64,000 nucleotides of DNA from Methylobacterium nodulans ORS 2060. Lineage in GTDB: Bacteria > Pseudomonadota > Alphaproteobacteria > Rhizobiales > Beijerinckiaceae. The position numbers were made by a program, and so were the translations under genes. This document shows positions 1-64,000 of the stretch, in pieces. The stretch covers positions 1,700,501 to 1,764,500 of the forward strand of contig NC_011894.1 of the NCBI RefSeq assembly GCF_000022085.1, read 5' to 3'. Positions within the stretch are counted from its first letter, which is position 1, and each line of letters starts with the position of its first letter. Below the pieces are notes generated by a model, which ran no database searches, had not been told where the DNA came from, and was given only the letters and a program-made list of their open reading frames with translations.

Positions 1-2450
1 GCGCCCTGTTCACCCTCGCGGCCGAGATCCACCGGCGGGTCGAGTTGCAGAAGGCGCGTCTCGGCGCCCTCGACTTCGACGATCTGATCCACAAGACCCT
101 CGACCTGCTGACGCGGGTCGATTCGGCCTGGGTGCTCTACAAGCTCGACCGCGGCATCGACCATGTCCTGATCGACGAGGCGCAGGACACCAATCCGGAG
201 CAATGGGAGATCCTGCGCCGGATCACCGAGGATTTCTGCGCCGGCGCGGGGGCCCGCAGCGGCGAGATGCCCCGCACCCGCTTCGCGGTGGGCGACCCCA
301 AGCAGTCGATCTACAGCTTCCAGGGCGCGGCGCCGGAGGAATTCGAGACCACGCGGCAGGCCTGGCGCAAGGCGGCGCTCGGGGCCGGGCTCACCTTCGA
401 GGATGTCGGGCTCACCCTCTCGTTCCGCTCCGCCAGGGGCGTGCTGCGGGGCGTCGACGCCACCTTCGCGCTGGCGGAGCACTTTCGCGGTCTCTCCTTC
501 GGGGATGAGGCGGTCGGCACCGTGCACGAGACCGTGCGGATCGGCGCGCCGGGGCAGGTCGAGCTGTGGCCGGCGGAGACGCCCTCGCCGGAGCCGGAGC
601 CGGATGCCTGGGTGCAGCCGGTCGATGCCGTCGAGGCCGGCGCGCCCGCGCTCGTCGTAGCGCGGCGGGTCGCCCGGGCGGTGCGGTGCTGGACCACGAC
701 CGGCGACGAGGCCGGCCGGATCTGGCGGCCGGGCGAGATCCTGATCCTGGTGCGCAAGCGCTCGGCGGCCTTCGAGGGCGTGATCCGGGCCCTCAAGGCG
801 GAGGGCGTGCCGGTGGCGGGCCAGGACCGGCTCGACATCGCCGCCCATATCGCCGTGATGGATCTGGTGGCGGCCGGGCGCGCCGCGCTGCTGCCCGAGG
901 ACGACCTCACCCTCGCCACCGCCCTCAAGACGCCGCTCGTCGGGCTCTCCGACGACGACCTCGTGCGCATTGCCGCCCGGCGCGAGGCGTCCGAATCGCT
1001 GGCCAGAGCGCTCGCCCGGCATGCCGAGGCCGGCGATCCGGCGGCGCAGCGGGGCGCCGCCGCGCTCGCGGAATGGCAGGCGCTCGCCCGCGAGACGGGT
1101 CCCTTCGGCTTCTACGCGGAACTGCTCGGGCCGCGGGGCGGCCGGACCCGGCTCGTGGCGCGCCTCGGCGGCGAGGCGGGCGATGCCATCGACGTCTTCC
1201 TCACCGCCGCCGTGCAGGCCGAGCAGGGCACGGATGCGCCCTCGCTCACCGGCTTTCTGGCCCGCTATGCGCCGAGCGGCGGGCGGGATGCGGGCGGCCA
1301 CACGGTCAAGCGCGACCTCGAATCGGTGCGCGACGAGGTTCGCGTGATGACCGTGCACGGCGCCAAGGGCCTGGAGGCGGGCCTCGTCGTGCTGATCGAC
1401 GGCTGCGAGCCGCTCGGCCGCAACGATCCGCCTCTGCTGCCGATGGAGATCGGTGACGGCACAGCCGTCCACGGCGGCACGGTGCCGGTCTGGTCGCCGT
1501 CGAAGGGGCACGATTGTCCGGCCATCGCGGCGGCCCGGGACGCCCTGCACGACCGCGCCCGCCAGGAGCACAACCGCCTGCTCTACGTCGCGATGACCCG
1601 GGCGAAGGACCGCCTCGTCATCGCCCCTTACCGGGGCAGCGACAAGGAGACCCCGGAGGCGTGGTGCGAGATGGTGCGCCGCGGCCTCGTCGAAGCCTTC
1701 GGCGGCGTCGAGCGGACCGAGATGCCCTACGGCCCGGCCGAGACCTGGCGCGAGGGGGCGGCGGTGCCGATGCCGCCCGCCCCGCCCGTTTCCGCCCCCG
1801 CCGCCGAGGCCCTGCCCGACTGGCTTTTTCGGCCGGTCGCCCCCGAGGCCGAGCCGCTGCCGCCGCTGCGCCCCTCGGGTCTCGGCGCCGCCGACGAGCC
1901 GCGCCGCTCGGATGCCCGCTCCAGCGACCCGGCGGCGCGCCGCCGCGGCGTGCTGATCCACGCCCTGCTGGAGCATCTGCCGGCCGTGGCGCCGGAGCGG
2001 CGCGAGACGGCCGCGACGGCCTTCGTGGCGGCGCGGGCGCCGGGCCTCGCCCCGCCGGATCGCGCCGCTATCGTGGCGGCGGTGATGCGCCTTCTTGCCG
2101 ATCCGGACCTCGCCGTGCTGTTCGGCCCCGCCGCCCGAGCCGAGGTGACGCTCGCCGGACGGATCCCGCTGCGCGGCGCCGAATGGCCGGTGCATGGCCG
2201 GGTCGACCGGCTTGCAGTGACGGACGAGGCGGTCTGGCTCTGCGACTTCAAGACCGGGCGACCACCGAGTGAGGATGCCCCGGTGCCCGCCGGGATGGCC
2301 GCGCAGGTCGCGCTCTATGCGGCTCTCCTCGCGCGCATCCATCCGGACCGGGCGGTGATCCCCCTTCTCGTCTGGACCGCAGGGCCGATCATCCGGCGGT
2401 TGAGCGAGGCGGAATGCGCGGCGGCGCTGGACGCAATCGTGCCGGGCTGA
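1..2450 (+). CDS. addA: AddA-type double-strand break repair helicase-nuclease, 3' part
   Basis: C-terminal part of the AddA subunit of the AddAB helicase-nuclease, which resects double-strand breaks for recombination. The frame is open from base 3, so the start lies before the window. UvrD-family motifs appear in order: DEAQDT (motif II, near base 174), VGDPKQSIYSFQGA (motif III, near 289), TVHGAKGLE (motif V, near 1350) and LLYVAMTRAKDRL (motif VI, near 1580). The last 170 residues form a RecB-type nuclease domain with GRVDR (near 2197), DFKTG (near 2244) and a following Q-x-x-x-Y. All expected nuclease motifs are present, so the gene looks functional. In many Hyphomicrobiales addA lies beside trxA; here trxA is 13 kb away on the other strand. 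Confidence 0.95.
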   Translation, partial: ALFTLAAEIHRRVELQKARLGALDFDDLIHKTLDLLTRVDSAWVLYKLDRGIDHVLIDEAQDTNPEQWEILRRITEDFCAGAGARSGEMPRTRFAVGDPKQSIYSFQGAAPEEFETTRQAWRKAALGAGLTFEDVGLTLSFRSARGVLRGVDATFALAEHFRGLSFGDEAVGTVHETVRIGAPGQVELWPAETPSPEPEPDAWVQPVDAVEAGAPALVVARRVARAVRCWTTTGDEAGRIWRPGEILILVRKRSAAFEGVIRALKAEGVPVAGQDRLDIAAHIAVMDLVAAGRAALLPEDDLTLATALKTPLVGLSDDDLVRIAARREASESLARALARHAEAGDPAAQRGAAALAEWQALARETGPFGFYAELLGPRGGRTRLVARLGGEAGDAIDVFLTAAVQAEQGTDAPSLTGFLARYAPSGGRDAGGHTVKRDLESVRDEVRVMTVHGAKGLEAGLVVLIDGCEPLGRNDPPLLPMEIGDGTAVHGGTVPVWSPSKGHDCPAIAAARDALHDRARQEHNRLLYVAMTRAKDRLVIAPYRGSDKETPEAWCEMVRRGLVEAFGGVERTEMPYGPAETWREGAAVPMPPAPPVSAPAAEALPDWLFRPVAPEAEPLPPLRPSGLGAADEPRRSDARSSDPAARRRGVLIHALLEHLPAVAPERRETAATAFVAARAPGLAPPDRAAIVAAVMRLLADPDLAVLFGPAARAEVTLAGRIPLRGAEWPVHGRVDRLAVTDEAVWLCDFKTGRPPSEDAPVPAGMAAQVALYAALLARIHPDRAVIPLLVWTAGPIIRRLSEAECAAALDAIVPG

Positions 2451-2474
2451 TGGCCTCGCCAGTGTGGCAGCACG

Positions 2475-2615
2475 CTACCGTGTCGCGGCGCGGCGGGCAG
2501 CTTCCTCCCGGGCCTTGATCTCCTCGGCCCGGTGCTTGGTGAACTGGAGCGCGACCAGGGCGGCTCCGATGGCGATGAGGGGGAGCCCTAAGGTCGCGAT
2601 GGTCTGAAGGCTCAT
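2475..2615 (-). CDS. small single-pass membrane protein
   Basis: A 46-residue protein not recognised as a named family. Residues 4-23 form one hydrophobic segment, followed by a charged, Ala/Glu/Arg-rich tail (KHRAEEIKAREEAARRA) that probably sits in the cytoplasm as a helix. I chose the ATG at 2615 over an upstream one because it overlaps the stop codon of the preceding minus-strand gene as ATGA, the usual sign of translational coupling. The pair 2612-2998 and 2475-2615 therefore reads as a two-gene operon of small membrane proteins. It converges on addA. Confidence 0.6.
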   Translation of the reverse strand: MSLQTIATLGLPLIAIGAALVALQFTKHRAEEIKAREEAARRAATR

Positions 2616-2998
2616 AGGAGATACCTCAGGAACAGTCGCGCTATCCCATGTAGGATAAAGCCGGTCAGAATCCAAACAAGCGCCCGGACGAGCTGTTCCG
2701 CTTCCGTCGCCTGATTGCCGAGCCCGAGCATCGTGGCGACCCCGCCGCCAACGAGAAAGGCGAGCGCCACCCCATTGATCAGCGTCGCAGTGAGCTTCGT
2801 CTGCTCGTTGTGGATCAGCTTGTCGCGGTCGGATGGCGGTGGCGGCGAGCTTCCGGACGATGGCGGGGGATCGCGGGAGGGGGCATCATCTGGGTCTGCC
2901 GCAGCGGGGAACATGGCCTCCCACAACGATTCCTCCGGCCTCTTGGGGCCATGACCACCTTTCGGCTGAGGACTGGCTGCCATTATCGGTCCGCTCAT
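2612..2998 (-). CDS. small membrane protein with Pro/Ser-rich N-terminus
   Basis: A 128-residue protein of unknown function. The N-terminal half is charged, Pro- and Ser-rich and probably disordered. Two hydrophobic segments follow, around residues 73-92 (NGVALAFLVGGGVATMLGL) and 103-125, ending in an Arg-Leu-Leu tail. A K-L-T-A-T-L stretch precedes the first membrane segment. It overlaps the next small gene by four bases (ATGA), so both are probably co-translated. No enzyme motif is visible. Confidence 0.6.
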   Translation of the reverse strand: MSGPIMAASPQPKGGHGPKRPEESLWEAMFPAAADPDDAPSRDPPPSSGSSPPPPSDRDKLIHNEQTKLTATLINGVALAFLVGGGVATMLGLGNQATEAEQLVRALVWILTGFILHGIARLFLRYLL

Positions 2999-3106
2999 TG
3001 TGGATGAGGGTCATTCCTAATTCTTAAAAGGGGCGGAGGTGCCTGGTCCTGGCACGGGCCGCGGGAGTCCGGTTATGAGAGCCGACGACCCCACGAGGAT
3101 CACCCC

Positions 3107-3307
3107 ATGGCCGACATGCCCTCCGTCGAACCCACCCGCATCGACCCCAAGCTCCTCGAACTCCTCGTCTGCCCGCTGACCAAGGGCCGGCTCGAATACG
3201 ATTCGGCCCGCCAGGAGCTGATCAGCCGCTCCGCCAAGCTCGCCTACCCGATTCGCGACGGCATCCCGATCATGCTGCCGGAGGAGGCCCGCCCGCTCGC
3301 CGACTGA
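3107..3307 (+). CDS. Trm112 / UPF0434 family small protein
   Basis: A 66-residue protein matching the bacterial Trm112-like (UPF0434) family: [17 protein letters not shown] near residue 13, a YDSARQEL strand, then [18 protein letters not shown] at the end. Eukaryotic Trm112 is a zinc-ribbon activator of methyltransferases; the bacterial role is unproven. Only one cysteine (in VCPLTKG) is left, so zinc binding is unlikely here. The ATG at 3107 follows a purine-rich stretch (gaggatcacccc). It stands alone, convergent with priA. Confidence 0.85.
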
Positions 3308-3332
3308 CGGCGCGCTGACACGCCGCGCGGGC

Positions 3333-5525
3333 TCACAGGAAGCTCTGCGGGTCGACGTCGATGCCGACCCGTACGCTGCCGCGGGGCTTCGGGCCGCGGG
3401 CGAGCCAGTCGCGCAGGTAGCTCTGGACATCGACCTCGCGCTCGGCCTTGACGAGCAGCCGGAAACGGTGGCGCCCGCGCACGAGGGCGAGCGGTGCCTC
3501 GGCGGGGCCGAGCACCATCACGCCCGGCGGCGGGTTGGCGACCTGCGCCAGCGCCCGGCCATGCGTCTCTGCCGCCTCCCGCTCGGCGGCCGAGACGATC
3601 AGCGCCGCGAGCCGCCCGAAGGGCGGCAGCCCCGCCAGCTCCCGGGCCGCAATCTCCTCCTCGTAGAAGCGCTCGGCGTCGCCCGAGATCAGGGCCGCGA
3701 TCACCGGGTGCTCGGGCTGGTAGGTCTGGACGAGGGCGCGGCCGGGCTTCTCGCCGCGGCCGGCCCGGCCCGTGACCTGCTGCAGGAGCTGGAAGGTGCG
3801 CTCCGCCGCCCGCGGGTCGCCCGAGGCGAGCCCGATATCGGCGTCGAGGACGCCCACCAGCGTCAGATGCGGGAAGTTGTGGCCCTTGGCCACGAGCTGC
3901 GTGCCCACGACGATGTCGCAGCCGCCCTCCGCCACGGTCTGGAGCTCGGCCCGCAGACGCTCGGCCCCGCCCGGGAAGTCGCTGGAGAGCACGATCACGC
4001 GCCGGTCCGGGAAGGTCGCCGCCACCTCCTCGGCGATGCGCTCGACGCCCGGCCCGCAGGCCGTGAGATTGTCGAAGGTGCCGCAGGCCGCGCAAGCCTC
4101 CGGGCGCCGCTCGGCATGCCCGCAATGATGGCAGACGAGCGCCCGGCGGAAGCGGTGCTCCACGAGCCAGGTCGAGCAGTTCGGGCATTGGTAGCGGTGG
4201 CCGCAGGCCCGGCAGAGGGTGAGGGGCGCGTAGCCCCGCCGGTTGAGGAACAGGAGCGCCTGTTCGCCCCGCGCATTGGTCTCCGCGATGGCGGCACTCA
4301 GCGTCGGCGAGAGATAGCGGCCCCGGGGAATCGCCTCGCGGCGCATGTCGATGGGCTGGATCTCGGGCAGGCGCCGCCCGCCGAAGCGCTCGGGCAGCAC
4401 CACCCGGCGGTAGCGGCCCCGGGCGGCGTTGACCCGTGTCTCGATCGAGGGCGTGGCCGAGGCCAGCACGGCCGCGGCGTTCTCCAGCTTCGCGCGGACC
4501 ACCGCCATGTCGCGGGCATGGTAGCAGACGCCGTCCTCCTGCTTGTAGGCGGCCTCGTGCTCCTCGTCGACGACGATGAGGCCGAGCCGCCGGAAGGGCA
4601 GGAACAGGGCCGAGCGGGCGCCGACCACCACCGGGATCTCGCCCGCCGCCACGCCCGCGCGGATCCGCTCGCGCCGCCGCCCGCCGATACCCGAATGCCA
4701 AGCGGCGGGCCGCGCGCCGAAGCGGGCGGCGAAGCGGTCGAGGAATTGGGCGGTGAGCGCGATCTCGGGCATCAGCACGAGGGATTGCACGCCCCGGCGC
4801 ACAGCCTCGGCGACGGCCTCGAAATAGACCTCGGTCTTGCCCGAGCCGGTGACGCCTTCGAGGAGCGTCACGCCGCCATCCCCGGCCGGGCCCCCGTCTC
4901 GCGGCGGCACGGTGAGCGTCGCCACGAGTGCGCGGGCGGCGTCCGCCTGCGGCTCCGAGAGCGTCGCGTGCGGGTGGTCGGGATCCGGCGGCTCGGCGAC
5001 GCGCTCGGGGGCGAGCGCCACCGTCTCCAGGACGCCATCGTCGATCAGCCCGTCCACCACGCTCGCGCTGACGCCGGCCTCCAGGCCGAGCGCCCGCTTG
5101 CCCCGCACCGCCCCGTCCGCGGCCACCGCCAGCACCTTGGCGCGGGCCGGCGTCATCCGGCTCGGCGGCATCCCGGTCGCGCGGACCCCGATGCGGGCGA
5201 CCTCCGTACGGGACCCCTCCTCGGGCAGCCGCAGGGCCATGGCGAGCGCCGAGCCCTTCGGGGCCAAGGTGTAGCGGGCGATCCAGTCCACGAGGCGCCG
5301 CAGCGGGGGCGGCATGCCCTCGTCGGCGATCTTGGCGGTGACCCGCCGCAGATTGCCGCCCGAGGCTCCCTCGCGCAGGGACCAGACCACGCCCACGGTC
5401 TCGCGGGGGCCGAGCGGGATCTGCACCACGTCGCCCTCGGCGAGGTCGAGCCCGGCCGGCACGGCGTAGCTGTAGGCCGTGTCGAGGGCGAGCGGGATCA
5501 GGACGTCGGCGATCGCGGCATTCAT
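3333..5525 (-). CDS. priA: primosomal protein N' (replication restart helicase PriA)
   Basis: 730-residue PriA, the 3'-5' DNA helicase that reloads the replisome at stalled forks; length matches E. coli PriA. Walker A GVTGSGKTE lies near residue 226, the DEEH box (VVDEEHEAAYKQEDG) near 318, ASATPS after it, and VTGRAGRGEKPGRA near 585. The zinc region between about residues 437 and 490 has the four expected Cys pairs (CRACG, CPNC, CHHCG, CAACG). The start was set at 5525, where the protein begins MNAAIADVLIPLALDTAYSY like the family; an open frame continues further upstream but gives only low-complexity Arg/Gly residues. A DUF2293-like gene lies upstream on the same strand. Confidence 0.96.
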   Translation of the reverse strand: MNAAIADVLIPLALDTAYSYAVPAGLDLAEGDVVQIPLGPRETVGVVWSLREGASGGNLRRVTAKIADEGMPPPLRRLVDWIARYTLAPKGSALAMALRLPEEGSRTEVARIGVRATGMPPSRMTPARAKVLAVAADGAVRGKRALGLEAGVSASVVDGLIDDGVLETVALAPERVAEPPDPDHPHATLSEPQADAARALVATLTVPPRDGGPAGDGGVTLLEGVTGSGKTEVYFEAVAEAVRRGVQSLVLMPEIALTAQFLDRFAARFGARPAAWHSGIGGRRRERIRAGVAAGEIPVVVGARSALFLPFRRLGLIVVDEEHEAAYKQEDGVCYHARDMAVVRAKLENAAAVLASATPSIETRVNAARGRYRRVVLPERFGGRRLPEIQPIDMRREAIPRGRYLSPTLSAAIAETNARGEQALLFLNRRGYAPLTLCRACGHRYQCPNCSTWLVEHRFRRALVCHHCGHAERRPEACAACGTFDNLTACGPGVERIAEEVAATFPDRRVIVLSSDFPGGAERLRAELQTVAEGGCDIVVGTQLVAKGHNFPHLTLVGVLDADIGLASGDPRAAERTFQLLQQVTGRAGRGEKPGRALVQTYQPEHPVIAALISGDAERFYEEEIAARELAGLPPFGRLAALIVSAAEREAAETHGRALAQVANPPPGVMVLGPAEAPLALVRGRHRFRLLVKAEREVDVQSYLRDWLARGPKPRGSVRVGIDVDPQSFL

Positions 5526-5593
5526 CGCGCGGGGCAGGGCTTTCGGAGAACGGAACCGGAATATAGGCGAGGCGGCGCCGATTCGCGCCGGGG

Positions 5594-5938
5594 TCAAGCT
5601 TCCTCGGCCTCCTCCCCGATGCGGCGCTTCACGCCCCACTCGCCGAGCACGGCATTGAGGTCGTCGAGGACGAAGTGGCGGGCGCTGTCCTGGTCGTAGC
5701 CCTCGTCGAGCAGCGCATCGTATTCCGTGAAGACGTGGCGGGCATACGCGACCATGCCGAGCCATGCCGCTGTCTCGGGTGCCGCGCCCCGCAATCCCGG
5801 GCTCGCGAGCGCCCGGTCGACGATGGCCTCCGCCTCGAATTCCGGCACGCGCGGCGCCAGGCGGCCCAGCGCCTCTTCGACCATCTCGCGGCGGGTGAGC
5901 CCCCGGTGCGGCGCGGGGCCGCTGCGGCGTGCGGTCAT
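5594..5938 (-). CDS. DUF2293-like conserved protein
   Basis: 114-residue conserved protein of unknown function. The core (LAPRVPEFEAEAIVDRAL, then AWLGMVAYARHVFTEYDALL and DEGYDQDSARHFVLDDLNAVL) looks like the alphaproteobacterial DUF2293 family, recognised by eye. No signal peptide or membrane segment is seen. The ATG at 5938 was preferred to one 120 bases upstream because a GGGGAG ribosome site precedes it and the longer version adds repeat-derived sequence. It lies upstream of priA on the same strand with a 68-base gap, so the two may be co-transcribed. Confidence 0.7.
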   Translation of the reverse strand: MTARRSGPAPHRGLTRREMVEEALGRLAPRVPEFEAEAIVDRALASPGLRGAAPETAAWLGMVAYARHVFTEYDALLDEGYDQDSARHFVLDDLNAVLGEWGVKRRIGEEAEEA

Positions 5939-5993
5939 GCGGGGCTCCCCTGTGTGTGGGCCCCACCGTACCACATCATACCAACGGCCCAAG

Positions 5994-6112
5994 ATGCTGA
6001 CGCATCGGGTCGTTGACCCGTCTCGAATGTTCGGTGCCAAGCCAGAGGCTCTGTGCAAAGGCTTGGCGAAAATTCGAGAACGGAACCAACGGTCACTGGA
6101 AATGACCGTTGG
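5994..6112 (+). repeat. dispersed intergenic repeat R1, copy a, ending in a hairpin
   Basis: About 119 bases closely matching 23634-23750. Shared blocks include ACGCATCGGG, CGAATGTTCGGTGCCAAGCC, AGAGGCT, AGGCTTGGCG and GAACGGAACCA. The copy ends in a perfect 10-bp stem: CCAACGGTCA (6086-6095) with TGACCGTTGG (6103-6112). Copy b keeps the stem with different base pairs. It lies between the DUF2293-like gene and the isochorismatase gene; no ORF in it is credible. Confidence 0.8.
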
Positions 6113-6116
6113 GATC

Positions 6117-6152
6117 AGTTCTCCACCGGCTGCGCTGACCCTGACGGATGAA
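6117..6152 (+). repeat. short dispersed repeat R3, copy 1
   Basis: Contains CCACCGGCTGCGCTGACC followed by CTGACGGATGAAGCCGG. Related copies: 15529-15565 (minus), 29929-29963 (plus) and 51907-51934 (plus, cut off by an IS110 element). Always intergenic. Function unknown. Confidence 0.6.
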
Positions 6153-6372
6153 GCCGGCTGACCGACACTTCCTTCCGTGGCAGCTAACGCCGGCCCTCAT
6201 GCTCTGAGGTGCAGGCGATCGAAGATCGCACAGGCGATCGAAGATCGCGCAGGCTACTCGAAGCACGCCCGAACGCTGGTCCGGAGCTTTGGTGGATGGG
6301 AGCACCGGTCCGGGGTGCGTGCCGGCTGATGCCGGCCAGAGGGCTGGCTTTCGCCGGCCACCTCAGCATGAG

Positions 6373-6411
6373 GAGCGGGGCGGCTTCCACGCAGGTCAGG
6401 TTCTATATTTA
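6373..6411 (-). repeat. dispersed repeat R2, copy 1
   Basis: On the minus strand this reads TAAATATAGAACCTGACC then TGCGTGGAAGCCGCCCCGCTC. It matches 15445-15481 on the plus strand apart from a two-base insertion and a few changes. It begins at the stop codon of the isochorismatase gene, so the TAA of that gene is part of the repeat. Confidence 0.7.
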
Positions 6412-7029
6412 GTCCCGCAGGATGGCGGCTGTCGGCGCGACGACGGCCGAGCGGTCCGCGAGGCCGGCGAGCGCGGCGCGCTGGATCGCCGCGGCGGCGA
6501 TGGGCGCCCCTCCCATCGGGTCGGGCAGGGCGCGGGTCGCCGTGGCATCGCCCGCCACCGTGACGCGCTGGCCGAGATCGAGCCCGGCCCGGGCGGTCGC
6601 GCTCACGCAATTGTGGGTCATGAAGCCGGCGAGCAGCAGGTGAGGGCGCGCCAGCGCCGCGAGGCGGGCTGCGAGGTCGGTGCCCGCGAAGGCGTTCGGG
6701 AGCGTCTTCTCCACGATCGGTTCTCCGGCGGCGGGCGCCGCCTCGGGCAGGATGGCGCCGCCGGGGGCGTTGCGATCGAACAGGCCGCCGGGCCGGCCGC
6801 GATGCGCGACGTGGATCACCGGCGCGCCCGCCTCCCGGACCGCCGCCAGGAGATCGCGCAGGCGGGCGAGCGCCGCGTCGAACCCGTCGAGCGGCAGGCC
6901 GCCGCCCCGGGCATACTCGGCCTGCGCGTCGATGACGACGAGGACGGACTCGGCCATCCGGGCAGGCGTCAGTGGCGCTCCCGCCAGCTGCAGGAGAGTT
7001 TTGGGTTCGGCAGTTCTGGGTTCGCTCAT
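6409..7029 (-). CDS. isochorismatase-family cysteine hydrolase
   Basis: 206-residue cytoplasmic hydrolase of the isochorismatase / nicotinamidase superfamily. The catalytic triad is visible: Asp34 (VLVVIDAQAEY), Lys108 (IVEKTLPNAF) and Cys141 (GFMTHNCVSATAR), with the usual cis-peptide region before the Cys. Substrate cannot be told from sequence. The ATG at 7029 is preferred over the one at 7035 because GGAGG lies six bases before it and directly abuts the other. It is divergent from a LysR regulator gene with 104 bases between them and a palindrome (7104-7119), so LysR control is likely. Confidence 0.88.
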   Translation of the reverse strand: MSEPRTAEPKTLLQLAGAPLTPARMAESVLVVIDAQAEYARGGGLPLDGFDAALARLRDLLAAVREAGAPVIHVAHRGRPGGLFDRNAPGGAILPEAAPAAGEPIVEKTLPNAFAGTDLAARLAALARPHLLLAGFMTHNCVSATARAGLDLGQRVTVAGDATATRALPDPMGGAPIAAAAIQRAALAGLADRSAVVAPTAAILRD

Positions 7030-7103
7030 CGCCATCCTCCGGGGGAGGGCTGCGGGATCGCACGTGCACTCGCGCCGGACTAGCGGCAAAACTCGGGCTG
7101 AAA

Positions 7104-7119
7104 GCTGCATCAATGCAGC
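7104..7119. promoter_or_regulatory. probable LysR-type operator palindrome
   Basis: GCTGCATCAATGCAGC: two 7-base arms around CA, between the divergent isochorismatase and LysR genes, 15 bases before the LysR start. Position and symmetry fit an autoregulatory LysR site; the role is inferred. Confidence 0.5.
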
Positions 7120-7133
7120 CCGCGGAGGACGCG

Positions 7134-8030
7134 ATGGAGAGCTGGGACGCGTGGCAGACGCTGCTCGCGGTGGCGCGGACGGGGCGGCTTGCGGCGGCTG
7201 CGGACCAGCTCGGCATCGACCCGACCACTGCCGGGCGGCGGGTGCGGCGGCTGGAGGCGGATCTCGGCCGGCCGCTCCTCGTCCGCGCCGGCGGCGGGCT
7301 CGTCCCGACCCGGGCCTGCCTCGATCTGATGCCGCGGCTCGAGGCGGCCGAGCGGGCGCTGCGCGGCGTCGGCACCGGCCTCGCCGGGTCCGGCGAGGCG
7401 GGGCGGCCCGCCTGGCGCACGGTCCGGGTCACCGCGGTCGCTTTCCTCTGCGACCACCTGCTGGCGCCTGCCGTCCCGGCGCTCCTCGCCGGTCGGCCCG
7501 CCCTCGGGCTCGACCTGATCGCGGAGGACCGCAACCTCAGCCTCACCCGGCGCGAGGCCGACCTCGCCCTGCGGCTCGGCCCACCCGTGGCCGGCCGCGC
7601 CAGCGCGCGCGAGATCGGCCGGCTCGCCTACGGGGTCTATGCGGCCGCCGGGACGGCGGCACCGGACCGGCTGCCCTGGGCCGCCCTCGACGGGGCGCTC
7701 GGTCACCTGCCGGAGGTGCGCTACGCCGAGCGGGCGGCCGGCCGCGCCGGCCTGCGCCACCGGGCCGCGCGGCTCGAGACCCTCCTGCGCCTGACGCGGG
7801 CCGGCGGGGTGCGCGCCGTGCTGCCCGAGATCATGGCCGCGGGCGATCCGGCCCTGGTCCGCCTCGGGGCCGAGCCCGTGGTGATCCGCCCGGTCTTCCT
7901 GATCGGCCACCCGGAGGATGAGGCGGCGCCGCCCGTGCGCGCCGTGGCAGGCTGGATCGAGGCGCTGTTCGCCCGGATGCCGCCGGACCCTGCACCCGAC
8001 CGGCGAAGCAATCCATCGGATCGGGTATGA
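7134..8030 (+). CDS. LysR-family transcriptional regulator
   Basis: 298-residue LysR-type regulator. Residues 1-60 form the winged helix-turn-helix (WQTLLAVARTGRLAAAADQL, then GIDPTTAGRRVRRLEADLGR); the rest is the periplasmic-binding-protein-like effector domain, with a divergent Arg/Ala-rich sequence. The ATG at 7134 was chosen because GCGGAGGAC precedes it by six bases; the longer open frame adds unrelated residues. It is divergent from the isochorismatase gene, which is its most likely target along with itself. The inducer is unknown. Confidence 0.88.
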   Translation: MESWDAWQTLLAVARTGRLAAAADQLGIDPTTAGRRVRRLEADLGRPLLVRAGGGLVPTRACLDLMPRLEAAERALRGVGTGLAGSGEAGRPAWRTVRVTAVAFLCDHLLAPAVPALLAGRPALGLDLIAEDRNLSLTRREADLALRLGPPVAGRASAREIGRLAYGVYAAAGTAAPDRLPWAALDGALGHLPEVRYAERAAGRAGLRHRAARLETLLRLTRAGGVRAVLPEIMAAGDPALVRLGAEPVVIRPVFLIGHPEDEAAPPVRAVAGWIEALFARMPPDPAPDRRSNPSDRV

Positions 8031-8120
8031 GGCCGCGTCAGCTCACGCGAGGATGTCCGCCTGACGCGTCTGGAGGCGATCATCGATTGGCTCGCCCGGC
8101 CTCCTGTTGCCCGCTCTCCC

Positions 8121-8164
8121 TTTCCCGGGCGCATTCCGCTGGCGCTGCAGTCGTCCGGGAAAGC
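8121..8164 (-). repeat. REP-like palindromic repeat at the right side of IS110 copy 1
   Basis: Read on the minus strand: CTTTCCCGGACGACTGCAGC then GCCAGCGGAATGCGCCCGGG. It matches sequences at 53112-53154, 53239-53277 (inverted) and 63419-63458. The last of these has no IS next to it, so this sequence probably belongs to the insertion target rather than to the element. Confidence 0.6.
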
Positions 8165-8178
8165 ATCTGTGTTTGGCG

Positions 8179-9159
8179 TCAAGCCTGTTGGGGCTGATTT
8201 GGCGTCCAGAGGCGGTCCTGAGCGATGAGGCTGTTGGCCAGCACGGCGAGCTTGCGGGCCACGGCGATGATGGCGCACTTTGGCTTCTTGCCGTTGGCGA
8301 TCAGGCGTTCGTGGAAGGCTTTCAGGCCGGCGTTGTGGCGGGCGGCCGAGAGCGCCGCGAGGTAGAGGACGCGGCGCACGGGCGGGCGGCCGCCCCAGAT
8401 GACCCGCACGCCCTGGCGCGCGCCGGAATCGTCGGCGACCGGCGCCAGGCCCGCCAGCAGGCCGATCTGCCGGCTGCTGCAGGTGCCCAGCTCGGCCAGG
8501 CTGGCCACCAGGGTGGCCGCGATCGTGTCCCCGATCGAGGGGATCGAGACCAGGATGGCATGCCGCCGGGCCAGTCCGGGATCGGCCGCGATGAGCCGGC
8601 GGATCTCGCCGGCAAGGGCCTCGATGTCCGCGGCGATCCTGGCCAGACGGTCCTGGAACTGGCGGATCAGGAACGGGCTTGCGGCCGCGGCCAGCTGGTT
8701 CTTGAGGGCGGTTTGTTCGGCCACGGCGCTGTCGCGGGCCGCGACCAGTTCCTGGAGCGCTTCGAGCGCGTCCGAGGCCGGCGGGCGCTGCGGGGGGGCC
8801 ATCACCGCGGCAAACTGCGCCAGCACGCGGGCATCGAGCCGATCGGTCTTGGCCCAGATGCCTTGCGCCTTGGCGAACATGCGCACCCGAAACGGATCGA
8901 CGACGGCGACCGGCAGGCCCGAGGCATGCAGGCTGCGGCGGGTCTGGCGGTGCCACTTGCCGGTGGCCTCGACCACGACCAGCCCCAGAGCAAAGCGCCC
9001 AAGCCAGCGCTTGAGCTGCCGGATGCCGACCTCGGTATTGGCGAACCGCTGGGCTTGGCCGGAGGGGAGGACGTGGACGTCGAGCCAGCTCTTGCTGACG
9101 TCGATCCCCACGCTAGACTTGCCCGCGGTCTCTTGTTTGGACACTTCCTTGCCTTGCAT
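8179..9159 (-). CDS. IS110-family transposase (DEDD), copy 1
   Basis: 326-residue IS110 recombinase. The RuvC-like DEDD domain is complete: Asp20 (VGIDVSKSWLDV), Glu64 (VVVEATGKW), Asp106 and Asp109 (KTDRLDARVLA). The spacing is close to that of the characterised IS621 enzyme. The C-terminal Transposase_20 domain has IPSIGDTIAATLVASL and GLAPVADDSGARQG, whose Ser is the likely nucleophile, followed by GGRPPVRRVLY. The start at 9159 has GGGGAG ten bases upstream; an in-frame ATG at 9180 lacks a ribosome site. It differs from copy 2 by Phe for Leu in FLIRQFQDRL (codon 8656-8658). Probably active. Confidence 0.93.
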   Translation of the reverse strand: MQGKEVSKQETAGKSSVGIDVSKSWLDVHVLPSGQAQRFANTEVGIRQLKRWLGRFALGLVVVEATGKWHRQTRRSLHASGLPVAVVDPFRVRMFAKAQGIWAKTDRLDARVLAQFAAVMAPPQRPPASDALEALQELVAARDSAVAEQTALKNQLAAAASPFLIRQFQDRLARIAADIEALAGEIRRLIAADPGLARRHAILVSIPSIGDTIAATLVASLAELGTCSSRQIGLLAGLAPVADDSGARQGVRVIWGGRPPVRRVLYLAALSAARHNAGLKAFHERLIANGKKPKCAIIAVARKLAVLANSLIAQDRLWTPNQPQQA

Positions 9160-9342
9160 ACGGGACTTGCTCCCCAGCATCTGTTCAGGACAAGAGCCAG
9201 AGGGCGGCCGGATCCTGCTTTCCCACGGTGCCAATCCTAGAGGGAGATCGATCCCGGCCGCCCGCGTCGCGGCCGGTGGCCACCGGCCGCGACGCACCTC
9301 ACAGCTTGGTGCGCTGGTCGGCCCGTCAAACATGCAAGAGGG
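9160..9342 (-). ncRNA. candidate IS110 bridge RNA region, copy 1
   Basis: Non-coding left end upstream of the transposase gene. In the IS110 group with a long left end, this is where the bridge RNA guiding recombination is encoded. It contains a 32-base perfect palindrome at 9264-9295 centred on GGTGGCCACC. Structure and guide loops were not modelled, so the call rests on position and on the hairpin. Confidence 0.45.
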
Positions 9343-9498
9343 AGCGCGAAGGGGCGGAGAACCATCCGCCTGGGCAAGCCGACATCTGCATGGCCAAGCC
9401 ATCACCGGATGTCGGATGACTGGCCGGGCACCGGTCATGCCGCTAGGATGGTCCGCCTGTACGATCCCGCCGCAGGCTCACCCTCGAAGACATCACCC

Positions 9499-9774
9499 AT
9501 GCGCATTCTCATCGCCACGGCGTCCCTCGGCCTCGCGCTCCTGCCGGACCTCGCCCGCGCCCAGCAGCCGACGCCGACGAGCCCGCCCGGCCTCGCCCAG
9601 CCGGCCCCCGCAGCCGTGGGGCGGCGGCAGCCGCGGCCCGACACGGTGGGGCAGGGCGCGGCGGGGCAGAAGCTGCCGAACCCCGACGAGGCCGCCCGCA
9701 AGGCGGCGGCGCGGGACAAGGCCTGGGACGCCCGGATGAAGCGGACCCTCGGGTCGATCTGCACGGGCTGCTGA
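9499..9774 (+). CDS. small secreted Pro/Ala-rich protein
   Basis: 91-residue protein with a typical signal peptide (MRILIATASLGLALLPDLARA, cleavage near residue 21). A low-complexity Gln/Pro/Thr/Ala region follows. The C-terminus is charged (DEAARKAAARDKAWDARMKR) and ends in CTGC. Function unknown; the two terminal cysteines could form a disulphide in the periplasm. It ends ten bases before the ABC ATPase gene and may share its transcript. Confidence 0.6.
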   Translation: MRILIATASLGLALLPDLARAQQPTPTSPPGLAQPAPAAVGRRQPRPDTVGQGAAGQKLPNPDEAARKAAARDKAWDARMKRTLGSICTGC

Positions 9775-9784
9775 CCCTTCGCGG

Positions 9785-10738
9785 ATGATCCGCTTCGAGA
9801 GCGCGTGCAAGATCTATCCGGGTCAGGCACGGCCGGTCGTGGACGGCGTCGACCTCGCGGTTGAGGAAGGCACCACCTGCGTCCTCATCGGCCCGTCGGG
9901 CTGCGGCAAGTCGACCACCCTGCGGATGGTCAACCGCCTCGTGACTCCGACGTCGGGCCGCGTGCGCGTCGGCGGCGAGGATGTGGCCGGGCTCGACCCG
10001 ATCGCCCTGCGCCGGCGCACCGGCTATGTGCTGCAGGGCATCGGGCTCTTTCCCCACCACAGCGTCGGGCAGAACGTCGCCACGGTCCCGGGGCTCCTCG
10101 GCTGGCCGCGCCGCCGCATCGCCGAGCGCGTCGATGCCATGCTCGACCTCGTCGGGCTCGATCCGGACAGCTTTCGGGCGCGGCGGCCGGATTCCCTCTC
10201 GGGCGGCCAGCGGCAGCGGGTCGGCGTCGCCCGGGCTCTCGCCGCCGACCCGCCGGTGCTGCTGATGGACGAGCCCTTCGGGGCGGTCGATCCGCTGGAG
10301 CGGGGACGCCTCCAGGGCGAGATCCGCGCCATCCTCCGGCGTCTCGGCAAGACGGTGCTGCTCGTCACCCACGACATCGACGAGGCCCTGCGCATGGGCG
10401 ACCGGATCGCGCTGATGCGGGAGGGCCGCCTGGTCCAGGTCGACGCGCCCGAGCGCCTGCTCGCCCGGCCCGCCGACGCCTTCGCGGAGGCGTTCGTCGG
10501 CTCCGATCGCTGGCTGCGGCGGCTCGCCCTGATCCCGGCCGCTGCGGCGCGCGAGGTCGGCGCGGCCCCGGAGGCGCCGCGCCTGCCCGCCGGTGCCTCC
10601 CTCAAGGATGCGCTCGGCCTTCTCCTCGCGGCCGGCGCCGAGCGGGTCGCCCTGACGGACGAGGGCGTGGTGACGCTGGCCTCGCTGCGGGCGGCGGCTG
10701 CGGCCGATTCGGCCGGTGGCTTCACCTGCGCTCCCTGA
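9785..10738 (+). CDS. ABC transporter ATP-binding protein, glycine betaine/choline (OpuCA/ProV) type
   Basis: 317-residue ABC ATPase. Walker [11 protein letters not shown] lies near residue 38, the Q-loop [18 protein letters not shown] near 80, signature [15 protein letters not shown] near 138, and Walker [17 protein letters not shown] just after, then the switch His in [16 protein letters not shown]. The motif order and the [11 protein letters not shown] stretch are typical of quaternary-amine importers. The C-terminal 80 residues look like a degenerate CBS-type region. No permease or binding protein is encoded nearby, so this is an orphan ATPase in this window. It precedes trpA by 84 bases. 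Confidence 0.85.
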
Positions 10739-10822
10739 TGGTGTAGCGCGGCGGCACCCCCGCGCTGCGCCCGAGCGCGACGGAGTCGCTGCCCGCCGCT
10801 CCCGGAGGCCAGAGAGACCGCC

Positions 10823-11659
10823 ATGACGACCCGCCTCGACGACACCTTCGCCCGCTGCCGCGCGGAGGGACGCGCCGCCCTCGTCACCTACGTGATGGCC
10901 GGCGACCCCGATCCCGAGACTTCGTTCGCGGTGCTGCGCGCCCTGCCGGCGGCCGGTGCCGACATCGTGGAGTTCGGGCTGCCCTTCACCGATCCGATGG
11001 CGGACGGCCCGGCGATCCAGGCGGCCGGCCTGCGGGCGCTCAAGGCCGGCCAGAGCGTGGCCAGGACCCTCGATCTGGTGCGCCGCTTCCGGGCCGAGGA
11101 TCCGCGCACCCCGGTCATCCTGATGGGCTACTACAACCCCATCTACACGTATGGCGTGCCGCGCTTCCTCGCCGACGCCGTGGCGGCGGGAGTCGACGGC
11201 CTGATCGTGGTCGACCTGCCGCCCGAGGAGGACGACGAGCTCTGCCTGCCGGCTCGGCAAGCGGGCCTCGCCTTCATCCGGCTCGCCACGCCGACGACGG
11301 ACGAGCGGCGCCTGCCGGCCGTCCTCGCGAACACCTCCGGTTTCGTCTATTATGTGTCGATCACCGGCATCACCGGGGCGGCGACGCCCGATTTCGGTGC
11401 GGTCGCGAGCGCGGTCGCCCGCATCCGGGCGCAGACGGCGCTGCCCGTGGTGGTCGGCTTCGGCGTGAAGACGGGCGAGCATGCTGCCGCGATCGCCCGG
11501 AACGCGGATGGCGTCGTGGTGGGCTCGGCCTTGGTGGACACGCTCGCCCGCTCCCTCGATCTCGAAGGCCGCGCCACCTCGGGCAGCGTCGCGGCGGTCT
11601 TGGCGCTGGTGCGCGACCTCGCGGCGGGCGTCCGTTCCGCCGCGGGCGGGGCGGCTTGA
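10823..11659 (+). CDS. trpA: tryptophan synthase alpha subunit
   Basis: 278-residue alpha subunit, which cleaves indole-3-glycerol phosphate and channels indole to TrpB. Catalytic Glu50 and Asp61 lie in [25 protein letters not shown] sequence. [34 protein letters not shown] (phosphate-side loop) and VVVGFGVKT follow in the normal order. An (a)GGCCAGAGAG stretch precedes the ATG. accD starts 13 bases after the stop, giving the usual trpA-accD-folC arrangement; trpB is not adjacent upstream, where an ABC ATPase gene sits instead. Confidence 0.97.
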
Positions 11660-11672
11660 GCGGAGGTTCGCC

Positions 11673-12578
11673 ATGAAGGTCGAGACGATGAACTGGATCT
11701 CGGAGGTCGTCCGACCCCGCATCAAGACGCTGTTCAAGCGCGAGACGCCCGAGAACCTCTGGGTGAAGTGCCCCGAGACCGGCCAGATGGTCTTCCACAA
11801 GGAGGTGGAAGCCAACGATTACGTGATACCGGGCTCCGAGCACCACCTGCGGATGACCGCCCAGCAGCGGCTGAAGATGATGTTCGACCAGGGCACCTGG
11901 CTCGACGTGCCGCTCCCCGAGGTGCCGGTCGATCCGCTGAAGTTCCGCGACGAGAAGCGCTACGTCGACCGCCTCAAGGACGCCCGGGCGAAGACCGGCA
12001 TGATGGACGCCTTCAAGGTCGGGTTCGGCCGCGTCGGCGGCCTGCCGATGACGCTGGCCGTGCAGGATTTCGGCTTCATGGGCGGCTCGCTCGGCATGGC
12101 GGCGGGCGAGGCCTTCGTGCGCGGTGCCGAGACCGCCCTCGACAAGCGCACCCCCTACGTGCTGTTCGCGGCTTCGGGCGGCGCGCGGATGCAGGAGGGC
12201 ATCCTCTCGCTGATGCAGATGCCCCGCACCACCGTGGCGGTGCGCCGGCTCAACCAAGCGCGCCTGCCCTACCTCGTGGTGATGACGAACCCGACGACCG
12301 GGGGCGTGACCGCCTCCTACGCGATGCTGGGCGACATCCATCTCGCCGAGCCCGGGGCGCTGATCGGCTTCGCGGGCCCTCGCGTCATCGAGCAGACCAT
12401 CCGCGAGAAGCTGCCGGACGGCTTCCAGCGCTCCGAGTATCTGCGCGAGCACGGCATGATCGACCAGGTCGTGCATCGCCGGGACCTGAAGGCGACGATC
12501 GCGCGGCTCTGCGGCCTGCTGATGCAGGCGCCGGCGGCCGAGCCGGCGGAAGAGGAGGCCGAACCGCTGCCGGCGTGA
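11673..12578 (+). CDS. accD: acetyl-CoA carboxylase carboxyltransferase subunit beta
   Basis: 301-residue AccD, half of the carboxyltransferase that makes malonyl-CoA for fatty acid synthesis. The crotonase-like core is complete: [57 protein letters not shown] and [12 protein letters not shown]. The N-terminal zinc ribbon is degenerate. Where E. coli has two C-x-x-C pairs, this protein has CPET and VIPGS, so three of four zinc ligands are missing. That is probably a lineage feature rather than damage. GCGGAGG sits six bases before the ATG at 11673. Confidence 0.96.
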
Positions 12579-12963
12579 GCCTGCGACGCGGCCGACGGCA
12601 TGCCCGCCAGAAGCAGGTGTCGCCCTGCATCCTCGGTCGTCGAGCCGGGACAGCCCACCGGGGCGGCTGTCGTCGCCTGTCCGGAGGGCGTCGTCGCGCC
12701 GGCGCTCGCGGCACCGGATCGCGCCTGCTCCTCGGCGTTCCGCGTGACCTCAAGTCGGGCTTGCTGGAACTCCGCAAGTCTGGTCCCTTCAACAGCGTGA
12801 TCGCCGCGCAGACCTTGATCGGGAACCTCGCCGTCGAACCGGTCGTGGCGGGCCGGGACGATCTGGCCTTGCGCACGAGGAATCCTCGTCCCGGAAGGGG
12901 GGAGGGGGCCCGTGCCGAGCAGCCCGCCATTCAGGACCCGACCCCCAAGCACGAGACCGTCCG
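12579..12963. other. gene-free interval between accD and folC
   Basis: 385 bases. Open frames on both strands give only low-complexity Arg/Pro/Ser translations without ribosome sites or recognisable motifs. No tRNA, terminator with a T-tract or named repeat was seen. It is longer than the usual accD-folC gap, so a decayed gene or repeat is possible. Confidence 0.4.
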
Positions 12964-14289
12964 ATGGAGTCCTCCGACGCGCTGATGGCGCGCTTCCTGG
13001 CCCTGCATCCGCGCACGATCGACCTGTCGCTCGGGCGCATCGAGCGCCTGCTCGCGGCGCTCGGCCATCCCGAGCGGCGGCTGCCGCCGGTCATCCACGT
13101 GGCGGGCACGAACGGCAAGGGATCGACCATCGCCACCATGCGGGCGATCCTGGAGGCGGGCGGCCTCTCGGCCCATGTCTACACCTCGCCCCACCTCGTG
13201 CGCTTCCACGAGCGCATCCGGCTCGGCCGGGTCGGGGGCGGGCGCTTCGTCGGCGAGGATCGCCTCGCCGATGCCTTCGCGCGCTGCGAGGCGGCCAATG
13301 CCGGCGAACCCATCACGGTGTTCGAGATCACCACCGCCGCCGCGCTCCTGCTCTTCGCCGAGAGCCCTGCGGACGTGCTGCTGCTGGAGGTGGGGCTCGG
13401 CGGGCGGGTCGACGCGACGAACGTGATCGACCAGCCGGCCGCCGCCGTGGTGACGCCGATCGGCCGCGACCACGCCGAGTATCTCGGCGACACCCTCGAG
13501 GCGGTGGCGATCGAGAAGGCCGGGATCTTCAAGCGCGGCTGCCCGGCGGTGATCGCGCCCCAGGACTACCCGGAGGCCGACCGGGTGCTCTGCGCCCGCG
13601 CCGAGGCGGTGCGGGCGGCGCCGATTCTGGTCGGCAACCAGGATTTCTCCGTGCACGAGGAGCGCGGCCGGCTCGTCTACCAGGACGAGGAAGGGCTCCT
13701 CGACCTGCCGCGGCCGCGACTCGCCGGGCGCCACCAGATCGTCAATGCGGGCACCGCCATCGCGGCCCTGCGGGCGGCCGGATTCGCCGATCTCGGCACG
13801 ACCGCCTTCGAGGTCGGGCTGACCCAGGTCGACTGGCCGGGTCGCCTGCAGCGCCTCAGCCGGGGGCGCCTGCCCGGGCTGATGCCCGTGGGCAGCGAAC
13901 TCTGGCTCGACGGCGGCCACAACGTGGATGGCGGGCGAATCCTGGCCGCCGCCATGGCGGACCTGCAGGAGCGGGGCGATGCGCCCCTCGTCCTCGTGAC
14001 CGGCCTTCTCGGGACCAAGGACGCCGAGGGTTTCCTGCGCAACTTCGTCGGCCTCGCGCGCTCGGTCGTGGCAGTGCCGATCAGCGGCCAACTCGCGGCC
14101 CGCCCGGCCGACGAGGTCGCGGCCATCGCCGCCGCGGTCGGCCTGCCCGCCGAGACGGCGCCCAGCGTGGAAGCCGCCCTCGTCGCCCTTCAGGACCGGG
14201 TCTGGGAGCGCCCGCCCCGGGTGCTGATCTGCGGCTCGCTCTACCTCGCGGGGGCGGTCCTGACCGCCAATGGCACGCCGCCAGTGTGA
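12964..14289 (+). CDS. folC: folylpolyglutamate synthase / dihydrofolate synthase
   Basis: 441-residue Mur-ligase-fold enzyme that adds glutamate to dihydropteroate and to folates. The ATP loop VAGTNGKGST is at residues 46-55, followed by YTSPHLVRFHERIRLG, TVFEITTAAALLLFAE, LLLEVGLGGRVDATN and IGRDHAEYLG. The C-terminal domain has LDGGHNVDGGR (catalytic Asp and His of the family). It is third in the trpA-accD-folC group, though a 385-base gap separates it from accD and may hold its own promoter. Confidence 0.95.
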   Translation: MESSDALMARFLALHPRTIDLSLGRIERLLAALGHPERRLPPVIHVAGTNGKGSTIATMRAILEAGGLSAHVYTSPHLVRFHERIRLGRVGGGRFVGEDRLADAFARCEAANAGEPITVFEITTAAALLLFAESPADVLLLEVGLGGRVDATNVIDQPAAAVVTPIGRDHAEYLGDTLEAVAIEKAGIFKRGCPAVIAPQDYPEADRVLCARAEAVRAAPILVGNQDFSVHEERGRLVYQDEEGLLDLPRPRLAGRHQIVNAGTAIAALRAAGFADLGTTAFEVGLTQVDWPGRLQRLSRGRLPGLMPVGSELWLDGGHNVDGGRILAAAMADLQERGDAPLVLVTGLLGTKDAEGFLRNFVGLARSVVAVPISGQLAARPADEVAAIAAAVGLPAETAPSVEAALVALQDRVWERPPRVLICGSLYLAGAVLTANGTPPV

Positions 14290-14499
14290 GAAACGGGCCC
14301 GCGCAACCCAGGGTCTAGAAAACTAACCATTTGATGCGGAAAGGCTTTGTGGTGCCCCCTGGGCGCGCGCAAGTGTGGTTCGTCGCCCGCCGATCCTCGA
14401 GGTTGTGGCTTTCGGGAGATGCTGTGGCGCATGTGCTACATCGGGCCCCGCCGAAATGGTCTAGCTTGGCGTCGATCGGGGAACCTGCTGGGGACCATC

Positions 14500-15357
14500 A
14501 TGAAAAAGCTTCTGAGTGCGTTTGCTGCCTTTACTGCTCTGACGGCTGCTGCTTCGGCTGCCGACCTGCCGCGCCGCGTCGCTCCGCCGCCGGTGATCGC
14601 GCCGGTGCCGGTCTTCACCTGGACCGGGTTCTACGCCGGTTTCAACGCCGGCTACGGCTTCGACGTGAGCAGCAACAACGGCCCAACGGTGCTCGGCGTC
14701 GGCCCGGCCACCGGCCTCGTCTTTGCCCCGACGGTGATCGCCTTCCGGAACCAGAACAACCTCGACGGCTTCGTCGGCGGCGGTCAGGTCGGCTACAACT
14801 ACCAGTTCACGCCGGGCGCAGGCTTCGTGATCGGTCTTGAGGCGGACGCCCAGTTCGCTGATTTCGGACGCAACCGCAACCGCTTCATCGCCACCGGCCC
14901 GATCGCCGCCCAGACGGTGTTCAACCCGGCCGGCATCGCCGGTCTCGACTGGTTCGGCACGGTGCGCGGCCGGCTCGGCTACGCCGTTGATCGCGTGCTG
15001 TTCTACGGCACCGGCGGTTTCGCCTATGGCGGCGGTGGCGGCCGCGACTTCGGCCTGCCCAACGACGACGACTTCCAGACCGGCTGGACCGCCGGTGGTG
15101 GCGTCGAGTACGCCCTGCCCACCGACTCGTTCCTGAACTTCTTCCGGTCGAACGCGGTGACGGTGAAGGTCGAAGGTCTGTACGTGAACCTGGACCGTGG
15201 CCGGCGCTTCAACGGCGCCTTCGCGGTGAACAACGCCGGCGCCATCATCACGACGGCGAGCCCGGGCGTGGTCGTGGTGAACGCCGGTCAGTTCCGCCGC
15301 GACACCGAGTTCGCGGTGGTCCGCGCCGGCCTGAACTACAAGTTCGGCACTTGGTAG
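14500..15357 (+). CDS. outer-membrane beta-barrel protein (Omp25/Omp31 type)
   Basis: 285-residue outer-membrane protein. The signal peptide is clear (MKKLLSAFAAFTALTAAASA), then the classic start DLPRRVAPPP and WTGFYAGFNAGYGFD, as in rhizobial Omp25/Omp31 and related porin-like barrels. Alternating strands rich in Gly, Tyr and Phe (GGGQVGYNYQF, FGTVRGRLGYAVDRVLFYGT) lead to a C-terminal AVVRAGLNYKFGTW ending on an aromatic residue, as beta-barrel assembly requires. The ATG at 14500 was picked because the signal peptide starts there. A strong terminator follows at 15383-15410. Confidence 0.9.
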   Translation: MKKLLSAFAAFTALTAAASAADLPRRVAPPPVIAPVPVFTWTGFYAGFNAGYGFDVSSNNGPTVLGVGPATGLVFAPTVIAFRNQNNLDGFVGGGQVGYNYQFTPGAGFVIGLEADAQFADFGRNRNRFIATGPIAAQTVFNPAGIAGLDWFGTVRGRLGYAVDRVLFYGTGGFAYGGGGGRDFGLPNDDDFQTGWTAGGGVEYALPTDSFLNFFRSNAVTVKVEGLYVNLDRGRRFNGAFAVNNAGAIITTASPGVVVVNAGQFRRDTEFAVVRAGLNYKFGTW

Positions 15358-15382
15358 GATCCTGGCGACTGCCAGAAACGGG

Positions 15383-15410
15383 AAAGCCCGGCCGCAAGGC
15401 CGGGCTTTTC
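15383..15410 (+). terminator. rho-independent terminator after the beta-barrel gene
   Basis: Eleven-base stem AAAGCCCGGCC / GGCCGGGCTTT with a GCAA loop, followed by TTTTC. It lies 26 bases after the stop codon and could work in both directions. Confidence 0.9.
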
Positions 15411-15444
15411 TGCTTTTCGACGGCCGCGTTCCCTAAAAGCCGCC

Positions 15445-15481
15445 TAAATAGAAACTGACCTACATGGAAGCCGCCCCGCTC
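15445..15481 (+). repeat. dispersed repeat R2, copy 2
   Basis: TAAATAGAAACTGACCTACA then TGGAAGCCGCCCCGCTC, matching 6373-6411 on the other strand. The first part (CGCCTAGATAGAAACTGA on the minus strand) recurs next to the long inverted repeat at 30246-30262. Confidence 0.7.
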
Positions 15482-15528
15482 TCAGATGAGGGCCGGTGGG
15501 GCTGCCATCGGGGGGCCTTGCGGCCGGG

Positions 15529-15565
15529 TTCATCCGTCAGGGTCGGCAAAAGCCGGTGGCGAACT
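15529..15565 (-). repeat. short dispersed repeat R3, copy 2
   Basis: On the minus strand: GAGTTCGCCACCGGCTTTTG then CCGACCCTGACGGATGAAC. Same family as 6117-6152, 29929-29963 and 51907-51934. It lies just beyond the trxA terminator. Confidence 0.6.
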
Positions 15566-15596
15566 CATAAAAAAGCCCGGCACTAGGCCGGGCTTC
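15566..15596 (-). terminator. rho-independent terminator after trxA
   Basis: Stem AAGCCCGGC / GCCGGGCTT (15573-15581 with 15587-15595), followed on the minus strand by TTTTTTAT. It lies 24 bases after the trxA stop codon. Confidence 0.88.
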
Positions 15597-15619
15597 AGCG
15601 GAGCATCACGGCACCGCGG

Positions 15620-15943
15620 TCAGGCGCTCGTGGACTGGATCCAGCGCGAAAGGTCGCCCTTCGGCGCGGCCCCGACCTTCTGGCTGGCGAGCTTGCCGTC
15701 CTTGAAGATCATCAGGGTCGGAATCGAGCGGATCCCGTACTCCGAGGCGATGCCGGGATTCTCGTCCACGTTGACCTTGGCGATCTTCACGCGGCCCTGC
15801 ATCTCGCTCGAGATCTCTTCCAGCGCCGGGCCGATCGCCCGACAGGGGCCGCACCACTCGGCCCAGAAATCGACGACGACGGGCTCGGAAGCCTCCAGGA
15901 CGTCCTGCTTGAAGCTCGCGTCGGTCACCTTCACGGTTGCCAT
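15620..15943 (-). CDS. trxA: thioredoxin
   Basis: 107-residue thioredoxin 1, a cytoplasmic protein-disulphide reductase. The redox motif is WCGPC (Cys31 and Cys34), after VVVDFWAE. The cis-Pro is in [14 protein letters not shown], and VNVDENP and the C-terminal helix are normal. The start at 15943 gives MATVKVTD as in the family. It is monocistronic here and convergent with the beta-barrel gene, each with its own terminator. Confidence 0.97.
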
Positions 15944-16335
15944 CGCAAAACCCTTTCTCTCCGGGACGCGGCAGACCCGGCCTCATCCCGCGTGAGCGCA
16001 ACGTAGGAAGCCGCGAGAGCCCGATCAAGCGCGCACGGCCGCGCTTGCGCAAGGGGGCAGTGCGCCGCCACACACGGCATGTCAGGGCCCGCCACGCGTT
16101 CCGCCGCTGCAGTCGCGAGAGGCCCGCAGGGCGGGGATGTCTTGGCGCCGTCGCCGGAACGGGCCGGGCCATCAATCATGGAATGAATTGACGGTAAGAC
16201 CTGCAACCAACACGCTCTGGTTGATTTCCTGCGAGGATTCGTCGAGGTTCGGGCTGCGGCCGCTGCCCGTGTCGTCCGAACAGAGCATGCCGGTCGCGAC
16301 CTGCCCCGTCCGGCATGGTCGCCGGAGAGACCGCA
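15944..16335. other. gene-free interval upstream of trxA and the hybrid kinase
   Basis: 392 bases holding the divergent promoters of trxA and the histidine kinase gene. No convincing ORF, RNA gene or repeat was recognised. The stretch around 16170-16260 is less GC-rich than its surroundings and is the likeliest promoter region for the kinase. Confidence 0.4.
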
Positions 16336-17952
16336 ATGGTGGGCATTCTCGGGGAGCTGTCCGACGCCGGCAGCTCGTCTCCGGGCGGGACTGGCCTTCT
16401 CCCGCGTCTGGAGCTGATCTGGACGCAGGGGGCCGCCGACGCGGTCATCGGATTGTCCTGCGCCGCGATGGGTGTCGCGATCGCAATCGTCCTGGTGCGG
16501 CGCCGGGATCTGCCGTTCCGCGGCATTCTCTGGGCCTTCGCCGCCTTCATCCTGGGATGCGGGGCGACGCATGGGCTGGCCGGCTGGGCCCTGTGGGCGT
16601 CCCGGGACGGGCTTGAGGCGGATGTCAGGCTGGCGACCGCGCTCGCCGCGGTCGCCGCCGCCGTGGCGCTCTGGCGGGGCCTGCCCGCGGCGCTCGCGCT
16701 GCCCTCGCCGGGCGCTCTGCAGCAGGTCAGGCGGGAGCTGGGCGCCCGCATCCGCGAGCGCGACGCGGCCGAGAGGGCGAGCGCCGCCAAGAGCGCGTTC
16801 CTCGCCCGGGTCAGCCACGAGATCCGCAGCCCGCTCAACAGCATCCTCGGCTACACGGACCTGCTTCTCGGCGAGGCGAATCGCACCGCCGAGGAACGCC
16901 GCAAGCTCACCATCATCCAGGTCTCCGGATCCTCGCTTCTCGCGGTCGTGGACGACATCGTCGACTTCTCGCGAATCACCGCGGGCGAGGCCGCCCTGCG
17001 CTCCGAGCCCTTCGGCCTGCACGACCTCGTCGACACCACGCTCGCCATGGTCCGGCCTGCCGCCGAGAGCAAGGGGCTGCTTCTCTCCGTCGAGATCGCG
17101 CCCGACCTGCCGCGCCACCTGCGCGGCGACGAGGACCGGATCCGGCAGATCCTCCTCAACCTGCTCACCAACGCGATCAAGTTCACCGCGGCGGGATCGG
17201 TCTCGCTGACGCTGCGCCGCGAAGAGGTGGTGAGCGGCCGGGCTCGCATCACCGTCGCGGTCAAGGACACGGGCGCCGGCATCCCGCCCGACCGGCAGGC
17301 GACGCTGTTCCGGGGCGCCGACCCAGGCGAGGATGCGCATGTCCCCCGGATCGGCGGGTCGGGCCTGGGCCTGGTGATCTGCCGCAAGCTCGTCGCGCTC
17401 ATGGGGGGCGAGATCGGCTTCGAGAGCCACGAGGGCTACGGCTCGACCTTCTGGATCCGCCTCGACCTCGATCCGGTCGCCGCGCCGCCCGAGCTGCCGC
17501 CGCCTCGCCCGGAGCCGGACGAGATCCTCCCGGCCCCCCGCATCCTCCTCGTGGAGGACATTCCGGCGAACCAGGAGCTCGTGCGCCTGCTCCTGGAGGA
17601 GGAGGGTTACGCCGTCGATACCGCCTCGAACGGCGTCGAGGCCGTGGCGATGATCCGTTCGGCGCCCTACCGCCTCGTCCTGATGGACGTGCAGATGCCG
17701 ACGATGGACGGCCTGACCGCGACCCGCAGGATCCGGGAGATGGGAGGGCCCTCCGGGCGCATCCCGATCGTCGCCATGACCGGCAACATCCTGCCCCATC
17801 ACCTGGAGGCCTGCCGTGAGGCGGGCATGGACGACGTGATCGCCAAGCCCTTCAAACGGGCCGATCTCGCGGCCGTGATCGCCCACTGGACCCTGATCGA
17901 GGGCGACCGGCCGCGGCGGCCCGCCCGGGACGTCCTGTCTTCCCCGGCCTGA
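16336..17952 (+). CDS. hybrid histidine kinase with ethylene-receptor-like N-terminal membrane domain
   Basis: 538-residue membrane sensor. Residues 28-125 hold three hydrophobic segments. Without gaps they line up with the plant ETR1 ethylene-binding domain: Asp35 matches ETR1 Asp25, and FAAFILGCGATHGLAGW carries Cys75 and His79, equivalent to the Cu(I) ligands Cys65 and His69. ETR1 Tyr32, Ile35 and Pro36 are replaced (Cys, Met, Gly), so ethylene binding is uncertain. Then come the HisKA domain with His161 (ARVSHEIRSPLNS), HATPase motifs (LLNLLTNAIKF, VKDTGAGIP, GGSGLGLVICRKL), and a receiver with Asp451 (LVLMDVQMPTMDG). There is no GAF domain. ATG 16336 has GGAGAG six bases upstream; ATG 16315 is the alternative. 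Confidence 0.88.
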   Translation: MVGILGELSDAGSSSPGGTGLLPRLELIWTQGAADAVIGLSCAAMGVAIAIVLVRRRDLPFRGILWAFAAFILGCGATHGLAGWALWASRDGLEADVRLATALAAVAAAVALWRGLPAALALPSPGALQQVRRELGARIRERDAAERASAAKSAFLARVSHEIRSPLNSILGYTDLLLGEANRTAEERRKLTIIQVSGSSLLAVVDDIVDFSRITAGEAALRSEPFGLHDLVDTTLAMVRPAAESKGLLLSVEIAPDLPRHLRGDEDRIRQILLNLLTNAIKFTAAGSVSLTLRREEVVSGRARITVAVKDTGAGIPPDRQATLFRGADPGEDAHVPRIGGSGLGLVICRKLVALMGGEIGFESHEGYGSTFWIRLDLDPVAAPPELPPPRPEPDEILPAPRILLVEDIPANQELVRLLLEEEGYAVDTASNGVEAVAMIRSAPYRLVLMDVQMPTMDGLTATRRIREMGGPSGRIPIVAMTGNILPHHLEACREAGMDDVIAKPFKRADLAAVIAHWTLIEGDRPRRPARDVLSSPA

Positions 17953-18149
17953 CGCGCGGCGCCCCGGCTCGTCCTGCGGCGTCCGCGGGACAGCCTCGCA
18001 ATGCGGATTCCAGCTTCTCCCAAGCGGGGCGCGGAGCCCTGTTCCCGCCGCGCGAGCGCGGATCATCCGTTCGAGCGCAGCCGGACGAGGCTGGACAAGA
18101 TTGTCTGGCTGAGTAGCATTGGGTCCGCTTCAAAAGCGAAACTCTGACC

Positions 18150-18182
18150 AGCCCCGCCGCGCCCCCGCCGGCGGGGCTTTTT
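18150..18182 (+). terminator. orphan rho-independent terminator
   Basis: Stem AGCCCCGCC (18150-18158) / GGCGGGGCT (18170-18178) followed by five Ts. The nearest upstream gene ends 200 bases away, so it may end the kinase transcript or an unannotated small RNA starting around 18060-18120. Confidence 0.7.
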
Positions 18183-18329
18183 CTGGCCGGCGGAGAGCCG
18201 GTGCCGGAGAAACATCGTCCGCGTCTCCTGGACTTGCTTCAGGGCGCGCCGCCTCGGCTCGGGAATCGGCTGCGGCGCGGCGTCACCTATGCAGTCCTTC
18301 CCCCTTGCGCCGGCCGCGATTCCCTGCTT

Positions 18330-18346
18330 ACTTTGCATCGTAAAGT
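18330..18346. promoter_or_regulatory. operator-like palindrome, copy 1 (ACTTTGN5-type)
   Basis: ACTTTGCATCGTAAAGT, 43 bases before the membrane protein start. It closely matches ACTTTGTCATGCAAAGT at 19416-19432. The likely ligand is the winged-helix regulator encoded at 18999-19361. Confidence 0.6.
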
Positions 18347-18388
18347 TCGTCGCGTCCTCGACGAACCCGACGGGGGCTCCACCGCGCG

Positions 18389-19006
18389 ATGCCGCTCCAC
18401 GACCGGGACCTTGACCGGGCGCTCGCCGATATCGTGGCGATTCGCAGCCAGATCGCCCGCGACACCCATTTCCGCGGGCTCGGCCCGGCGACGATCGCGG
18501 CGACCGGCGGGCTCGCCCTCGCGGCCGCTGCCCTCCAGGCGGTCTGGTTCGCGCAGGGCACGGCGCTGGACTATTTCGTGTTCTGGATTGCCGTGGCGGC
18601 GCTCGCGGTGGCGCTGATCGGCGTCGAGGCGGTGACGCGCTCGCGGCGGCTGCATTCGGGGCTCGCCGACGCGATGATCGTCTCGGCGGTGGAGCAGTTC
18701 CTGCCCTCGCTCGCGGCCGGCGCCCTCGTGGCCCTGGTGCTCGCCCGCGTGACGCCCGACAGCCTCTGGCTGCTCCCGGGCCTCTGGCAGGTCTTCGTGA
18801 GCCTCGGGCTGTTCGCGGCGACGCGCACGCTGCCCCGTGCCGTGCAGCTCGCGGGGGCATGGTACCTGCTCGCGGGCCTGGCCGAGATTGCGCTCGCGGC
18901 CGAAACCCGGACCCTGTCGCCCTGGGCGATGGGCCTGCCCTTCGGCATCGGGCAGGTGCTGCTCGCCCTCATCCTCCATCTTTCCTGCCGGGACACCGAT
19001 GTCTGA
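18389..19006 (+). CDS. multi-pass membrane protein of the prenyltransferase module
   Basis: 205-residue integral membrane protein without a recognised function. A short charged N-terminus (LHDRDLDRALADIVAIRSQ) leads to about six hydrophobic segments, near residues 38-54, 58-78, 100-117, 125-140, 145-165 and 175-198. It overlaps the next gene (a winged-helix regulator) by eight bases, so the two are translationally coupled, and the prenyltransferase gene follows. An operator-like palindrome lies just upstream. A role in envelope or isoprenoid lipid metabolism is inferred from this context only. Confidence 0.75.
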   Translation: MPLHDRDLDRALADIVAIRSQIARDTHFRGLGPATIAATGGLALAAAALQAVWFAQGTALDYFVFWIAVAALAVALIGVEAVTRSRRLHSGLADAMIVSAVEQFLPSLAAGALVALVLARVTPDSLWLLPGLWQVFVSLGLFAATRTLPRAVQLAGAWYLLAGLAEIALAAETRTLSPWAMGLPFGIGQVLLALILHLSCRDTDV

Positions 19007-19361
19007 GCCGAGCGGACGCTTCTCCTACGAGGGCCTCGACCGGGTGATCCACGAGCGGGCGCGCCTGAGCGTGCTCACCTCGCTCGTCACCCACCCGGAC
19101 GGCCTCCTGTTCGGCGATCTGAAGCAGCTCTGCGGCCTGACCGACGGCAATCTCAGCCGGCACCTGCAGGTGCTGCAGGAGGCGGGCTTCGTCGAGGTCC
19201 GGAAGGGCTTCACCCAGAACCGCCCGCAGACGGTCTGCCGCCTGACCCCGAACGGCCGCCGCCGCTTCCTCGACTATCTCACGGTCCTCGAACAGGTGGT
19301 GCGCGACGCCGCCCAGGCCGTGGACGAGGCGCCGGCAGCCTACGGCTCCCTGCGGCCGTAA
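18999..19361 (+). CDS. winged-helix DNA-binding regulator (HTH_34 / MarR-like)
   Basis: 120-residue protein built as one winged-helix domain: [52 protein letters not shown] recognition helix region near residues 38-70, then a basic wing ([21 protein letters not shown]). The C-terminal helix probably dimerises. Such proteins are usually small repressors. ATG at 18999 overlaps the end of the membrane protein gene. Matching palindromes before the first gene (18330) and across the start of the third (19416) make it the likely repressor of the whole module. Confidence 0.85.
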
Positions 19362-19415
19362 AGCCATCGCTCACCCTTTGGCGTGACCCTCGACCGGAGG
19401 GCAATCCGCCCGGAG

Positions 19416-19432
19416 ACTTTGTCATGCAAAGT
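19416..19432. promoter_or_regulatory. operator-like palindrome, copy 2, overlapping the prenyltransferase start codon
   Basis: ACTTTGTCATGCAAAGT with six-base arms. The ATG of the next gene is its centre (19424-19426). A bound repressor here would block both transcription and ribosome loading. Partner of the palindrome at 18330. Confidence 0.6.
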
Positions 19433-20125
19433 TCTTGCGATCACCGAAGCGGCCTGCACGTCGCCGCGATCATGGACGGGAACGGGCGCTGGGCCACGGC
19501 CCGGGGCCTGCCCCGCACGGCCGGGCACCGGGCGGGCGTCGAGGCGATCCGCCGGGTGGCGGAGGCGGCGCCCGACCTCGGCATCGGCACGCTGACCCTC
19601 TTCGCCTTCTCGTCCGACAACTGGCGCCGTCCGCCCGCGGAGGTGGCCGGGTTGATGAGCCTGCTGCGCCGCTACCTGCGCCACGAGACCGGGCGGCTCG
19701 CCCGCACGGGCACCCGCCTCACGGTGATCGGCCGCCGCGACCGGCTGCCCGCGGGGCTTCCCGATGCGCTGGCGCGGGCCGAGGCGGAGACGGAAGGGGG
19801 CGAGCGGCTGCACCTGCGCATCGCGGTCGACTATTCGGCCCGCGACGCCATCCTGGCGGCAGCGGCGGCGGGGATCCCCGAGAGCCGCGAGGCTTTCGGC
19901 CGGCTTCTGTCCGGCGGGGTGCCGGACGTGGACCTGCTGATCCGCTCCGGCGGGGAGAAGCGGCTCTCCGACTTCCTGCTCTGGGAATGCGCCTACGCCG
20001 AACTCCACTTCAGCGACAGGATGTGGCCGGATTTCGGCCCGGACGACCTCGCGGGGGCGCTCCGCGACTTTGCCGGGCGCGAGCGGCGCTTCGGGGGATT
20101 GGGGTCGGTGCCGGCGGCGGCGTGA
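19424..20125 (+). CDS. cis-prenyltransferase (undecaprenyl-diphosphate synthase family)
   Basis: 233-residue cis-prenyltransferase that condenses isopentenyl diphosphate units. Family motifs are complete: IMDGNGRWA (catalytic Asp near residue 18), [24 protein letters not shown], and the C-terminal [20 protein letters not shown] with the expected Arg and Glu residues. It could be the housekeeping UppS, but its link to a regulator and a membrane protein, rather than to cdsA/rseP/bamA, suggests a second, regulated paralogue. CGGAG lies eight bases before the ATG. An operator-like palindrome covers the start codon. Confidence 0.92.
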
Positions 20126-20270
20126 GCGGCGGGTCCGGCGCCGGGGACGAAGCGCCGTTCCGTCGCCAAGGGAATCCGAACCGGCTTCGACAGTCGGCCT
20201 GCCTTCCTCACAGCAGCGGAGCGTTCGGGTATCCTGTGCGGAGCCACTCCCGCCTGGACTGCCAACGGAC

Positions 20271-21164
20271 ATGGACGACATCGGCGCTACGACACAGCCG
20301 AAAGCCAAGCGATCGCGCCCCCACGGCAGCCCGGCGCGGGCCGGGGAGCGTGCGGACGCGCAACGCCGGGGCATCCAGTCGATGGAGACCGGGCTGCACC
20401 TGCTCGCCTCCCTGGCGGCCTGCGGTGGACCGGTGCCGCTCTCGGCCGTGGCGCAGCGCGCCGGTGTATCGCCGAGCCAAGCGCACCGGTACCTCAGCAG
20501 CCTCATGGCCGCCGGCATGGCGAAACAGGATCCCGGTACCGGATTCTACGACCTCGATGCGGGGGCCATCCGCCTCGGCCTCGCGGCCCTGGCGCGGATC
20601 GACGTCTTCGCCCGCGCGGACGTCACCTTCATGGACTTCGCGCGGGCGACGGGCCGGACCTGCCTCCTCGCCGTCTGGGGTGATGCAGGCGCCACGGTGG
20701 TGCGCTGGTATCCGGGGACCCCGCCGGTCATCACCTCGCTCGCAATCGGGTCCGTCATGCCCCTGCTGCGTTCGGCCACCGGACGGGTCTTTCTCGCCTT
20801 CGGCGACCGTGAGGCCATGGATGCCGAAGCGCGACGGGCCCGGGAGGCCGACCGGGCCGATGCCCCTATCGACCTCGAGGCGATCCGGCGGGAGGTGCGC
20901 GCGGCGGGTGGTGCGCAGGTCGACAACACGCTCATTCCGGGCCTGCGCGCCGCTGCGGCGCCGGTCTTCGACCTGCAGGGCCGGCTGGCCGTCGTGGCGA
21001 CCGCGATGGCCTCATCCGCATTCGATCCGACGGGCGACGCCGCGGCTGTCGCCGCGCTTCACGCCGCCTGCCGCGACGTGACTGAAGCGATCGGTGGCCG
21101 CTGGCCCGGCGCAGTCTCTGCCGGCAGCGAAGGTCGGACGCCGCAGGCGCAGCCTCGACCATAG
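20271..21164 (+). CDS. IclR-family transcriptional regulator
   Basis: 297-residue IclR-type regulator. A charged N-terminal tail (about 35 residues) precedes the winged helix: RGIQSMETGLHLLASLAACG, then LSAVAQRAGVSPSQAHRYLS. The C-terminal effector domain is recognisable (FMDFARATGRTCLLAVWGD, GSVMPLLRSATGRVFLAFGD, and a final AAAAPVFDLQGRLAVVATAM). It lies upstream of a flavin monooxygenase gene on the same strand, with palindromes in between (21287-21300; 21318-21359), so it is probably the regulator of an aromatic-type catabolic step. Inducer unknown. Confidence 0.88.
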   Translation: MDDIGATTQPKAKRSRPHGSPARAGERADAQRRGIQSMETGLHLLASLAACGGPVPLSAVAQRAGVSPSQAHRYLSSLMAAGMAKQDPGTGFYDLDAGAIRLGLAALARIDVFARADVTFMDFARATGRTCLLAVWGDAGATVVRWYPGTPPVITSLAIGSVMPLLRSATGRVFLAFGDREAMDAEARRAREADRADAPIDLEAIRREVRAAGGAQVDNTLIPGLRAAAAPVFDLQGRLAVVATAMASSAFDPTGDAAAVAALHAACRDVTEAIGGRWPGAVSAGSEGRTPQAQPRP

Positions 21165-21195
21165 GCTTGGAGGTCGGGCGCCCATTGCGCGGCTC

Positions 21196-21225
21196 GTCTC
21201 GGAAGGAATCAACCGGAAGCCGTAT
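21196..21225 (+). repeat. solo copy of the long inverted-repeat arm tip
   Basis: GTCTCGGAAGGAATCAACCG then GAAGCCGTAT, matching the outer end of the 29989-30246 inverted repeat (GTCTCCGAACGGATCAACCG then GAAGCCGTAT at 30217-30246). It lies between the IclR and monooxygenase genes. Confidence 0.6.
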
Positions 21226-21286
21226 CTCGGAGCGCTGATGCCGGCGGTCCGGTGTCGCGTGCGCGCATCGGCATCGTTCCTCAAGG

Positions 21287-21300
21287 TGCAATGCGTTGCA
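21287..21300. promoter_or_regulatory. operator-like palindrome upstream of the monooxygenase gene
   Basis: TGCAATGCGTTGCA, five-base arms around TGCG. A second inverted repeat follows: CTCGTTGC (21318-21325) with GCAACGAG (21352-21359). Both lie in an AT-rich stretch before the monooxygenase ribosome site and are candidate IclR sites. Confidence 0.5.
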
Positions 21301-21375
21301 TATTGACGAACAGGTTTCTCGTTGCTAAATGGGCAATCAATTCCTCATTATGCAACGAGGAAATCGGAGGATCGC

Positions 21376-22608
21376 ATGACGGCAGGCATGGGCATCCACG
21401 GATTGCGGATCGCCATCATCGGGGCTGGGATCGGAGGTTTGACGCTCGCGCTCGCGCTGCGGCAGCGCGGCATGACGGCGGCGGTCTACGAGCAGGCCCC
21501 CGAACTGACCGAGATCGGCGCCGCAGTGGCCCTCTCCGCCAACGCGACCCGCGAGCTGCGGCGGCTTGGCGTCCTCGACGGCGTCACCGCTGCCTCGACG
21601 GAACCCAGCGCCCTGATCTACCGCAGCTGGCAGGACGGCCGATCGATCGCGGCTTTCCCCGTGCATGACGGCCTCGCCTATCAGACTCGATTCGGCGCGC
21701 CCTATTGCGGCATTCACCGCGCCGACCTTCAGCATGTCCTCGCGGGCGCACTCGGCGGCTCGGGGCTGCAGCTCGGGCATCGGCTGGTCGACCTCGCCGA
21801 AAGCGGCGACGGCATCCGGCTCGAATTCGCCAACGGCCAGTCGGCGCAGGCGGATCTGGTGATCGGGGCGGACGGGGTCCGCTCCGTGGTCCGCCGATAC
21901 GTCACGGGCGGCGAAGACGCGGTCTATTCCGGCACCAGCGCCTTTCGGGGCATCGTTCCGTTAAGCCGGTTGCCCTCGCTGCCCGACCCTCAGGCCATCC
22001 AGTTCTGGATGGGGCCGGACGCCCACCTCCTGCACTACGCGATCGGGGGAGGGGGGCAGGACGTCAACTTCTTCGCGGTCGTCGAAGGCCCGAAGGCGTG
22101 GTCGCACACGGGCTGGCAGGCCCCGGTCGGGCACGGCGAAGCGCTCGCCGCCTTCAAGGGCTGGCACCCCGCCGTGACCGAGATGATCGGCGCCGTCGAG
22201 CACACGGTGCGGTGGGGCCTGTTCACGGTGCGCCCGTTGCTTCACTGGTTCCGAGGCCGCGCGGTTCTTTTGGGCGATGCCGCCCATGCGATGCTGCCGC
22301 ATCACGGCCAGGGGGCGAATACGACGATCGAGGATGCGATCACCCTGGCCGAGCTGCTCGCCACCGCCAGCCCCGGCCGGCTCGAAACCTCGCTCGGCCG
22401 CTACCAGGCGATGCGACGGGCGCGCACCCGCAAGATCCAGCGCAGCTCGCGGGTGACGAACGACCTGCTGCACCTGCAGGACGGCCCCGCGCTGGCCGAT
22501 CGCGACCGGCGCGTATCCAGGTTCCCCGAGGATTTCGGCTGGATCCACGCCTTCGATGCGCTGGGCTCCGTAACCGGGTCCGCGCCCATTTCTCGGCCGG
22601 CCGCGTGA
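21376..22608 (+). CDS. FAD-dependent aromatic monooxygenase (salicylate / 3-hydroxybenzoate hydroxylase type)
   Basis: 410-residue flavoprotein of the PHBH-like class A monooxygenases. The dinucleotide fold IAIIGAGIGGLTLALALRQ is at residues 10-28, with VYEQAPELTEIGAAVALSAN after it. The DG motif is ADLVIGADGVRSVVRR and the second FAD motif GRAVLLGDAAHAMLPHHGQG. The PHHGQG form is common in salicylate hydroxylase-like enzymes. The substrate cannot be fixed. ATG 21376 follows CGGAGGATCGC. The acyl carrier protein gene starts 30 bases later, so the substrate might be carrier-bound; this is inference. Confidence 0.88.
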   Translation: MTAGMGIHGLRIAIIGAGIGGLTLALALRQRGMTAAVYEQAPELTEIGAAVALSANATRELRRLGVLDGVTAASTEPSALIYRSWQDGRSIAAFPVHDGLAYQTRFGAPYCGIHRADLQHVLAGALGGSGLQLGHRLVDLAESGDGIRLEFANGQSAQADLVIGADGVRSVVRRYVTGGEDAVYSGTSAFRGIVPLSRLPSLPDPQAIQFWMGPDAHLLHYAIGGGGQDVNFFAVVEGPKAWSHTGWQAPVGHGEALAAFKGWHPAVTEMIGAVEHTVRWGLFTVRPLLHWFRGRAVLLGDAAHAMLPHHGQGANTTIEDAITLAELLATASPGRLETSLGRYQAMRRARTRKIQRSSRVTNDLLHLQDGPALADRDRRVSRFPEDFGWIHAFDALGSVTGSAPISRPAA

Positions 22609-22638
22609 AGCTAGGGACCGATGCGGGAGGATGGAGAC

Positions 22639-22911
22639 ATGCAGCAGAACGCCATTGAGGCGACCCTGATCCGGATCCTCGAGGAGGTTGCCGGGGTCGA
22701 CCGGGCGGCGATCTCTCGGGACAGGCGCCTCCGAGAGGAGTTGGGCGTCGATTCGCTTTCGCTGGTCGACGTCGCCGTTGCGGCGGAGGATGCGCTCGGT
22801 CTGGCGCTTCCGGACGAGGAGCTGGAGCGTGCCCGAACGGTCGGGGACGTCATCGACTTCATTCGGCGCGCAACGGCGTCCGCCGAGATCGTGTCGCCGC
22901 GCCCGTCATAG
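22639..22911 (+). CDS. acyl carrier protein-like protein
   Basis: 90-residue acyl carrier protein. The phosphopantetheine site is Ser39 in LGVDSLSLVDVAVAAED, between helix 1 (LIRILEEVAGVD) and helix 3 (LPDEELERARTVGDVIDFIR). It is not the housekeeping AcpP, since no fab genes are near. The ATG at 22639 has GGAGG eight bases upstream; an in-frame ATG at 22621 is the alternative. It is 30 bases downstream of a flavin monooxygenase gene and probably co-transcribed with it, suggesting modification of a carrier-bound acyl group or a small secondary pathway. Confidence 0.88.
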   Translation: MQQNAIEATLIRILEEVAGVDRAAISRDRRLREELGVDSLSLVDVAVAAEDALGLALPDEELERARTVGDVIDFIRRATASAEIVSPRPS

Positions 22912-23039
22912 CGGCGACGCTCCACCGCGTTCAGAGCGCAAGCGCTCGGGGAGAGCCCCGGGCGTCGGCAGATCCCGAGTCGGCCACGCAGGAGAACCGC
23001 GCTATGGAGGAGGCCGGACGTCCCTCACGTGAGTTGACC

Positions 23040-23573
23040 ATGCCGCTCTATGCCCTCGACGACCACCGTCCCCGTCTGGCCGACCCCGCCCGGTTCTGGA
23101 TCGCCCCCGACGCCCATGTGATCGGGCAGGTCGAGATCGGGCTCGACGTCAACATCTGGTTCACGGCCGTGCTGCGGGGCGACAACGAGCCGATCCGGCT
23201 CGGCGCGCGCACCAACATCCAGGACGGGGCGATGCTCCACACGGATCCGGGCTTCCCGCTCGATCTCGGGGAGGACGTGACCATCGGCCACCACGCCATC
23301 GTGCATGGCTGCACGGTCGGGGCGAACTCGCTCGTCGGGATGGGGGCGACCCTGCTCAACGGTGCCAGGATCGGCCGCAACTGCCTCGTCGGCGCGAACG
23401 CGCTCGTGACGGAGGGCAAGGAATTTCCCGATAACAGCCTGATCGTCGGCGCCCCCGCCAAGGCGGTGCGCAGCCTCGACGACAAGGCCGTGGAGGGCTT
23501 GCGGATCGCGGCGCAGCGCTACGTCGCCAATGCCCGCCGCTTCGCCGCGGGGCTCAAGCGGGTCGACCCGTAG
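23040..23573 (+). CDS. gamma-class carbonic anhydrase family protein
   Basis: 177-residue left-handed beta-helix protein of the gamma-carbonic anhydrase / PaaY group. Hexapeptide repeats run through the middle. The three zinc histidines are placed as in Cam: His in MLHTDPG and two in GHHAIVHGC. VGMGATLLNGA, LVGANALVTEG and IVGAPAKAVR follow. The family usually starts MPLYxLD, so I chose ATG 23040; an in-frame ATG at 23004 has a better ribosome site (GGAGA) and would add 12 residues. It may hydrate CO2; many members are also called transferases. Confidence 0.9.
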   Translation: MPLYALDDHRPRLADPARFWIAPDAHVIGQVEIGLDVNIWFTAVLRGDNEPIRLGARTNIQDGAMLHTDPGFPLDLGEDVTIGHHAIVHGCTVGANSLVGMGATLLNGARIGRNCLVGANALVTEGKEFPDNSLIVGAPAKAVRSLDDKAVEGLRIAAQRYVANARRFAAGLKRVDP

Positions 23574-23633
23574 GATCGACCCGCAGCGTCAATCCGGTGC
23601 GCGATCCGGGCTACGAGCGCCTGCTGCCGCGCA

Positions 23634-23750
23634 TGCTCACGCATCGGGCCGTGGAGTTCATCCCGAATGTTCGGTGCCAAGCCAGAGGCTTTGTGGAGGC
23701 TTGGCGGAAATCCAAGAACGGAACCAGCGGTCATTTTCAAGGCCCGCTGG
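23634..23750 (+). repeat. dispersed intergenic repeat R1, copy b
   Basis: Matches 5994-6112 across its length (CGAATGTTCGGTGCCAAGCC is identical). The closing hairpin is kept with changed bases: CCAGCGG (23724-23730) pairs with CCGCTGG (23744-23750), where copy a has CCAACGG / CCGTTGG. Confidence 0.8.
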
Positions 23751-23754
23751 TACG

Positions 23755-23803
23755 ATACGGGTTCAGGTTGATCTGTTCCGAGACGAGGATGCGCGGGATC
23801 CCC
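23755..23803 (+). repeat. degenerate arm of the long inverted repeat
   Basis: ATACGGGTTCAGGTTGATCT, then GTTCCGAGACGAGG and GCGCGGGATCCCC. It matches the left arm of the 29989-30246 element with several changes and a deletion, and directly follows R1 copy b. Together they fill the gap between the carbonic anhydrase and LysM genes. Confidence 0.6.
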
Positions 23804-23864
23804 GTCTACGACTCGATTGCCGTGACGCTGTGGGCGGCGCATCGGAGCCGATCCGGCGCCGCTC

Positions 23865-25220
23865 TCACCCGCGCTTATGCGTCCCCGGGGCCGGCGGCGT
23901 CTCGCCCGGCAGCACGAAGACTTGGCCCGGATAGATCCGGTTCGGGTTGCGGATCTGGGTCTGGTTGGCGCCGAAGATCACCGTGTAGCGCACGCCCCGC
24001 CCATAGGCCCTGCGGCTGATGCTCCAGAGGTTGTCCCCGCGCACCACTGTGGCTGTGCTCACGGCCGACACGAACACCGTGCCGGGGTCCTGCGCCGGAT
24101 CGGGCGTCCGCGCCGCGACGGCGGGCGGGACCGGCTTCGTTGCCGAGGGGGCGATGGTTCCGTCGACGGTCGGTGTCGAGGGAGGTGCCGCGGGAGCCGC
24201 CGATGCCTCACGCAGCACGGGCGGCTCGGCTGGCGTCTTGGCGGAGGCTGTGGGCCGCGGAGGCTTCTGCGCTTCGCCCGGGGCCGGCCGCACGGCTGCC
24301 GTCGCCGACGGGGCATCGAGAGTCGCCGGCACCGCGAACTTGACCTCCGAACGGGTCTTCACCGCGCCGGTGGCCGGATCCACCTGATCGATCCTCACCC
24401 GGTAGTCGCCGGGGCGCACGCCGCGCCCGATCGCGAAGGCGATGCGGCCGTCGGGCCCCGCCTGGCCCGGCGCGATCAGCGTGTCGTTGAGATAGAGCCG
24501 CACGCTGGCCTGCGGTGCGCCCTGGGCGCTCACGAAGAGCTTGCCGCCGGCCTCCGCATCGACGCTCGCGATGCGGATCGGCGTCGTGCCGGGGGGCGCC
24601 GGGGTTTGGGCCGCGACGGCGGGCGCAGCCTTCGGACTCCGCGGGGCAGTGGATGGCTCCACGGCGTCGGGCTGCGAGAGCACCGCCGTCGGCCTGCCTG
24701 GCGCGGTCACGGCGACCAGGGGCCTGCCCGTGCGCTCGGCCGACACCGCCACCACAGCGCTCTCGGGGCCCGCCATGCGGGTGCCGTCCGGAGCGACGCT
24801 GCGCAGGCTGATCTCCTGGCTGCCGGGCGGCAGGGGAGGGGGCAGCAGGACGAACTGGCCCGACGCGTCCGTCTTGGTGCGGGCGAAGACCTCGCCGTTG
24901 CGCAGGAGCTCGACCTCGGTTCCCGGCGCGGCGCGGCCGGCCACGACGCTGTCGCCCCCCGGCTCGACCCGGATCACGTCGAAGCTCGGTGCGCGGGTCC
25001 CTTCGGCCGGCATTGCGGGATTGGGGGGCAGCGCCGCCACCTGCGGAACCGCGGGGGCGGGCTCAGGCGCGGTGGGCTTTGGCGCGACGGTCTGGGACGG
25101 CGCGGGGGGCGGCCCCCGGGATAGGAGACGCGTGCCGCTCGTCACCACGCCGATGAGCACGATGCCGCTTACGAGCCCGACGCCTGCGAGAAGGATGCCC
25201 CGCCGCAACTCCGCCGTCAT
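23865..25220 (-). CDS. LysM-domain envelope protein with Ig-like repeats
   Basis: 451-residue protein anchored by one N-terminal membrane segment (GILLAGVGLVSGIVLIGVV). A long Pro/Ala-rich linker follows. It contains two beta-sandwich-like stretches, near residues 85-165 (GGDSVVAGRAAPGTEVELLR) and 215-300 (GGKLFVSAQGAPQASVRLYL). A single LysM domain closes it: TVVRGDNLWSISRRAYGRG, then YTVIFGANQTQIRNPNRIYP and GQVFVLPG. LysM binds peptidoglycan, so the protein probably tethers the inner membrane to the wall. Alphaproteobacteria often carry one such protein. No partner gene is obvious. Confidence 0.88.
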   Translation of the reverse strand: MTAELRRGILLAGVGLVSGIVLIGVVTSGTRLLSRGPPPAPSQTVAPKPTAPEPAPAVPQVAALPPNPAMPAEGTRAPSFDVIRVEPGGDSVVAGRAAPGTEVELLRNGEVFARTKTDASGQFVLLPPPLPPGSQEISLRSVAPDGTRMAGPESAVVAVSAERTGRPLVAVTAPGRPTAVLSQPDAVEPSTAPRSPKAAPAVAAQTPAPPGTTPIRIASVDAEAGGKLFVSAQGAPQASVRLYLNDTLIAPGQAGPDGRIAFAIGRGVRPGDYRVRIDQVDPATGAVKTRSEVKFAVPATLDAPSATAAVRPAPGEAQKPPRPTASAKTPAEPPVLREASAAPAAPPSTPTVDGTIAPSATKPVPPAVAARTPDPAQDPGTVFVSAVSTATVVRGDNLWSISRRAYGRGVRYTVIFGANQTQIRNPNRIYPGQVFVLPGETPPAPGTHKRG

Positions 25221-25437
25221 GGCGCTTCACTCCTGGTCGCGCCGGCTTCCCGAGCCGGCGCGCGGCCATTCGCCTCCTGGTCGACAACCTTGGTCGATCC
25301 CCGCCATATTATCAGGCATGTCCAGTAGACACCAAGCTGCGGTGCCTCTTGTCCTTGGACCGGATCTTGCGCCGTGCGGACGTCCCGCTCCGGACGGGCC
25401 GGGGACAGGGGACGCAGCGGAACGGCGCGGAGCATTG

Positions 25438-26031
25438 ATGCGGACGGTTTGCGTGTATTGCGGCTCGGGCTTCGGCACCGATCCGGTGTTCCGGGAGGCC
25501 GCGAAGGCCCTCGGCCACTCCCTCGCCGAGGCCGGCATCGGCCTCGTCTATGGTGGCGGCAATGTCGGGCTGATGGGCACGGTGGCGCGGGCCGTGCTCG
25601 ACGGCGGCGGCCATGTCACGGGGATCATCCCGGACTTCCTGAAGTCGCGCGAGCGGATGCTCGACGACGTGCAGGAGACGATCGTCGTGCACGACATGCA
25701 TACCCGCAAGCGGCTGATGTTCGAGCGCTCGGACGCCTTCGTTGCCCTGCCGGGCGGCATCGGCACCCTGGAGGAACTGGTCGAGCAGATGACCTGGGCC
25801 CAGCTCGGCCGGCACACCAAGCCGATCCTGCTCCTGTCCGTGGCGAGCTTCTGGGCGCCGTTCCTGGCGCTCCTCGACCACATGCGGGACACCGGCTTCA
25901 TCCGCGACGGCCTCGATCCCAACTACCTCGTGGCGCAGCGGCCGGAGCAGGTTGTGCCCATGCTCGCCGACGCCGTGCGCCGCCTACCGGCCCGCCCGGA
26001 GGCGGACGCGCTGATCGAGGAGCGGTTCTGA
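25438..26031 (+). CDS. LOG-family protein (cytokinin riboside 5'-monophosphate phosphoribohydrolase)
   Basis: 197-residue LOG / YvdD-type enzyme, which removes ribose 5'-phosphate from N6-modified AMP to release free cytokinin-like bases. The start is VCVYCGSGFGTDP; YGGGNVGLMGTVA and LPGGIGTLEELVEQMTW (the PGGxGTxxE motif) are intact, and the conserved Arg and Lys (MHTRKRLMFERSDAF) lie between them. The ATG at 25438 has GGAG six bases upstream. Plant-associated bacteria commonly carry it; a general nucleotide-salvage role is equally possible. It converges on cysS. Confidence 0.92.
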   Translation: MRTVCVYCGSGFGTDPVFREAAKALGHSLAEAGIGLVYGGGNVGLMGTVARAVLDGGGHVTGIIPDFLKSRERMLDDVQETIVVHDMHTRKRLMFERSDAFVALPGGIGTLEELVEQMTWAQLGRHTKPILLLSVASFWAPFLALLDHMRDTGFIRDGLDPNYLVAQRPEQVVPMLADAVRRLPARPEADALIEERF

Positions 26032-26061
26032 CCAGGCGGCGAGGGGGGCCGAGCGGCCCCC

Positions 26062-27444
26062 TCAGCCTTCGACCGTCCAGGTCGTCGTGCCGTCCTTGTT
26101 GTCCTTCAGGGTGACGCCCATCGCTGCGAGCGCGTCGCGCAGGCGGTCGGACTCGGCCCAGTTCCGGGCCGCCCGGGCCGCCTTGCGCTCCGCGATCAGC
26201 CGTTCCACGGTGGCGACGTCGACGCCTGAGGCCGCCACTGCCGCCTGCGCGCGCGCCGAGCGGGTGGAGCCGAGGAACCCCATCAGCATGGCGCCGGCCT
26301 TGAGGGCGGCCGGATCGTCGAGCCGGTGCAACTCGCCGAGGGCGGATGGCGTGTTGAGGTCGTCGAGGAGCGCGTCGCGCAAGGCCGCCGGGACCTCGGC
26401 GGCCGGGCCGGTATCGCCGACCGTCTCGTACCACCGGTCGATCGTGCGGCTCGCCTCCTCCAGGGCCCGCAGCGTCCAGTCGATCGGCTGGCGGTAGTGG
26501 GTGCGCAGCATCGCCAGCCGCACGACCTCGCCCGGCCAATCCGCCAGCACCTCCCTCAAGGTCACGAAGTTGCCGAGCGACTTCGACATCTTGTCGCCCT
26601 CGACCTGCAGGAAGCCGTTGTGGAGCCAGACATTGGCCATCACGGGCGTGCCGAAGCAGCAGCGCGACTGCGCCACCTCGTTCTCGTGGTGAGGAAAGAC
26701 GAGGTCGATGCCGCCGGCATGGATGTCGAAGGTCTCGCCGAGGTGTTTCCACGACATGGCCGAGCACTCGATATGCCAGCCCGGCCGGCCCGGCGCCGCG
26801 ATCCCGCAGGGCGAGGGCCAGGCGGGCTCGTTCGGCTTCGAGGGCTTCCAGAGCACGAAGTCGAGGGGCGAGCGCTTGTAGGGCGCGACATCGACCCGGG
26901 CGCCCGCCTCCATCTCGTCGAGGGGCCGCTTCGAGAGAGCGCCGTAATCGGGCATCGAGGGCACGTCGAAGAGCACGTGCTCCTCGGCCACGTAGGCGTG
27001 GCCGGCGGCGACCAGCCGCTCGATCATCATGGCCATCTCGCGGATGTGCTCGGTGGCGCGCGGCTCGATGAAGACCGGGCGCTGGCCGGCCCGGTTCACG
27101 TCCTCCGGCATCAGCACGCCGAGCCGGCGCAGATCCGCGTGGAAGGCCGCCAGCGTCTCGTCGGTGAGCGCGCGGATCGAGATCCCGCGCTCGGCCGCGC
27201 GCGCGTTGATCTTGTCATCCACGTCCGTGACGTTGCGGACATAGGTGACGGCGCCCTCGCCGTAGAGGTGGCGCAGCAGGCGGAAGAGCAGGTCGAAGAC
27301 GATGATCGGCCGCCCGTTGCCGATATGGGCCGCGTCGTAGACGGTCGGCCCGCAGGCATACATCCGCACATTGCCCGCATCGATCGGGGCAAACGGCTCC
27401 TTGGCCCGGGTGAGCGTGTTGTAGAGGCGCAACAACGGGGCCAT
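26062..27444 (-). CDS. cysS: cysteinyl-tRNA synthetase
   Basis: 460-residue class I synthetase charging tRNA-Cys. The signature is AAHIGNGRP (residues 38-46, HIGN instead of HIGH) and [11 protein letters not shown]. Zinc ligands are visible: Cys31 ([10 protein letters not shown]), a Cys in [15 protein letters not shown] sequence, and His and Glu in [11 protein letters not shown]. The C-terminal region ends with the anticodon-recognition domain ([20 protein letters not shown] and [19 protein letters not shown]). Length is normal. Confidence 0.97.
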
Positions 27445-27788
27445 GAAACACCCTTTCGCTCTGGCGGCGCGGCGGCGCTGCCGCGCTGTCCCGCCACGCT
27501 TCTAACGCATTGAGCCGCCGCGGATCCCCTTAGCCTCCCGGCTCCGGAAGGCCGCGGGACGCAGATGACCGTTTCGGCCCGGTGTTGCAACCGCGAGACG
27601 CCGCGGGCGGCGGATCCGGGTTAGCCCAATTCCGCGCGGTTTTCGAGAAGCCGGGAGGCGGGCCGGATCTCCGGGCAAGCCCGTCCCTTCGGGTCCGTTT
27701 CGGGACCGTGCGCCGCCTCCGTTGAGGTTTTGTTTACCGACCCAACCCAGTCTTTGTCCCAAAGCGTTCCGATCCAGAAGGCATTCCC
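27445..27788. other. gene-free interval between cysS and a secreted protein gene
   Basis: 344 bases with divergent promoters. The stretch TTGAGGTTTTGTTTACCGAC near 27722 is AT-richer and is the probable promoter region for the gene at 27789. No RNA gene or repeat was recognised. Confidence 0.4.
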
Positions 27789-28124
27789 ATGCGACGCTCC
27801 CTCGCCGTTTTCGGCATCATCGGCCTCCTCGCGAATGCTGCTCCCGCGCTGGCGGGCGAACCGAGCGGAGCCGCCCTGCCCGGCGTGGAGAAGACCTTCC
27901 TGATCCCATCGAGCGACGGCTACGGCGTGGCCGAATGCCTGAGCACCGGCACCGGCGAGTGCGGCCAGGTGGTCGCCGATGCGTGGTGCGAGTCGCAGGG
28001 CTTCGCCAAGGCGGCCTCCTTCGGCGTCGCCGCGCAGGACGAGTACACGGGCGCCATCGACAATCCGCCCGTGCCCGTCACGCGCCCGGCCGACCGGCCG
28101 ATCCGCATCACCTGCCGGGATTGA
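27789..28124 (+). CDS. small secreted protein with conserved cysteines
   Basis: 111-residue exported protein of unknown function. The signal peptide is MRRSLAVFGIIGLLANAAPA with cleavage near ALAGEP. The mature part has IPSSDGYGVAECL, GECGQVVADAWCESQGFAKA and a final PIRITCRD; its four cysteines could form two disulphides in the periplasm. The DAWCESQGF stretch recalls small secreted proteins seen in methylobacteria and rhizobia. It converges on creA. Confidence 0.75.
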   Translation: MRRSLAVFGIIGLLANAAPALAGEPSGAALPGVEKTFLIPSSDGYGVAECLSTGTGECGQVVADAWCESQGFAKAASFGVAAQDEYTGAIDNPPVPVTRPADRPIRITCRD

Positions 28125-28149
28125 CCGGAACGGACCCCGCTCGCGGCGC

Positions 28150-28671
28150 TCAGCCCTTGAGGAACTCGCCGCATTTCGGCGGCAGTTCCGTCCCCCAGGG
28201 CATCAGCGGCACGGTCGAGGTCGAGTTCTTCGGCGAGCCCTCGATCACCTTGTCGGAATACACCATGTAGACGAGGGTGTTGCGCTTGACGTCGCAGCCC
28301 CGGACGATCTGCATGCTCTTGAAGATCAGCGAGCGGCGCTCGCTGAACACCACCTCACCCTGGGTGAGCTTGCGCTTGAACTGCACGGGCCCGATCTGAC
28401 GGCAGGACAACGAGATGTCCGAGACCTGTTCGGCCAATCCCAGCGAGCCCTTGATGCCGCCCTTCTCCGGCAAGGTGTAGTGGCAGGCAACGCCGGCCAC
28501 GTCCGGATCATCGATTCCATAGACGACGAGCTTGTCGTTCGGGGTGAGCGGGCGCCAGACCGTCGATTTGTCGAAGATGCGGTCGGGCTCCTCCGCGACG
28601 GCCGCCGCGCCGAGACATGCGCTCAGCCCAGCCGCGAGCCCTGCCAGCCTGAGACTCCGCCGCCACACCAT
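28150..28671 (-). CDS. creA: CreA family protein
   Basis: 173-residue periplasmic protein of the CreA family, whose function is unknown even in E. coli. A signal peptide spans about residues 1-26 (LAAGLSACLGAAAVAEEP). Family hallmarks are all there: DDPDVAGVACHY, EQVSDISLSCRQIGPV, VFSERRSLIFKSMQIVRGCD, RNTLVYMVYSDK and VIEGSPKNSTSTVPL. Length is typical. No operon partner. Confidence 0.93.
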   Translation of the reverse strand: MVWRRSLRLAGLAAGLSACLGAAAVAEEPDRIFDKSTVWRPLTPNDKLVVYGIDDPDVAGVACHYTLPEKGGIKGSLGLAEQVSDISLSCRQIGPVQFKRKLTQGEVVFSERRSLIFKSMQIVRGCDVKRNTLVYMVYSDKVIEGSPKNSTSTVPLMPWGTELPPKCGEFLKG

Positions 28672-28831
28672 TCCGCGATCCCCGTGAGAAATTCGTTAAC
28701 GTATGTAGGGAGGCTGTCGCGGAACGGCGAGGGCGGCTAGAACAGCCAAGTCCCGCGGCGCCGATGCGGGACGCCGGCCCGCCGCCCCCACGGCCGGGTC
28801 CGCCCCCCAGTCAGTCCATCGCCGGAACGCC

Positions 28832-29866
28832 ATGACGCTGTCCCGCCTGCTCGCCCGGTGCCTTGCCGGACTCGTCGCCGCGGCCGCCCTCGCCCAGGGC
28901 GCACGGGCGGAGCCGAACCCCGCCGCGTGCCAGCGCTACCGTGCCGAACTCGCCAACCTGCAGCGGGAGGCGAACCGGGGGCAGGTCGAGGAGATCCAGC
29001 GCCTCGTCGCCTACCGCAACTCCATCGGCTGCGAGGGGGGGCGGTTCCTGTTCTTCGACATGCGCCCGCCGCAATGCGCCCAGGTCGAGCAGCGGATCCG
29101 CGCCCTCAACAGCGGCTACGGCGCCGGCAACACCCAGGTGGCGGATGCCCGGCGCGCGCAGCTCGTGGCCGCCGTGAAGGACGCTTGCACGGGCCTGCCG
29201 GCGACGCCGAAGGCCGCGGAGGGCTACGCCCGCGGCGGCGGTCAGGTGATCTGCGTGCGGATGTGCGACGGCGCCTATTTCCCGATGCCGAACCTGCCGG
29301 ACGGCCGCGAGGGCGCCAACGAGATGTGCAAGGCCCTCTGCCCCGGCACGGAGGCCGCCGCCTACTCGATGCCCGCGACCGACAACGGGCTCCAGCAGGC
29401 CGCCGCCATCCAGACCAGGCGCGCCTATGCGGCGCTGCCGAACGCCTTCAAGTTCCAGAAGGCCTTCGTGCCGAACTGCTCCTGCCGGGGCCAGGGCCAG
29501 AGCTGGGCCGAGGCGCTGGTGAAGGCCGAGAGCATGCTGGTGCGCCACAAGGGCGACATCTTCGTCACTCCGGCCCAGGCCGAGGCGCTGTCGCGGCCGA
29601 AGGTCCGCCTCACCCTGGTCGGCCGGGCCGACCGCTCGGCCGCTACCCTCGCGGCCACCGCCGCGGCCCGCAACGGCCTGGAGGAGCCGCCCGGCACCGA
29701 AGCCCCGGTGGCGCCTGCACGTCCGGCCGGGCCCGACGAGAAGCCGCCTGTGCGGATCATCGCGCCGACCATCATTCCGGTCCCGGTGCCAGTGCGCTCC
29801 GAGGGCCCGCAGGCCGCCGCGCCCGTCACCCCGGCGCCCGGTGCGGCGCCGCTGGCGACGCCCTGA
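28832..29866 (+). CDS. DUF2865 secreted protein
   Basis: 344-residue exported protein with a signal peptide (LARCLAGLVAAAALAQGARA). Residues 35-110 contain a coiled, Cys-bearing region (CQRYRAELANLQREANRGQ). The DUF2865 core follows: VICVRMCDGAYFPMPNLPDG, NEMCKALCPGTEAAAYSMP and FVPNCSCRGQGQSWAEAL. The C-terminal 70 residues are Pro/Ala-rich. The Cys-rich core suggests several disulphides, perhaps a peptidoglycan- or envelope-associated protein; function unknown. Confidence 0.88.
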   Translation: MTLSRLLARCLAGLVAAAALAQGARAEPNPAACQRYRAELANLQREANRGQVEEIQRLVAYRNSIGCEGGRFLFFDMRPPQCAQVEQRIRALNSGYGAGNTQVADARRAQLVAAVKDACTGLPATPKAAEGYARGGGQVICVRMCDGAYFPMPNLPDGREGANEMCKALCPGTEAAAYSMPATDNGLQQAAAIQTRRAYAALPNAFKFQKAFVPNCSCRGQGQSWAEALVKAESMLVRHKGDIFVTPAQAEALSRPKVRLTLVGRADRSAATLAATAAARNGLEEPPGTEAPVAPARPAGPDEKPPVRIIAPTIIPVPVPVRSEGPQAAAPVTPAPGAAPLATP

Positions 29867-29928
29867 CTCCGAAGGGCTTTCGACGGCTCCGCTCCGCGCC
29901 GGCTCATGACGGTTTTCGTCCAGTCGGG

Positions 29929-29963
29929 TTCGCCACCGGTTGCGCCGAGCCTGACGGGACGAA
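29929..29963 (+). repeat. short dispersed repeat R3, copy 3
   Basis: GGGTTCGCCACCGGTTGCGC then CGAGCCTGACGGGAC. Same family as 6117-6152, 15529-15565 and 51907-51934. It lies just before the long inverted repeat. Confidence 0.55.
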
Positions 29964-29988
29964 CCCTGAGGCGGCTGCCACGCACTTC

Positions 29989-30246
29989 ATACGGTTTCCG
30001 GTTGATCCGTTCGGAGACAAGAGGGCGCGGGAACCGCGGGATCCCCTCTCCCGTGCGGGAGAGGGGTAGGGGTGAGGGTCCCGGACCGTTCCGCCAGAAT
30101 CACTGAGCGTGGTGCTGGCAGCGGCCCGGTTCAGGCTTCTTGCTGAACCACCTGGGCCCTCACCCCTGCCCCTCTCCCGCACGGGAGAGGGGATCCCGCG
30201 GTTCCCGCGCCCTCTTGTCTCCGAACGGATCAACCGGAAGCCGTAT
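29989..30246. repeat. long inverted repeat, MITE-like element A
   Basis: Arms of about 92 bases (29989-30080 and 30155-30246) are near-perfect reverse complements, beginning ATACGGTTTCCGGTTGATCC and containing GGGATCCCCTCTCCCGTGCG. The 74-base centre includes GTTCAGGCTTCTTGCTGAAC. The core is shared with element B at 33778-33970, but the outer 45 bases of each arm are not. No transposase is encoded. It fills most of the gap between the DUF2865 and CapD-like genes. Confidence 0.88.
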
Positions 30247-30328
30247 CAGTTTCTATCTAGGCGTCCTGCCGGGCCCCGTGATCCGACCTCCGCCGGGCGA
30301 AGCGATCACGCGGATGGCGGATGAGCCG

Positions 30329-32317
30329 TCACGCGCGATCCTCGATCGCCTGCCGCCCGCCCACATGGGCGCGGGAGGCCACCGGCTCGGGCAGGGCCGG
30401 CCTCTGGTGCACCGGCGCCCCCGGGCGCCTCAGGAAGTCCGGCACCGCCTCGCCGAACACCGCTTCCGCCGCGGCGCGGTCGCTCTCCGCCACGGCTGCC
30501 TGCAGGCGGGCGAGCCAGCTTTCGAGCTGCGCCCGGTCGGCGAAGATGGGCTTCGCCGCCATCACGCCCTCGATCCCGTCGAGATTGACCATCGGCTCGT
30601 CGCGGGCGAACAGGATTTCGTTCAGGCGCTCGCCCGGCCGCGCGCCCGTGACGGCGATCTCGATATCGACACCCGGCTCGAAGCCGGCGAGCCGGATCAT
30701 CCGCTCCGCCAGATCGCGGATGCGCACCGGCTGCCCCATCTTGAGCACGTAGACGGCGGCGCGCTGGTCGCCTCCTTGCGGGTCGCGGGCCTCGCGGTCG
30801 GCATGCGAGGCGGCGGTGAGCACGAGATCGGCCGCCTCCCGCACGGTCATGAAGTAGCGCACCATGTCGGGATGCGTGACCGTGACGGGGCCGCCGCGGG
30901 CAATCTGCGCCTTGAACACCGGCACCACCGACCCGACCGAGCCCAGCACGTTGCCGAAGCGCACGGCGACGAGCCGTGCCGGCCCGCCGGCAGCGTCGAG
31001 GGCCTGGGCGTACATCTCGGCGAAGCGCTTGGTGACGCCGAGCTGCGAGACCGGCTCGATCGCCTTGTCGGTCGAGATCATGACGAGCGCCCGGGCGCCC
31101 GCGGCGAGCGCCGCATCGGCGACGTTCACGGAGCCGAAGACGTTGGTCTTGATCCCCTCCGTCCAGTCGCGCTCGAGATAGGGGACCTGCTTGAGGGCCG
31201 CCGCGTGGAAGACCGCGTCCGGCCGGAAGTGGCGCAGCACCGCGAAGAGCCGCTCGCGGTCGCGGATGTCGGCGATCACGCCGGTCACCTCCGCGTCGCT
31301 CTCGGTGAGCGCGGGCCGCGTCAGCACGCCGTGCAGCGCCGGTTCGGAATTCTCCACCACGAGGAGGGCGGAGGCCCCGAAGGCCACCGCGCGGGCGCAG
31401 ATCTCCGAGCCGATCGAGCCGCCGCCGCCCGTGACCACGATGCGCTGGCCGGAAAGGAACCGCTCCAGCCGCGGGCGATCGATCGGCACTGTCGGGCGCA
31501 GCAGCAGGTCCTCGATCTCGAGCGGAGCCAGCTCCGCGTCGCGCAGGCCCTCGCCGAGGGTGGCGACGCGGGCGAGCGGCAGGCCGAGGCGGCGGGCCTG
31601 GGCCAGGAGGGCCTCGGCCTCGGCCTCCGGCGCGAGCGCGCTCGGGGTCGCGACGAGGCGGCGCACCGGCACACCGCGGGCCGCCAGATCCGCCACCACC
31701 GGCTCCAGCTCGCGCAGGCTGCCGAGCACCGGCACCCCGCGCAGCATCTGGCCCCGATCCTCGGCCCGGGGCGAGAGGATGCCCTGCGGCGCGAGCTTCT
31801 TCACCGTGCCGGCCTCGATGGCGCGCAAAACCACCTCGATGTCGTGCCCGCGGCCGAGCAGCAGCGCCGGGGTCGCGGCTGCGCGCGCGAGGTTCTGGCG
31901 CGAGCGGCTGTATTTCAGGTAGCGGAAGGCGAGCCGCGGGCCGCCGAGCAGGAACAGCTGCAGGACGAAGTAGAGGCCGATCGCGATCTTGCCGAAGAAG
32001 TAGATCCCGAACAGGACCGGCGAAACCAGCACGTAGTCGAGAAGCAGGAGCGCCAGCGTCAGCAGCGCGACCGCCCGCACGATGTTGGCGAGGTCGGGCA
32101 GGGAGGCGAAGCGCCACTTCGCGCGGTAGAGGCCGAACTGCCGGTAGACGAGCCCCGCGAAGACCACGAAGGGCGGCAGCAGCTGCGGCAGATGCGCCAG
32201 GCGCTCGGCCAGCAGGGCACCGTCGAAGCGGATCAGGAAGGTGAGGAGGACGGCGAGCACCGTCGCCACGAGGTCGTGGGCGACGATCACCGCGCTCTTG
32301 AGGATCGGTCTGCGCAT
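30329..32317 (-). CDS. membrane-bound nucleoside-diphosphate-sugar epimerase/dehydratase (CapD/WbpM type)
   Basis: 662-residue inner-membrane enzyme of polysaccharide synthesis. About four hydrophobic segments fill residues 8-130 (VIVAHDLVATVLAVLLTFLI first). A small CoA-binding-like fold follows (ATPALLLGRGHDIEVVLRAI). The catalytic SDR domain starts at IVVTGGGGSIGSEICARA near residue 292, with HAAALKQVPYLE, MISTDKAIEPVSQLGVTKRF and VRFGNVLGSVGSVVPVF. The catalytic Tyr of ordinary SDRs is replaced in the GVTKR region, as in the 4,6-dehydratase/5-epimerase subgroup (GATKR). It probably makes a modified UDP-GlcNAc. Capsule export genes lie 12-18 kb away on the same strand. Confidence 0.9.
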   Translation of the reverse strand: MRRPILKSAVIVAHDLVATVLAVLLTFLIRFDGALLAERLAHLPQLLPPFVVFAGLVYRQFGLYRAKWRFASLPDLANIVRAVALLTLALLLLDYVLVSPVLFGIYFFGKIAIGLYFVLQLFLLGGPRLAFRYLKYSRSRQNLARAAATPALLLGRGHDIEVVLRAIEAGTVKKLAPQGILSPRAEDRGQMLRGVPVLGSLRELEPVVADLAARGVPVRRLVATPSALAPEAEAEALLAQARRLGLPLARVATLGEGLRDAELAPLEIEDLLLRPTVPIDRPRLERFLSGQRIVVTGGGGSIGSEICARAVAFGASALLVVENSEPALHGVLTRPALTESDAEVTGVIADIRDRERLFAVLRHFRPDAVFHAAALKQVPYLERDWTEGIKTNVFGSVNVADAALAAGARALVMISTDKAIEPVSQLGVTKRFAEMYAQALDAAGGPARLVAVRFGNVLGSVGSVVPVFKAQIARGGPVTVTHPDMVRYFMTVREAADLVLTAASHADREARDPQGGDQRAAVYVLKMGQPVRIRDLAERMIRLAGFEPGVDIEIAVTGARPGERLNEILFARDEPMVNLDGIEGVMAAKPIFADRAQLESWLARLQAAVAESDRAAAEAVFGEAVPDFLRRPGAPVHQRPALPEPVASRAHVGGRQAIEDRA

Positions 32318-32357
32318 CGGGAAGCCGGCGCGGGTATCGGCCGGGCTCCCCCCGGTG

Positions 32358-33749
32358 TCAACGCGCCGGATAGGGCGGCAGCGGCGGGCGAAGGCCCTCG
32401 AAGAGCCGCCCGAGCCGCAGCACGCCGAGATCGTCGAAGCGGTGGCCGACGATCTGCAGGCCCACCGGCAGGCCCTCCGGGGTGATTCCCGCCGGCACCG
32501 ACAGGGCCGGCTGCTCCGACATGTTGAAGGCGACCGTGAAGCCGATATGCTCGAAGGGACGCTGCGGGTCGTCGGTCGGGCAGGGCAGCTCGGCCGGGAA
32601 GGCCGGCACCGGCGCGACCGGGGTGATCAGGAAGTCGAAGGGGCGGATCGCCGCGAGCGCCGCGTCGCGCATCGCCGCCATCTGGCTCATGCCAGAAAAA
32701 ACCGCCGCGCCGCTGAAGGACCGGGCGGTCTCGGCCCAGGCCCGGATGAAGGGCAGCACCGCTGCGCGGCGGTCCGGGTCCAGGGCGCCGATGTCGCTCC
32801 AGGCGCGCTGGCGCCAGAAGGTGTCGAGGCCGTCGAGCATCGTGCGGGTGAGGAAGGGGGCGACGGGCTCGACGACGGCACCGGAAGCGGCGAGGCGCTT
32901 GCCCGCCTCTTCCACCACCGCCCGCACCGCCGGGGCGAGCGGCAGGCCGACGCCCGCATCGAGCACGAGGCCGAGGCGCAGTCCCTTCGGGTTGAGGCCG
33001 TCGAGGGCGAGCCAGTCGATCGCCGCGGGCAGGAGCGCCGTGCCGTCGCGCGCATCCGGGCGGCTGAGTTCGCGCATGGCGAGCGCCGCGTCGGCGATAG
33101 TGCGGGTCATCGGGCCGGCGCAGCGGCCGTAATAGGGCGGGTCGATGGGCACCCGGCCGTTGCTGGGCTTGAAGCCGACGATGCCGCACCAGCCCGCCGG
33201 CAGCCGGATCGAGCCGCCGATATCGGTGCCGAGATGGAGCGGCCCGTAGCCGGCGGCCGCCGCCGCGCCCGCGCCGGCCGAGGAGCCGCCTGGAGTCTTC
33301 GTCCTGTCCCAGGGATTGCGCGCGAGCGGGTGGAAGCTCGACAGGCCCGACGAGAGCATACCGTAATCCGGCATGGTGGTGCGCGCGAACAGGATGGCGC
33401 CGGCCTCCCGCAGACGGGCGGCGGCGGGTGCGTCCTCGGCGGCGGGCGCGGCGTCGCGGCGGGCCGCCGTCCCGAGCGGCATGGGCATGCCCCTTGTGGC
33501 GATGTTCTCCTTGATGGTCGCTGGCACCCCGTCGAGGGGAAGCGCCTCGCCGCGGCGCCAGCGCGCCTCGGCGGCGCGGGCTGCGGCACGGGCCTCGTCG
33601 GGGACGAAGGCGTACAGGGCCCGGAGCGATGGCTCCGCCGCCTCCACCCGGGCGATCACCGCTTCCATCACCTCCACGGGCGAGAGGTCCCGCGCGGCGT
33701 AGCGGGCCAGGAGGTCGGTGGCGGAGAGATCGGCCAGGGTCTCGGTCAT
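32358..33749 (-). CDS. amidase (amidase signature family)
   Basis: 463-residue hydrolase of the amidase signature family. The Ser-cisSer-Lys triad is readable: Lys80 (GVPATIKENI), Ser156 (TPGGSSAGAGAAAAAG) and Ser180 (LGTDIGGSIRLPAGWCG). FKPSNGRVP and SVPAGITPEGLPVGLQIVG are also standard. Glutamyl-tRNA amidotransferase GatA is unlikely, since no gatB/gatC is adjacent; a broad-range aliphatic or aryl amidase is more likely. It starts just after inverted repeat B, which separates it from the upstream Smr-like gene on the same strand. Confidence 0.9.
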   Translation of the reverse strand: MTETLADLSATDLLARYAARDLSPVEVMEAVIARVEAAEPSLRALYAFVPDEARAAARAAEARWRRGEALPLDGVPATIKENIATRGMPMPLGTAARRDAAPAAEDAPAAARLREAGAILFARTTMPDYGMLSSGLSSFHPLARNPWDRTKTPGGSSAGAGAAAAAGYGPLHLGTDIGGSIRLPAGWCGIVGFKPSNGRVPIDPPYYGRCAGPMTRTIADAALAMRELSRPDARDGTALLPAAIDWLALDGLNPKGLRLGLVLDAGVGLPLAPAVRAVVEEAGKRLAASGAVVEPVAPFLTRTMLDGLDTFWRQRAWSDIGALDPDRRAAVLPFIRAWAETARSFSGAAVFSGMSQMAAMRDAALAAIRPFDFLITPVAPVPAFPAELPCPTDDPQRPFEHIGFTVAFNMSEQPALSVPAGITPEGLPVGLQIVGHRFDDLGVLRLGRLFEGLRPPLPPYPAR

Positions 33750-33777
33750 CGCGCCTCACACACGGATGGTTGCGGCC

Positions 33778-33970
33778 CTGGCGCGGGCAGCGCGGGATCC
33801 CCTCTCCCGTGCGGGAGAGGGGCAGGGGTGGGGGTCCCGGACGGTGCCGCCATAAGGCACTGACGGCAGCGCTGGCAGCGGGACGGTTCAGGATGCTTGC
33901 TGAACCACCTGGACCCTCACCCCTACCCCTCTCCCGCACGGGAGAGGGGATCCCGCGCTGTCCGCGCCAG
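33778..33970. repeat. long inverted repeat, MITE-like element B
   Basis: Arms of about 59 bases (33778-33836 and 33912-33970) with GCGGGATCCCCTCTCCCGTG. Core and centre match element A (CCGGACSGTKCCGCCA, GGTTCAGGATGCTTGCTGAA), but the outer tips (CTGGCGCGGGCAG) differ. It lies between the amidase and Smr-like genes, 29 bases before the amidase start. Confidence 0.88.
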
Positions 33971-33991
33971 CCCGGCAGACGAGTTTGATCA

Positions 33992-34330
33992 TCATCCCTC
34001 CCGGGCCGGCTTGCCAGCCAGGGCGACGTAGAAGCCGAGACCGTCCTGCGCCGGCAGGGTCTGGAGCCGGTCGATCCAGCCCCGGCGCTTCGCGTCGAGC
34101 AGGAGGCGGCCGATGGGCTGGAACAGCGTCTCGCCGCCGCCCGGGGTTGGCGCATCGAGGCGTACCGCCACGGTCTTGCCCTTGGCGAAGCGGCTGCGCT
34201 CCAGCATGTCGTTGAGCGAGGCCTCGGCCTTCGGGCGGGGCGTGCCGCGCAGGTCGAGGACGGATTCGGCATCCGTGACCCCGAGCGTGCCGCGCAGCTT
34301 GTTGGCATAGAATTCGTCGAAATGGGGCAA
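33992..34330 (-). CDS. small Smr-like protein
   Basis: 112-residue cytoplasmic protein. The segment SVLDLRGTPRPKAEASLNDM near residue 23 followed by GKTVAVRLDAPTPGGG and IGRLLLDAKRRGWIDRL resembles an Smr domain, though the usual LDLHG and HGKG motifs are altered (LDLRG; no HGKG). Nuclease activity is therefore doubtful. It starts 15 bases after the Uma2 gene on the same strand, so the two are probably one operon. The family assignment is tentative. Confidence 0.6.
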   Translation of the reverse strand: MPHFDEFYANKLRGTLGVTDAESVLDLRGTPRPKAEASLNDMLERSRFAKGKTVAVRLDAPTPGGGETLFQPIGRLLLDAKRRGWIDRLQTLPAQDGLGFYVALAGKPAREG

Positions 34331-34345
34331 GGCGCGGACCCGCGG

Positions 34346-34912
34346 TCAGGTGAGGATGCCGGCATACAGGGACGCGACCGGCACGCTGCCGGCGAGGTCC
34401 GGCAGGTCGATCGTGTCGTCGAGGCCGAGGGCGCGGAGCGTCCAGTCCGGCCCATTGCCGAGCAGCCAGAGTTCCACGCGCGGCTCGTCCTGGTAGACGA
34501 TCAGGAAGCTGCGCAGCGTCTGGAGCGATTGATAGAAGGCGGCCTTGCGCCCGCGGTCGTTGTGCATGGTGGAGGGTGACAGCACCTCCGCCACCAGGAT
34601 CGGGTCGCGGGCATAGCCGTCGGCGAGGAGCGGCCCGCCGCGCACGACGAGGTCCGGGATCGGCGCGAAATCGTCCACGAACTCGTTGCGCAGCCCGAGG
34701 CCCGGCAGGGCGCGGCAGCCGAGCCGATCGGCGAGAGGGCCGAGCTGCCGGCCGAGATTCATGACGATCTGCTGGTGGCGCTCGCTCGGCGGCGCCATCA
34801 GGACGGGCTCGCCGTCGAGAAGCTCCCAGCGCTCCTCGTCGGGGCGCCCCCGGATCATGGCGAGGAAATCAGCGAACCGCATGCGCGGTTCGCGGCGCAG
34901 CGCAAGGGACAT
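34346..34912 (-). CDS. Uma2 family (DUF820) putative endonuclease
   Basis: 188-residue protein with a PD-(D/E)xK-like fold. The Uma2 pattern is plain: WELLDGEPVLMAPPSERHQQ, then FAPIPDLVVRGGPLLADGYA, ILVAEVLSPSTMHNDRGRKA and a conserved AFYQSL. The Asp of PDLVV, Glu of VAEVLSPS and the downstream Lys would be the catalytic set. Biological role unknown; the family is often multicopy in bacteria. It probably shares a transcript with the Smr-like gene downstream. Confidence 0.9.
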   Translation of the reverse strand: MSLALRREPRMRFADFLAMIRGRPDEERWELLDGEPVLMAPPSERHQQIVMNLGRQLGPLADRLGCRALPGLGLRNEFVDDFAPIPDLVVRGGPLLADGYARDPILVAEVLSPSTMHNDRGRKAAFYQSLQTLRSFLIVYQDEPRVELWLLGNGPDWTLRALGLDDTIDLPDLAGSVPVASLYAGILT

Positions 34913-35032
34913 CGAAGCTCCTGTCCGTGTCCCGATGGTAGCACCGGGCGGGCAAGCGCGACAGCCTGCGGCGGCCCTGCGGCGCTGCGCGAAGTTTGGG
35001 CGCGGCGCTCAGGCGAGCGCCGCGCCGGCCAG

Positions 35033-36463
35033 TCAGCTGTGCACCAGGACGTTGCGGAACTGCCAGGGATCGCTCTCGTCGATGTCCTCCGGGAACAGCC
35101 CGGGACGGTTGGCGAGGGGCGTCCAGTCCGTGTAGACCCCCACCACGGGGCCGAGATACGGCAGCTGGACCTCCAGGCAGCGGCGGAAATCGATCTCGTC
35201 GGCCTCGACGATGCCGGCCTCCGGGTTCTCCAGCGCCCAGACCATGCCGGCGAGCACGGCCGAGGTCACCTGCAGGCCGGTGGCGTTCTGGTAGGGGGCG
35301 ATGCGGCGCGTCTCCTCGATGGAGAGCTGCGAGCCGTACCAGTAGGCGTTCTTGCCGTGGCCGTAGAGGAGCACGCCGAGTTCGTCGATGCCGTCGACGA
35401 TCTCGTTCTCGTCGAGGATGTGCTGCTTCTCCTGCACGCGGGCCGCCTGGCCGAACATCTCGTGCAGGGAGAGCACCGCCTCGTTGCAGGGATGGTAGGC
35501 ATAGTGGCAGGTCGGGCGGTAGACCGGCTTACCGCCCTCGCGGACGGTGAAATAGTCCGCGATCGAGATCGACTCGTTGTGGGTGACGAGGAAGCCGAAC
35601 TGCGCCTGGGCGGTCGGCGTCCAGGAGCGCACCCGGGTGTCGGCGCCCGGCTGGAGCAGGTAGATCGCCAGGGCGTCCGCGCCGAGCGTGCGGCCGTTCT
35701 CCGGCATCCAGGTCTCGTGCGTGCCCCAGCCGAGCTCGGCCGGCTGGTTGCCCTCCGACACGAAGCCCTCGACCGACCAGGTGTTGACGAACACGCCCAT
35801 CGGCTTCTCGGACTTGGCGCGCTGGGTGTCGCGCTCGGCGATGTGGATGCCCTTGACGCCGGCCTGCCGCATCAGCGCGGCCCAGTCCTCGCGGCTCTTG
35901 GGCTCGGCGACCCGCAGGCCGAGGTCGCCCGCCACGTTGAGCAGGGCCTGCTTGACGAACCACGACACCATGCCGGGATTGGCGCCGCAGCAGGACACGG
36001 CGGTGGTGCCGCCGGGCTTGCGGCGGCGCGCCTCCAGGATCTGCTCGCGCAGGGCGTAGTTGGTGCGGTCGCCCGGCCCGGCGCTCTTGTCGAAGTAGAA
36101 GCCCGGCCAGGGCTCCGCGACGGTGTCGATGTAGAGCGCGCCGATCTCGCGGCAGAGCTCCATGATGTCCCGCGAGGAGGTGTCGACCGACAGGTTGACG
36201 CAGAAGCCCTGGCCGCCGCCCTCGGTGAGGAGGGGGGTGAGCACCTCGCGGTAATTGTCGCGGGTGAGCGCCACCTGCTCGAAGCGCAGGCCGTGCTTCT
36301 CGGCCAGCGCCCGGTGCTCGTCGGAGGGCTCGACGACCGTGAACCGCTTCTTGTCGTAGGTGAAGTGGCGCTCGATCAGGGGAAGGGTGCCCCGGCCGAT
36401 CGACCCGAAGCCGATCATCACGATGGGGCCGCTGATGTGGCCGTGGACGGGCCAGTCGGTCAT
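35033..36463 (-). CDS. hss: homospermidine synthase
   Basis: 476-residue NAD-dependent enzyme that makes sym-homospermidine from putrescine, the main triamine of many alphaproteobacteria. The N-terminal Rossmann motif is IVMIGFGSIGRGTLPLIERH near residue 14. FCVNLSVDTSSRDIMELC, YIDTVAEPWPGFY, CCGANPGMVSWFVKQAL and WGTHETWMPENG are family-typical. A strong AAAGGAGG ribosome site lies eight bases before the ATG at 36463, which settles the start. The ornithine decarboxylase gene that would supply putrescine is 1.3 kb upstream on the same strand. Confidence 0.95.
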   Translation of the reverse strand: MTDWPVHGHISGPIVMIGFGSIGRGTLPLIERHFTYDKKRFTVVEPSDEHRALAEKHGLRFEQVALTRDNYREVLTPLLTEGGGQGFCVNLSVDTSSRDIMELCREIGALYIDTVAEPWPGFYFDKSAGPGDRTNYALREQILEARRRKPGGTTAVSCCGANPGMVSWFVKQALLNVAGDLGLRVAEPKSREDWAALMRQAGVKGIHIAERDTQRAKSEKPMGVFVNTWSVEGFVSEGNQPAELGWGTHETWMPENGRTLGADALAIYLLQPGADTRVRSWTPTAQAQFGFLVTHNESISIADYFTVREGGKPVYRPTCHYAYHPCNEAVLSLHEMFGQAARVQEKQHILDENEIVDGIDELGVLLYGHGKNAYWYGSQLSIEETRRIAPYQNATGLQVTSAVLAGMVWALENPEAGIVEADEIDFRRCLEVQLPYLGPVVGVYTDWTPLANRPGLFPEDIDESDPWQFRNVLVHS

Positions 36464-36736
36464 GAGAGATGCCTCCTTTTGCGGGGAATTAGGCGTGTGG
36501 GGAAAGGCGGTCGTTAGCCGATGAGGGTGACGGGTTGGCGACGGGGCTGATTGGCGGCTCCGCCCCGCAGGGTCAACCGGCGGGCATGGGTGAACGGAAC
36601 CTTGCCGCTGGCATGCCGCGTCCGCATGGCTCCGCTGCGGCGGCCGCGCTTTGTTTGCGCTGCGTCGCATCCCATATTGCGATGCAACAACACCGACGGA
36701 AACGCCCGCGCGCGTAAGCTCTCACAGGAGTTCCCC

Positions 36737-36949
36737 ATGCTCGCGGTACTCAGCCATACCCTGTTCTCGACCACCCCCGCCGCCACCGAATCCGAGCCCG
36801 GCTTCCTCTCGCTCGTGAGCCGCATCGTGCAGGCCGTGCATGCCGAGCGGATGCGCCGCCGCGACGAGCAGATCGGAGCCTTCATCGAGGCCCACGGCGC
36901 CCGCATCACCGACGACCTGGAGCGCCAGATCGGCTCCTTCTTCTGCTGA
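36737..36949 (+). CDS. small conserved-looking protein
   Basis: 70-residue protein, unrecognised. The N-terminus is Thr/Ser-rich; residues 24-62 are a charged amphipathic helix region (VSRIVQAVHAERMRRRDEQI, then GAFIEAHGARITDDLERQIG), and it ends SFFC. AGGAG sits six bases before the ATG and a strong terminator follows 22 bases after the stop, so it is very likely expressed as a single gene. The Arg-rich helix recalls DUF1127-type small regulators, but the match is weak. Confidence 0.65.
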   Translation: MLAVLSHTLFSTTPAATESEPGFLSLVSRIVQAVHAERMRRRDEQIGAFIEAHGARITDDLERQIGSFFC

Positions 36950-36970
36950 GCGGCAGCCCAGCCGGGTGAC

Positions 36971-37010
36971 AAAGGCCCGCCCTCCCGCACGGGGAGGGCG
37001 GGCCTTCGCT
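36971..37010 (+). terminator. strong rho-independent terminator, probably bidirectional
   Basis: Fifteen-base stem AAGGCCCGCCCTCCC (36972-36986) with GGGAGGGCGGGCCTT (36992-37006), loop GCACG. It separates the small plus-strand gene from the convergent GNAT gene and could serve both. Confidence 0.88.
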
Positions 37011-37024
37011 TTGAGGAGCCGGCG

Positions 37025-37588
37025 TCAGGCCGCCAGGGCGAGCGGACGCGCCGCCTCTGTGGCGACGAGCGCCGCGAGGTCGGGCATCGGCGCCCGCCGG
37101 CCGGTCGCCTGGACGAGGCCGGCGGCGCCCGCGAGGGCATCCGGCACGAGTTCGAGCCCGAGGAAGCGCTCCCGGGCATAGGGGCCCGGCAGCCACAGAT
37201 CGCCGGTCGTCTCCGCAGCGAAGCCGAAGCGGGCATAATAGGGCGCGTCACCCACCAGGATGACGGCGCGGTGGCCGAGGGCGGCCGCGCGCGCAAGCGC
37301 CTCGCGCATCAGCCTGCCCCCGACGCCATGTCCCTGCAGGTCCGGCTCGACCGCGATCGGCCCGAGCATCAGGGCCGGGCGGTTCGGGCCGGCGGCGACG
37401 TTCCACAGGCGCACGCTGCCGACGAGCCGCCCGTTCCTCTCGGCGGAGAGCGCCAGCCCCTCGGCCGGCAGGCGGCCTTCGCGCAGGCGTTCGCAGGTCT
37501 TGGCGAAGCGCGCCTCGCCGAAGCAGGTGTCGAGCAGCCGCTCGCGGGCAGCGATGTCGGCGAGGCGCTCGTCGCGGATCTGGATCAT
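37025..37588 (-). CDS. GNAT-family N-acetyltransferase
   Basis: 187-residue acetyltransferase of the YhbS-like group. Acetyl-CoA-binding motif A is IAVEPDLQGHGVGGRLMREA near residue 93, preceded by PALMLGP and followed by HRAVILVGDAPYYARFGF. The C-terminus extends past the domain. It follows the ornithine decarboxylase gene on the same strand and lies upstream of hss, so a role in polyamine or cell-wall amine acetylation is possible but unproven. GGGAGGG precedes the ATG at 37588. Confidence 0.88.
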   Translation of the reverse strand: MIQIRDERLADIAARERLLDTCFGEARFAKTCERLREGRLPAEGLALSAERNGRLVGSVRLWNVAAGPNRPALMLGPIAVEPDLQGHGVGGRLMREALARAAALGHRAVILVGDAPYYARFGFAAETTGDLWLPGPYARERFLGLELVPDALAGAAGLVQATGRRAPMPDLAALVATEAARPLALAA

Positions 37589-37771
37589 GGCCGTACCCTC
37601 CCGGACGTTAAGGGAAGAAACAGCCCTCGCACCCGGGGCGCGCGCGAGGCGCCGACGGGCCGTCCGGGACCGATGGATGAGGTTTCAGGGCAGGACGCAC
37701 GGCCCGCCGCCCCGGAGAGGCGCGGGAGCCGATGCGAGGAGGGCGGCGCCGGGGCGCCGCCGACGCGATCG

Positions 37772-38938
37772 TCAGATCACGTAGGATTGCAGGGGCGGGA
37801 AGCCGTTGAACGCCACCGCCGCGTAGGTGGTGGTGTAGGCGCCGGCCCCCTCGATCAGCACCTTGTCGCCGATGGAGAGCGACACGGGCAGCGGATACGG
37901 GGTCTTCTCGTAGAGCACGTCCGCCGAGTCGCAGGTCGGTCCGGCGAGCACGCAGGGGACCTTGCGGTCCTCGTCGTGGTCGGTGCGGATGGCGTACCGG
38001 ATCGACTCGTCCATCGTCTCGGCGAGGCCGCCGAACTTGCCGATGTCGAGATAGACCCAGCGCACCTCGTCGGCGGCATCGGACTTCTTCGAGACGAGAA
38101 CGACCTCGGCCTCGATGATGCCCGCATTGCCGACCATGCCGCGGCCCGGCTCGATGATCGTCTCCGGCATGTGGTTGCCGAAATGCTTGGTCAGCGCCCG
38201 GAAGATCGCGTTCCCGTACGATTCCACGCCCGGCACCTCCTTGAGGTACTTGGTCGGGAAGCCGCCGCCGAGATTGACCATCGACAGCGCGATGCCGCGC
38301 TCGGCGCATTCGCGGAAGATCATGGCCGAGGCGGCGAGCGCCCCGTCCCAGGCCTCGGTGTTGCCCTGCTGCGAGCCGACGTGGAAGGACACGCCGTAGG
38401 CACGCAGACCCTGCCGGTGGGCGTGCTCCAGCACGTCCACGGCCATTTCGGGCACGCAGCCGAACTTGCGCGAGAGCGGCCACTCGGCGCCGGCGCCGTC
38501 GCAGAGGATGCGGCAGAAGACCTGCACGTCCTCCGGCGCGACGCCGGCCGTCTCGGCCGCGCGGGCGATCTTCTCGACCTCCGCCTGGCAGTCCACCGCG
38601 AAGAGGCGCACGCCGAGCTCGAGGGCGCGGACGATGCAGCGCTCCTTCTTGATGGTGTTGCCGAAGGAGATGCGGTCGGCGGTGGCGCCCGCGGCGAGCG
38701 CGAGCTGGATCTCGACCACCGAGGCGGTGTCGAAGCAGGAGCCGAGCGAGGCGAGTAGGCCCAGCACCTCCGGCGCCGGGTTCGCCTTCACGGCGTAGAA
38801 CACGCGGGTATCGGGCAGGGCACGCGCGAAGGCCGCGTAGTTGTCGCGCACGACCTCGAGGTCGAGGACCATGACCGGACCCTCGTCACGGCCCAGGTCA
38901 CGGCGAGCGCGCAGGAAATCGCGGATGCGATCGGTCAT
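37772..38938 (-). CDS. ornithine decarboxylase (alanine-racemase-fold, PLP)
   Basis: 388-residue group IV decarboxylase making putrescine, feeding homospermidine synthase. The PLP lysine is Lys51 in VFYAVKANP. DTASVVEIQLAL, SFGNTIKKE, HVGSQQGNTEAW, MVNLGGGFPTKYL and IEPGRGMVGNAGI follow in order, and the substrate-side Cys-Asp is in LAGPTCDSADVLYEK. Lysine may also be used, as for related bacterial enzymes. I chose ATG 38938; another in-frame ATG lies six bases upstream. The frame stays open 570 bases further upstream, but that stretch looks like an untranslated leader. Confidence 0.93.
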   Translation of the reverse strand: MTDRIRDFLRARRDLGRDEGPVMVLDLEVVRDNYAAFARALPDTRVFYAVKANPAPEVLGLLASLGSCFDTASVVEIQLALAAGATADRISFGNTIKKERCIVRALELGVRLFAVDCQAEVEKIARAAETAGVAPEDVQVFCRILCDGAGAEWPLSRKFGCVPEMAVDVLEHAHRQGLRAYGVSFHVGSQQGNTEAWDGALAASAMIFRECAERGIALSMVNLGGGFPTKYLKEVPGVESYGNAIFRALTKHFGNHMPETIIEPGRGMVGNAGIIEAEVVLVSKKSDAADEVRWVYLDIGKFGGLAETMDESIRYAIRTDHDEDRKVPCVLAGPTCDSADVLYEKTPYPLPVSLSIGDKVLIEGAGAYTTTYAAVAFNGFPPLQSYVI

Positions 38939-38959
38939 GATCATCCCCACCAAAGGTCC

Positions 38960-39345
38960 GAGGGGGTCCCGCGCGGGAACCCGATATCGAAGTTCAGACG
39001 GCGCGGGGCCGTCCGGCGTCAGGGGGCGATGCGACGCGCTGCGGGCGAGCTGTGGAGACACGCCATGCGGCACGGGCGCAGAGCACCCGGAAGCTGCCTT
39101 GGATTGGAACGGGATGACCCGAACCGCACATGGGGCAAGGAGAAACAAGCCTCTTCGGTGTCGACCTTTGGAGGGCCGACGAGACCAAAAAAGCCCGTTC
39201 GTCGTTGCTTTAAGCTGCGTCCCCCGTGGAGAGCGGGGTTCGCCGGTTTCGCCTCCGGCTGCCGGTTGTTGTCGGGGTCCGGTCCGTGAAGACCTGGAGG
39301 ACGGCCGGAGGGTTCCACCCCTGTCGACCACCGCTCCTTTAAGAT
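38960..39345 (-). ncRNA. probable speF-type leader RNA of the ornithine decarboxylase gene
   Basis: The ornithine decarboxylase gene has an unusually long leader without a credible gene. Alphaproteobacterial ornithine decarboxylase genes are known to carry the conserved speF RNA motif there. Blocks of unusual composition on the minus strand (GCAACGACGAACGGGC, GGGCTTTTTTGGTCTCGTCG, CTTGTTTCTCCTTGCCCC) break the otherwise GC-rich pattern. The call rests on position and composition, and the bounds are approximate. Confidence 0.5.
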
Positions 39346-39598
39346 CCCTGGCGGCTGTCCGGCCTCTTGTCCGGATGCCCACCAACCGGCACGCGGCCAC
39401 AGGCACGTGCGAAATTGGGCAAGGCGGTAAATACGGTCGCGTCGCCCGGATCGCAACCCCGGAATCGCGGATTTTCGCAGAATTCGGGCCGGGTGGCGGA
39501 TTGGCCACGCGGGCTGCCCGCAGGTCCGCTCAAGCCCTCTTCTCAAGCTGCCGGGAAGCGTTCATTCACCGGGTCCCCTGGATGAGGACCTTCTGCCC

Positions 39599-41221
39599 AT
39601 GCCGATCGACCCATCGCGCCGCATGCTGCTGGCGGGCCTGCTCGCGGGCACGGCGCTGCCCGTGAGCGGGCCCGCGGCGCCCGCACGAGCCCAGGTCGGG
39701 CCGACCCAGCCGGGCCCGAGCGCGCTTCCGGCCCCGCCGCCCGCCGGTCCGACGCCGTTCCGGTTCGACGATGTGGTCCGCCGCGCCCGCGACCTCGCCG
39801 GCGCCCCGTTCGAGGCCGGAGCCCCGACGCTGCCGCAGGCCCTGGCCGGGCTCGACTATGACGGCTGGCGCGACATCCGCTTCCGGCCCGACAAGGCCCT
39901 GCTCGGCGACCTGGGCGGGCCGTTCCGCCTGCAGCTCTTCCATCTGGGCTTCCTGTTCAAGCGGCCCGTGACCGTGAACGTGGTGCGCGACGGCGTGCCG
40001 ACGCCGGTCCCCTATCAGACCAGCCTGTTCGATTTCGGCCGCACCAAGCTTGGCGGGCCGCTGCCGCTCAATCTCGGCTTCGCGGGCTTCCGCCTCCACT
40101 ATCCCCTCAACAAGCCGAGCGTGTTCGACGAGCTGATCGCCTTCCTGGGCACCAGCTACTTCCGCTTCCTCGGCCGCGACCAGCTCTACGGGCTCTCGGC
40201 ACGAGGCCTCGCGGTCAATGTCGAGGCCGCGGGCGGACCGGAGGAATTCCCGTTCTTCCGCGAGTTCTGGATCGAAATGCCGCCCAAGCATGCCGACCGG
40301 GCGGTGATCTACGGGCTCCTCGACAGCGCCGCCTGCACGGGCGCCTTCCAGTTCCTGGTCTATCCCGGGGACGAGACGGTGGTGGATGTCCGCGTCTCGT
40401 TGCATCCGAGGCGGGAGGTGGCGGGGATCGGGCTCGCGCCGCTGACCTCGATGTTCTTCATCGGCGAGAACGACCGGCATCACTCCGACGATTACCGCCC
40501 CGAGCTGCACGATTCGGACGGCCTGCTGATGCAGTCGGGAGGCGGGGAGTGGATCTGGCGCCCCTTGCGCAACCCGAAGGAACGCTGGATCTCGTCGTTC
40601 CAGGACCACGACCCGAAGGGCTTCGGGCTGATGCAGCGTGACCGGGTGTTCGAGAACTACCAGGACCTCGAAGCCTTCTATCACCGCCGCCCGAGCTACT
40701 GGGTGGAGCCGCAGGGCGCCTGGGGCGAGGGCGCCGTGCGCCTCGTCGAATTGCCCACCGGCAACGAGACGCATGACAACATCGTCGCCTATTGGCAGCC
40801 GCGCTCGCCCTACGCGGCCGGCCAGCCAGTCGAACTCTCCTACAAGTTGCGGGCGATCGGCGAGCGCGAGAACCTGCATCCGGGGGCGCGGGTGGTGAAC
40901 ACCTACGTGGCCCGGCCGGTCGCGAGCGGCGGATCGGCGGAGGCGTCGGACCCGCTGAACCGGCGCTTCCTCATCGATTTCTCCGGCGGCGACCTCGCCT
41001 ATTGGCTGGCGGACCCGAAGGCGGTCGAGATCGTGCCCTCGACCACGCAGGGGCGCATCGTCGCGACCTCGCTCGTGCCGAACCTGCACGTGAAGGGGTT
41101 CCGAGCCGCCCTCGACGTGGTGCTCGACCAGCCGGGCCAGTCGACGGACCTGCGGGCCTTCCTGCGCGCCGGCGGGCGCACCCTCTCGGAGACCTGGACC
41201 TTTCCGTGGACGGCCGCGTGA
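39599..41221 (+). CDS. periplasmic glucan biosynthesis protein, OpgG/OpgD type
   Basis: 540-residue periplasmic protein of the MdoG/OpgG family, needed for osmoregulated periplasmic glucans. The N-terminus is Tat-like (SRRMLLAGLLAGTALP), as in OpgD. Family stretches include FRFDDVVRRARDLAGAPF, YDGWRDIRFRPDKALL, FREFWIEMPPKHADRAVIYG, SMFFIGEN, HDSDGLLMQSGGGEWIWRPL and YWVEPQGAWGEG. No opgH glucosyltransferase gene is adjacent, so this may be the opgD paralogue or work with a distant opgH. Its stop codon overlaps the GNAT start downstream. Confidence 0.92.
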   Translation: MPIDPSRRMLLAGLLAGTALPVSGPAAPARAQVGPTQPGPSALPAPPPAGPTPFRFDDVVRRARDLAGAPFEAGAPTLPQALAGLDYDGWRDIRFRPDKALLGDLGGPFRLQLFHLGFLFKRPVTVNVVRDGVPTPVPYQTSLFDFGRTKLGGPLPLNLGFAGFRLHYPLNKPSVFDELIAFLGTSYFRFLGRDQLYGLSARGLAVNVEAAGGPEEFPFFREFWIEMPPKHADRAVIYGLLDSAACTGAFQFLVYPGDETVVDVRVSLHPRREVAGIGLAPLTSMFFIGENDRHHSDDYRPELHDSDGLLMQSGGGEWIWRPLRNPKERWISSFQDHDPKGFGLMQRDRVFENYQDLEAFYHRRPSYWVEPQGAWGEGAVRLVELPTGNETHDNIVAYWQPRSPYAAGQPVELSYKLRAIGERENLHPGARVVNTYVARPVASGGSAEASDPLNRRFLIDFSGGDLAYWLADPKAVEIVPSTTQGRIVATSLVPNLHVKGFRAALDVVLDQPGQSTDLRAFLRAGGRTLSETWTFPWTAA

Positions 41222-41697
41222 GCGCGGATCCGACGGAGGCCGCCGGGCTGGTGACGATCCGCCCGGCGCACCCCGCCGATCTCGACGCGCTCGTCGCCCT
41301 GGAGGCGGCGGCCTTCGCGAGCGACCGGGCGGAGCGCCGGGCGATCCGTCACGCCATCGCCTCGCCGACGATCTCGGTCCTCGTGGCGCTCGACGGGGCC
41401 GTGCTGATCGGCGCCGCGACGATCGAGCGGCGGCGCAACAGCCGCCGCGCGCGGCTGAGCTCCATCGCGGTCGCGCCGGGCCGGGCCGGCACCGGGCTCG
41501 GCCGCGTCCTCCTCGCCGCTGCCGAGGCGGAGGCCCGCCGCCACGGCTGCGAGCGCCTGCGCCTCGAAGTGCGCGAGGATAACGGCCCCGGGATCCGCCT
41601 CTACGAGCGGGCCGGCTACGAGCGTTTCGCGACGGTCCCGGACTATTACGAGGACGGCACGACGGCGTGGCGCTACGAGAAGGTGCTCGGCGCATAG
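41218..41697 (+). CDS. GNAT-family N-acetyltransferase (RimI-like)
   Basis: 159-residue acetyltransferase starting with GTG at 41218, which overlaps the TGA of the glucan gene by four bases (GTGA), so the two are coupled. The domain shows VTIRPAHPADLDALVALE, ARLSSIAVAPGRAGTGLGRV (motif A, acetyl-CoA site), then CERLRLEVREDNGPGIRLYE and RAGYERF. The pattern is close to the RimI group that acetylates protein N-termini, but coupling to a glucan gene suggests another amine. Substrate unknown. Confidence 0.88.
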   Translation: MSADPTEAAGLVTIRPAHPADLDALVALEAAAFASDRAERRAIRHAIASPTISVLVALDGAVLIGAATIERRRNSRRARLSSIAVAPGRAGTGLGRVLLAAAEAEARRHGCERLRLEVREDNGPGIRLYERAGYERFATVPDYYEDGTTAWRYEKVLGA

Positions 41698-41726
41698 GCC
41701 GGGCGCTCGTCGATCGCACCATCGCC

Positions 41727-41975
41727 TCAGCGGCATCGGGGCCTTCGCGCATGCCCCGCAGACCCGTCGCCGCGGGTCGCCCGAGGCCCGCTGCTCACTC
41801 CTTCGGCAACGAGCCGCGCGGCGAAGCTCAGGGCCATGCACAGGGCACCCAGGGCGAACTCCCAACGGTGGATCTCGCCGCCGATCGAAGCCACGGCGGC
41901 TTGGCCGATCAGAAGGATGCCCGCGAGCGGCGGCCCGACGGTCAGAACGAGGCGAAGCGGCGTGCGCCACGTCAT
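41727..41975 (-). CDS. small two-segment membrane protein
   Basis: 82-residue protein with two hydrophobic stretches, about residues 8-30 (LRLVLTVGPPLAGILLIGQA) and 38-58 (WEFALGALCMALSFAARLV), and an Arg-rich tail. It follows the GST gene on the same strand by 26 bases. No ribosome site is convincing and no family was recognised, so it could be spurious, but the well-formed membrane segments argue for a real gene. Confidence 0.45.
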   Translation of the reverse strand: MTWRTPLRLVLTVGPPLAGILLIGQAAVASIGGEIHRWEFALGALCMALSFAARLVAEGVSSGPRATRGDGSAGHARRPRCR

Positions 41976-42001
41976 CGACGGCTCGGGCCTGCGCGTGATC
42001 G

Positions 42002-42703
42002 TCAGCGCCTGGTATTGGCCGCGGTCTGGCCGAACAGAATCGTCTTGGCGTCCTCCGACATCGTCGGCTGCTGGTTGATCTCGGCCGCCCTGGCATAGGC
42101 CGCCTGGGTGGCGGGGCGCTCGGCGATGGCGTGGAACCAGCGCTTCAGGTTCGGATGCTCGTCGAGGTTCTGGCGCTGGCGCTCATGGGGCACGATCCAC
42201 GGATAGGCGGCCATGTCGGCGATGCTGTACGCCTCCCCGGCCACGAAGGGGCGGTCGGCGAGGCGGCGGTCGAGGACGCCGTAGAGCCGGTTGGTCTCGT
42301 TGACGTAGCGGTCGATCGCGTAGGGGATCGGCTCCGGCGCGTACTGCACGAAATGATGGTTCTGGCCCGCCATCGGCCCGAGGCCGCCCATCTGCCAGAA
42401 CAGCCACTGCAGCACCTCGGCCCGGCCGCGCAGGTCGGAGGGGATGAAGCGCCCGGTCTTCTCGGCGAGGTAGAGCAGGATCGCCCCGGATTCGAACAGC
42501 GACACCGGCGCGCCGCCGCCCGCGGGCGCGTGATCGACGATGGCCGGGATGCGGTTGTTGGGGGCGATCTTCAGGAAGTCCGGCTGGAACTGCTCGCCCT
42601 TGCTGATGTTCACCGGCTTGATCGTGTAGGGTAGGCCCGTTTCCTCCAGGAACATCGTCACCTTGTGACCGTTCGGCGTCGTCCAGTAGTAGAGGTCGAT
42701 CAT
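42002..42703 (-). CDS. glutathione S-transferase family protein (YfcG/YghU-like)
   Basis: 233-residue glutathione transferase. The thioredoxin-like N-terminal domain has DLYYWTTPNGHKVTMFLEET, the cis-Pro in NNRIPAIVDH and the Glu-Ser pair contacting glutathione (LFESGAILLYLAEKTGRF). The helical C-terminal domain has QWLFWQMGGLGPMAGQNHHF and YSIADMAAYPWI. These match the Nu-class YfcG/YghU group, which acts as a disulphide-bond reductase. Tyr and Thr-Pro-Asn near the N-terminus fit that group. Confidence 0.93.
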   Translation of the reverse strand: MIDLYYWTTPNGHKVTMFLEETGLPYTIKPVNISKGEQFQPDFLKIAPNNRIPAIVDHAPAGGGAPVSLFESGAILLYLAEKTGRFIPSDLRGRAEVLQWLFWQMGGLGPMAGQNHHFVQYAPEPIPYAIDRYVNETNRLYGVLDRRLADRPFVAGEAYSIADMAAYPWIVPHERQRQNLDEHPNLKRWFHAIAERPATQAAYARAAEINQQPTMSEDAKTILFGQTAANTRR

Positions 42704-42978
42704 CCTTGGCTCCGCGGCAGGTTCCGGGACGGAACGCGGCGGAAGTGGTGTGCGCCGCGGCCGTGGTCAAGCAAGGCCGGTCCCGGCTGCCGCGACCGCA
42801 TCGATCCGGCAGGCACCACCGCAGGGGGCGTCGATCGCGCCCATGGCCCGGCCGGCGGCAATCGAGACCGTGGCGATGCCCGGCTGCCCAGGGTGGCGGA
42901 GGGCCGGGAGAGCCCTCCCGGCCTTGCTGGGGCCGGGACGCGGCGAGAGATCCTAAAGGATCAGGGCAGTGGAGAACC

Positions 42979-43776
42979 TCAGATGTAACGTGTGACAAAC
43001 CGCTCCCACGCCAATCCGATCAGGATCAGGCATCCGCCTACGAGAAAAACGTAAAGCGCAGATGCCTCCGGGGTATACTCGGGATAATAGGCTGCTCTGA
43101 ACAGCATGATCGAATTCGTGACCGGATTCCACAGCATGGCGTGGTATACTTCGGATGGCATGCCTTCCGGTATGAAAAAAACTCCGCTGAGGCCATAAAA
43201 CAGAATGATAAAAAGCGAGAAGCCGATCATGAATGGAGGAAAAATGACCACGATATTGCACGATATGACGCCGACGCCGAAGGCAAATACGACGGAAGCC
43301 AGGAACGCCGTGAGTGCCAGAAAGCTGTCGTTGGGAAATGGATCGACACCGAAGGCTAGGAGGATCGCCATCACGATGGCGGTGCTCATGCAGGCGTTCA
43401 GGATCTCGACGACGCCGCGTGACAGGCAGACATCGAGAAGCTTGACGTCGGGGAACGAAAGAAGTGGTTTGTTCGTGCTGACTCCTTCCATCATTTTGCG
43501 TGACATATAGATAAAAACAATCATCGGGGTCATGCCGCTGAAAATGAATAGCGCAAGACTGTTGCCGATGGCGGGCGGCATGTGGCGGACATAGAAGATC
43601 GTAATCAGGACGAGAAGGTGCGCGCAGGGCCACAGAACGACGATCCCGTAGCCCCACATCGTGCGCCCGAAGCGGGTCCGGATGTCGCGCAGAATGAGCG
43701 CGTGCAAGACCTGGAACTGAACCTGGAGTGCGGACTGCCTGCGCAGCGCAACCGTATGTTCGGCGGAGAGAGTCAA
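42979..43776 (-). CDS. capsule/polysaccharide ABC export permease (KpsM/BexB type)
   Basis: 265-residue ABC-2 transporter permease for surface polysaccharide. An N-terminal cytoplasmic segment (HALILRDIRTRFGRTMWGYG) is followed by six hydrophobic segments, including LWPCAHLLVLITIFYV, ALFIFSGMTPMIVFIYMS and the late GLSGVFFIPEGMP region. The DNA is clearly less GC-rich than its neighbours, suggesting recent transfer or different constraint. Its partners, a BexC/KpsE-like protein (46441-47682) and an ATPase (47741-48394), are on the same strand but separated by a tRNA and three other genes. Confidence 0.88.
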   Translation of the reverse strand: MTLSAEHTVALRRQSALQVQFQVLHALILRDIRTRFGRTMWGYGIVVLWPCAHLLVLITIFYVRHMPPAIGNSLALFIFSGMTPMIVFIYMSRKMMEGVSTNKPLLSFPDVKLLDVCLSRGVVEILNACMSTAIVMAILLAFGVDPFPNDSFLALTAFLASVVFAFGVGVISCNIVVIFPPFMIGFSLFIILFYGLSGVFFIPEGMPSEVYHAMLWNPVTNSIMLFRAAYYPEYTPEASALYVFLVGGCLILIGLAWERFVTRYI

Positions 43777-44095
43777 AGTCGAAGCTCCCGTCGCGATGAC
43801 CGCGCCGGGGGGATCTGCGAGGGCATTGCGGCGACTGCGAGGCGGAAGGCCGCTGATGCGGCGCCGGCACCGCGAGCGCAGAGCGGGTTGCCAGGACGGC
43901 TGCGGCGATGCCGAGGCTGGATTTCGTCCGCGGCCGCGGGCGAAGCCTGCCGAATGAGTCCGCGCGGGAGGGCGCGACGGCCGCGTTCATCGGCGCGTTT
44001 AGTCCCGACAGGGCATCTGTCTTCCCGGCTGTGTCCCCGGCGCCGCTTGCGGCCCGTGCCCGAAACCGATACAGGACCAGGCCTGTAGCCGGTGT
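43777..44095. other. gene-free interval between the export permease and tRNA-Pro
   Basis: 319 bases with divergent signals. Short plus-strand frames here lack ribosome sites and recognisable sequence. It is mostly GC-rich like the rest of the window. It borders the tRNA gene, a common integration site, but no attachment-site repeat of the tRNA 3' end was found in the window. Confidence 0.4.
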
Positions 44096-44172
<77 letters not shown>

Positions 44173-44198
44173 GCGGCTCCCATTTGGACCGACACGGC

Positions 44199-44507
44199 AT
44201 GGCCAGCGCCCGCATCTACAAGCCCGCGAAGGATCCCTCGCAGTCCGGGATGGCCCGGACCAAGCAATGGGTGCTGGAATTCGACCAGACCGCCCCCCGC
44301 GAGACCGACCCGCTGATGGGGTGGACCTCCTCCTCCGACATGCTCCAGCAGGTGCGGCTCGAATTCGACACCAGGGAGGAGGCGGTGGCCTACGCGACCC
44401 GCGCGGGAATCGCCTACCGGGTCGAAGAGCCGAAGCCCGCCCTGCGCAAGGGCATCTCCTACGCGGACAACTTCAAGTACAATCGCTCCGCGCCCTGGAC
44501 CCACTGA
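44199..44507 (+). CDS. NDUFS4-like complex I accessory subunit (ETC complex I conserved region)
   Basis: 102-residue homologue of the mitochondrial complex I subunit NDUFS4. The core ARIYKPAKDPSQSGMARTKQ, then WVLEFDQTAPRETDPLMGWT, RLEFDTREEAVAYATRAG and a closing SYADNFKYNRSAPWTH is characteristic. Alphaproteobacteria often carry it outside the nuo operon. It follows tRNA-Pro by 26 bases. An in-frame ATG 15 bases upstream is possible; MASARIYKP fits the family better. Confidence 0.93.
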   Translation: MASARIYKPAKDPSQSGMARTKQWVLEFDQTAPRETDPLMGWTSSSDMLQQVRLEFDTREEAVAYATRAGIAYRVEEPKPALRKGISYADNFKYNRSAPWTH

Positions 44508-44514
44508 CGCGCGG

Positions 44515-45576
44515 TCAGAAGGCGTAGCGCACCCGGCAATAGGGAAGCTCCGCCGCCAGGAGTCGACGGAACCGGTCGAGCCAGCGGCCCTTCCAGCCGC
44601 TGCGGTAGCGCAGGTTCTCCTGGCCCCCTTCCGAGCGCTTGGTCTCCTGGATGTCAGGACGCCACAGCCAGTCCTCCGCCCGCGGGTGCCAGCGCAGATT
44701 CACCGCGTGAAGGGCTGCGTTGTGGGTGAGGAAGATGATCTCCGCCCCGAGCTGCGCGCGGGCCGCGGCGCCGATCCCCGCATCGAGCACACGGAACAGG
44801 TCTCGCCAATCCGCCTCCCAGCCTTCGTAGAGGATCACGGGCGAGAAGTTGACATGCACCTCGTAGCCGGCGCGCACGAAGTCGTCGATGGCGGCGATGC
44901 GCGTAAGGATCGGCGAGGTGCGCACGTCCACGACCTTCGCCACCCGCTCCGGCATCAACGAGAAGCGGATCCGCGTCCGACCTTCGGGCGCATAGGCGAG
45001 GAGGTCGGGATTCACGAACTTCGTGGCGAAGGATCCCTTGGCGTTGGGCAGGCCGCGGAAGAGCGCCACGAGGTCGCGGACGCTGTCGCAGGCGAGGGCA
45101 TCCACCGAGAGGTCGCCGTTCTCGCCGATGTCGTAGACCCAGGAGCGCTCGTCGATCTGGTCGGGAGCGGGAAGGGGGCCCTGCCGGTGCGCGTGCCGCG
45201 CGATGGCGTGGCCGATCTCATCGGTATTGGCAAAGAGCGTGATCGGGTTGGCGTAGCCCTTCCGGCGCGGCACGTAGCAATAGGCGCAGGCCATGGCGCA
45301 GCCGTTGGAACTCGACGGGGCGATGAAATGGGCGCTGCGCCCGTTGGGCCGCAGGCCCAGGCCCTTCTTGACGCCGAGGACGAGGGTGGAGCGCTTGATC
45401 CGCAGCCAGTCCTCGGCCGATCCGGCATTGCCGTGCAGGTCCGGGATGTTCCAGTGGGACGGAACCGCGATGCGCCGCGCCTGCGGGAAGCGCGCGAGGA
45501 TCTCCTGCCCGCGCGGAGAGGCCTCGGCGGCGGGTTCGAGATAGATCGTGTCGATGGCAAGGGGGGAGCGGGACAG
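44515..45576 (-). CDS. spore photoproduct lyase-like radical SAM protein, N-terminus unresolved
   Basis: About 350 residues of an SPL-family radical SAM protein. The iron-sulphur motif is CAMACAYCYVPRRKGYANPI (three Cys spaced C-x3-C-x2-C), preceded by RPNGRSAHFIAPSSSNG. ASPRGQEILARFPQARRIAV and HWNIPDLHG lie upstream. Bacteria without spores commonly carry it, presumably for DNA photoproduct or related repair. No good start codon exists in frame near AIDTIYLEP. The neighbouring frame offers ATG at 45703 and reads MRTIKNREPPLSAVERPPLA, so a frameshift near 45580 is possible. I give the supported part only. Confidence 0.78.
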   Translation of the reverse strand: MSRSPLAIDTIYLEPAAEASPRGQEILARFPQARRIAVPSHWNIPDLHGNAGSAEDWLRIKRSTLVLGVKKGLGLRPNGRSAHFIAPSSSNGCAMACAYCYVPRRKGYANPITLFANTDEIGHAIARHAHRQGPLPAPDQIDERSWVYDIGENGDLSVDALACDSVRDLVALFRGLPNAKGSFATKFVNPDLLAYAPEGRTRIRFSLMPERVAKVVDVRTSPILTRIAAIDDFVRAGYEVHVNFSPVILYEGWEADWRDLFRVLDAGIGAAARAQLGAEIIFLTHNAALHAVNLRWHPRAEDWLWRPDIQETKRSEGGQENLRYRSGWKGRWLDRFRRLLAAELPYCRVRYAF

Positions 45577-45743
45577 GGCGGCGGGCTCGCGGTCGGGCGC
45601 TCTCGGCGCCGCTGCGCTCCGATATGGGGACGCGGCCGAGCCGCGCCAGCGGTGGCCGTTCCACCGCGGAAAGCGGCGGCTCTCGGTTCTTGATGGTTCG
45701 CATCCTCCGCGACGAACCGGAATCCACTTCGTCGGACAAGGCT

Positions 45744-46424
45744 CTAGAGCCGCGCCAGGAGCTCGCTCTTCTTGGCCGTGAACTCCGCGTCGGTCAGCAC
45801 GCCTTTGCGGTGCAGCTCGGCGAGCCGCTCCAGGGTGGCGAGAATGTCCCCGCCCGATGCGGCGCCCGGCGGCACAGCCGCCGGCGGAGCGGCCGGGGCT
45901 GGTGGCGCGGACGGGGCCGCGTGAGCCGAACCGGCGACCACCGGCAGGCTCTCCAGCGGGACGGGGCCGTGCTGGCTCGTGAACAGCAGCGTGTGGCCGG
46001 GGCCCTGCTGCTGCGACACGCCGCCGATCCGGTGGTCGCCCGTATCGTAGACGGTGAGCTGCCCGGCCCTCTCGACGGCGAGGCGGCGGGTCTCGGGGAA
46101 GACGGCGTAGCGCATGGCGTTCTGGGCGCCGGTCGAGGACGGACGTCCGAGCTCCGCCGGCCACCAGGCGCCCGAGCCCGGGCCGGCCGTGCCGGCGAGC
46201 GGCGCGAGATCCGCGCAGAGTGCCGCCACCCGGGCCTTGAGCCCGGCGTTGAACATGTCGCCGATCATGATCATGCCGCCGGCCGACCATTGGCCCATCC
46301 CGCCCAATTCGGGATGGTTGAACTGGGCCGCCGTCCCGCCGCCCTGGGCGAGCGCATCGAGGAGATGGCGGGCGGCCTCCACGGTCACGCCGTGACGGGA
46401 GGCGATGGCGGCGAGGTCGGACAT
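45744..46424 (-). CDS. SHOCT-domain protein
   Basis: 226-residue protein. An N-terminal helical region (AIASRHGVTVEAARHLLDAL) is followed by Gly-rich MGQWSAGGMIMIGDMFNAG, then a segment with FPETRRLAVERAGQLTVYDT. A Pro/Ala linker leads to a C-terminal SHOCT helix pair, ILATLERLAELHRKGVLTDA and EFTAKKSELLARL. SHOCT is a short oligomerisation or binding domain. It begins 17 bases after the stop of the export adaptor on the same strand, so it probably belongs to that transcript. Function unknown. Confidence 0.85.
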   Translation of the reverse strand: MSDLAAIASRHGVTVEAARHLLDALAQGGGTAAQFNHPELGGMGQWSAGGMIMIGDMFNAGLKARVAALCADLAPLAGTAGPGSGAWWPAELGRPSSTGAQNAMRYAVFPETRRLAVERAGQLTVYDTGDHRIGGVSQQQGPGHTLLFTSQHGPVPLESLPVVAGSAHAAPSAPPAPAAPPAAVPPGAASGGDILATLERLAELHRKGVLTDAEFTAKKSELLARL

Positions 46425-46440
46425 CGGATCCCCGTTCCGG

Positions 46441-47682
46441 TCAGGCGATGGACTTGCGCAGCAGCACCGCGAGCCCGAAGGCCAGGGCGGAGCCGGCCAC
46501 GACGCAGCCGATCCACAGGCCGCGCAGGGGACGCTGCGCCGACTGGGGCAGTCTCGGCTCCACCACGACGCTGAAGAACTCGATCTGCCGGTCGGCAATC
46601 ATCCGGGCCCGCTCCCGCGCGGCGATGACGAGCCCGTAGAAGGTCTGGGCGTTCTTGCGGTCGACGTTGAGCTGCTCGAAGCGGGTCAGGGCATCCGCCA
46701 GCACCCGCCGCTGGTTCGGGTCCTGGGTCGTCGCCTCGCGTTCGAGGCGGGCGATGGTGGCGTCGAGCTGGGCGATCTGCGCCTTCAGGTCCTGGATGCT
46801 GCGCGCGTCGTCCTTCAGGTCGCGCTGCAGCAGCGCCAGCTTCACCGCGAGGTTGATGCGCTGCTCGCGCACCTGCGCGGTCATCTTGACGTTGGCTTCG
46901 TTGGTCTTCTGAGCGTCGAGCACGCCGTCGCGGTTGCGCAGGTTGCGCACGGCGGTCTGGAGCTCCGTCAGGCGCGCCTCCGCGCGTTTCAGCTCGTGCT
47001 CGCTCTTGGCGAGCGCGTCCTGCCGGGCCCGGGTCGTCAGCTCGTTCACCATGCGCTCGCTCTCGGCGAGGATCGCCTTGCTGATCGCCACGGATTCCTG
47101 CGGATCGAAGGCGTTCACGGTCACCGAGAGGACGCCGGACGTCCCCTCGAGCTTCACCTCGACCCGGTTCTTCCAGTAGCGGACGAGCTTCTCGATCGGC
47201 AGGTCGGGATCGAAGCGCGAGAACCAGTCGATGGAATCGCGGGAGAACATCTCGCGCAGGGGCAGCTGGCGCTCGATCGCCTCCACCATCGGGCGGCTCA
47301 CGATGTATTCCGAGACCAGGAGCGTGTCCTGGATGATCATCTCCTTGGGGATGCCGGTCGAGGTGCCGACATTGTCCTTGGCGGCATTCTCGGCGCCGCC
47401 GATGGCCGGACGGATCGCGAAGTGGGTCTCCGTGAGATAGCGGTCCGACAGGTAGAACCCGAACACGGCGAGCCCGATGAGGCAGGGCAGCACGACCAGG
47501 GCCACGAACAGGATCGGCGTGATGAAGTCGCGGCGCCGCAGCGCCCGTGCCTCGCGGAGCTGCTGGCGCGGGTCGTTGTAGCGCGACACGCGCGCCATCT
47601 GGCGCAGCGACTCCGAGATCAGGCGCGAGCGCTCGGCCGGGTCGAGCGGCTGGCCTGTCGGATTGCGGGCGTCGACCGTCAT
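46441..47682 (-). CDS. capsule polysaccharide export inner-membrane protein (BexC/CtrB/KpsE family)
   Basis: 413-residue membrane-periplasmic adaptor that spans the gap between the ABC exporter and the outer membrane channel. Membrane segments lie near residues 53-78 (ITPILFVALVVLPCLIGLAV) and at the C-terminus (GLWIGCVVAGSALAFGLAVL). Between them are the Wzz-like region and a long coiled coil, about residues 200-330 (ALAKSEHELKRAEARLTELQ; LAVKLALLQRDLKDDARSIQ). The ATPase gene lies 58 bases upstream on the same strand. No outer membrane KpsD-type gene is in the window. Confidence 0.9.
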   Translation of the reverse strand: MTVDARNPTGQPLDPAERSRLISESLRQMARVSRYNDPRQQLREARALRRRDFITPILFVALVVLPCLIGLAVFGFYLSDRYLTETHFAIRPAIGGAENAAKDNVGTSTGIPKEMIIQDTLLVSEYIVSRPMVEAIERQLPLREMFSRDSIDWFSRFDPDLPIEKLVRYWKNRVEVKLEGTSGVLSVTVNAFDPQESVAISKAILAESERMVNELTTRARQDALAKSEHELKRAEARLTELQTAVRNLRNRDGVLDAQKTNEANVKMTAQVREQRINLAVKLALLQRDLKDDARSIQDLKAQIAQLDATIARLEREATTQDPNQRRVLADALTRFEQLNVDRKNAQTFYGLVIAARERARMIADRQIEFFSVVVEPRLPQSAQRPLRGLWIGCVVAGSALAFGLAVLLRKSIA

Positions 47683-47740
47683 GCGGGAGGATTCCGGTTC
47701 AGGCTCGAAGAGCGGGACGGCGGGTTGGGCTTGGGCCGGC

Positions 47741-48394
47741 CTACTGGTTCAGGCGCTGGTAGACCTCGATGGCATCGTTGATGTCCGAATAGATCACCGC
47801 CCGCCCGTTCGCCAGCACGATCCCTTCCGTGCTGTACTGGCGCAGCACATCCATGTTGTGCGAGCACATGATGATGTCGGCATTCGCCCGCCGCTTGCTC
47901 CACACTTCCTCGCAGCGCGCCTGGAAGCGGGCGTCGCCCACCGAGGTGATCTCGTCGATGAGATAGGTGTCGAACGGGATCGCCATACTCATGCCGAAGT
48001 TGAAGCGGGACGACATGCCCGAGGAATAGGTGCGGATCGGGACGTTGATGTAATCGCCGATCTCCGCGAAATCGGAGACGAAGTCGAGCACCTTGCGGGG
48101 ATCCTCGCCGTAGACCCGGGCCACGAAGATCGCGTTCTCCTTGCCGGTCATCATCGGGTGGAAGCCGCCCGCAAAGCCGAGCGGCCAGGACACCCGCGAG
48201 GTGCGGATGATCCGGCCCTTGGTCAGGCCCTCGGATCCGGCCATCATCCGGATCATCGTGGACTTTCCCGCGCCGTTGATGCCCAGGATCCCGTAGCTGA
48301 CGCCCGAGCGCATGGTGAATGACGCCCGGTCGAGGACGGTGCGGCGGTGGCCGCTCGTCTTGTAGACCTTGGTGACGTTCTCGAAGCGGATCAT
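47741..48394 (-). CDS. capsule polysaccharide export ATP-binding protein (KpsT/BexA type)
   Basis: 217-residue ABC ATPase. Walker A is GINGAGKSTM near residue 38. The signature is the shifted form typical of polysaccharide exporters (IRTYSSGMSSRFNFGMSMAI), followed by Walker B YLIDEITSVGDARF and the switch His in IIMCSHNMDVL. WPLGFAGGFHPMMTGKENAI is the family's Q-loop region. It starts the minus-strand group ATPase, adaptor, SHOCT protein, and is divergent from the iron uptake genes. Confidence 0.93.
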   Translation of the reverse strand: MIRFENVTKVYKTSGHRRTVLDRASFTMRSGVSYGILGINGAGKSTMIRMMAGSEGLTKGRIIRTSRVSWPLGFAGGFHPMMTGKENAIFVARVYGEDPRKVLDFVSDFAEIGDYINVPIRTYSSGMSSRFNFGMSMAIPFDTYLIDEITSVGDARFQARCEEVWSKRRANADIIMCSHNMDVLRQYSTEGIVLANGRAVIYSDINDAIEVYQRLNQ

Positions 48395-48630
48395 GGCTCG
48401 ACGGAAAAGTGAAACCGATGAGGAGCCGCCGCTGCGGCGGCATGCACCAACGGTCCCGCTTACGCGGTGAAAGCGGCGAATCTGAGAAGGGCGCCGCCGC
48501 CCGCCGGACCCGCGGGCGGTACCAATTTCGACTTGTTATAAAGAAGCTTTGCTTCCAAATGTCGGCTTCTCGGCCGCAGCCCGATGGATTAGAAGCCCGC
48601 GCCTATCGTAACGCCAGCGGGTTTCCGATC

Positions 48631-49467
48631 GTGCTCATCGCTTTTCTGATCATGCTGCGCGAGGGGATCGAGGCGGCGCTGATCGTCGGCATCATCGCGG
48701 GTTATCTTGCCCAGACTGGCCGGCGGTCCTGGATGCCGGCGGTCTGGGCGGGCGTGGTTCTGGCGGCGGGTCTGTGCCTCGCGCTCGGGCTCGCCCTCGA
48801 CACGATCGGCGCCGAGTTCCCCCAGAAGCAGCAGGAAATCGCCGAGGGCGTGATCGCCCTCCTGGCGGCCGGCATGCTGACCGGGATGGTGTTCTGGATG
48901 CGCAAGGCCGCCCGTTCGGTGAAGGCGGATCTGCAGGGTGCCGTCGACGCGGCCCTGAACCGGGGCGGTCTCGGCCTTGTCGCCATGGCCTTCCTGGCGG
49001 TCGGCCGCGAGGGGCTCGAATCGGTGTTCTTCCTCCTCGCCACGCTGCAGCAGGATGTGGGCTGGGGCGTTCCCGCGGGGGCGGCCCTCGGCATCGCCGT
49101 CTCGGTGCTGGTCGGCTGGGGCATCGCCCGCGGCGCGGTGCGCCTCGATCTGCGGCGCTTCTTCCGCTGGACCGGCGTGTTCATCCTGTTCGTGGCGGCG
49201 GGCCTCGTCGCGAGCGCGCTGCGGGCCCTGCACGAGGCCGGCCTCTGGAACCATCTGCAGGCGACGGCCTTCGACCTCAGCGGCGTGATCCCGGCCGACA
49301 CGGTCCTCGGCACGCTGCTCACGGGCATCTTCGGCTACCAGGAAGCCCCGGCCTGGGGCGAGGTGCTGGCCTATCTCACCTTCCTGATCCCTAGTCTCTG
49401 GCTCTTCCTCGCGACGGCGCGCCCGGCCGTCGCGGCGGCGCGCCGCCCCGAATCCCTCCACGCCTGA
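48631..49467 (+). CDS. efeU: ferrous iron permease, FTR1/EfeU family
   Basis: 278-residue inner-membrane iron permease with about seven membrane segments. Both iron-binding motifs are intact: LIMLREGIEAALIVGIIAGY near residue 6 and LAVGREGLESVFFLL in the middle (REGxE twice). The start is taken as GTG 48631 because the family begins right before FLIMLREG. An in-frame ATG at 48559 would add 24 hydrophilic residues. It is followed by efeO and efeB, the standard EfeUOB system for Fe2+ uptake under acid or low iron. The AT-rich stretch 48520-48560 is the likely promoter. Confidence 0.93.
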   Translation: MLIAFLIMLREGIEAALIVGIIAGYLAQTGRRSWMPAVWAGVVLAAGLCLALGLALDTIGAEFPQKQQEIAEGVIALLAAGMLTGMVFWMRKAARSVKADLQGAVDAALNRGGLGLVAMAFLAVGREGLESVFFLLATLQQDVGWGVPAGAALGIAVSVLVGWGIARGAVRLDLRRFFRWTGVFILFVAAGLVASALRALHEAGLWNHLQATAFDLSGVIPADTVLGTLLTGIFGYQEAPAWGEVLAYLTFLIPSLWLFLATARPAVAAARRPESLHA

Positions 49468-49491
49468 AGCCCCGATGGATCCCGCCCCCCA

Positions 49492-50619
49492 ATGACCGCC
49501 CCCATGACCGCCCGCCTCGCGCCCCTCGCCGCGCTCCTCGCCCTGTCGGGGAGCGCTCTCGCGGAGGCTCCCGACCCCGTCGCCGTGACGGTCACCGACA
49601 AGGGCTGCGAGCCGGCGAGCCTCACCGTGCCGGCCGGCAAGTCGGTCTTCCGCATCCGCAACCAGAGCCGCCGGGTGCTGGAATGGGAGATCCTGCAGGG
49701 CACCCTGATCGTCGAGGAGCGCGAGAACATCATCCCGGGCTTCGTCCAGACGCTGACCGCGACGCTCCAGCCCGGCACCTATGCGATGACCTGCGGCCTT
49801 CTCAGCAATCCAAAGGGCACCCTGACGGTGCTCGCCGCGGCCGGGACCGAGGCGGCGGGCGGCCCCCCGGACCCGATGGCCCTGGTCGGGCCGCTCGCGG
49901 CCTACAAGCACTACGTCGCGGGCCAGGTCGGCCTCTTCGTCGAGCGCACGCGCGCCTTCACGGAGGCGGTGAAGGCCGGCCGGATCGCTGAGGCCAAGGC
50001 CCTCTACGCCACCGCCCGCCAGCCCTACGAGCGTATCGAGCCCGTCGCCTCCCTGTTCAACGACCTCGACAAGAGCATGGACGTGCGGGCGGACGATTTC
50101 GAGCAGAAGGAGGCCGATCCGGGCTTCATCGGCTTCCACCGCATCGAGAAGGGGCTCTGGGCCGACCACAGCACCGAGGGGCTCGGGCCGCATGCCGACC
50201 GGCTCATGGCGGATGCCGAGGAGCTGAAGCGCCGCATCACCGATCTCACGATCCCGCCGGCCAAGATGGTGGGCGGGGCCGCGGGCCTGATCGAGGAGGT
50301 CGCCGCCACCAAGATCTCCGGCGAGGAGGACCGCTACAGCCGCACCGACCTGTCGGACTTCCACGCCAATGTCGAGGGGTCGCGCAAGATCTACGACCTG
50401 CTGCGCCCCCTGGTCGAGCGGCAGGATCCCGATTTCGTCGCCCGCACCGACAGGAACTTCGCCCGGGTCGAGGCCCTGCTGACCAAGTACCGGTCCGAGG
50501 ACGGCAGCTTCGCGCCCTACGACAGGCTCAGCGACCGCGACCGGCAGGCGCTCAAGGGCCCCATCACGGTGCTGGCCGAGGATCTCTCGACCCTGCGCGG
50601 CAAGCTCGGACTCGACTAA
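49492..50619 (+). CDS. efeO: iron uptake system component EfeO (cupredoxin plus imelysin domain)
   Basis: 375-residue periplasmic protein. A signal peptide (LAPLAALLALSGSALAEA) precedes a cupredoxin-like domain (residues 28-115; VTVTDKGCEPASLTVPAGKS, TYAMTCGLLSNPKGTL) and an imelysin / M75 domain with the metal-binding HxxE in FIGFHRIEKGLW near residue 220. The second half contains DDLSDFHANVEGSRKIY-like helices. It supplies iron to EfeU. It starts 24 bases after efeU and ends nine bases before efeB, so the three are one operon. A second in-frame ATG lies 12 bases downstream. Confidence 0.94.
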   Translation: MTAPMTARLAPLAALLALSGSALAEAPDPVAVTVTDKGCEPASLTVPAGKSVFRIRNQSRRVLEWEILQGTLIVEERENIIPGFVQTLTATLQPGTYAMTCGLLSNPKGTLTVLAAAGTEAAGGPPDPMALVGPLAAYKHYVAGQVGLFVERTRAFTEAVKAGRIAEAKALYATARQPYERIEPVASLFNDLDKSMDVRADDFEQKEADPGFIGFHRIEKGLWADHSTEGLGPHADRLMADAEELKRRITDLTIPPAKMVGGAAGLIEEVAATKISGEEDRYSRTDLSDFHANVEGSRKIYDLLRPLVERQDPDFVARTDRNFARVEALLTKYRSEDGSFAPYDRLSDRDRQALKGPITVLAEDLSTLRGKLGLD

Positions 50620-50628
50620 AGACACGCC

Positions 50629-51870
50629 ATGACCCTCGGCTCACCCTCTCGCCGCGCCCTGTTGCGCGGGCTCGCCGCCGGAACCGGCGCCGCTGCGCTT
50701 AAGCCCGCCGCCGGCCACGCGGCGGCGCTCGAGGAGGCGGACGGCACCTATGACCGCCAGCCCTTCCGCGGGATCCATCAGGCCGGCATCCTCACGCCGC
50801 AGCCCGCTTCCGCTCTGTTCGTCGCCTTCGACGTGCTGGCGGAAGACCGCGGCGAACTGGCCCGCCTGTTCCGGATCCTCACCGAGCGCTTCGCCTACCT
50901 GACGGAGGGCGGTCGAGTGCCCTCCCTCGACCCGCGCCTGCCGCCGGCCGATTCCGGGATCCTCGGCCCCGAGGTCCGGCCCGACAACCTGACCGCGACG
51001 GTCGCGGTCGGCGCGAGCCTGTTCGACGATCGCTACGGCCTCGGCCCGGTGAAGCCGCGCGGCTTACGGCCGATGGACCGGTTCCCGAACGATTCGCTCG
51101 ATGCCCGGCTCTGCCACGGCGACCTGCTGATCCAGCTCTGCGCCAACACCGCCGACACCGCCATCCACGCGTTGCGCGACGTCATCCGCACCACGCCCGG
51201 CCTCCTGGCCCTGCGCTGGAAGCGCGAGGGCTTCCTGCCGCCGCACGTGGTCAAGCGGGCAGGCCAGGACACCGTCCGCAACATGCTGGGCTTCAAGGAC
51301 GGCACCGCCAATCTCGACACCCGCGACGCGGAGCTGATGGACCGCCAGGTCTGGGTGGCGCCGCATGACGGCGAGCCGGCCTGGGCGGCGAACGGCTCCT
51401 ATCAGGTGGTCCGCCTCGTGCGGAACCTCGTCGAGCGCTGGGACCGCACGCCGTTGCGCGAGCAGGAGCGGATCATCGGCCGCCACAAGGACACGGGAGC
51501 GCCCCTCGGGGAGACGCGCGAGCACGCGATTCCCGACTACGCCTCCGATCCGACGGGCGAGCGCACGCCGCTCGACGCGCATATCCGGCTCGCCAATCCG
51601 CGCACGCCGGAGACTGCGAGCAGCCTGATCCTGCGCCGCGGCTACAACTACTCCGCCGGGATCTCCGCCTCCGGCCAACTCGACATGGGCCTGATCTTCG
51701 TCTCGTTCCAGCGCGATCTCGATGCGGGCTTCGTGGCGGTGCAGAAGCGGCTCGATGGCGAGCCGCTGGAGGAATACATCCGGCCGGTCGGCGGAGGCTA
51801 CTTCTTCGCCCTGCCGGGCGTCACGGCGCCGGATGGCTTCCTGGGCCAGAGCCTCCTCGTCGACGCGTGA
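50629..51870 (+). CDS. efeB: deferrochelatase / Dyp-type haem peroxidase EfeB
   Basis: 413-residue haem peroxidase exported by Tat ([20 protein letters not shown]). DyP features are clear: [16 protein letters not shown] (catalytic Asp in GFKDG), the proximal haem His in [14 protein letters not shown], and [20 protein letters not shown] followed by [20 protein letters not shown]. It takes iron from haem or oxidises Fe2+ for the EfeUO system. It closes the efeUOB operon. The IS110 copy 2 segment begins 64 bases after the stop. Confidence 0.95.
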
Positions 51871-51906
51871 TCCGGTTTCCGGACGCTTCGTTCGGAGACC
51901 GTATCG

Positions 51907-51934
51907 GTTCACCACCGGCTGTGCCGACCCTGAC
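51907..51934 (+). repeat. short dispersed repeat R3, copy 4, cut by IS110
   Basis: CACCACCGGCTGTGCCGACC then CTGAC, where the IS110 sequence begins (CTCTTGCATG). Other copies continue with GGATGAA. Just upstream, 51876-51899 resembles the arm tip of the long inverted repeat (GGTTTCCGGACGCTTCGTTC). Confidence 0.55.
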
Positions 51935-51935
51935 C

Positions 51936-52115
51936 TCTTGCATGTTTGACGGGCCGACCAGCGCACCAAGCTGTGAGGTGCGTCGCGGCCGGTGGCCACC
52001 GGCCGCGACGCGGGCGGCCGGGATCGATCTCCCTCTAGGATTGGCACCGTGGGAAAGCAGGATCCGGCCGCCCTCTGGCTCTTGTCCTGAACAGATGCTG
52101 GGGAGCAAGTCCCGT
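51936..52115 (+). ncRNA. candidate IS110 bridge RNA region, copy 2
   Basis: Non-coding left end with the same 32-base perfect palindrome (51980-52011) as copy 1. By analogy with IS621 it would encode the RNA that pairs with target and donor DNA. Not structurally modelled. Confidence 0.45.
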
Positions 52116-53096
52116 ATGCAAGGCAAGGAAGTGTCCAAACAAGAGACCGCGGGCAAGTCTAGCGTGGGGATCGACGTCAGCAAGAGCTGGCTCGACGTCC
52201 ACGTCCTCCCCTCCGGCCAAGCCCAGCGGTTCGCCAATACCGAGGTCGGCATCCGGCAGCTCAAGCGCTGGCTTGGGCGCTTTGCTCTGGGGCTGGTCGT
52301 GGTCGAGGCCACCGGCAAGTGGCACCGCCAGACCCGCCGCAGCCTGCATGCCTCGGGCCTGCCGGTCGCCGTCGTCGATCCGTTTCGGGTGCGCATGTTC
52401 GCCAAGGCGCAAGGCATCTGGGCCAAGACCGATCGGCTCGATGCCCGCGTGCTGGCGCAGTTTGCCGCGGTGATGGCCCCCCCGCAGCGCCCGCCGGCCT
52501 CGGACGCGCTCGAAGCGCTCCAGGAACTGGTCGCGGCCCGCGACAGCGCCGTGGCCGAACAAACCGCCCTCAAGAACCAGCTGGCCGCGGCCGCAAGCCC
52601 GTTCCTGATCCGCCAGCTCCAGGACCGTCTGGCCAGGATCGCCGCGGACATCGAGGCCCTTGCCGGCGAGATCCGCCGGCTCATCGCGGCCGATCCCGGA
52701 CTGGCCCGGCGGCATGCCATCCTGGTCTCGATCCCCTCGATCGGGGACACGATCGCGGCCACCCTGGTGGCCAGCCTGGCCGAGCTGGGCACCTGCAGCA
52801 GCCGGCAGATCGGCCTGCTGGCGGGCCTGGCGCCGGTCGCCGACGATTCCGGCGCGCGCCAGGGCGTGCGGGTCATCTGGGGCGGCCGCCCGCCCGTGCG
52901 CCGCGTCCTCTACCTCGCGGCGCTCTCGGCCGCCCGCCACAACGCCGGCCTGAAAGCCTTCCACGAACGCCTGATCGCCAACGGCAAGAAGCCAAAGTGC
53001 GCCATCATCGCCGTGGCCCGCAAGCTCGCCGTGCTGGCCAACAGCCTCATCGCTCAGGACCGCCTCTGGACGCCAAATCAGCCCCAACAGGCTTGA
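52116..53096 (+). CDS. IS110-family transposase (DEDD), copy 2
   Basis: 326-residue recombinase, the twin of the enzyme at 8179-9159, with Leu instead of Phe in FLIRQLQDRL (codon 52617-52619). The residues Asp20, Glu64, Asp106 and Asp109 and the Ser of APVADDSG are intact. The near-identity of the two copies points to recent transposition. The start at 52116 has GGGGAG ten bases upstream. Confidence 0.93.
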   Translation: MQGKEVSKQETAGKSSVGIDVSKSWLDVHVLPSGQAQRFANTEVGIRQLKRWLGRFALGLVVVEATGKWHRQTRRSLHASGLPVAVVDPFRVRMFAKAQGIWAKTDRLDARVLAQFAAVMAPPQRPPASDALEALQELVAARDSAVAEQTALKNQLAAAASPFLIRQLQDRLARIAADIEALAGEIRRLIAADPGLARRHAILVSIPSIGDTIAATLVASLAELGTCSSRQIGLLAGLAPVADDSGARQGVRVIWGGRPPVRRVLYLAALSAARHNAGLKAFHERLIANGKKPKCAIIAVARKLAVLANSLIAQDRLWTPNQPQQA

Positions 53097-53111
53097 CGCC
53101 AAACACAGATG

Positions 53112-53154
53112 CTTTCCCGGACGACTGCAGCGCCAGCGGAAGGAGATCCGGGAA
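53112..53154 (+). repeat. REP-like palindromic repeat at the right side of IS110 copy 2
   Basis: CTTTCCCGGACGACTGCAGC, GCCAGCGGAAGGAG, ATCCGGGAA. The ends CCCGGA / TCCGGG pair. It matches 63419-63458, and the similarity continues to about 53217 (CCGCGAAGCGGCTC; GCTGACAAGCGG). Confidence 0.7.
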
Positions 53155-53238
53155 CCAGCACGAGGACGTGCCGCGAAGCGGCTCCGGTTGTCCAGCGGGG
53201 CTGACAAGCGGTCGCTGCGCGACGTCTTGTGCTGGGTC

Positions 53239-53277
53239 TCGGGTCGCGTTCCGCTGCCGCTGCATGCGCCCGGGAAG
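53239..53277 (-). repeat. REP-like palindromic repeat, inverted partner
   Basis: Read on the minus strand: CTTCCCGGGCGCATGCAGCG then GCAGCGGAACGCGACCCG. It pairs in opposite orientation with the repeat at 53112-53154, making a BIME-like unit of two REPs. Confidence 0.6.
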
Positions 53278-53399
53278 GAGGGGGCGGACGTGGTCACGTG
53301 GGCTGAGGAGGTCTCAATCGACCCCGAGATGCCGGGCGGCTGCCATGCAGGTCAATTTCAATTCAGCCCGGTCGGCGCTCGGCGACTGGCCCGCGGCCG

Positions 53400-53579
53400 T
53401 CACCCGAGGTTGAGCCGGTCCACCCGCGTGTCCGTGCCGCGCACGCTCTCCGGGATGGAGGCGAAATCGGCGTAGCCCGCCTCGCGCGCCATGGCGTCGA
53501 GGGCCTGCTGCTCGTTCTCCGCACCGCCGGTCCACAGCACCGCGCCGGTGGTCGCCTGCCTGATCTGAAAGATGGTCAC
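53400..53579 (-). CDS. small protein, GTG start
   Basis: 59-residue protein not recognised as a known family. Translation from GTG 53579 gives MTIFQIRQATTGAVLWTGGA, then ENEQQALDAMAREAGYADFA, ending VDRLNLG. It looks like a compact folded domain (strand, strand, helix) with normal amino acid composition, and GAGG lies ten bases upstream. It is divergent from the TetR gene, so both could share the operator region. It was found by reading the minus strand directly. Confidence 0.6.
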   Translation of the reverse strand: MTIFQIRQATTGAVLWTGGAENEQQALDAMAREAGYADFASIPESVRGTDTRVDRLNLG

Positions 53580-53679
53580 GCTGGGTTTCCTCGGGTGTTG
53601 GCGTTCATGATTCCGATAACGCCGAGCCTTATTGTTGGTTGCCGGCAGCGGACCTTGCGTCCGCCGCCGGCCTGAGGTA

Positions 53680-53699
53680 GAGAATGAACGTTCATTCTC
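53680..53699. promoter_or_regulatory. TetR-type operator, perfect 20-bp palindrome
   Basis: GAGAATGAACGTTCATTCTC overlaps the first ATG of the TetR gene (53684). TGAACGTTCA is a common core of TetR/AcrR operators. It probably autoregulates the TetR-adaptor-pump operon. Confidence 0.75.
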
Positions 53700-54355
53700 G
53701 CTCCTGGTGCGCCGTGCCGGCCGACCCGCTGCCCGACCGACCCGACCCTTCCGAGGAACGGCGTGGCCGCATCCTCGATGCCGCCGAACGCTGCTTCGTG
53801 CGCTCGGGATTCCACCGCACGACCATGCAGGACGTGGCGGCGGAGGTCGGGATGAGCCCCGGCAACCTCTACCGCTACTTCCCCTCGAAGGACGCGATCG
53901 TCGCCGGCCTCGCCGAGCGCGACCGTGGCGCCGTGGCCCTGGATTTCGCGGCGCTGCCCGCGGGGGCGGATCTGGTCGGCGCCTTCTTCGGGTTGGCGCG
54001 GCGCCACCTCGCCGACGAGCCGGTCGAGAAGGCGATCCTCTGCCTGGAGATCTGGGCGGAGGCGACCCGCAATCCCGCCGTAGCGGCGATCTGCCGGGAG
54101 TTCGAGCGCGAGATGCGCGGGATGATCGCCGGCATCTTCCGCCAGGCCGGCGGCCCGGGCATCGACGCCGAGGCGCTGACGCAGATCGTGCTCGTGATGG
54201 CCGACGGCATCATCACGCGCCGGGCGCTCCTTCGCGATTTCGATCCCGGCCCCATTCTCGACGCCATGTCGCGCCTTATTGAAGCTGCGCTGGCGGAGCG
54301 ATTCGACCCGACCGGGGCTCAGACGCCCGCGACTGCCAACCAGGATACTCCGTGA
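53684..54355 (+). CDS. TetR/AcrR-family transcriptional repressor
   Basis: 223-residue regulator. The N-terminal helix-turn-helix is RRGRILDAAERCFVRSGFHR, TTMQDVAAEVGMSPGNLYRY, FPSKDAIV; the C-terminal ligand domain is helical with a conserved LEIWAEATRNPAVAAICREF stretch. ATG 53684 lies inside the operator palindrome, so the true start may be GTG 53714, which would still leave the DNA-binding domain whole. Its stop overlaps the adaptor start (TGATG), so regulator, adaptor and pump form one operon. Confidence 0.92.
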   Translation: MNVHSRSWCAVPADPLPDRPDPSEERRGRILDAAERCFVRSGFHRTTMQDVAAEVGMSPGNLYRYFPSKDAIVAGLAERDRGAVALDFAALPAGADLVGAFFGLARRHLADEPVEKAILCLEIWAEATRNPAVAAICREFEREMRGMIAGIFRQAGGPGIDAEALTQIVLVMADGIITRRALLRDFDPGPILDAMSRLIEAALAERFDPTGAQTPATANQDTP

Positions 54356-55545
54356 TGTCCCGCCTCCGCCTGCTCGCCGGGCCGCTCGCCGCGCTGATCC
54401 TGCTGCCGCCCGCCGCCCGGGCGAGCCAGACCGAGGTGCCGGTGCCTGCCGTGACGGTCGTGGTCGCGGCCGAGCGCGAGATCGTGGAGCGCACCGTCGT
54501 CACCGGCACCCTGGTGCCGCGCGACGAGATCATGGTCTCGCCCGAGATCGAGGGCTGCCGCATCACCGAACTCCTGGTGGAGGAGGGCGACCGGGTCGCC
54601 CGGGGCGCCGTGCTGGCACGGCTGTCGCGCGAGATGCTGGACACCCAACTCGCCCAGAACGCTGCCGCGATCGCCCGGGCGGAGGCCGCGGTCGATCAGG
54701 CGCGCAGCACCATCGTGCAGGCCGAGGCCGCGCAGGTGGAGGCCGCCCTCGCGCTCGAGCGCACCCGCACCCTGATGAAGTCCGGCAACGCCACCGAGGC
54801 GCTGCTCGAGCAGCGCGTCTCGGCCGCCCGCTCGGCGGAGGGGCGGCTGGCGGCGGCCCGCAACGGCCTGTCGATCGCGGAGGCCGAGCTGCTCCAGGCC
54901 AAGGCCCAGCGCAAGGAACTCGACCTCAAGCTCGCCCGCACCGAGATCCGCGCGCCGGAGGGCGGCATCGTCAGCCGCCGCGTGGCGCGTGTCGGGGCGA
55001 CGGCGAGCGCCTCCGGCGAGCCGCTGTTCCGTCTGATCGCCCGCGGCGAGATCGAGCTCGAAGGCGAGGTGACCGAGACCGGCATCCCGCGGCTCAAGGC
55101 CGAGGCCCCGGCCCAGCTCGACCTCGACACGGCGGACGGGCCGGTCGTGGTGCCGGGCCGCGTGCGCGCGGTCTATCCGGAGATCGACCGCGCAACGCGC
55201 CTCGGCAAGGTCCGCATCCGCCTGCAGCCCGATCCGCGCCTGCGCATCGGCGCCTTCGCCCGCGGCAGCGTCGAGGTGGCGCGCCGCACCGGCGTCGCCG
55301 TGCCGGTCGCCTCGGTGGTCTACGGCAATGGCGGCGCCACCGTGCTGGTGGTGGCGGGCGAACGGGTCGAGGTGAGGGCGGTCCGCACCGGCCTCTCGGC
55401 CGCGGGCTTCATCGAGATCCGCGACGGGGTGAAGGCGGGCGATGCCGTGGTCGCCCGGGCGGGCAGCTTCCTGCGCGACGGGGACCGGGTCCGGCCGGTC
55501 TTTCCCGCCCAGCAGGCCAGCGCCGACGCCCTCCCGCGCCCCTGA
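54355..55545 (+). CDS. RND efflux periplasmic adaptor (HlyD/AcrA family)
   Basis: 396-residue membrane fusion protein. A signal peptide (LAGPLAALILLPPAARASQT) is followed by the lipoyl/hairpin core: IVERTVVTGTLVPRDEIMVS, CRITELLVEEGDRVARGAVL, a coiled coil around residues 90-185, then LKLARTEIRAPEGGIVSRRV and GASAxGEPLFRLI-like sequence. The C-terminal part has the beta-barrel and proximal domains. No lipobox Cys is seen, so it is likely soluble in the periplasm. It links the RND pump to an outer membrane channel not encoded here. Confidence 0.93.
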   Translation: MSRLRLLAGPLAALILLPPAARASQTEVPVPAVTVVVAAEREIVERTVVTGTLVPRDEIMVSPEIEGCRITELLVEEGDRVARGAVLARLSREMLDTQLAQNAAAIARAEAAVDQARSTIVQAEAAQVEAALALERTRTLMKSGNATEALLEQRVSAARSAEGRLAAARNGLSIAEAELLQAKAQRKELDLKLARTEIRAPEGGIVSRRVARVGATASASGEPLFRLIARGEIELEGEVTETGIPRLKAEAPAQLDLDTADGPVVVPGRVRAVYPEIDRATRLGKVRIRLQPDPRLRIGAFARGSVEVARRTGVAVPVASVVYGNGGATVLVVAGERVEVRAVRTGLSAAGFIEIRDGVKAGDAVVARAGSFLRDGDRVRPVFPAQQASADALPRP

Positions 55546-55586
55546 CGCCCCGATTCGCTGACGGCGATCCCGCCAAGGACCACCCC

Positions 55587-58500
55587 ATGCGCCTCAACGT
55601 CTCCGCCTGGGCGATCCGCAAGCCGATCCCCTCGATCGTGCTGTTCCTGGTGCTGGGGCTCCTCGGGCTCGTCAGCTTCCGCAGCCTGCCGATCACCCGC
55701 TTCCCCAACATCGACGTGCCGATCGTCTCGGTGTCGATCAACCAGCCGGGCGCGGCGCCCTCCGAACTCCAGACCCAGGTGACCAAGTGGGTCGAGGATG
55801 CGGTGGCGGGCGTGAAGGGCGTCAAGCACATCACCTCGGCGATCACCGAGGGCAATTCCGCCACCACCATCGAATTCCGCCTGGAGGTCAACACCGACCG
55901 GGCGGTGAACGACGTCAAGGACGCGATCGCCAAGATCCGCATGAACCTGCCGCGGACGATCGAGGAGCCGATCATCAACCGCGTCGAGATCGCGGGCCTG
56001 CCGATCATGGTCTACGGCGCCTCGGCACCCGCGATGACGCCCGAGGACCTGTCCTGGTTCGTGGATGACGTGGTGGCGCGCCAGATCCAGGGCCTGCGCG
56101 GCGTCGGCGGCGTCGAGCGGCTCGGGGGCGTCGCCCGCGAGGTGCGCGTCACGCTGAAGCCAGACCGGCTGCTGGCGCTCGGCATCACGGCCGCGGACGT
56201 CAACCGGCAGCTGCGCCTCACCAGCGCCGACATGGCGGGCGGGCGGGCGGAGCTCGGCGGCCAGGAGCAGTCGATCCGGACGCTCGCGGCCTCGGCGAGC
56301 CTCGACACGCTCGCCGCGACCTCGATCGTGCTGCCGGGCGGGCGCAAGGTGCGCCTCGACGAGCTCGCGACCCTCTCGGACGGCGCCGAGGAGCCGCGCA
56401 CCTTCGCGCGCCTCAACGGCGAGCCGGTCGTGGCCTTCGCCATCTCCCGCGCCAGCGGCGCCAGCGACGCCTCGGTGGCCGAGATCGTGGCCAAGAAGAT
56501 CGACGAGCTGCGCACCGCCTATCCGAACGTGCGCTTCGACCTGATCGACACCTCGGTCACCAACACGATCGGCAACTATCACTCGGCGATGCACGGCCTG
56601 ATGGAGGGCGCGGGCCTCGCGGTGCTGGTCGTGTTCCTGTTCCTGCGCGACTGGCGCGCGACGCTCATCGCCGCGGTCGCGCTGCCACTCTCTGTCTTCC
56701 CGACCTTCTGGGCGATGAGCGCGATGGGCTTCTCGCTCAATGCCGTGAGCCTGCTCGCCATCACGCTCGTCACCGGCATCCTGGTCGACGACGCCATCGT
56801 CGAGATCGAGAACATCGTCCGGCACATCCGACTCGGCAAGTCGCCCTACCGGGCCGCGCTCGAGGGCGCGGACGAGATCGGGCTTGCGGTCATCGCCATC
56901 ACGGCGACGCTCGTCGCGATCTTCGCGCCGGTCTCCTTCATGGGCGGCATCGCCGGCCAGTACTTCAAGCAGTTCGGCCTCACCATCGCGGCCGCGGTGT
57001 TCATGTCGCTCCTGGTGGCGCGCCTCATCACCCCGATGATGGCGGCCTATTTCATGCGCGACCACGGCCACCACGAGGAGACGCCCGGCCCGGTGATGCG
57101 CACCTATACCCGCGTCGTCGCCTGGTCGGTGCGGCACAAATACGTGACGCTGGTGGTCGGCCTCGCGCTCTTTACGGGCTCCATTCTCTCCACCCGCCTC
57201 CTGCCGGCCGGCTTCCTGCCGAAGGAGGACGCGGCCCGCACGCTCCTCGTGCTGGAACTGCCGCCGGGGGCGCGGCTCGACGACACGATCGCGGTCTCGG
57301 ACCGGATCGCCCGGGCGATCCGCTCCCTGCCCGAGGTGAGCTCCGTCTTCGTCGATGGCGGGCGCCAGTTGCCCGGCAAGAAGGAGATCCGGCTCGCGAC
57401 GCTCACCATCAACCTCACGCCGAAGTCTGCGCGCACGCGCAAGCAGGCCGACGTGGAGGCAGCGATCATGGAACTGCTGCGCGACGAGCCGGACCTGCGC
57501 TACTGGTCCCTGCGCGAGGGCGGCCAGCGTGACTTCGCCCTCATCGTCGCCGGGCCCGACACCGCCGTGGTGACGGACGTGGCCGAGCGGATGCAGCGCG
57601 AGGTCGCGGCGATCCCGAACCTCGTCAACGTGATGTCGACGGCGCCCCTCGACCGCACCGAGGTCCGGATCCGGCCGAAGCCGGCGGTCGCCGCCGATCT
57701 CGGCGTCTCGACCGACACCATCGCCGAGACGGTGCGCGTCGGCACGATCGGCGACATCGGCGCGAATCTCGCGAAGTTCAACGCCACCGACCGCCAGATC
57801 CCGATCCGCGTCCAGCTCCCCGTCGAGACTCGCGGCCAGGTCGAGACGCTGGAGAGCCTGAAGGTGCCGACGAAGAGCGGCGCCGCGGTGCCGCTCACCG
57901 CGGTTGCCGACATCAGCCTCGGCCGTGGCCCAACCGCCATCGACCGCTACGACCGGGCGGTGCGCGTCGCGCTCGAGGCCAATCTCCAGGGCTCGGATGC
58001 GCTCGCCGAGGCGATCGCCCAGGCGCTCGCCACGCCGACCGCCCGCAACCTGCCGCCGGGCGTCACCATCCGCCAGACGGGCGACGCCGAGATCATGGGC
58101 GAGGTCTTCGAGGGCTTCGCCATGGCGATGGGCGCCGGCCTGATGATGGTGCTCGGCGTCCTCATCCTGCTGTTCGGCTCCTTCCTGCAGCCGCTCACCA
58201 TCCTGTTCTCGCTGCCGCTCTCGATCGGCGGCGCGATCCTCGGCCTGCTCATCTTCAACCGGCCGATCTCGATGCCGGTCGTCATCGGCATCCTGATGCT
58301 GATGGGTGTGGTGACGAAGAACGCCATCATGCTGGTCGACTTCGCGGTCGAGGAGATGGCCCGCGGCGTCGACCGCATCACGGCCATCGTGGATGCCGGC
58401 CGCAAGCGGGCGCGGCCGATCGTGATGACCACCATCGCCATGGCGGCCGGCATGGTGCCCTCCGCGATGGCGCTCGGCATCGGCGGCGAGTTCCGCTCGC

Positions 58501-58700
58501 CGATGGCGATCGCGGTGATCTCGGGGCTGATCGTCTCGACGCTGCTGTCGCTGCTGTTCGTGCCGGCGATCTTCGTGCTGATGGACGATCTCTCGCGGCT
58601 GTTCGGGCGTCTCTTCGGGCGCCTCGTGGGCGCCGTCGACGAGCCGGAGCCGCAGGCGTCGCAGCCCTACGCCGCGCCGCGCCGGATCGCGGCGGAGTAG
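55587..58700 (+). CDS. RND efflux pump inner-membrane transporter (AcrB/MdtB-like)
   Basis: 1037-residue RND pump, the full expected length. It starts MRLNVSAWAIRKPIPSIVLF with the first membrane helix; two large periplasmic loops and 12 membrane helices follow. The proton-relay Asp pair is in helix 4 (TGILVDDAIVEIENIVRHI), and GVVTKNAIMLVDFAVEEMAR is the matching repeat in helix 10. GGEFRSPMAIAVISGLIVST is typical of drug and solvent pumps rather than metal pumps. AAGGA lies before the ATG at 55587. The frame stays open upstream through the adaptor gene, but that is out-of-frame read-through. Confidence 0.96.
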   Translation: MRLNVSAWAIRKPIPSIVLFLVLGLLGLVSFRSLPITRFPNIDVPIVSVSINQPGAAPSELQTQVTKWVEDAVAGVKGVKHITSAITEGNSATTIEFRLEVNTDRAVNDVKDAIAKIRMNLPRTIEEPIINRVEIAGLPIMVYGASAPAMTPEDLSWFVDDVVARQIQGLRGVGGVERLGGVAREVRVTLKPDRLLALGITAADVNRQLRLTSADMAGGRAELGGQEQSIRTLAASASLDTLAATSIVLPGGRKVRLDELATLSDGAEEPRTFARLNGEPVVAFAISRASGASDASVAEIVAKKIDELRTAYPNVRFDLIDTSVTNTIGNYHSAMHGLMEGAGLAVLVVFLFLRDWRATLIAAVALPLSVFPTFWAMSAMGFSLNAVSLLAITLVTGILVDDAIVEIENIVRHIRLGKSPYRAALEGADEIGLAVIAITATLVAIFAPVSFMGGIAGQYFKQFGLTIAAAVFMSLLVARLITPMMAAYFMRDHGHHEETPGPVMRTYTRVVAWSVRHKYVTLVVGLALFTGSILSTRLLPAGFLPKEDAARTLLVLELPPGARLDDTIAVSDRIARAIRSLPEVSSVFVDGGRQLPGKKEIRLATLTINLTPKSARTRKQADVEAAIMELLRDEPDLRYWSLREGGQRDFALIVAGPDTAVVTDVAERMQREVAAIPNLVNVMSTAPLDRTEVRIRPKPAVAADLGVSTDTIAETVRVGTIGDIGANLAKFNATDRQIPIRVQLPVETRGQVETLESLKVPTKSGAAVPLTAVADISLGRGPTAIDRYDRAVRVALEANLQGSDALAEAIAQALATPTARNLPPGVTIRQTGDAEIMGEVFEGFAMAMGAGLMMVLGVLILLFGSFLQPLTILFSLPLSIGGAILGLLIFNRPISMPVVIGILMLMGVVTKNAIMLVDFAVEEMARGVDRITAIVDAGRKRARPIVMTTIAMAAGMVPSAMALGIGGEFRSPMAIAVISGLIVSTLLSLLFVPAIFVLMDDLSRLFGRLFGRLVGAVDEPEPQASQPYAAPRRIAAE

Positions 58701-58900
58701 CGCCCCATTCTCCGGCTGCGGGCGTGCCGTGGAGGCCGCGCCCGCGGCGCGTCCCGCGGCACCCGGGCGGGCGCCGAGGCGGGGAGGTCCGTGGCCGGCC
58801 CCGGATCCGCCGGTCGCACGTCCCATCTGACGTCGCGGCGGAACTGTTTTGCTCCTCTGTCGTTCCTTAGTTCTCAAATCCACCGGATATCGGAGGAACG

Positions 58901-59074
58901 ATGGATAAGGATCGGATTGAAGGCGCCGCCACCAATATGGGTGGGAAGATCAAGGAAGGTGCTGGAAAAATCACCGGCGACGAGAAACTCCGTAGCGAAG
59001 GTCTTGCTGATCAGATCAAGGGCAAGGTCCAGAACACGGTCGGAGCGGTCAAGGACGCGCTCAAGGGACATTGA
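58901..59074 (+). CDS. CsbD-family stress protein
   Basis: 57-residue CsbD-like protein: MDKDRIEGAATNMGGKIKEG, AGKITGDEKLRSEGLADQIK, GKVQNTVGAVKDALKGH. It is a small hydrophilic helical protein, usually induced by general or osmotic stress. CGGAGGAACG precedes the ATG. The codons are far less GC-rich at third positions than in the neighbouring genes (AAG GAT, GAA GGC, GGT GCT GGA AAA), which may reflect high expression or a foreign origin. Confidence 0.9.
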   Translation: MDKDRIEGAATNMGGKIKEGAGKITGDEKLRSEGLADQIKGKVQNTVGAVKDALKGH

Positions 59075-59284
59075 GGAGCAGCCCATGACGGCCTGGTGAG
59101 CGATGACGCTCCGGCCGTCGGGTTTCGTTCTGACGGCTCCGCCCTGGGCTCCGGCCCAGGGCGGGCATCGGCGATGATCGTCCCCCTGTCGCGCATCCCG
59201 TGCCATCGAGCGGGAGCGCCGCTCCGAGCGCCTCCGGGATGACGAATCCGATGGTCCGCGGGCCCGGGCGCGATGCCGGCCCGC

Positions 59285-60079
59285 TCAGGTGCTCGGCGTC
59301 GGCGCGATGAGCGTCTCGATTGCGCCGGCCGGATCCATGCCGATGCGGCCCCAGCCGGGGAGCTTCAGGGCCGGGCGGCGCAGATCGAGGCCGGCCACGG
59401 CACCGAGCAGGTTGACCTCGATTCCCTCGACGAGACCGAGGGTCAGTCCGGCATAGCCCCGAAAGGAGAGCTGGATGCCCGTGCGGCTCGGCGTCGGGGA
59501 GAGGAGCCGCTCCGAGAAATCCTTGCCCAGCGCGGTCGGCGGGAGCGCCGCCTGCACCTCCGGCACCGCCCGCAGCACGTGGGCCACGAAGGTGTTCGAG
59601 TTCGGGCCCGGCCACGCGCTGTAGCTGCCCGCCGCCCGGTACGGATAGGCGGCGACGGCGGTGCGGATCTTGGGCACCGCGCGGGCGGCGGCCTCGCCGT
59701 CGAGGGCGAGCACAACTTGGGGCGGGTTGCCGAACCAGCGCCCATCCGCCGGATAGGCATCTTTGCGCACCGGCTGGCCCCAGCCGACCACGTCGTAGCG
59801 CGTGTAGCGGGCGGCGCCCGCCTCCTTCACCACGATCCAGGTGTGATGGGCGAAGATGCCCCGCCAGCGTCCGACCCGGGCGGCATAGATCCGCACCACC
59901 GCGCCCGGCGTCGCCGCGGCCGGCGGAAGCAGCCGCGCGCTCGACCAGTCCGCCGTCGCCCAGTCGGGCGCGCGGTCGTCGCGCGACCACCACCAGACGG
60001 CATGGGCGGCGAGAGGGGCGAGGAACAGGAGGATGAGGGCGAGGAAAACAAGGCGCAGGCACGCCAGCAGGACCAGCAT
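59285..60079 (-). CDS. DUF3750 membrane-anchored protein
   Basis: 264-residue protein with one N-terminal membrane segment (LVLLACLRLVFLALILLFLA). The rest, probably periplasmic, has the DUF3750 pattern: VVRIYAARVGRWRGIFAHHT, WIVVKEAGAARYTRYDVVGW, then SYSAWPGPNSNTFVAHVLRA and LSFRGYAGLTLGLVEGIEVN. Conserved His, Asn-Cys-like and Thr positions hint at a NlpC/P60-like fold, but no catalytic Cys is seen in NSNTF. The start at 60079 was chosen because the membrane segment begins there. Function unknown. Confidence 0.88.
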   Translation of the reverse strand: MLVLLACLRLVFLALILLFLAPLAAHAVWWWSRDDRAPDWATADWSSARLLPPAAATPGAVVRIYAARVGRWRGIFAHHTWIVVKEAGAARYTRYDVVGWGQPVRKDAYPADGRWFGNPPQVVLALDGEAAARAVPKIRTAVAAYPYRAAGSYSAWPGPNSNTFVAHVLRAVPEVQAALPPTALGKDFSERLLSPTPSRTGIQLSFRGYAGLTLGLVEGIEVNLLGAVAGLDLRRPALKLPGWGRIGMDPAGAIETLIAPTPST

Positions 60080-60215
60080 GGCTATGACATGGATGAAGGA
60101 GCGTGGCGGCGCAACCGAAGGCGGCAACCGGCCGCAATTCGAATCGCTTCCGGTCGAACTGCACCGGGTCTTGGCCGTTGTCGGGCGCGAAGGTGTCCTG
60201 CGATGGAGGTCCGGC

Positions 60216-60761
60216 ATGGCCGATGCGAGAAGTCTGGTCGACGCCCTGGTGCGGTCCCGCCGGGGCGGTCCTGGTGGCCTGGTCGCCGGTGCAGCCCTCG
60301 GCGGCCTCGCCCTCGTCGTCGGGCTCGGCTATCGTGCGTTGAACCGCCAAGCCGCGCCGGAGCAAGCCGCGCCGGGCGAGGCGGCCGGGCGGCCCTTCGC
60401 GGCGGGCGAGGTCAGCGACGACGATGCGACCCTGTTTCTCCGCGCGATGGTGGCGGCGACCCTGGCGGACGGCATGATCGATGCCCAGGAGCGTTCCCGG
60501 CTCGACGCAGCCCTCGCCGAGGCCGGTCTCGACGAGGCGAGCCGCCGCCGGTTCGAGGACCTGTTGCGGGACCCGCCCGACATCGACGAGATCGCCGACC
60601 GGGTCTCGGATCCGGAGAAGGCCGCACGAGTCTACGCGGCCGCGCGCCTTGCCATCGATCCCGACACGGTGCAGGAGCGGACCTTCCTGGCCCGGCTCGC
60701 CGAGGCGCTCGACGTCGATGCCGATGCGGTCGCCCGCGTCGAGGCGGGCATGAGACCGTGA
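60216..60761 (+). CDS. DUF533 / TerB-like inner-membrane protein
   Basis: 181-residue protein. Residues 20-40 (GLVAGAALGGLALVVGLGYR) form a membrane segment. A helical TerB-like domain follows (TLFLRAMVAATLADGMIDAQ, ERSRLDAALAEAGLDEASRR, DIDEIADRVSDPEKAARVYA), matching the YebE/DUF533 family. The Asp-rich helices may bind metal, but no role is proven. GGAGG lies six bases before the ATG. It is ten bases upstream of the DUF1206 gene and likely co-transcribed. Confidence 0.88.
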   Translation: MADARSLVDALVRSRRGGPGGLVAGAALGGLALVVGLGYRALNRQAAPEQAAPGEAAGRPFAAGEVSDDDATLFLRAMVAATLADGMIDAQERSRLDAALAEAGLDEASRRRFEDLLRDPPDIDEIADRVSDPEKAARVYAAARLAIDPDTVQERTFLARLAEALDVDADAVARVEAGMRP

Positions 60762-60771
60762 CGCGCAGCCG

Positions 60772-61608
60772 ATGCACGAGCCCCGCCCCTCCCTCCTCGA
60801 GATCCTGGCGCGGGCCGGCTACGGCGCCCGCGGCCTGACCTACTGCCTCGTGGGCGGCCTCGCACTGCTTGCGGCTTTCGGGGAGGGAGGGCGAACCGGC
60901 GGCAGCCGCAGCGCCCTGATGGTGCTCATCGACCGGCCCTTCGGCCGCCTGCTGCTCGGCGCCGTGGCCGTCGGGCTCGCGGGTTTCGCCCTCTGGCGCT
61001 GGGTCGAGGCGGCGACCGATGCCGACCGGTGCGGCCGGTCGGCCAAGGGATTGGCGGTGCGGGCCGGACACGTCGTCAGCGGCATCCTCTACGCATCGCT
61101 CGCCCTCTCGGTCCTCCGCACGGCCCTCGGCCAGGGCGGCGGCTCGGAGGATGAGGCGGCCCGGGATTGGACCGCATGGCTGCTGCGCGAGCCCTTCGGC
61201 GCCGCCGTTGTCGGGGCCGCGGGGCTCGCGGTGATCGGGACCGGCTGCGCCTTCCTGCTCAAAGGCTGGCGCGGGGATGTCACGCGCCATCTCGCCCTGC
61301 CGGTCGATGCCCGCAGCTGGGCGACGGTCGCGGGCCGGCTCGGCTATGCGGCGCGCGGCATCGTCTTCTGGCTGATCGGCGGCGTCCTCGTCGCCGCCGC
61401 GATCGAGAGCCGGTCGGGCGCCGTGACAGGGCTCGGGGGCGCCCTGAGCGTCCTGCGCGATCAACCCTACCGCGGCGTGCTTCTCGGCCTCACGGCGGCG
61501 GGCCTCGCCGCCTTCGGCGCCTTCGGCCTCGTCCAGGCCCGTTTCCGCCGCATCGACCCGCCCGATATCGACGATCTCGCGCCGGGGCGCCGCGGGCGAC
61601 GTCCCTGA
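60772..61608 (+). CDS. DUF1206 membrane protein
   Basis: 278-residue integral membrane protein made of three repeated units of two helices each. Each unit begins with a related motif: LARAGYGARGLTYCLVGGLA, VRAGHVVSGILYASLALSVL and AGRLGYAARGIVFWLIGGVL, then GFALWRWVEA, GTGCAFLLKGWR and AAFGAFGLVQARFR. This internal threefold repeat is the DUF1206 hallmark. Function unknown. It follows the TerB-like gene in the same direction. Confidence 0.9.
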   Translation: MHEPRPSLLEILARAGYGARGLTYCLVGGLALLAAFGEGGRTGGSRSALMVLIDRPFGRLLLGAVAVGLAGFALWRWVEAATDADRCGRSAKGLAVRAGHVVSGILYASLALSVLRTALGQGGGSEDEAARDWTAWLLREPFGAAVVGAAGLAVIGTGCAFLLKGWRGDVTRHLALPVDARSWATVAGRLGYAARGIVFWLIGGVLVAAAIESRSGAVTGLGGALSVLRDQPYRGVLLGLTAAGLAAFGAFGLVQARFRRIDPPDIDDLAPGRRGRRP

Positions 61609-61632
61609 GGCCGTGCCCGACCGGCTCGGGGC

Positions 61633-62193
61633 TCACGCCGAGCGCCGCACCGGCCTTGCCGGATTCCCCGCCACGGTGGCGCCCGCCGGCACGTCCCGGG
61701 TGACGACGCTGCCCGCGCCGACGATCGCATCGTCGCCGACCGTGACCCCGGGCAGGATCAGCGCGCCCGCGCCGATCCAGCAATTGCGGCCGATCCGCAC
61801 CGGCCGGCCGCCTTCGAGAAGCGCGCGGCGCAGGCCTGGGTCGCGGGGATGGTCGGCGGCCAGGATCTGCACCCCCGGCCCGATCTGCGTCAGCTCGCCG
61901 ATCTCGACCGGCGCGATGTCGAGGATGACGCAGTTGAAGTTGAGGAAGGTGTTGCGGCCGATGCGGATGTTGTAGCCGAGGTCGCAGTAGAAGGGCGGGC
62001 GGATCACCACCCCGTCCGCCACGCTGCCCAGATGCGCGCGCAGCATCCGCAGCCGCTCCTCCGGAGGCAGCGCGGCGGGCGCGTTGTACCGGGCGAGCCA
62101 CGCGCCCGTGCGGGCGATCTCTGCCGTCAGCTCCGGGTCGTCGGCGCGGTAGAGGTCACCCGCGAGCATCTTCTCCTTCTCGGTGCGCGCCAT
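61633..62193 (-). CDS. sugar O-acetyltransferase (Maa/LacA type)
   Basis: 186-residue trimeric hexapeptide acetyltransferase. The N-terminal Mac domain reads EKMLAGDLYRADDPELTAEI, then the left-handed helix (PFYCDLGYNIRIGRNTFLNF, IGPGVQILAADHPRDPGLRR). The catalytic His is in AADHP, and RIGRNCWIGAGALILPGVTV, VTRDVPAGATVAGNPARPVR close the domain. It acetylates maltose, galactoside or a Nod-type sugar; NodL and LacA are close relatives. The start at 62193 follows GGAGGAGACGCA. Confidence 0.93.
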   Translation of the reverse strand: MARTEKEKMLAGDLYRADDPELTAEIARTGAWLARYNAPAALPPEERLRMLRAHLGSVADGVVIRPPFYCDLGYNIRIGRNTFLNFNCVILDIAPVEIGELTQIGPGVQILAADHPRDPGLRRALLEGGRPVRIGRNCWIGAGALILPGVTVGDDAIVGAGSVVTRDVPAGATVAGNPARPVRRSA

Positions 62194-62341
62194 TGCGTCT
62201 CCTCCGGGGGGCACGGGAATCCGGCTTCGCATGCCCTGGGCGGGAAGGCCATGCCGCAGGGCGCGGTCCCGGCCCGCCGTTGCCTCCCTGGCCGATCCGC
62301 ACTATCGGAGGGCCCGGAGCCCCGCAGCCGAAGGTCTGCCG

Positions 62342-62584
62342 ATGAAAGCGCGCGTCACCGTCACCCTGAAGACCGGCGTCCTCGACCCGCAGGGCAAGGC
62401 CATCGAGGGGGCGCTGCGCTCGCTCGGCATCGCCGGCATCGCCAGCGTGCGCCAGGGCAAGTTCTTCGAGGTCGAGGTGGAGGGCACCGATCCGGCCGCC
62501 GCCGAGGCGACGGTCAAGGCCGCCTGCGACAAGCTCCTCGCCAACACGGTGGTCGAGAACTACCGGGTCGAGATCGCGCGATGA
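62342..62584 (+). CDS. purS: phosphoribosylformylglycinamidine synthase subunit PurS
   Basis: 80-residue PurS, which bridges PurL and PurQ in the three-part FGAM synthase of purine synthesis. ARVTVTLKTGVLDPQGKAIE, then LGIAGIASVRQGKFFEVEVE and CDKLLANTVVENYRVEI are diagnostic. Its TGA overlaps the purQ ATG (ATGA), so the two are coupled. purL is not next to it here. Confidence 0.96.
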   Translation: MKARVTVTLKTGVLDPQGKAIEGALRSLGIAGIASVRQGKFFEVEVEGTDPAAAEATVKAACDKLLANTVVENYRVEIAR

Positions 62585-63267
62585 AGGCCGCCGTCGTCGT
62601 CTTCCCGGGCTCGAACCGCGAGGCGGACGTGGCCCGGGCCCTCCGGCTCGCGGGCGCCGAGGTGACCAAGGTCTGGCACGCCGACACGGCGCTGCCGGCG
62701 GGCACCGATCTCGCGGTCCTGCCCGGCGGCTTCTCCTACGGCGACTATCTGCGCTGCGGCGCCATCGCGGGGCGCGCCCACGCCATGGACGCGGTGCGCG
62801 CCCACGCGGCCCGGGGCGGCCTCGTGCTCGGCATCTGCAACGGCTTCCAGATCCTGTGCGAGTCGGGACTCCTGCCCGGCGTGCTGATGCGCAACGTCAA
62901 CCGCCGCTTCATCTGCCACCGGCAGACCCTGCGGGTGGAGCGCACCGACACGGCCTTCACGCGCGCCTATGCGGAGAAGCAGGTCATCGACGTCTGCGTG
63001 GCGCATGGCGAAGGCAACTACTTCGCCGATCCCGAGATGATCGCCCGCATCGAGGGCGAGGGCCGGGTCGCCTTCCGCTACTGCGACGCGGCGGGCAACC
63101 TGACCGAGACGGCCAACCGCAACGGCTCGCTGAACTCCATCGCGGGGATCTATTCCGAGAACCGCAACGTGCTCGGCCTGATGCCGCACCCGGAGAACTT
63201 CGTCGAGGATCTGGTCGGCGGCACGGATGGGCGCGGGTTGTTCGAGAGCCTCGCCAAGGCCGCCTGA
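62581..63267 (+). CDS. purQ: phosphoribosylformylglycinamidine synthase subunit PurQ
   Basis: 228-residue class I glutamine amidotransferase that supplies ammonia to PurL. The nucleophile is Cys86 in VLGICNGFQILCE. LPGGFSYGDYLRCGAIA and the His/Glu dyad in GLMPHPENFVE are intact. The family's ICHRQTL, AHGEGNYF and ANRNGSLNSIAGIYSENRNV stretches are present. It overlaps purS by four bases. Confidence 0.97.
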   Translation: MKAAVVVFPGSNREADVARALRLAGAEVTKVWHADTALPAGTDLAVLPGGFSYGDYLRCGAIAGRAHAMDAVRAHAARGGLVLGICNGFQILCESGLLPGVLMRNVNRRFICHRQTLRVERTDTAFTRAYAEKQVIDVCVAHGEGNYFADPEMIARIEGEGRVAFRYCDAAGNLTETANRNGSLNSIAGIYSENRNVLGLMPHPENFVEDLVGGTDGRGLFESLAKAA

Positions 63268-63418
63268 CGCGTCGGGGGAGATGCGGGAACCGCCGATCCT
63301 CCGTTTGAGTCAAGACGGACCCTGACCTGCGATCAGTCCGGTTCGGTTGACCGCACCCCCGACTTCAGGATGAGGTCAAGAATGGGACGAGGCGTCTTGT
63401 AGCTTCCGGACGGCCCCT

Positions 63419-63458
63419 CTTCCGGACGACTGCAGCGTCAGCGGAAGGAGATCCGGAA
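63419..63458 (+). repeat. REP-like repeat with no adjacent IS (possible empty IS110 target)
   Basis: CTTCCGGACGACTGCAGCGT then CAGCGGAAGGAGATCCGGAA, with ends that pair (TTCCGGA / TCCGGAA). Similarity to the sequence right of IS110 copy 2 continues to about 63520 (CTGCCGCGAAGCGGCTC; GCTGACAAGCGGGCGCT). It lies in the 425-base gap between purQ and the dehydratase gene. The rest of the gap holds a long hairpin at 63647-63676 but no gene. Confidence 0.7.
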
Positions 63459-63692
63459 TCCAGCAAGGGACCTGCCGCGAAGCGGCTCGGCATTTCAGCA
63501 ACGGCGCTGACAAGCGGGCGCTTGGCGATTTTATTGTCTTTGCCAACGGCCCAAGAGGCGGCCGATCGAAGAAGCATCCTCTCTCGTGCGGAAGCCCGGT
63601 TCCGGAACGCGCCGAGTTTCAGGTGCAGGGGCCGGCACCAAGCCGGCCGCGACCGGCCCCGGCAGGCCGGTCGCGGTGCAGAAGAAACGCCC

Positions 63693-64000
63693 TCAGTGGT
63701 TGTCGCGCGGCGGCCCCATGGTCTGGGCGACCTTCTGGAAGGCGTCGGAGCCCCGCAGGATCATGCCCTCGGAGAGCTGCTCCACCATCGCCCGCTGGAT
63801 CGCCTGCCAGGGCGTCTGGCTTGCCGGGTAGGGATAGCCGCCCCGGGCGGCGAGGTCCTCGCGCCGCCGCGCCAGCTCCTCGTCCGAGAGCAGGATGTCC
63901 GCCTGCCGCTTGTTCAGGTCGATGCGGATACGGTCGCCGTTCTGCAGGAGCGCGAGCCCGCCGCCCGCCGCCGCCTCCGGCGAGGCGTTGAGGATCGAGG
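63693..64000 (-). CDS. IlvD/Edd-family dehydratase, 3' part
   Basis: About 101 C-terminal residues of a dihydroxy-acid dehydratase family enzyme; the start lies beyond the window. The end reads [56 protein letters not shown] and closes [10 protein letters not shown]. The PWQxIQR and PRDNH ending is typical of the sugar-acid (arabinonate/xylonate) branch and its relatives rather than housekeeping IlvD, but the iron-sulphur cysteines are outside the window, so the substrate stays open. Confidence 0.82.

Follow-up and report, generated by a model that had tools for sequence, protein, structure and literature searches.

A hybrid histidine kinase of Methylobacterium nodulans with an ethylene-receptor-type membrane domain that is probably drifting away from ethylene

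We found that the window, the whole 64,000-nucleotide stretch of Methylobacterium nodulans ORS 2060 DNA analysed here, codes at 16336..17952 on the + strand for a hybrid histidine kinase of 538 aa, in which Pfam and the ORF give the order EBD-HisKA-HATPase-REC (EBD, ethylene-binding domain), and that this sensor has probably been moving away from ethylene. This view follows from the retention of the copper residues, the loss of other binding residues and a copper site that is largely lost in the closest relatives. We favor, with a probability of about 0.6, the reading that an ethylene-receptor domain has been freed from the ethylene constraint and would now serve mainly as the membrane and dimerization module of a working hybrid kinase. 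The protein itself displays the features of the family and the motifs expected of a working kinase and receiver, has ETR1 Tyr32, Ile35 and Pro36 replaced, and bears the mark of fast change in its membrane domain.

The ORF is a real gene, because a GGAGAG motif (16324-16329, +) lies 6 bases before the ATG at 16336, the GC content at third codon positions is 0.92 and four Pfam domains score over their cut-offs. Residues are numbered from Met1 at 16336, whereas the frame scanned with Pfam began seven codons earlier, at another ATG in phase with it. The first-pass annotation had assigned the N-terminus to the ethylene-binding family, and the profile search bore this out: ETR1_N (PF25487) matched residues 26-122 (16411..16701, +) with 86.9 bits against a curated cut-off of 27, and the E-value of 1.2e-24 excludes a chance match. 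Three helices are predicted in this membrane domain, at residues 21-55, 62-88 and 94-120 of a structure model of modest confidence (mean pLDDT 71.5) built from the window protein sequence alone; the hydropathy maxima lie around residues 32-56, 64-82 and 95-122. A PDB sequence search with residues 1-145 returned four chains at E-values up to 10, with no ethylene receptor among them.

The remainder of the protein comprises a HisKA domain (16786..16986, +; 4.8e-16), a HATPase_c domain (17125..17472, +; 5.7e-28) and a receiver (17542..17880, +; Response_reg, 2.5e-27), all above the Pfam cut-offs. Inspection recovered the H, N, G1 and G2 motifs of the kinase and the Asp, Thr and Lys of the receiver, with His161 and Asp451 as the phospho-acceptors, and neither the sequence nor the Pfam scan revealed an output domain in the hybrid kinase. 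The absence of a GAF domain between the membrane domain and the kinase, which had been remarked upon before, was likewise seen in the Pfam scan of the protein, and two of the ordinary kinases scanned from its genus (here, the kinship group of the genome set searched) also gave no GAF match. A search of plasmid proteins (E-values up to 1e-80) recovered two records, neither of which matched outside the half with the kinase and receiver.

ETR1_N matches were found in 45 of the 111 genomes of the genus and, in genome draws that overlap one another, in 64/397 from the order, 28/385 from the class, 29/398 from the phylum and 148/213 from the genus g78. An ordinary domain, scoring at least 111 bits, is present in 42 of the 111 genomes of the genus, and 41 of these 42 were retrieved. 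The window domain is the sole ETR1_N match in its own genome (8.84 Mb, 8 contigs). It groups on the tree with the ordinary domains of the genus, from which it differs in its binding site: the 39 distinct ordinary domains examined have all seven binding residues, the window domain four. The two ordinary kinases that were scanned combine ETR1_N with kinase domains (in one of them HisKA fell below the cut-off) and gave no match to a receiver, which the window protein has. A separate contig scan with residues 1-175 yielded 80 loci (L097-L176), in none of which the profile search found an ETR1_N domain.

The seven-residue list of Wang et al. 2006 reportedly comprises ETR1 positions 25, 32, 35, 36, 62, 65 and 69. 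According to the available part of one report, ETR1 needs seven residues for ethylene binding and AzoEtr1 of Azospirillum brasilense carries all seven (PMC11819568). The accessible text of a modelling study names I35, P36, I62, C65 and H69 as essential and has the copper remain at Cys65 with His69, the contact with Asp25 being infrequent (PMC6586836). The equivalence of Asp35, Cys75 and His79 to ETR1 Asp25, Cys65 and His69 agrees with that printed for AzoEtr1 in the part of PMC11819568 at hand. These three residues, which the first-pass annotation had picked out, are indeed present in the window protein, Asp35 at 16438..16440 (+) and the others, together with Ile72 (ETR1 Ile62) and the CGATH motif, within 16549..16572 (+); the corresponding columns hold Asp, Cys and His in 39/39 distinct ordinary domains of the genus. 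The replacement of Tyr32, Ile35 and Pro36 was equally evident, with Cys42, Met45 and Gly46 (16459..16473, +) standing against Tyr, Ile and Pro in the same 39 domains. The window domain thus keeps 4/7 ethylene-binding residues, namely Asp35, Ile72, Cys75 and His79, and falls short of the seven needed by a functional ethylene receptor. Beyond these seven, the Lys91 column, Lys in the ordinary domains, is occupied by Arg98 (16627..16629, +), and the column of ETR1 Ser98 is Ala. Compared with plant ETR1, therefore, the window protein shares the profile match, Asp25, Ile62, Cys65 and His69, and departs from it at the Tyr32, Ile35, Pro36, Ser98 and Lys91 columns and in having no GAF match. Judged by helical spacing, Cys42 and Met45 would share one face of helix 1 with Asp35.

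We then compared 111 distinct domains, a non-random sample of the best matches followed by hand-picked divergent ones, which leaves out most matches from the class, phylum and g78 draws. With the window counted, the Asp/Cys/His triad is intact in 67 of the 111, and among these 67, Tyr32 is found in 65, Ile35 in 66 and Pro36 in 65, the exceptions being the window domain and L222. Both Tyr32 and Pro36 are kept in 3/44 of the domains with a broken triad. In 65 columns, 80% or more of the 39 ordinary domains agree; the window domain keeps 39 of these columns and its ortholog (described below) 29; at the seven binding residues the figures are four and one. At the window domain's background rate, Asp, Cys and His would all survive with a probability of 0.21. 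The retention of the triad by the window domain thus fits chance; an intact triad can be reconciled with the loss of one residue after another, and selection on copper need not be invoked. The conserved columns are kept at 12/21 in helix 2 versus 5/16 in helix 1, a non-significant difference (Fisher p 0.18).

A whole-protein search in the 110 other genomes of the genus, with 13 candidates scored per genome, identified two orthologs among the matches listed: one in G049 (69% identity over residues 22-537; 712 bits) and one in G050 (68%; 710 bits). The next match listed has 386 bits, and the remaining ones are mainly to the kinase and receiver. The two orthologs are near-copies of each other with identical membrane domains and hence amount to one independent comparison. 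In the ortholog, Asp25 is replaced by Ala, Tyr32 by Phe, Ile35 by Leu, Pro36 by Ala, Ile62 by Leu and His69 by Gln, with Cys65 kept. Both ortholog genomes additionally carry an ordinary receptor, and the window domain is the sole one in its genome; the window protein may therefore keep a role that the orthologs could lose.

The locus is also shared. Going by gene names read from the sequence and Pfam matches, the order common to the ortholog is folC, an outer-membrane-type ORF, trxA, the kinase, a 205-aa ORF, a winged-helix gene and uppS, with the thioredoxin gene (15620..15943, -) as the conserved left neighbor and the 205-aa ORF, which has no Pfam match, and the HTH_34 winged-helix ORF (18389..19361, +) as the conserved right neighbors. 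Identities to the ortholog's neighbors are 69% for the outer-membrane-type ORF, 84-91% for uppS, the 205-aa ORF and the winged helix, 95% for folC and 98% for trxA. The winged-helix gene was matched in 31/61 genomes, and in all 30 winged-helix loci retrieved, the pair it forms with the 205-aa ORF lies upstream of uppS. In 28 of these 30 loci, all but those of the window and G050, no kinase match was found in the available flank, which extends some 0.9 kb beyond the 205-aa ORF on its upstream side. The earlier remark that the neighbors give no output hint still applies, as none of the 12 neighboring ORFs scanned offers one. Farther away, the window contains an IS110-family transposase gene at 8179-9438 (-; Pfam DEDD_Tnp_IS110, 2e-22).

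A quick tree of 114 domains and 104 columns, which leaves 58 of its 111 inner branches open and comes with a long-branch warning, the ortholog's branch being among the longer ones, places the window and ortholog domains inside a set of 24 rows (SH-aLRT 99), 20 of which are ordinary domains of that genus. The pairing of the window and ortholog domains with each other is unsupported (SH-aLRT 6). Given this placement, it is probable that an ordinary receptor of the genus itself supplied the sensor domain, and that the fusion to a hybrid kinase took place in an ancestor of the few species concerned.

The domains of the protein have changed at different rates. Between the window protein and the G049 ortholog, identity is 41/97 in the membrane domain, 161/223 in HisKA plus HATPase and 105/113 in the receiver. 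The respective dN/dS values by the Nei-Gojobori method are 0.74, 0.36 and 0.09, with dS of 0.75, 0.51 and 0.36, so the membrane domain leads in synonymous divergence as well; being pairwise, the ratios make relaxation and positive selection look alike. The codon bootstrap gave 95% intervals of 0.45-1.10 for the membrane domain and 0.25-0.51 for the kinase, and the membrane-domain value was at or below that of the kinase in 3/300 resamples. Since its interval reaches well below 1, some constraint remains on the window membrane domain. Among six ordinary receptors, the reverse of the window pattern was observed, the membrane domain being more identical than the rest in 15/15 pairs, and a second set of six showed membrane-domain dN/dS of 0.13-0.42 over 15 pairs. 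Seven hybrids of g78, which we take to be Bradyrhizobium, have membrane domains less identical than the rest in 21/21 pairs, with dN/dS of 0.09-0.34. Low identity alone is thus no proof of decay, because these hybrids show it together with low dN/dS; what sets the window protein apart is its high membrane-domain dN/dS.

The g78 hybrids resemble the window protein in having an altered site and, in the one scanned (L214), the same EBD-HisKA-HATPase-REC order. All 15 retrieved (L077-L080, L207-L217) have His69 replaced by Arg, Tyr32 by Phe and Pro36 by Ala, with Asp25, Cys65 and Lys91 kept. Unlike the window domain, they combine Arg at His69 with low membrane-domain dN/dS (in the seven compared) and constitute, with L081 and L082, a separate 17-row clade (SH-aLRT 100). 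Orthology with them was rejected on account of this separate clade and a visibly different kinase sequence. It is plausible that the g78 Arg69 clade represents a stable repurposed site. In g553, the domain occurs in 4/8 genomes, two of them with ordinary and two with altered versions. The altered pair (L261, L262) keeps Asp, Cys and His and has Phe32, Ala36 and other changes, one of the two also Ile62->Leu. Between its two members, identity is 62% over the domain and 65% over the remainder, compared to 73% and 62% for the ordinary pair; a state with the triad kept and Tyr and Pro lost can thus outlast some divergence. Elsewhere, three domains of family f28 (L085-L087) have Cys at the Tyr32 column and keep Cys65, with Glu in place of Asp25 and Arg in place of His69. 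ETR1_N is also the sole Pfam domain of a 159-aa frame (L224:1842-2318, +), and it occurs in frames of 142, 153 and 195 aa in the class-level draw; these short ORFs are possibly stand-alone ethylene-binding-type proteins.

Several other readings deserve consideration. The domain might have been repurposed as a Cu(I) or Cu-dependent sensor, in which Cys42, Met45, Cys75 and His79 constitute a sulphur-rich site sensing copper, redox or another small ligand. The intact triad, the nature of the residues at the Tyr32 and Ile35 columns and the two g553 species that keep Asp/Cys/His with Phe32 and Ala36 all speak for this, but the ortholog has Phe and Leu at the Cys42 and Met45 columns and no longer possesses Asp25 and His69, triad retention fits chance, and a copper gene was recognized in 0/12 neighboring ORFs scanned, leaving us to regard it as unlikely. 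Cys42 and Met45 as ligands conserved in the lineage were rejected given the ortholog's Phe and Leu. More doubtful is a stronger version, in which the EBD was rebuilt into a Cu(I) site of Cys42, Met45, Cys75, His79 and Asp35 in a copper- or redox-sensing kinase, as one of several independent bacterial conversions beside the g78 Arg69 clade and the g553 Phe32/Ala36 pair. The proposal in the first-pass annotation that the protein could sense a gas or hormone, its ligand having changed, found no support in the selection evidence, namely the ortholog's losses, the dN/dS of 0.74 versus 0.36 and the triad probability of about 0.2. Its overall interpretation holds for the assignment to the family and for the retained copper ligands; a changed ligand is less likely, the recurrence of a kept triad with Tyr and Pro lost in the two g553 species speaking in its favor.

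That the protein is still an ethylene receptor, of lower affinity and the only one of its genome, would fit its being the sole ETR1_N match there and the kept copper ligands and Asp25. We consider this quite improbable in view of the replacement of 3/7 ETR1 ethylene-binding residues, the Ala at the Ser98 column and the presence of Tyr32 and of Pro36 each in 65/67 domains with an intact triad. Pure decay toward a sensorless or dead gene, for its part, would explain the high membrane-domain dN/dS; it seems hardly any more credible, as the kinase and above all the receiver (dN/dS 0.09) are conserved, and the catalytic motifs that we searched for were found. A domain released from ethylene and mainly serving a working kinase remains our preferred reading, against which the retention of Asp, Ile62, Cys and His along with the CGATH motif has to be set.

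Under this preferred reading, the three helices would anchor and dimerize the kinase. The Cu(I) ligands Cys65 and His69 are present along with Asp25, as judged from the sequence; Cys75 and His79 may still hold Cu(I), so that copper binding by the window domain is possible. Ethylene would not be bound at receptor affinity by the membrane domain, and ethylene sensing by the protein appears unlikely. His161 would phosphorylate Asp451, from which the phosphate could pass to a separate HPt protein and on to a regulator; nine HPt matches were found in the genome, one of them in a short 155-aa frame.

As far as the available part of the report goes, AzoEtr1 is similar in having an N-terminal EBD on a bacterial kinase, with the same numbers Asp35, Cys75 and His79; unlike the window protein, it has the full set of seven residues and a PAS domain, its response regulator is encoded by a gene of its own, and its binding of ethylene has been measured (PMC11819568). 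According to the accessible text of PMC7700396, domains of this kind are found in many proteobacteria and are linked to a variety of outputs, and according to that of PMC13012798, the aspartate of the binding site varies naturally among plant and bacterial receptor-like proteins. Among the open-access papers listed by our searches, no title or abstract opening dealt with this protein or with degraded EBDs of bacteria. Bacterial proteins with an EBD tend to be taken as putative ethylene receptors. However, some members have a lost or changed site and an intact kinase, and the presence of the domain alone is therefore no proof of ethylene sensing. The domain set assembled here supplies natural variants for telling copper-holding residues from those of the ethylene pocket.
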